Assembly: GCA_025201365.1 (NCBI GenBank)
Contig: JAIXMF010000239.1
Location: 1 to 21,450, forward strand
Length of the DNA stretch: 21,450 nt
Direction: 5' to 3'
Origin: Syncephalis plumigaleata
Lineage: Eukaryota > Zoopagomycota > Zoopagomycetes > Zoopagales > Piptocephalidaceae
The first letter of the stretch is position 1, and the number at the start of each line of letters is the position of its first letter. The notes under the pieces are model-generated. The model saw only the letters and a list, made by a program, of their open reading frames with translations. It made no database searches and was not told where the DNA came from. Positions 1 through 21,450 of the stretch are shown here, one piece after another. A program made the translations under genes and the position numbers.

Positions 1-125
1 TGGATGATGATGATGATGCAGCAATATAGCAACAGCAATAGCAGTAATGATTGCTGATCGATGAAGGCAAATAAATGAGAGCGTCATTAGGAGTGAAAGA
101 ACGCATGCAGCATCTATTAAAATGC

Positions 126-1351
<1,226 letters not shown>

Positions 1352-2212
1352 GTTGATATGAAATCAAACGACAATAAGCAAGTCTACAGAAACAACAAAA
1401 AAGATGACTACAGAGGCCGCAATAAAAGCAACGCAGGTCGTACGAGAGAGAGAGAGAGAGAGGAATAAATGGACGGATGATACTAGGAAATCAGATGTAA
1501 TAGAAGTACTAGTAGTTATAATAGTTAGTTATAATAGTAGCTGTAATAGTAGTAGTAAGTAGTAAGTAGTAGGGCAAGGGAAGAGGGGAGAGAGAGGCGA
1601 CAAAGCGTAGCTAGTTCTGCAGGTGTTTAAACGTTGGCACCTTACACAGTATAATATTCACGTAAACGAAAGCTCAAACCAATTGGCAAGTATACCAGTG
1701 TAGCAATCAAGTGAATAGACGACAGCCAATATAGACGTACTGAAGCGTACAAGTGGATGATGAGAAACAGTAGATGTGTGAAGTCCAAAGAGGAGTAGTA
1801 GTAATGGTGATGGTGGTGGTGGTGGTGATGGTAGTAGTAAAGAAAGCGAGGAGAGAAAGAATAAACGAGAAAGGGGTGGCGGAGTGGCCGTGAAGCGCGG
1901 TATACAAGTAGGCAAACGTTTGTGTGTGTGTGCGTGTATGGGTGTGTACTAATAATGAAGAGAGAGAGAGAGGGAGAATTCTTCACAGGGAAGGGCGAGT
2001 TGATAAAAGGGGCAATTGCCAATGAGGAGAAAAAGGAAACTGGACGGATGAAATCAGCCAGTGAAATAACGACCTCGTGCGGACAGTGAAGCGTGTGCGC
2101 GTCCATGCCATACATTGTATACTCGTATGCTTGTATGAAATGATACTGATGCTGATGCTGATGAATGGCCAAGTGGTCGGTTGTACCAGTGTGGCAGTAC
2201 TGTATGTACTAT

Positions 2213-2218
<6 letters not shown>

Positions 2219-2243
<25 letters not shown>
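2219..2243. repeat. TG dinucleotide microsatellite
   Basis: Twelve uninterrupted TG units followed by a T. It explains the Cys/Val-rich reading frames that cross this position. Confidence 0.95.
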
Positions 2244-2288
2244 ATGAAGTTGAATGTGTTATCTCTCATTTCTTCTACTTACGCGCAT

Positions 2289-2325
2289 CACATCTTACAC
2301 TTGAAGCGGTCAAGTGTAAGATGTG
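2289..2325. repeat. Perfect 16-bp inverted repeat with 5-nt loop
   Basis: CACATCTTACACTTGA (2289-2304) is followed by the loop AGCGG and then its exact reverse complement (2310-2325). There is no T-run directly after it and no neighbouring gene to which it can be assigned. Confidence 0.9.
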
Positions 2326-2885
2326 GCATGTACGATTTACAAAAGAAAACACCATGTGGCATTGTTTTCAAGGTTGCCGTGTGTTGTCTAACGTGGCATA
2401 CGTGCATCGCATCACTATCATCGCTATCAGCAACGACACTAGCGGTGACAACGTGGTGCGATAACCCTCATGACTAGAAAGCATGCTCGATATCAAAGTA
2501 AGAAATGGACCGTTCTAGAAACCACCTGATTCACTCGTAAAGCAGCAACAGCATCAGCAGTAATAGCAGTAATAGCAGCATGTATAGGTATCCATGTGCA
2601 CGTGCGTGATCAATGTTTAATAATGAACAATCATAAGCATTATTACTTTTGCTACTATTACTAATGCTACTACTTGTCGTAGTTGTAATGGTTAATACGA
2701 GACAGGTATAAATGAATGGCAATCACTAAATAAGGAGATTTTTTTTATTAATTTACTAACAATGAATAACGAATGGAAACAAGGGCTGTTTCATCTGCAA
2801 GATTCCTTTGTAGCCAGGGTAGTCTTGCAAGTCCAAGCAGGGAGGGAGCAGATGCCGTGTCAATGCAGTGCATCGCACTTGGTAT

Positions 2886-2948
2886 CTGTCCGTCTGTCTG
2901 TCCGTCTGTCTGTCTCTCTGTACGTCTGTCTCTCTGTACGTCTGTTTG
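2886..2948. repeat. Imperfect GTCT tetranucleotide tract
   Basis: Repeats of GTCT and GTCC with TCTC and GTAC interruptions. The interruptions suggest an ageing microsatellite. Confidence 0.9.
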
Positions 2949-3411
2949 TACTACATGTACATTTGCTATTGCTATTATTACTGTTGACTGACTTGACCTC
3001 CTACTATTATGCAGAGTAGCAAATGCTGCCGCAGATGCAATAACCATTTTTATTGCCGAATATATTCCGCTGTTGGCGTTTGAGGAATTGGCTTGGCCTA
3101 TGCGTTCATGATAGAGTACTACTACTACTAATACTATTGGTAACAGGAGAACAATTAGGGTAGGCTATTCATGAACTACAGGTTTGAGCGTGTGAGGAGT
3201 CTTCCATCTACCATGTGTTCTTCAAGTCATGCTTTACAGGCTTAGCACTGGATTGGCATAATGATGCAGTCTATCTCTTGCTTCTTGTTACTTGCTCTAT
3301 CAGTAGATAATAGATGGATGATCCATTTATCGACTAGCAATATGTAAATCAATGTAGCTATGTTATGTCTTTCAACTACCAAATACTAATGATACACGCT
3401 ATAATCTATGA

Positions 3412-3448
3412 TACAGTGTTTTTCCATCCAATTTGCGCATTTATCCTT
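3412..3448 (+). repeat. Left terminal inverted repeat and TA of the older element
   Basis: Begins TACAG. Pairs with 8178-8214 in inverted orientation, with mismatches only at 3417, 3418, 3440 and 3444. Confidence 0.85.
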
Positions 3449-3483
3449 TAACATTTGCAGTTTATTAATAAACAGATTAACAC

Positions 3484-3633
3484 AATTACACTTTAATATG
3501 AAGAATATTATACATGAATATATATTTTGCTTTTACCCTTTTCTCTTTATTAATATCGAACTAAATAAAGTAACTTGGGATTTTCCTCCTATAAATAGTG
3601 CCTAATGTGAGCATGTATATTTCTCGCTTATCC
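3484..3633 (+). repeat. DIRS inverted terminal repeat (3' end of element)
   Basis: Bases 3504-3633 are the exact reverse complement of 7516-7645 (130 bp). The outermost 20 bases differ from the other ITR, as expected for DIRS, where each outer end is templated separately by the internal complementary region. A TATAAATA motif at 3590-3597 points inward, mirroring the one in the other ITR. Confidence 0.95.
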
Positions 3634-3675
3634 GTTCTTCGCGGTCAATTCATGCTTGCGGAGGGTGTGGTGGGT

Positions 3676-3788
3676 AATATATATTCATGTATAATATTCT
3701 TCATATTAAAGTGTAATTTTCATCAAATAAATTCTCTAGAAAATTACTTTAATATTCATAATATTATACATGAATATATATTTTGCTT
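3676..3788. repeat. DIRS internal complementary region
   Basis: Bases 3676-3718 are the reverse complement of the left outer end (3484-3526). Bases 3715-3788 are the reverse complement of the right outer end (7617-7690). The two blocks share AATT at 3715-3718, the same tetranucleotide found at both element borders. The region thus joins both termini head to head, as in the DIRS-1 model where it templates completion of the ends during circle formation. The recombinase stop codon (3787-3789) overlaps its edge. Confidence 0.95.
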
Positions 3789-4779
3789 ATTCAGCTGACG
3801 CAAAGTGTACTGGACTTAAATCTAACACTTTTTCTGTAACATTACTTCTTAATAAACGCTGGCGTCTGTAATGTTTTTCGAATGTGCGTGCATCTGCCCA
3901 ATTGCCTAGTGTAATGATGTCATCGTGTGGTACACCTCTTTCAAGTGCTAAATCTGAAGCGATTGATCTGACACGAGGAGTTGGGCGAATGTCTGTTGAG
4001 AGCGCTGTCAACTTTGACAACCAAGAAGCAATGGTGTTATCGGCGACTTTATTGTGAGGCTTGCCTAACTTAGTGAATAGGTAGTTGTTTCTGACGATAT
4101 ATTGTGGGTGTTGTAATAGTGTTTCGTATGCTTGTACGGGGCATAGCTGTGGGATGTTGCTGTTAGGTGGAATAATGATTGGTTTAGTAATCGACTCCTT
4201 CTTTCGCTTTTCTTTCGGATTAATGATGTATAGCTGTAGGCCTTCGTCAGTTGTTTTTGATTGTGATCTGCAAATTCTATTGATATCAGAGGGTCTCAAT
4301 AGTGCTGACATTGCCAGTAAGTAAGCCGTTTTTCGTCGTAGTTGATCAAAATCAGCTGCTGGTGACGTCGGTATGGCGTATAAGTGACGTAATGTGGGCG
4401 TAATATCAACTTTTGATTTATTCAGTGGACGTGGGATGTATTTGAAGTTCCTTATCAGTGCTTGTATGTCAGGATTGGTTTTGATTGATTCAGGGCGTGT
4501 GTGTAGCTTGACAATTGCTGCTCTATAAGTTTGTAGAGTTGCTTTGCTGTAGCCTGCTTCATGTGCATCTGCTATGAAATTAACCAAATCTGCTGATGTA
4601 AATTTGCTGATATTGATATCCCTTTGGATTGCCCATGAAATGAATAATTGTTGACCTCTGATGTACGTTTTGTGCTTTACTTCTGCTAGAACTTTCACTG
4701 CCTTGTCCGAATATCCTGGCTCCTCATATTTTCGCTTGAGACACTCCACACGGATATTCTCCACTTGTGATTTGTCCAT
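3787..4779 (-). CDS. DIRS tyrosine recombinase, 330 aa
   Basis: Site-specific recombinase that would insert the circular DIRS intermediate. I start it at the ATG at 4779 (MDKSQVENIRV), which opens the recombinase-like part, although the same frame is open back to 6903. The N-terminal half resembles a SAM-like core-binding domain (TYIRGQQLFISWAIQ, then GYSKATLQTYRAAI). The catalytic half shows Arg in ALLRPSDINRI, a Lys-rich turn, the second box PRVRSIASDLALERG, and the nucleophile Tyr in FEKHYRR, preceded by LGNWADARTF. In the usual HxxR box the His position appears to be Pro (PRVR). The frame overlaps the RT frame by 85 nt and ends in the internal complementary region. Confidence 0.9.
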   Translation of the reverse strand: MDKSQVENIRVECLKRKYEEPGYSDKAVKVLAEVKHKTYIRGQQLFISWAIQRDINISKFTSADLVNFIADAHEAGYSKATLQTYRAAIVKLHTRPESIKTNPDIQALIRNFKYIPRPLNKSKVDITPTLRHLYAIPTSPAADFDQLRRKTAYLLAMSALLRPSDINRICRSQSKTTDEGLQLYIINPKEKRKKESITKPIIIPPNSNIPQLCPVQAYETLLQHPQYIVRNNYLFTKLGKPHNKVADNTIASWLSKLTALSTDIRPTPRVRSIASDLALERGVPHDDIITLGNWADARTFEKHYRRQRLLRSNVTEKVLDLSPVHFASAE

Positions 4780-6731
4780 GGCCAACTGGCGGAAGGGGAG
4801 GTAGTTTGCGCGTGGTGTTGTGGGTCGAGTATTATTGGGGGAGCTGTGGCTAAGTTGCTCAGTATGGGGAACCACATTGCTGACGGCCAGAATGGCGTCA
4901 CTATCGTTGCTTGTGCTATCTTCTCCTGTTGTATCTTGTTCACACATTTGGATATCAAGTTCCACGGCGGATTCAGGTAAGGATGGCTGAATTGTCTCCA
5001 GCTGATTGATAGTGCATCTGTGGCTATCGCGTGAGGGTCTGGCTTCCACGCTACATACGTTGGTAGTAGATGAGACGTTCGATCGGCGAATAGATCTACG
5101 TCGTGTTGACCGTACCTGCGTTGTATCTGTGCAAATGTGCGTGGATGTATTTGCCATAAGTTCTTGAGGTAGAACTTGCGCGATGCGTAGTCTGCTTCGG
5201 TATTCTGAGAGCCTGGAATGTGTTTGGCTCGAATCTGAATGTTCCTCTTGAGACACATCTCCCATATCTGCGTTGCTAGTGAGCTGAGTTGACGAGATCT
5301 CGTTCCTCCCTGCTTGTTGATGTATGACTTCGCCGTCGTGTTGTCTGTGCGTATCAGAATCGTCGTATTCGATAGTTGCGGTAATGATTTGATCATCAAT
5401 TCGATTGCTTTCAGCTCTCTCCAATTGATTGATTGCTTCGCTTCTTCGTGTGACCATAGACCTTGTATCATGTTGTTCTTGTAAACTCCACCCCATCCCT
5501 TGTCGCTGGCATCCACATAGATTGATGATGTTGGTGGACGTGTTATTAGTGATCTGCCGTTCCACTTGGATAGGTTGGTGGACCACCATCTCAGTTCTCG
5601 CTTGCAATCTGCTGGTAGCGTCTGTTTGCTGTCCCAGTTCTTGTTGTTCTTCACATGGGAATTCTTGAAGAACATCAATGCTTGGGTGTACAAGTTCACA
5701 GGAAATATTGCGATCGTCGCTGCCTTGATTCTCATTGTGAGACTGTGGATCATTCGAGGTGTTGTCGTATTGCTGTTGAGCACTGCTTTGATCGATTTGC
5801 GTATGTCGCGGATCTTCTTGGTGGGAAGCTTGATGGTCATCGTCTTCGTTTCTATCTTGAAGCCTAGGTGAACTAGAGACTGCGTTGGAGTGAGCTGTGA
5901 CTTCTTGGGATTCCACAGCCAACCTAGTTCTGCTAGTTTGGCCATTATTGTGTTTGTGTGACATTTCGATTCCTGCTTTGAGCTGGCGATGATGATCCAA
6001 TCGTCTAGGTATGCTGAAATTCGAATGCCTATTGACCTTGCCCATGCTAATACGGGCTTTGTTAAACGTGTAAAAACCCACGGGACTACTGACAGGCCGA
6101 AGGGTGTGGTGCGAAATTGGAATGTTTCTCCTTCCCAATTGAAACGGAGGTACTTTCTTGAGCTGCGATGTACCAAAATGTGTAGGAAGGCGTCGGTAAT
6201 GTCTATGGACGTGAGGTAGTCGTTTTTCCTTACTAGCTGGGTGACCTGTTGGATTGTCTCCATCTTGAAGTGAGGGGATATAACGTGCTGATTCAGTGCC
6301 TTCAGATTGAACACTGGTCGATAGCCTCCGTTCCACTTCGGGATGACAAACATGGGACTCATGTAACCTGGCGTATTCGTGGCAGGCTCTATTGCTCGTT
6401 TGGCCAATAGACTGTTGATCTCTTGCCTCAGTAATACGCGCTGTTCCTGGTTGAGCGGGATCGTCGGTCGCACTTTGTTTGAGATTGGTGGCCACTTGCT
6501 GAAATGTATCCGGAAACCTTCTTTGACGACGGCATGTACCCACTTGCTGTCTGTCAATCGAGCCCAGGCTAGATGGAAGCGCTGGAATCTGCCTCCTACT
6601 GTTGGTTGTTGTTGTTGTTGTTGTTGTGGTGGTGGTTGCCTCTGTTGAATTGGGGCTTGACTCTGCCTCCTCTTCTGTTGTTGTTGGCTTGGTTGAATGG
6701 GCGCTTCTGGTAAGAGTTCCTGTTGTGCCAA
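4695..6731 (-). CDS. DIRS reverse transcriptase / RNase H / methyltransferase-like polyprotein, 678 aa
   Basis: Copies the element RNA into DNA. After a Gln-rich N-terminus come RT blocks: PLNQEQRVLLRQEI, PKWNGGYRPVFNLKALN, LTSIDITDAFLHI (first catalytic Asp), FRTTPFGLSVVPWVF, and the active-site box AYLDDWIII. RNase H follows with IYVDASDKGWGGV, NWRELKAIELM and RTDNTTAKSYI carrying the acidic residues, then HIPGSQNTEADYASR. The C-terminal part has DVDLFADRTSHLLP and YLNPPWNLI, the NPPW box expected of the DAM-like methyltransferase domain of DIRS elements. It begins inside gag (136-nt overlap) in a different frame, so expression needs frameshifting, internal initiation or a separate RNA. No internal stop is present. 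Confidence 0.95.
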   Translation of the reverse strand: MAQQELLPEAPIQPSQQQQKRRQSQAPIQQRQPPPQQQQQQQPTVGGRFQRFHLAWARLTDSKWVHAVVKEGFRIHFSKWPPISNKVRPTIPLNQEQRVLLRQEINSLLAKRAIEPATNTPGYMSPMFVIPKWNGGYRPVFNLKALNQHVISPHFKMETIQQVTQLVRKNDYLTSIDITDAFLHILVHRSSRKYLRFNWEGETFQFRTTPFGLSVVPWVFTRLTKPVLAWARSIGIRISAYLDDWIIIASSKQESKCHTNTIMAKLAELGWLWNPKKSQLTPTQSLVHLGFKIETKTMTIKLPTKKIRDIRKSIKAVLNSNTTTPRMIHSLTMRIKAATIAIFPVNLYTQALMFFKNSHVKNNKNWDSKQTLPADCKRELRWWSTNLSKWNGRSLITRPPTSSIYVDASDKGWGGVYKNNMIQGLWSHEEAKQSINWRELKAIELMIKSLPQLSNTTILIRTDNTTAKSYINKQGGTRSRQLSSLATQIWEMCLKRNIQIRAKHIPGSQNTEADYASRKFYLKNLWQIHPRTFAQIQRRYGQHDVDLFADRTSHLLPTYVAWKPDPHAIATDALSISWRQFSHPYLNPPWNLISKCVNKIQQEKIAQATIVTPFWPSAMWFPILSNLATAPPIILDPQHHAQTTSPSASWPWTNHKWRISVWSVSSENMRSQDIRTRQ

Positions 6732-7426
6732 TTGGATTGATCCTGCCCGCCAGCGTTTCGTGGCGGGTCCGCTCGAAAAAACTGCTGGGCTTTTTTGTGT
6801 TCCAGTATGGCCTTCTTTTGGTTGCTTTGCTCAATGAAAGCTTGTTGGATAATTGCAAGGTCTTCCTTTGGTTGCTCTTCTTTCTGAATGAGTGTGAAGT
6901 CACTGTCCATTGACTTGAGGACCATATCCATTCTAAACGATTTCACAGTGTGAATCGTGTTTAACAGCAACGATCTAATATCGTCTAGAGCTACTACAAA
7001 CTGGCGATCAGCTTCCTGGTCTGCTTGTAGGATTGCTTGTTGTAGGATAACATCTAGCGGGCGTACAACGCCTGTTAATAAATATGCTATTTGCTTGAAT
7101 CGGCTGTCGTATGCCTTCTGATACTTGTTAAGTTTTGAGCTCGATTCATAGCTACTGACTGGCGTATAGTCAATACCTTCTATTGGAGCGTAGGCATCGA
7201 CTATTGCCTTCTTGTCTTTCTCAGATAAGCTAAAGTTATCCAGCCTTGCTGACCATGAACTGACGTGGTTAACAAAGTTTTCGTCCGGAATCCAGGTGTC
7301 CTTCTGCCTGGTCGGGAGTTGAACCTGCAGAGTTTCTTGCATCTGTTTGAACTGCTGCATAGCTTCTTGCATTTGCTGCCACATCGCCATCATCTCCTGT
7401 GGGTTGAAACCTTGATTTTGTTCCAT
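6596..7426 (-). CDS. DIRS gag-like protein, 276 aa
   Basis: First frame of the retrotransposon and the likely structural RNA-binding protein. It begins with a Gln/Met-rich helical segment (QQMQEAMQQFKQMQETLQ), continues with a helical middle (about residues 45-170), and ends in a basic, Asn/Arg/Gly-rich tail with an NNRRGGR motif, a His/Asn run and glutamines. No CCHC knuckle is visible, so the tail probably binds RNA. The ATG at 7426 is 126 bp inside a TATAAATA motif in the ITR. The Asn/Gln tail comes from a TTG/GTT triplet tract at about 6602-6630 and overlaps the start of the RT frame. Function is by position and composition, not by domain match. Confidence 0.85.
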   Translation of the reverse strand: MEQNQGFNPQEMMAMWQQMQEAMQQFKQMQETLQVQLPTRQKDTWIPDENFVNHVSSWSARLDNFSLSEKDKKAIVDAYAPIEGIDYTPVSSYESSSKLNKYQKAYDSRFKQIAYLLTGVVRPLDVILQQAILQADQEADRQFVVALDDIRSLLLNTIHTVKSFRMDMVLKSMDSDFTLIQKEEQPKEDLAIIQQAFIEQSNQKKAILEHKKAQQFFRADPPRNAGGQDQSNWHNRNSYQKRPFNQANNNRRGGRVKPQFNRGNHHHNNNNNNNQQ

Positions 7427-7490
7427 TGCAAATGTTGTAAATAACGCTATATAAAATATAATGATAATAGAACGCTTTAACTAGAACTTT

Positions 7491-7504
7491 GCGGTGATGA
7501 CCGC
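7491..7504 (-). other. Small hairpin in the DIRS gag leader
   Basis: GCGGT, a 4-nt GATG loop, then ACCGC, between the ITR TATA motif and the gag ATG. It would fold in the 5' leader of the element RNA. Role unknown. Confidence 0.5.
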
Positions 7505-7515
7505 GAAAGAGAAAA

Positions 7516-7690
7516 GGATAAGCGAGAAATATACATGCTCACATTAGGCACTATTTATAGGAGGAAAATCCCAAGTTACTTTATTTAGTTCGATATTAAT
7601 AAAGAGAAAAGGGTAAAAGCAAAATATATATTCATGTATAATATTATGAATATTAAAGTAATTTTCTAGAGAATTTATTTGATGAAAATT
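7516..7690 (-). repeat. DIRS inverted terminal repeat (5' end of element)
   Basis: Bases 7516-7645 are identical in inverted orientation to 3504-3633. The outer 45 bases extend beyond the left ITR and are matched instead by the internal complementary region. It carries the likely promoter for gag. Confidence 0.95.
7552..7559 (-). promoter_or_regulatory. TATAAATA motif in the DIRS ITR, candidate core promoter
   Basis: The motif reads toward gag and lies 126 bp upstream of its ATG. An identical copy sits in the other ITR (3590-3597), pointing inward on the plus strand. Placement fits a Pol II TATA box but activity is inferred. Confidence 0.5.
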
Positions 7691-7815
7691 GTTAACACCA
7701 TTATCACCGTAGATATGCCAATTGACACAGCATGATAATAATAACAATTCAGTATTAGTAATGGATCATTTATTGATAGCGATAACTATCATCATCAATT
7801 TTATAAGGTAGATGA

Positions 7816-8070
7816 TACAAGTGTACTAGTATAGTTGGATATTGCCATGTCATGTACTTACAAGTAGCTATTAATTATCGTGTATGGAATCGGGATATGG
7901 CTGCATGTTTGAATTTTATTCAGATTATTCGCAGTGTTCGTGAGGACAACCCTATTCCAACACAATTCCAGCGACGTGCCGTTTCTCCTCCTGAGCCTAG
8001 TACGTCCGCAAAAAATTCACTAAATGAAGATCAAGATCAAGAGGGATCTAAACATCAAATAACAAATTAA
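7816..8070 (+). pseudogene. C-terminal fragment resembling a Fanzor (eukaryotic TnpB-like) RNA-guided nuclease
   Basis: The frame opens after a stop at 7813-7815 and ends at TAA 8068-8070. It contains VWNRDMAACLNFIQIIRS followed by P and FQRR, resembling the WNRDVNAAxNI...RP..RR signature at the C-terminus of TnpB and Fanzor proteins. The Asp in NRDM corresponds to the last RuvC catalytic Asp. The usual CxxC zinc-finger pairs before it are not recognisable, and nothing remains of the N-terminal, wedge or earlier RuvC parts, so this is a remnant. A Ser/Pro then acidic tail of about 35 residues follows. It sits inside a TA-flanked TIR element, a known setting for Fanzor genes. A chance match of the short motif cannot be excluded without a search. 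Confidence 0.55.
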
Positions 8071-8073
8071 CCA

Positions 8074-8112
8074 GGTTGTATCGTCAACCGCCACACTGTC
8101 GCCCAAACGACA
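8074..8112 (+). ncRNA. Two tandem hairpins after the Fanzor-like frame, possible guide RNA scaffold remnant
   Basis: GGTTG/CAACC (8074-8078 and 8085-8089, 6-nt loop) is followed by TGTCG/CGACA (8097-8101 and 8108-8112, 6-nt loop). They lie between the Fanzor-like stop codon and the right end of the element, the place where TnpB and Fanzor systems encode their guide RNA. Stems of 5 bp are short and can arise by chance, so this is suggestive only. Confidence 0.3.
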
Positions 8113-8177
8113 ATGGCACCCAAAATACGGAGTAGTAATACTTGTAAGTGTTAACTATCATTTATTCGTAAAAACAG

Positions 8178-8214
8178 AAGGCTAACTGCGCAAATTGGAT
8201 GGAAAAAGCCTGTA
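8178..8214 (-). repeat. Right terminal inverted repeat and TA of the older element
   Basis: Reads TACAGGC inward on the minus strand and pairs with 3412-3448 at 33 of 37 positions. Confidence 0.85.
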
Positions 8215-8338
8215 TGTTAAACATATAAAGTGATAGTTTATTGTAAAAAGTCAAATCAACCTATTCATATTATTGTAACTTATGATATATATATATATAT
8301 TCGTAGATTTTAATTATATATTAAACCATGAACGGTAA

Positions 8339-9387
8339 TCAACGCTTATTATTACGAGATGGTTGACGCTAATAATGATAATTACAATTACATACATCGT
8401 AGTTAGTCAGTTATAAGCTACACAAGTGATTATTTGTAAATGATTACCTGTTGATTACGAAGTTTCTCATTCTTGTTACGTAGACGATTGGCACGGTTCT
8501 CACTTTTACCACCACCACCTACGGTAAGTTCAACGCTAATCTTACGTCCTTTTAACTTTGATTCATGTAAACCTAGTGCTACCTAGAATACGAGTATAAC
8601 AATGTATTAGCAATACTGATGAGTACATATATATATGTATATATATATATGCGTGTCATTACCTTGAGACTATTGGCATTATCAAATTCTACAAATCCGC
8701 ATCCTCGTGGTGCATTAGTACCCTTCTCGGTGAGTAGACGAATGTCAGCAATGCCTCCTATCAATGTAATACCGATTAGCTTATTGTTGACTAGTAGATG
8801 AAAGGGAGACACGATCAACTTACCAGCCGATTCAAAATGCTGTTTAATCTCGTCTTTAGTAGTGGAATGCGCTAGTCGACCTATTTCATCAGTTTGGTTA
8901 ATAAAGATCCATCCTATCCAACTAGGATTGACTTGCCTACAAATACAATGTATCGTCGTTTCTTATCACTATCATTATTACTGCTATTATTATTTGATTT
9001 AGTAGCAGTGGCAGCAGCAGCAGTAGCAGTAGTAGGAGTAGCGATAGGTGTCGCTATTTTGACGGCTGTACTTGCTACTGCGCCCTCCTTATTCTTGACT
9101 TTTGACTTGGACTTGGCTGTCCCTTTTGCTCGCTTATTGTTATCACGACTAGTGTCCGTATTCGCTGCGCCATCCAGTTTAAATATATCACCACTATCGG
9201 CTACCAGTTGTTTAAGATCAGGTGCAACCACTTCATCTTCACCAAGTGTAGTGGACACCAGTTCACCCAGGTCATTACGACTCTTCTTACGACCATCACC
9301 CTTACGAAAGGCTTCCGCCTTGCGTTGACGCTTCGTTTGTCGTTTCTCCTGACCACTATTCGTTGTAATTGCAGCTTCAGTTGACAT
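8339..9387 (-). CDS. NOP6: Nop6-like nucleolar RNA-binding protein (RRM), 5 exons, 255 aa
   Basis: Probable ribosome-biogenesis factor of the small-subunit pathway, acting in the nucleolus. Exons are 8937-9387, 8824-8880, 8663-8757, 8448-8582 and 8339-8368, and phases close exactly to 255 residues. The N-terminus is basic (KRQTKRQRKAEAFRKGD) and followed by an Ala/Thr/Lys-rich low-complexity linker. One RRM follows at about residues 145-220: YIVFVGRLAHSTT is RNP2-like and GCGFVEFD is RNP1. Directly behind come ISVELTVGGGGKS and RLRNKNEKLRNQQ, the hallmark tail of the Nop6 family, then a short basic end. Intron 1 (8881-8936) has a GC donor. The last coding exon is 30 nt. The orthology call is from motif order, not alignment. 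Confidence 0.85.
8881..8936 (-). other. GC-AG intron in the NOP6-like gene
   Basis: Donor is GCAAGT directly after TTTGTAG, and acceptor is AAATAG before GTCGAC, with a CTGAT branch-like motif shortly upstream. Joining here restores VFVGRLAHS, a normal RRM strand and helix. Reading through would insert unrelated residues. Confidence 0.85.
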
Positions 9388-9473
9388 GATAATATGAAAA
9401 ATAAAAATAAAAAATAAAAAAGAATTAATCAAATTTACAATTTGCAATCAAGCCCATTTATTAACATTTGTTA

Positions 9474-10558
9474 TTATAATGTTATCGAGTCATTTGTATC
9501 ATCTAGCTCTTCCATGAAATCTATCGTGTTACTGGGTGTACGACAAGCACAAGGAGCAGGATATACTTTACGTAATAGTTCTCGTGGTAGATATTGCTGG
9601 CTGAGCATCTCCATACCCACCTGATCCTTGAGCATATTCTGTCTGATATCATGCATTAGTCCCCGAGGATGCCGACTAAACAAGACAACTCACCGTTTGA
9701 ATAAAAGTTGAATATCAGCCGTGTCTATCGTGGAACGATTGGCATGCTGTGCCAATGCTTTCAAATCATTAGCTACTTGTTCAAAATACTGCTCTGACCT
9801 GTATTAACAATATAGATCATTAGTGATAATAGTAACACTAATTCATATGCTACATCACTTACACTGATCTAATCTCCTCCAATGCTTCCGGATCTGGTCT
9901 CGCTCCCGATAAACCCATGACTAAATCTTTCAATAATACCTGGGATAATCCCGCCTTGTTACTCGTTCTACTGTCTAATAAATAGTAATATATATCAATT
10001 GACGTAATTAGCCTATGACCATTAGTATTTGCGAGAAATATACTACATACTCGATGTGTCAGTATTATTATTACTATCGGCATCAGCATCAGCATCATCC
10101 AAACGAGCTTTCCCTCTCTTCTTTATTGCTGCTTTACGCCGTTGCGTTGATGGTAATGATTCTACCATTTCATCTTGTGGATGTGGCGTGGATTCCACTG
10201 CTTTCTGCTTTAACCGACCAGTGGATTGTGATTTCTATCCTTTCATGACTTGATGAATATCCGTGTATGATGCTATAATTCTTACTCAACCTACCTTGAG
10301 CTTTGTTGTTGTTGTTGTTGTCTCGATCTTACTGCTTGATGTCGCCGTCTTCTTACGCGCTCTTTTATTTGGTGTTGTCACCACTACTCGTGAAGTTTTT
10401 TGCGCTCTTTTCCTCACCGGACTCGATACTGACTCGAGTGCTACTTTTACCGCTTCATTATTACTGTTATTATCACTGGCAGTGGCTAGTTTGGTACGGC
10501 GTGGACGTAGCGAGTATGTTTGCCGATTGTCAGCTTTATTGGTTCGAGACTGACTCAT
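9474..10558 (-). CDS. CENPT: CENP-T-like kinetochore histone-fold protein, 5 exons, 277 aa
   Basis: Inner kinetochore protein: the CENP-T family pairs its C-terminal histone fold with CENP-W on centromeric DNA and recruits Ndc80 through its N-terminus. Exons are 10295-10558, 10051-10234, 9863-9974, 9694-9798 and 9474-9642, giving 277 residues with consistent phases. The first 150 residues are basic and disordered ([23 protein letters not shown]). The histone fold starts near [12 protein letters not shown] and continues through [35 protein letters not shown] and [11 protein letters not shown], the order seen in CENP-T C-termini. A 15-residue acidic tail follows. I use the acceptor before 9642 because it gives [14 protein letters not shown]. 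It shares a 111-bp divergent start region with SF3B5. Other histone-fold kinetochore proteins remain possible. Confidence 0.8.
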
Positions 10559-10669
10559 ATTGAGGTAAGGAAGAGAAAAGAAATGGCAAGTTGCGTGTAT
10601 CTCCTTCAAAAATCACAACAGTAATATTCATTCTCTCTACACACTTTGACTTGCTATTCTTCATTTACT
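10559..10669. promoter_or_regulatory. Bidirectional promoter between CENP-T and SF3B5
   Basis: Only 111 bp separate the two divergent start codons, so both promoters and 5' leaders must lie within or overlap this stretch. No TATA box is obvious. It holds pyrimidine-rich runs on the plus strand near 10630-10640. Confidence 0.6.
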
Positions 10670-11158
10670 ATGGTAAGTCTAACGGTAGAATTAGTTCTTC
10701 TAACAACAAATACTAATACTATTCGACGCAGGACCGTGTTAATATCAATAGTCAGATTGAACATTGTACGTATGCTGTGCAATAGCAATATCGATAGAAT
10801 CTAACACTAATCTATTTTCATAGTACAATCAAAGCACGTTGGTACCGGACATGCCGATACAAACAAATAGTACGTAAAAGATCGATCCATCTATGATGAT
10901 ATGACTACGCGACTAACGAGTATTATCAGTGAGTGGTTGACCAACCAACATCGTGATACATATGCGTCATTATTGGGTCATTTCAATCTAACGACCTATA
11001 TTGCCGTGGCCGAAGGAGAAAGCACGGCTAGAGTGCGTTCACGTCTATTGCAAGTAAGCGATGACTAGTTGCTTTTTATTGTTTACACGATAACACTAAA
11101 TGATATCTACTAGAAAATGCTACAGCCGTGCGGTCCACCGGTGCCACGCGATGACTAG
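10670..11158 (+). CDS. SF3B5: Splicing factor 3B subunit 5 (SF3b10/Ysf3), 5 exons, 83 aa
   Basis: Small structural subunit of the SF3b complex in U2 snRNP, which supports branch-point recognition in the nucleus. Exons are 10670-10672, 10732-10765, 10824-10869, 10930-11053 and 11114-11158, giving 83 residues against about 86 in the family. Recognisable stretches are INSQIEHLQSKHVGTGHAD, EWLTNQHRDTYASLLGHFN, IAVAEGESTARVR and KMLQPCGPP, spanning nearly the whole conserved protein. The first coding exon is the ATG alone, so the start codon is separated by an intron from all other codons. The acceptor before 10930 (TATTATCAG) is needed to restore NKYEWL. A protein of 83 residues carrying four introns is unusually intron-dense. 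Confidence 0.97.
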
Positions 11159-11291
11159 AAGCACGATTGATGTGTTTCTACGCTTCGCGATTATTTAGTA
11201 ATAACAATAAACGTAAACGTACTTTCGGAATATGCTTTAAACTGCAGTTGCCACTTCTTTCCCTATAATAATTTGTACCTTTCACTACTCG

Positions 11292-13189
11292 ATGACTACG
11301 CTAACACCGTTCGCGCTTGGCATAATATTTGTTGTGGCCAATGTGCTTATTGCACAGCAGTTTAACAAGCAGGTACTGCTGCCCTACATGGTAAGATATG
11401 ACAAGTTAAGCTTGACGATTATGTTTACGCGCTAACTCTCGATTGAATTCCGGTGGAATAGGACGAGCCATTCCATGCACCACAAGCGCAAGCTTATTGT
11501 GCAGCGCGTTTCTCGTATTGGGACCCAAAGATTACGACACCGCCTGGCCTGTACGTTAAGCTAAGCTCTTTTTAGTTGTTGCTGTTGATGATAACTGACT
11601 CGTCTTATTCGATAGTTATTTGTCGAGTCTTTTGCTATTATGGCCGATACGCTGGCTAAATAATGGCGCATCTATCGCGTCTGACGGTTGGTGTAGTCTA
11701 TCCTGGCTACGCGCGACTAATATCCTATGGAGTACAATACTATTCTGCGTCCTGTATTCGCTGAGTCGACAATTACATCCACGAGGTAAGCCGGCGCGAC
11801 ACGCTTGGAACGCGTTCGCATTGAGTCTATTTCCCGTGGGCTATTTCTTCAACTTTCTCTATTACACCGACACTGGCTCGACAACATTGGTACTCCTAGC
11901 TTATCTATTATCGCTGAAACAGCGTCATGCATTGGCCGCTCTAGTAAGCACTAGTAGGATTAACATAAAAACGTATTATTGATTGATTGTTTGTTTGTCT
12001 GTTAGGCAGCAGTGGGATCTCTACTATTCCGTCAAACGAATGTTATCTGGACGACATGGATCATGGCATTGGTGATTGTGCATCGAATTGCTATACGTGA
12101 TGTGCAGTCACCGCTATCGCATTGGTTACTCCGTCCTGCCAATACATCTAGTCTAGGTTAGTAAGGAAGGATAGCGATATTATTGACGAACTAACAAAAG
12201 AGTACTACAGCCGAGTCAACCATACGACTATGGCAATTAATCGTGCAACTAAGTGGTCATCTACTATCAATCTTGCCTACAACGCTACCTTATCTTGCTG
12301 TACTGGCTAGCTTCTGTCTATTCATCGTAATTAATGGTGGCATTGTTTTAGGTAGTCATGGAAGATAGCTAATAGAAATACGCGAATACTAATGAGCCAC
12401 ACTGACTAGGCGATAAATCTAATCATGAGGCAACCCTTCACTTCCCGCAACTGTTCTACTTTAGCTGCTTCACCGGTGGATTCGCTCTTGTTCATTTAGT
12501 CTGGCCAGCTAATCGAGTACAACGCACACTAAAGCGTACTATTCAGTAAGTACATGATAATCATACGTCAATAGCAATGATTAATGTTCCATAGTCATCC
12601 CATATTATATGTTATTGGTGTGGCGTGCATTTTATATCTAGTACACAATTTCACGTAAGTTACTGGTCATATTTGCTGGTAGTTAATATGATTGAACTAA
12701 CATAGATAGGTAGTTACGAGCATCCATTCATTCTAAGTGATAATCGCCATTTTACATTTTATTTGTGGAAACGCGTTTATTCCGCGCATTTTAGTGTTAG
12801 ATATTTATTGGCACCAGTTTACGCATTGCTCATCCTGCATCTATACTTGCAATTAGGTGAGTTACAACCAAGGAAGAACATGATTGCTTGATGCTAATCC
12901 TTGTAATGTGATCTATTCGATAATAGCACGCTGTCAAACTGTAATCTGGTGTATCGGGTATAGTGTAGCGTCAATATTAACGCTAGTACCCTCACCGCTA
13001 TTAGAGTTTCGCTATTTCATCTTGCCGTTCATCATTTATCGGTTACATTTACCATTGGCATCGAAGAGATCCTACGCTATTGAATGCTTAGTTTACATTG
13101 CCATCAATCTGGCAACAATTACTCTATTTCTGATACGTCCATTTGAATGGCCACAAGAGCCTATGGTTCAACAACGATTTATGTGGTAA
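11292..13189 (+). CDS. ALG10: Dol-P-Glc:Glc2Man9GlcNAc2-PP-Dol alpha-1,2-glucosyltransferase (ALG10/DIE2), 9 exons, 469 aa
   Basis: Adds the third and last glucose to the lipid-linked N-glycan precursor in the ER membrane, the mark that promotes transfer by oligosaccharyltransferase. Exons are 11292-11390, 11462-11550, 11616-11943, 12006-12156, 12211-12351, 12410-12545, 12595-12654, 12714-12856 and 12927-13189; phases close to 469 residues, close to the family length. After the first membrane segment comes [15 protein letters not shown], the lumenal acidic motif of this GT59 family, then [13 protein letters not shown]. Others are [47 protein letters not shown] and the C-terminal [17 protein letters not shown]. 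About a dozen hydrophobic segments are spread through it. Its stop lies 25 bp from that of the next gene, in convergent orientation. Confidence 0.97.
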
Positions 13190-13214
13190 TATTTATTCTT
13201 CAAAATATATTCTA

Positions 13215-15161
13215 TTAATCGGCAATGTTAAATAACTGTCTGGATAATCTATTATGTTTGATTCTGTTGACAAATCCATCAGCTGCTGGATGATGAGTGG
13301 TATATACATGAGTTTTAACGACATGGTCAACCGTGGTCATACCACCTAGTGGTGAATGCGGCGACTTCTCGTCTTCACGTTCAACTTTGGGCCATGCTAC
13401 ACCAAGACATACCAATAGTATGATTGCACGTATCAAATAGGTGGTATCATAGATTGCATCATAAGTGGCGTATTGACTAGATGACAATAGTATAAGGTTG
13501 GATTGAAAATATATAATAACACATACGCTGAATATTGCATACGTGACGAAACAGATTGCGCAAAACCACATGAGCTAGTATAATCATTTTGGTTAATAAT
13601 GACATGCATATCTTATAGCTGTCTGCTATGATTTACCTGCATGAAGCGATGATAGCCTTCTACATGTCTTTTTAATCGATAAGCATTGAATGCAAACCAT
13701 ATGGCTAGCACAAGGAGAAAATCACATTAATGAATTGCATTTACAATAGTAGCATCACTTACCGAAACTTAGGAAAACTAAAGCATTGAATATTAAAACA
13801 AAACCAGTGACGTATTGTAAATCGAGCAAGCTAAAGGATTTACCCAACTCAACTATAGCAAGGAAAAGTGAATAAAATTTCAGTCTTAACCCGAATGCAA
13901 TTGTGTGCACGGTAATATCCAACCCAATGAATACTCTAAAGAGTATAAGCATTTTTTTGGAAAAGAGATTCCGACCCACAATTGACCTGCATAGATTACA
14001 TGATTATGATTATTGTTGTTAGTCAATCGATCAGCTTGATCTAATAGAATGTGATTGATGATTACCAGTGGATTAATATTAGATCAAAAGGAATCTTGGA
14101 TAGGAAATTGTAGATATCATTTACAAACTTGTTAAATGTAAAGTAGTTTACCAAATGGATGAGGAAACCTGCAAGTAACAACTATAGTAAGCGAAGATCA
14201 TCGTGAATCAATTGCAACTGCTTACATATACAGTAGACAACGCTAATGATGTAGGATGCAAACATGAGATTGTAGTACATTGTCTTGCGTATCATCATGA
14301 CGATAGCTCGTATGAATGTATACGATAACACGATCAATAGCTATATGCAATGAATGTGTTAGCGGCATTCCAATCCTTGTATTTACTAACATACCAAGCT
14401 AAAGAAGAGCCATTTGTAGATAGCATAGCCAGAGTATAAGAATAACTCATTTAATTCGCCCGCCTCTATATCACATGTCCATGTTAATGTTAGTTGATTA
14501 TCTCATAGATATCTTGGATGTTACCTTGCTCAGCACTAAACGTATAAGTATGATTTCGACTAAATAAAGCTTTGGACGTGTCTTCAAGATGAGTAACATC
14601 CATTGACGCTGAATGAACATATTTTGTATGTGGATTGAAGGACACCATCTCCGCATCCCAGTTTATAAGAGCGTTGTTAATGCGTGCTATAACCACAAGT
14701 TTAACTGGTGGAAATCCCATTCCAGTCAGATTTCGTGCAAAGTCTTCAAGCCTTTGAGTATACTATTCAGATAGCAATTAGTATTAATAATTCTTTAGCA
14801 ATGCAAACATAATTACCGGTTCTGTACTCTTACAGTCGCCAAAGGTAAACTCGAAGTAAGATATAGCCATCGCTGTGGTTGAATAATTTGATGAAATTTC
14901 CAATGCTTCCACCATATTTTCTTCGTTATAGATCGGCTTAACGACACATTCATCATCAAGTTTGGCTACTAGCGTTACCGGGATAATTACACCCTCATAT
15001 TTATAATAGGGGACCTTCTCAAGGACTCTATCAAATGTAGGATAGGTAGCGGATTTACCACCTATCTGAGTTATGGTAATTGATGCATTAACAGCAATCA
15101 ATTGACCGATTATTAATGATAGTAGTAGTAAGTAAAAGCGACAAGCTTTAAAGCAATACAT
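13215..15161 (-). CDS. Secretory-pathway protein with lumenal domain and seven-helix region (GPR180/GOST-like architecture), 8 exons, 507 aa
   Basis: Exons are 14817-15161, 14525-14762, 14395-14465, 14226-14340, 14066-14168, 13763-13986, 13637-13704 and 13215-13574; phases close to 507 residues. A signal peptide (FYLLLLSLIIGQLIAVNA) precedes a lumenal or extracellular domain of about 180 residues with four possible N-glycosylation sites (NAS, NYS, NLT, NHT) and Cys residues in DDECVVK and FGDCKST. From about residue 205 to 455 there are six or seven hydrophobic segments, including WLFFSLLLIVLSYTFI, FVLIFNALVFLSF and FCAICFVTYAIFSVCVIIYF. A polar tail of about 55 residues is cytosolic. The layout matches GPR180/TMEM145 and GOST-type proteins, but I recognise no diagnostic motif. 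Ligand and function are unknown. Confidence 0.8.
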
Positions 15162-15814
15162 GTTGTTAAAATGAGAATGAAATGAGCGGCATCAAGTATT
15201 GCAAGTCGCTTGATGTTATACCGCGCGCTGAATACCATTCGATGCTGTGACACGTATGAATAAACCAGTTATTGTCAATTATGCATGCACCTATTGACCA
15301 AAGCCTTTGTTCTAGTACCATGCGACTTTGAAATGAATGCTTACTACATGCGATTGGTACTTATTTTGATATCAATCAATTACAATGTCTGTCATGTTCG
15401 CATGATTGCAGTTTGTACGGTATAGTATTGTTATCTGAGTAATAAAAAACAGGCTAACGAATTGCTACATGTCATTCTCATTCCAGTTACCGACAAAGGA
15501 AAAGAAAATATACGAGTACGACATCACCGAGTCAAGTATCTTCCTGTGCGCTACTAGTTTGTCCATTTAGTATGAATTACACGGTCATGCAACCAAGTAT
15601 TAAAGTCATATGAATAGTTATTTAATGTTTTAAGATAAAGGATAATAGTTTTCGTTAAGATAATCATACGTTATAAATAGTGAAATAAAAATAAGCAGTC
15701 AATCCAAGGTAGATGGACAACTCCATGGCCAATATCCTAATTGTGAAAGTGTACCTGCTTGCGAGTATTGCCGACATATCATGAGCAGTAGCCTTGGTAG
15801 AGCATCACCAATTA
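15162..15814. other. Intergenic region between the 7TM gene and the unrecognised gene
   Basis: About 650 bp holding the promoter side of the 7TM gene and the 3' side of the next gene. AT-rich, with no tRNA or conserved frame seen. A downstream open stretch at 15699-15827 could be an alternative last exon of the neighbouring gene. Confidence 0.6.
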
Positions 15815-17212
15815 CTACTAATGAGCACTAATGTTAGTATACGTGTGTATAAAGTATTGCATCATGAGCACACGGCCGATGTAACATACCACTAAGACTT
15901 GCTCCAAATGATTGGCACATGATTCGTAGTAGCTGGCGGCACCTGGATCCGAGAGTGTACGAGCCAAGTTGGCACCAGTCGCCAAAGCCATGTATCGCAT
16001 CTAGTATCGTATTTGTGGATTGTTAGCTAATTGACATTAGAATGATCGCAAATTGAATGATCACTTACCAGCGAGCACGCCGTTCGTTCCGCCGATCGAT
16101 CGGCAATGTCGGGAACCGTGCTATATCATTAGTGATGTAAGCATATTGCGCATCTTTAGTACTAAAGCAAGTAGTTACTTACCCAGTCAAATAATCAGGA
16201 TGATGGGCCAAATACTCTAGATTGTTCTTGATAATCGATTGCGAAGGGAATTGACCGTCGTACAGTTGGTAGATATTAGCCTGTCGCTTTAACTGTATAA
16301 AGGCGAATTGACTAGACAAACACGGAGAGTGAGTTAGATGAGCGATACTGGTAAGCGTATAACAAATACTACTTACACTAATAAGACGGTTCGTAGGGCT
16401 GTCAAATCCAATGAATCCATTTCCTAAATTAGACGAGAGGTTGCATTAAGTATATATCGTCTTCATTCCCTTCAGTTTAAGAAGCTTACATGACGTTGTA
16501 GTTTATTTAACAAGGAAGAGATTGCCGTCGCATTGATTCTCTTGGATTCGAGGATAGCCGCCATGCATGCTTGTTCCTGTTCCGATTTCTGTTCCATAAT
16601 GGCAATGAACTCCTAATTGATGCACATATTAGCGATGAATATTCTTTATAGAACCATGTAACATTCGCTAATTACCTTGATGGCCGACTGATCAAGTAGA
16701 CCACTACCGATCTGAGTGAGGAATTCCTCGATAGACATGGCCCACACATTGATCTCCTGCACGATGGTGGTGGTGGTGGAATTGTGCGAACGGATCGAGG
16801 ATACCGGCGACACTGGAGGGGATAACGGCGCTTGTGGGGCAACGACAACAGGAGTCACTTTTGGTGTGGATAGGGTGAGGCTGACCTTGCTCGATGATTG
16901 GTCTTCACTTTGCACTCGCTGCATACGTCGTGCAGCTAGGTGTATATCACTGCTGCTGTGGACGGAACTAATGGACAAAGTGCTTGCGCAAGCCTCTCGA
17001 GGAGTTGCCTCTTCAATGGCCGCCGGTGAAGTAGCAAGCGAGCGTTCTTTAACGGCGGATTCCTTGTAGTATGCCGTCGCGCTTAATTTCGGCCAGTCTC
17101 CAGGAGATCGACTTCCGCGCGCCAGCTCGTAAAAATATATTACAACGGTTGCGGAAATGCTATAGATAAGCATCCATACAAAACGAGCTGTATTGAGCAG
17201 TGCGGTCAACAT
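15815..17212 (-). CDS. Unrecognised single-anchor membrane protein, 7 exons, 333 aa
   Basis: Function not recognised. Exons are 16676-17212, 16490-16612, 16377-16423, 16183-16311, 16069-16120, 15890-16000 and the stop codon at 15815-15817; phases close throughout. The N-terminus has one hydrophobic segment (FVWMLIYSISATVVIYFY, about residues 11-28), then a Ser/Pro/Thr-rich presumably disordered stretch to about residue 160. The C-terminal half is helical and looks folded: SIEEFLTQIGSGLLDQSAIK, EFIAIMEQKSEQEQACMAAI, FAFIQLKRQANIYQLYDGQF and ARTLSDPGAASYYESCANHL. This suggests a membrane-tethered cytosolic domain. I start at 17212 because upstream codons in the same frame translate a GT microsatellite. 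The final acceptor is directly followed by TAG; an acceptor ten bases earlier would add 42 residues. Confidence 0.75.
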
Positions 17213-18051
17213 CCTTTTTTTAATAATAGTAACTGAACGGGGAACAAGAAAGGGTGTGTGTGTGTGTGTACGTGGGTGTTTTATCGATATGATGTGGTGA
17301 TGGTGGTATACTGGTGTGACGGAATAGTCGATAAATAGTAAATTGGAAGAAAACAAACTATCAGCGTTATTATTATACTGATCTACGAGTGAGCAACAAA
17401 AGCACACGAAAGCGTGCTTACTATAGCTACTAGTGGTATTAGTAGAGTGAGTAGGACAAAAAGGAAGAAGAAGAAGCTAGAACACCGCAAGAAAGTACCG
17501 GTTCGTTAGGTTATAAAGGTGTATAGTCGAATAGGAGAGGGGAGAGAAGAGGAGGGGAAGAGAGAGAGGGTAGCTAGAAGAAAAAGGCGTTCTATTAAAA
17601 AAAGAAAACTAGGCATGGCCTAGCATGCACTCATTTCTATCAGGTTTCCTATCCTAGGGGATGGACTACTTCAATGAATGTGGGGATATCAAACGGCCAT
17701 GTTGATAGTGTAACATTGATAGATAGTGGTGCGACACGTGTCCAGCTACCAGTCTATGTTGCTGTTCAGTATACAGATATGGATTCGTATTTGGCTGTCG
17801 ATATCAGACTGTTGCTTCCTGTGGAATGTATATTGTGTATATCGCGATTGATACGACAAGTAAATAGGAGGAGTGTGTGGTTGTGCATTACCCCAATAAA
17901 ATACTAGGATGCATGATCGCTAACATTGCATGCAAGCACTTCATTTTATCTATTCCAATCTAATTGTAATAGCAATCATGTAGGAAGTAAGGAAAGCTAA
18001 TCGCGTGACTATTTATTTATATATATATATATCTAGATAGAGATAGGTCTA
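17213..18051. other. Intergenic region with microsatellite and purine-rich tract
   Basis: Upstream of the unrecognised gene and downstream of RPE. It contains a GT repeat (about 17252-17268), a purine-rich plus-strand tract (about 17455-17590, pyrimidine-rich in the sense of the minus-strand gene) and an AT repeat near 18017-18032. A 77-codon frame at 17674-17907 with a protease-like DSGAT motif is not convincing as a gene. Confidence 0.6.
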
Positions 18052-19084
18052 TTATTCAGTGTTATGGGCAACAACACATTCACGCAAACCATCGATGACA
18101 TGTTTAGGGTCTGAAGCACCGAAAATGCTAGATCCCGCTACAATGACATTGGCACCTGCAATGGCCGCTTGCTTAATGGTGTCCAGATCGAGTCCACCGT
18201 CAACTTGGATGTCAAGATTAGGATATCGTTTGCGTAGTTCTACGACTTTTGGCATGCAATGCGGCATAAATAGCTGACCGCCAAAACCAGGTTCTACCGT
18301 CATGACTAGTACCTGATCTAGTTGATCAACGAACGGGTACACCGACTCAATGGGGGTGGCCGGCTTCAATGCTATACCAGCACGCATGCCAAGATCTTTT
18401 ATACGCTTGATCAATGCACTGGCATCCTCTAGAGATGGAATCATAGTCGTGCTAAGAAACTGTTACTCCTACGTGCAACGCACTACTTACCGGTGGCCTC
18501 GATGTGGAATGTGTACATGGAAGCACCCGCTTTGGCAAAATCGTTAACCCACTGCATGTACATGGAATGATTAATGGATATGTTGTGCTGCATCGTATGA
18601 AGAGGTAGATGGATGACGGAACAATACTTACTCTTTCTGGTTCCGATACCATGAGATGACAATCTATAGTAATAGTAATGGTAGTAGTAGTAGCATATCA
18701 TAATTAATAATAAACGTATGAACGATTGCTAGATCGATTAGCTCACCGAGAAAAGCATCCGTATGCTTACGCAACGATTTAATGATAGGCGGGCCTAGTG
18801 TAAGATTCGGTACGAAATGACTAACCCATGGCATGGTAAGCAATATGTAATGATGCATGCTTCTCGTGTCTACCACTACTCGGTATTCACTGCTGCTTAC
18901 CCGTCCATAACGTCTGCGAGCGAGTAATGAATGAGAGATAAGTTAGCTGTACAAATAATGCTTACATCAAACACCTACCCATATGCAAGTAGTCGGCACC
19001 CAGCTCAATCATACGTTTGCATTCAGCTGCCAAATTGGCGAAATCACCTGATAGCAACGAGGGTGCAATCTTTGCTTTGGGCAT
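18052..19084 (-). CDS. RPE: Ribulose-5-phosphate 3-epimerase, 6 exons, 220 aa
   Basis: Interconverts ribulose 5-phosphate and xylulose 5-phosphate in the cytosolic pentose phosphate pathway. Exons are 18979-19084, 18901-18913, 18747-18820, 18632-18663, 18491-18551 and 18052-18428; phases close to 220 residues, the usual size. It is a TIM barrel: [14 protein letters not shown] at the start, [20 protein letters not shown] with the metal-binding His and Asp, [10 protein letters not shown] with the next metal-site His, TVEPGFGGQ closing the active site, QVDGGLD with the catalytic Asp, and VAGSSIFG binding phosphate. Exon 2 is only 13 nt and encodes part of the DVMDGHF motif, so it is essential. 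The frame is open to an upstream ATG at 19153. Confidence 0.97.
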
Positions 19085-19457
19085 GTTTACGAATTTAGTG
19101 TTAGTAGAGTGAAATGAGACGAGTCTGGAAAGGTGAAAGAGTGTTTTCCACATTGCAAATGGATGATGATTTTTCTAAATATTTGGGCATCTCTATGACA
19201 TAATTAATTAATATTAACGGAATTAAAATGTTCCACTATTTATCTTACTAATAACATTGCCGAATACCGTAAACAATCCAATAGTAATAAATCAAAATAA
19301 ATAACATAGCAGCAGCCATTAAGTAAAGTGCAAACTATTATAGCTTACCCTGGAGATGCGATCCTATTGTCAAGCTAGTCTGCTCTCTTTTAGCAGCGTT
19401 GTGTTCTCGTGTGTCTTGATTTTGTCTTTATGAATACAATCCGTTATCTATGATTCA
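19085..19457. promoter_or_regulatory. Divergent promoter region between RPE and the RGS gene
   Basis: 373 bp between divergent start codons. The RPE-proximal 72 bases remain in frame with RPE. The rest is AT-rich with no clear TATA box or operator-like repeat. Confidence 0.5.
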
Positions 19458-21450
19458 ATGCCTCAATTCGAAGCTGATAAACGCGAGTATCATCTTCCCG
19501 TGCTTTTCTACACAATCTTCGGTGTACTTAATTTTATTTATGTAGTAGATATAAGTATCTTCCTGTATCTTGCTCGGTATGAACTGGCCCTACAGCATCG
19601 AGGTCGTTTCATCACTTGTGTTCACGTTGTTGGCACGATGTTCTACAGTGCGGCCACGTTTATACCGCTGCCCAATAGGACGAGTTTCTCGTGCGACACC
19701 CAGTATTGGTTGATTACCCTAGGGATCACCCTGTGGACAACAAGCTTAGGATTGAAGTTTTGGCGGCTACTCTGGATTTACGAGTTGAATCGTCGACGTG
19801 TGGATGTCGAACAGAGGAAGCAACAGCAACTTCGACGGCAATCGCATCAAGCTTACGAGGGCTATCAATCGCAAACGACAAGTCGTGGCACTATTAGTCC
19901 GTACACGCCGGCGGAATCCTTTAGTACGTATCTGTCCACTGCAGAGTCGACGCCCAGTCAGGCAGGTCCATCGTCGCTCGGTAATCCGCGTAGTAGATCG
20001 GGTTCAGCTGCAAATGTCGATCCCTTTAACTTAATCCTATCTGAACAGAGTTCACTATCCGACGAACTATCTTCGACGGAGGAGGACCAAATAGCTCGTA
20101 CAACACCTTGCGGTATAAAGGTCGATGTCTGCTCGGCTGTATTAAATATTACGTCGCGATTATTCCATCGAAGAACGAGAATACCGACCATTTCTCAGCT
20201 ATCCGTACTCCACGAGAAGACCTCCATGCAACAGATGATGCGTCGACTTGTAACTCTTCGTATATTACAACCAAAATACCATATTTACATAGTGGCATTT
20301 ATTCTATTCTTCAGCATAATGTCCACTACGCTAATCGTTCTACTAAGCCCGCGACTCTCGATATATCCAGGGGTAACCCTGGCGGAATGCTCGGACGAAT
20401 GGCCAATCTTCCTGCCGAACATTGCCGTAGGATTCTTCTTTATTATTATATTTCCAATAATCGGTCTCATCATTTGGTATACCACCGATGCCTATGGTAT
20501 TCGTAATGAGTTTCTTATCCAGGCAGTTGTGGGCGTCTTCGGTATGCTTACCTATCTTCTACTTCGCTACGTAAAAGGTCCAAACTGGGAGCGTGCACGA
20601 TTTAACTTTCCACCCGAGATATTAACAGAAGTCATCCGTGTTGTTAGTCATGTCATGACAGTGGCATGGCCGGTGTTCTACCTGCTATACGAACGAAAAC
20701 AATTAGAACGGAAGCGGAAGCGAACATCCGCGGAAATAGCTGAACTACTATCGAAAAGCATATCCAGCAATAGTAGTGGATTTCAAGTGTTCATGGAAGC
20801 ATTAGATAATAGCGAGTTTCTAAAAGCGGTAAGTAATCATCTAGACTAGTAGTATCGTTTATTTGCTTAGTACGAAGACATCATGCGTAATTCAGTTGTA
20901 CAGATATTCTATACGTGAATTTACGAGTGAAAATATAGCGTTTCTACGAAGATTACGCTTTCTGGAGCAACTATTAGTCAGACGCGGCACTACATCCTCA
21001 AAATCATACTATAAACATTTGGCACGACGCTTAATCGCTTACGAGAACAAGGCCACTCTCCATACTACTAGACTGGCTACCGATGCCAATCGCGCTAATG
21101 CCAATCGTGCCAATAATCAGCAAGTATTGCCTAGCAATCTGAATAGCACAATATGGAATCGTCGTAGTAGTGCACCGAATATTACACCATCAGAATCAAT
21201 TACTGATAATGAGGCGTCGGACACATTAAGCAATATTGGAATACATCGAGTGCATACCACCGACGATTCATATGCCAGACAACGAGCGGAACTAGTGAGG
21301 AAAGAGCTCGTCAAGCTATATAACGAGTATATCATCCCACATTCGCCAAATGAGCTGAACATCACGAGTGCATGTCGTGAAAATATCACGAAAGCATACA
21401 TGGAGGATCGATTGACGTTCCAGTCATTTGAGCCCGTTCGATACGAAGTA
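19458..21450 (+). CDS. Seven-transmembrane RGS-domain protein, partial at the window end
   Basis: Probable membrane-bound GTPase-activating regulator of heterotrimeric G-alpha. Exon 1 is 19458-20828 (457 residues), exon 2 is 20896 to the window edge (185 codons, still open). Three membrane segments lie in the first 110 residues (VLFYTIFGVLNFIYVVDISI first), then a Ser/Gln-rich loop of about 160 residues. Four more segments follow at about 275-415, ending in VAWPVFYLLYERKQLERKRK. The RGS domain begins near residue 438 with GFQVFMEALDNSEFLKALYR and continues FTSENIAFLRRLRFLEQLL. It resumes after about 100 low-complexity residues with LYNEYIIPHSPNELNI. Acceptor TTCAG before 20896 keeps the frame; the next AG would lead to a stop. 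Confidence 0.9.

Follow-up and report, generated by a model that had tools for sequence, protein, structure and literature searches.

Among the closest described systems are Fanzor-bearing elements of other fungi. According to the available text of Saito et al. (2023, PMC10432273), the genome of Spizellomyces punctatus contains 42 Fanzor loci, 19 of them full-length, together with 134 "ghosts", whose loci measure about 550 nt and have related inverted repeats (IRs). A conserved CA stands before the left IR of these ghosts, giving CATA, which is also the TAM of Spizellomyces Fanzor1, while omega-RNA is encoded at the right end. Ghost omega-RNAs of 75 nt supported editing comparable with that of extended canonical ones, and the biological role of Fanzor cutting is given in that text as unknown. 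For Fanzor1 of Parasitella parasitica (PpFz1, PDB 9cf0) the measured TAM is ATN (PMC11423790, available text), and the element SPu-1 is described with one open reading frame (Bao and Jurka 2013, PMC3627910, available text).

The DNA analysed here, the window, is the whole 21,450-nucleotide stretch of one Syncephalis plumigaleata contig (C156), and it was compared with the genome assembly of 32.6 Mb in 383 contigs. By sequence comparison, the element in the window is a shortened, largely non-coding copy of a Fanzor-bearing transposon of its own genome. Exons of host genes also lie in the window: one of ribulose-phosphate 3-epimerase (18055-18444, minus strand, E=1.9e-35) and a C-terminal exon of the Ras family (126-356, minus strand, E=4.8e-5).

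The window element and its coding remnant

The element spans from its left terminal inverted repeat (TIR) at 3414 to its right TIR at 8212 and is interrupted by a DIRS-like retrotransposon at about 3488-7686 (Table 1). AATT is present at both edges of this insertion, and 20 other aligned copies do not carry the retrotransposon. It has inverted terminal repeats, given that the frame of 3408-3605 recurs inverted at 7544-7747, and its Pfam matches are to a reverse transcriptase (E=1.5e-22) and a Dam methyltransferase (E=3.4e-7), with RNase H below the cut-off. The 1038-aa frame of the retrotransposon gave no Pfam match; a tyrosine recombinase is suspected by eye only.

Table 1. Features of the element in the window (positions are those of the window)
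Feature	Position	Strand	Basis
Left flank ATA, the target duplication TA with an A before it, in TAM-like position	3411..3413	+	sequence, pattern match
Left terminal inverted repeat, CAGTGTTTTTCCATCCAATTTGCGCA	3414..3439	+	alignment, genome pattern matches
Left fragment of candidate ghost element, up to retrotransposon insertion	3414..3487	+	comparison with contiguous copies
DIRS-like retrotransposon inside the candidate ghost element, not part of it	3488..7686	-	Pfam, copy alignment
Right fragment of candidate ghost element	7687..8212	+	BLAST against 20 fetched copies, alignment
Direct repeat D2, left copy; apparent deletion breakpoint in one type of the 210-239 bp class	7773..7792	+	by eye
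Open frame with relic Fanzor1 C-terminus	7816..8070	+	translation, protein searches
Stretch matching Parasitella parasitica Fanzor1, PDB construct residues 1221-1255 (WNRD region)	7873..7977	+	
RNA hairpin 1 (GGUUG-UAUCGU-CAACC), covering the final codons of the parental Fanzor frame; co-variation in the stem among copies	8074..8089	+	
RNA hairpin 2, found in some copies, with two sequence variants	8090..8117	+	
Predicted RNA hairpin 3	8126..8170	+	centroid fold only
Direct repeat D2, right copy	8142..8161	+	
Right terminal inverted repeat, read inward CAGGCTTTTTCCATCCAATTTGCGCA	8187..8212	-	alignment, pattern matches

The stretch shared with the 20 copies starts at 7684-7692 (mostly 7687) and stops at 8211-8221, taking the main BLAST match of each. 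The aligned copies extend leftward into a TIR, usually (TA)CAGTGTTTTTCCATCCAATTTGCGCA, and end on the right with the inverted CAGGC..., usually followed by TA; in L019, where the contig begins at this place, the tip of the left TIR is missing. In the window, TA lies directly 5' of the left TIR (3412-3413) and directly after the right one (8213-8214). The sequence-only reading had drawn the borders of the element at 7691 and 8214. Its right border, with the TIR at 8187-8212 and the TA, was recovered, whereas its left border was rejected, since position 7691 adjoins the retrotransposon junction and the other copies with their left side present run leftward to the TIR. The window copy was split later by the retrotransposon, and its right end remains whole.

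The 85 codons of the open frame contain VWNRDMAACLNF, IP and FQRR, as that reading had it, and the translation includes ...VWNRDMAACLNFIQIIRSVREDNPIPTQFQRR.... Its assignment to a Fanzor C-terminus is in agreement with the matches of a 72-aa query to solved Fanzor1 C-termini, those of Parasitella parasitica (E=0.0028) and, weakly, of Spizellomyces punctatus (E=0.48). RuvC I, RuvC II and zinc ribbon were not seen in the window element, where only Fanzor C-terminal codons were found. An accidental likeness between a short peptide and the Fanzor signature might be suggested by the length of the match, only 35 residues, and by the Pfam search of the fragment, which gave no match. It is refuted by longer Fanzor genes of this genome, which have the same TIRs and end in a near-identical C-terminus, and its probability is negligible. 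Indeed, a search of the genome with the 42-aa core scored the best 150 of 385 candidates at E values from 3.8e-24 to 1.4e-15, and therefore the frame is not a product of chance.

It is also very improbable that the short frame is a functional small protein, such as a dominant-negative Fanzor C-terminus or a repressor of transposition. The core frame is open in most of the listed copies, with a stop in 15 of the 150 matches and in 1 of 45 copies within a 30-codon core, and the pN/pS of this core is below 1 (0.65, in the 45 of 53 copies where the 30 codons are ungapped). Nonetheless, reading these codons in the remaining two frames yields 0.78, and the constraint at the protein level is therefore slight. 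Moreover, the region after the WNRD core varies by indels among copies, and TIR-family copies without the Fanzor core are common (14 short and 39 others, part of the latter fetched only partially, versus 53 with the core). A protein-coding role was rejected given that the constraint is only weak, and the frame looks like a relic on comparison of its copies.

Relatives in the same genome

The genome holds elements of roughly 4 kb with the TIRs and the C-terminus of the window element. L029 (C1:2508000-2513500) is about 4.4 kb long and has the same ends, a decayed Fanzor and a last Fanzor exon nearly identical to the window frame. Its left end is 91% identical to window 3381-3500 over 80 nt, and its positions 4093-4410 are 79% identical to window 7883-8215, an alignment that shows the sequence from the Fanzor stop codon to the right TIR to be retained in the window element. 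L073 (4.0 kb) has both TIRs and an interrupted Fanzor frame, whereas in L074 the zinc ribbon is divided between an exon of 640 aa and one of 151 aa, the left TIR being present in the fetched stretch and the right TIR outside it. These three elements end in the WNRDMAACLNF exon or carry its upstream exon with an intron-split zinc ribbon. RuvC I, RuvC II and the zinc ribbon are visible by eye in L074 and partly in L029 and L073, the DPG motif of L073 and L074 being read as RuvC I. The 640-aa exon of L074 matches the Fanzor1 of Parasitella (E=6e-105) and of Spizellomyces (E=5e-32). With the RuvC/zinc exon as query, 45 matches at about 40 places were obtained, 29 of the 45 in open frames of at least 539 aa.

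The window element descends from Fanzor elements, with which it shares its TIRs. The proposal that the relic belongs to an internally deleted derivative with longer parents in the same genome is thereby borne out, given that the genome-wide search for longer copies with the same TIRs yielded L029, L073 and L074. Three further loci were observed. In L030 (1984 bp) and L031 (1106 bp) the last exon is decayed and belongs to another Fanzor lineage; intron-like sequence precedes it. At L139 (C318:533310-533640) the best TIR-like sequence upstream of the Fanzor is divergent, with 12 of 32 positions mismatched, and this locus may represent a second TIR family carrying a close Fanzor.

The TIR has 863 matches in the genome (433+430) at up to 2 mismatches, while the reversed control has 0, and in a DNA search with 7691-8214 the best 40 of 848 candidates all cover nearly the whole query. 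The elements fall into classes of 210-239 bp and 525-608 bp, with one copy of 1106 bp and one of 1984 bp; further TIR pairs about 1.1 kb apart are found among the TIR matches. Copies of the window class share one internal-deletion junction (41 of 49, by pattern). One type of the short class resembles, by eye, a deletion between the direct repeats D2 with varying crossover points, and the other type has a different inner sequence. Over 49 copies the mean column identity is 0.97 and 0.96 in the two TIRs and lowest (0.51) at 8095-8124, in the region of hairpin 2.

A TA flank is found at 100 of 100 left ends and 99 of 100 right ends among the matches listed, which fits the mariner-like label of the sequence-only reading. 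The label itself is not proved: no transposase could be linked to these TIRs in a DDE_3 search of the genome, which gave 31 rows, and the one row inspected, at L013, had no TIRs around it.

The right end and the asymmetry of the flanks

In characterised Fanzor loci, the stretch from the stop codon to the right end encodes the omega-RNA, and the guide is read from the DNA just past the right end. Internal deletion would have removed most of the Fanzor gene from the window element and left its two ends in place, with the final Fanzor codons and the sequence from the old stop codon to the right TIR still present.

A co-varying hairpin is found at the position of the parental stop codon (hairpin 1). 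Its 5-bp stem occurs in versions that include GGUUG/CAACC, GAUUG/CAAUC and GAUAG/CUAUC, and the 15 distinct stems form on average 4.4 of 5 standard pairs versus 3.69 (sd 0.20) in shuffles, of which 8 in 10000 reach this value; the shuffles ignore relatedness, and the register is the better of two for data and shuffles alike. These stems come from a scan of 220 TIR ends, of which 73 were positive by pattern, giving 33 haplotypes; two haplotypes whose 5' side had fewer than 6 bases were omitted from the test. Among the 147 pattern-negative ends many left ends are expected, and the 12 that were printed look like left ends or short copies. Three of the 15 stems form only 3 pairs, and the stem also lies inside the parental reading frame, which counts against an RNA reading. 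Folding of the tail, scored against shuffles, has a mean z of -2.44 in the 17 of 49 copies with hairpin 2 and of -0.13 in the 32 without it, as sorted by pattern. For all 49 copies the mean z is -0.93 for the tail, -0.41 for the left part, -0.24 for the middle and -0.06 for the antisense tail. The tail of the window copy has a z of -1.69, with 17 of 200 shuffles folding as well, and the consensus that RNAalifold derived from 46 MAFFT-aligned tails was poor (-2.8 kcal/mol).

The left flank of the family is biased towards a TAM-like motif and the right flank is not. ATA stands before 161 of 253 exact left TIRs (C/G/T-TA before the other 92), versus 57 of 247 exact right TIRs read in the same way (other in 190; Fisher p=2.5e-20), where the background of A before TA is 0.33 and the counts include copies that may be alleles. 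With identical octamers removed, the values are 51 of 82 on the left and 24 of 87 on the right, for the first 100 listed sites per end whose eighth flank base is not C. The A precedes TA in 32 of 52 copies with the Fanzor core, 9 of 14 of the short class and 24 of 39 others, counted for elements by their left end only and with sites merged by flank similarity, which can join different sites or keep alleles apart. The window copy has ATA on the left and, read inward, also on the right and, therefore, is by itself uninformative on the asymmetry.

Among the 24 Fanzor loci of the window clade (84% or more exon identity), the flank is ATA in 16, TTA in 2 and GTA in 1, and 5 have no reading (1 without TIR in the fetched stretch, 1 at a contig end, 3 both unfetched and unlisted), so that ATA accounts for 16 of 19 readable flanks; within the 16, three loci have the flank GAAAAATA in common and could represent a single site. 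One of the two TTA loci has a divergent TIR, and the GTA locus has a broken Fanzor. The 16 more distant Fanzor loci (71-82%) have ATA in 6, CTA in 4 and an unread flank in 6, partly by eye. The flanks of L029, L135 and L136 were read by eye because their TIR is altered.

A symmetric TA target would lead one to expect equal flanks, whereas a motif on the left only is what RNA-guided retention beside a TAM would leave. The left-only ATA also fits the ATN TAM of Parasitella Fanzor1. Against this stand the short class, which has lost most of the right-end stretch and is also biased (9 of 14), the window-size copies without a 20-nt segment, which are weakly biased (ATA in 11 of 25), and the window-clade loci with TTA and GTA, together with the CTA found in 4 of the 10 readable distant loci. 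The idea of a strictly ATA subfamily beside a random one lost ground as further copies were included: ATA precedes 14 of 14 copies with the 20-nt segment and hairpin 2, 7 of 14 with the segment alone and 11 of 25 without it, in a table sorted by loose patterns in which several hairpin-2-like copies were scored as "none". No causal claim is drawn from this table, given its loose patterns and the fact that L029 and L074 lack hairpin 2 and yet have ATA.

The same flank data bear on the alternative that these are ordinary TA-target MITEs. The Fanzor end would then be dead DNA carried as a passenger, and the A on the left only would stem from a transposase with an orientation-dependent preference for its target. 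The premise of such a preference is present in the TIRs, whose outer bases differ (mostly CAGTG on the left and CAGGC on the right), and TA lies on both sides. The barely visible selection on the protein and the bias of the short class, which has little of the right-end stretch, point the same way, as do the right ends with CAGTG, where A is found in 2 of 3 among the matches listed (two may be one site). However, the left ends with the right-type CAGGC have ATA in 5 of 7 among the matches listed, which becomes 4 of 6 with a probable duplicate removed (p=0.03 versus 57 of 247) and 4 of 7 when the inexact L135 (TTA) is added (p=0.06); this argument is weak because of that duplicate and of L135. 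Outside the TA duplication, the A is moreover the single base predicted by the Parasitella TAM, and the window-clade Fanzor copies are stricter in it than all exact left ends (16 of 19 readable versus 161 of 253). The ordinary MITE is for these reasons considered unlikely, although it deserves more weight than the small protein.

The reading that we favour, and consider probable, is that the window element is a "ghost", a non-autonomous, MITE-like derivative of a Fanzor1-carrying TIR transposon that has kept its omega-RNA end and depends on Fanzor in trans. Copies would be mobilised in trans by a putative TA-targeting transposase, and the right end would still be transcribed as omega-RNA. Fanzor from full-length copies would use this RNA to cut the emptied site beside ATA, and repair from an intact homologue would then restore the element. 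The function that we regard as most likely would be to carry a guide RNA for Fanzor supplied in trans, the element itself being non-autonomous.

Occupied sites and comparison with known systems

Different elements were found at what appears to be the same site on two contigs. Grouping by left flank gave 21 pairs, of which 2 were false by flank identity and 4 had no comparable right side, leaving 15. In these the right flanks are 0.92-1.00 identical, while the elements differ more than the right flanks in 11 pairs, equally in 1 and less in 3. A length gap above 30 bp is found in 5 of the 15 pairs (e.g., 225 versus 602 bp, 533 versus 598 bp). Same-site pairs on two contigs with differing length or subfamily are L049/L074, L037/L025, L068/L013, L134/L009 and L091/L119, with flanks 95-100% identical where compared, L049/L074 being compared by 20 left-flank bases only. 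In this last pair, the 548-bp L049 shares 20 of 20 left-flank bases with the full-length L074, and the next TIRs are about 11 kb off on both contigs. The birth of L049 in place from L074 was rejected, since the identity of their ends is no higher than 93-95% and a deletion junction is common to the 525-608 bp copies (41 of 49, by pattern). For the same reasons it is more likely that the content was exchanged than deleted in place. We read these pairs as an apparent turnover of element content at fixed sites; part of them may be assembly artefacts, given that many partners lie on short contigs.

A wider interpretation, which we hold as tentative and rather doubtful, is that the several hundred ghosts may form a reservoir of guides for a few tens of Fanzor genes acting in trans, with the ATA bias as a genome-wide footprint of retention and the same-site differences as scars of cutting and repair. 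If this were true, the left-only ATA bias would be a footprint of RNA-guided retention in a eukaryote, and sites occupied by different ghosts, or by a ghost on one contig and a full-length element on the other, would bear witness to repeated cutting followed by repair from other copies. The 29 long Fanzor frames, the several hundred TIR ends, the one-sided flank that matches a measured TAM and the alternative contents of sites make the retention hypothesis directly testable. The literature listings and passages covered, with few preprints or subscription journals among them, described neither a ghost family in a mucoralean-type genome nor a one-sided TAM count of such size, and they gave no account of content exchange.

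In comparison with other described elements, the family resembles SPu-1 and other Fanzor1 elements in having TIRs and putative TA duplications; the internal deletions with intact 3' ends in the available text of Bao and Jurka (2013, PMC3627910) concern Helitron-linked CRe families, unlike the TA/TIR family described here. The IS200/IS605_NA MITEs of insect viruses are similar in that their TIRs equal those of TnpB-like-only elements, but they reside in viral genomes and have 10-bp TIRs, and an analysis of guide RNA or TAM was not found in the available text (PMC6004678). PpFz1, which has a cyclophilin-binding FRI domain, is the closest solved relative by sequence of the L074 exon (E=6e-105), and its measured TAM, ATN (PMC11423790, available text), fits ATA, whereas the window copy has no nuclease.

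The kind of ghost is already known from Spizellomyces (Saito et al. 2023, PMC10432273, available text). As in the Spu-1 ghosts of that species, the copies run from IR to IR without a Fanzor gene, beside tens of Fanzor loci of the same genome, with a motif before the left IR and with the stretch beside the right IR kept, which encodes omega-RNA there. Unlike those ghosts, the window-class copies keep about 40 Fanzor C-terminal codons and share a single deletion junction (41 of 49), their flank motif is an A before TA, and they belong to a family of several size classes. What is new here is the retained C-terminal codons, the size of the flank asymmetry and the presence of different elements at one site across contigs.
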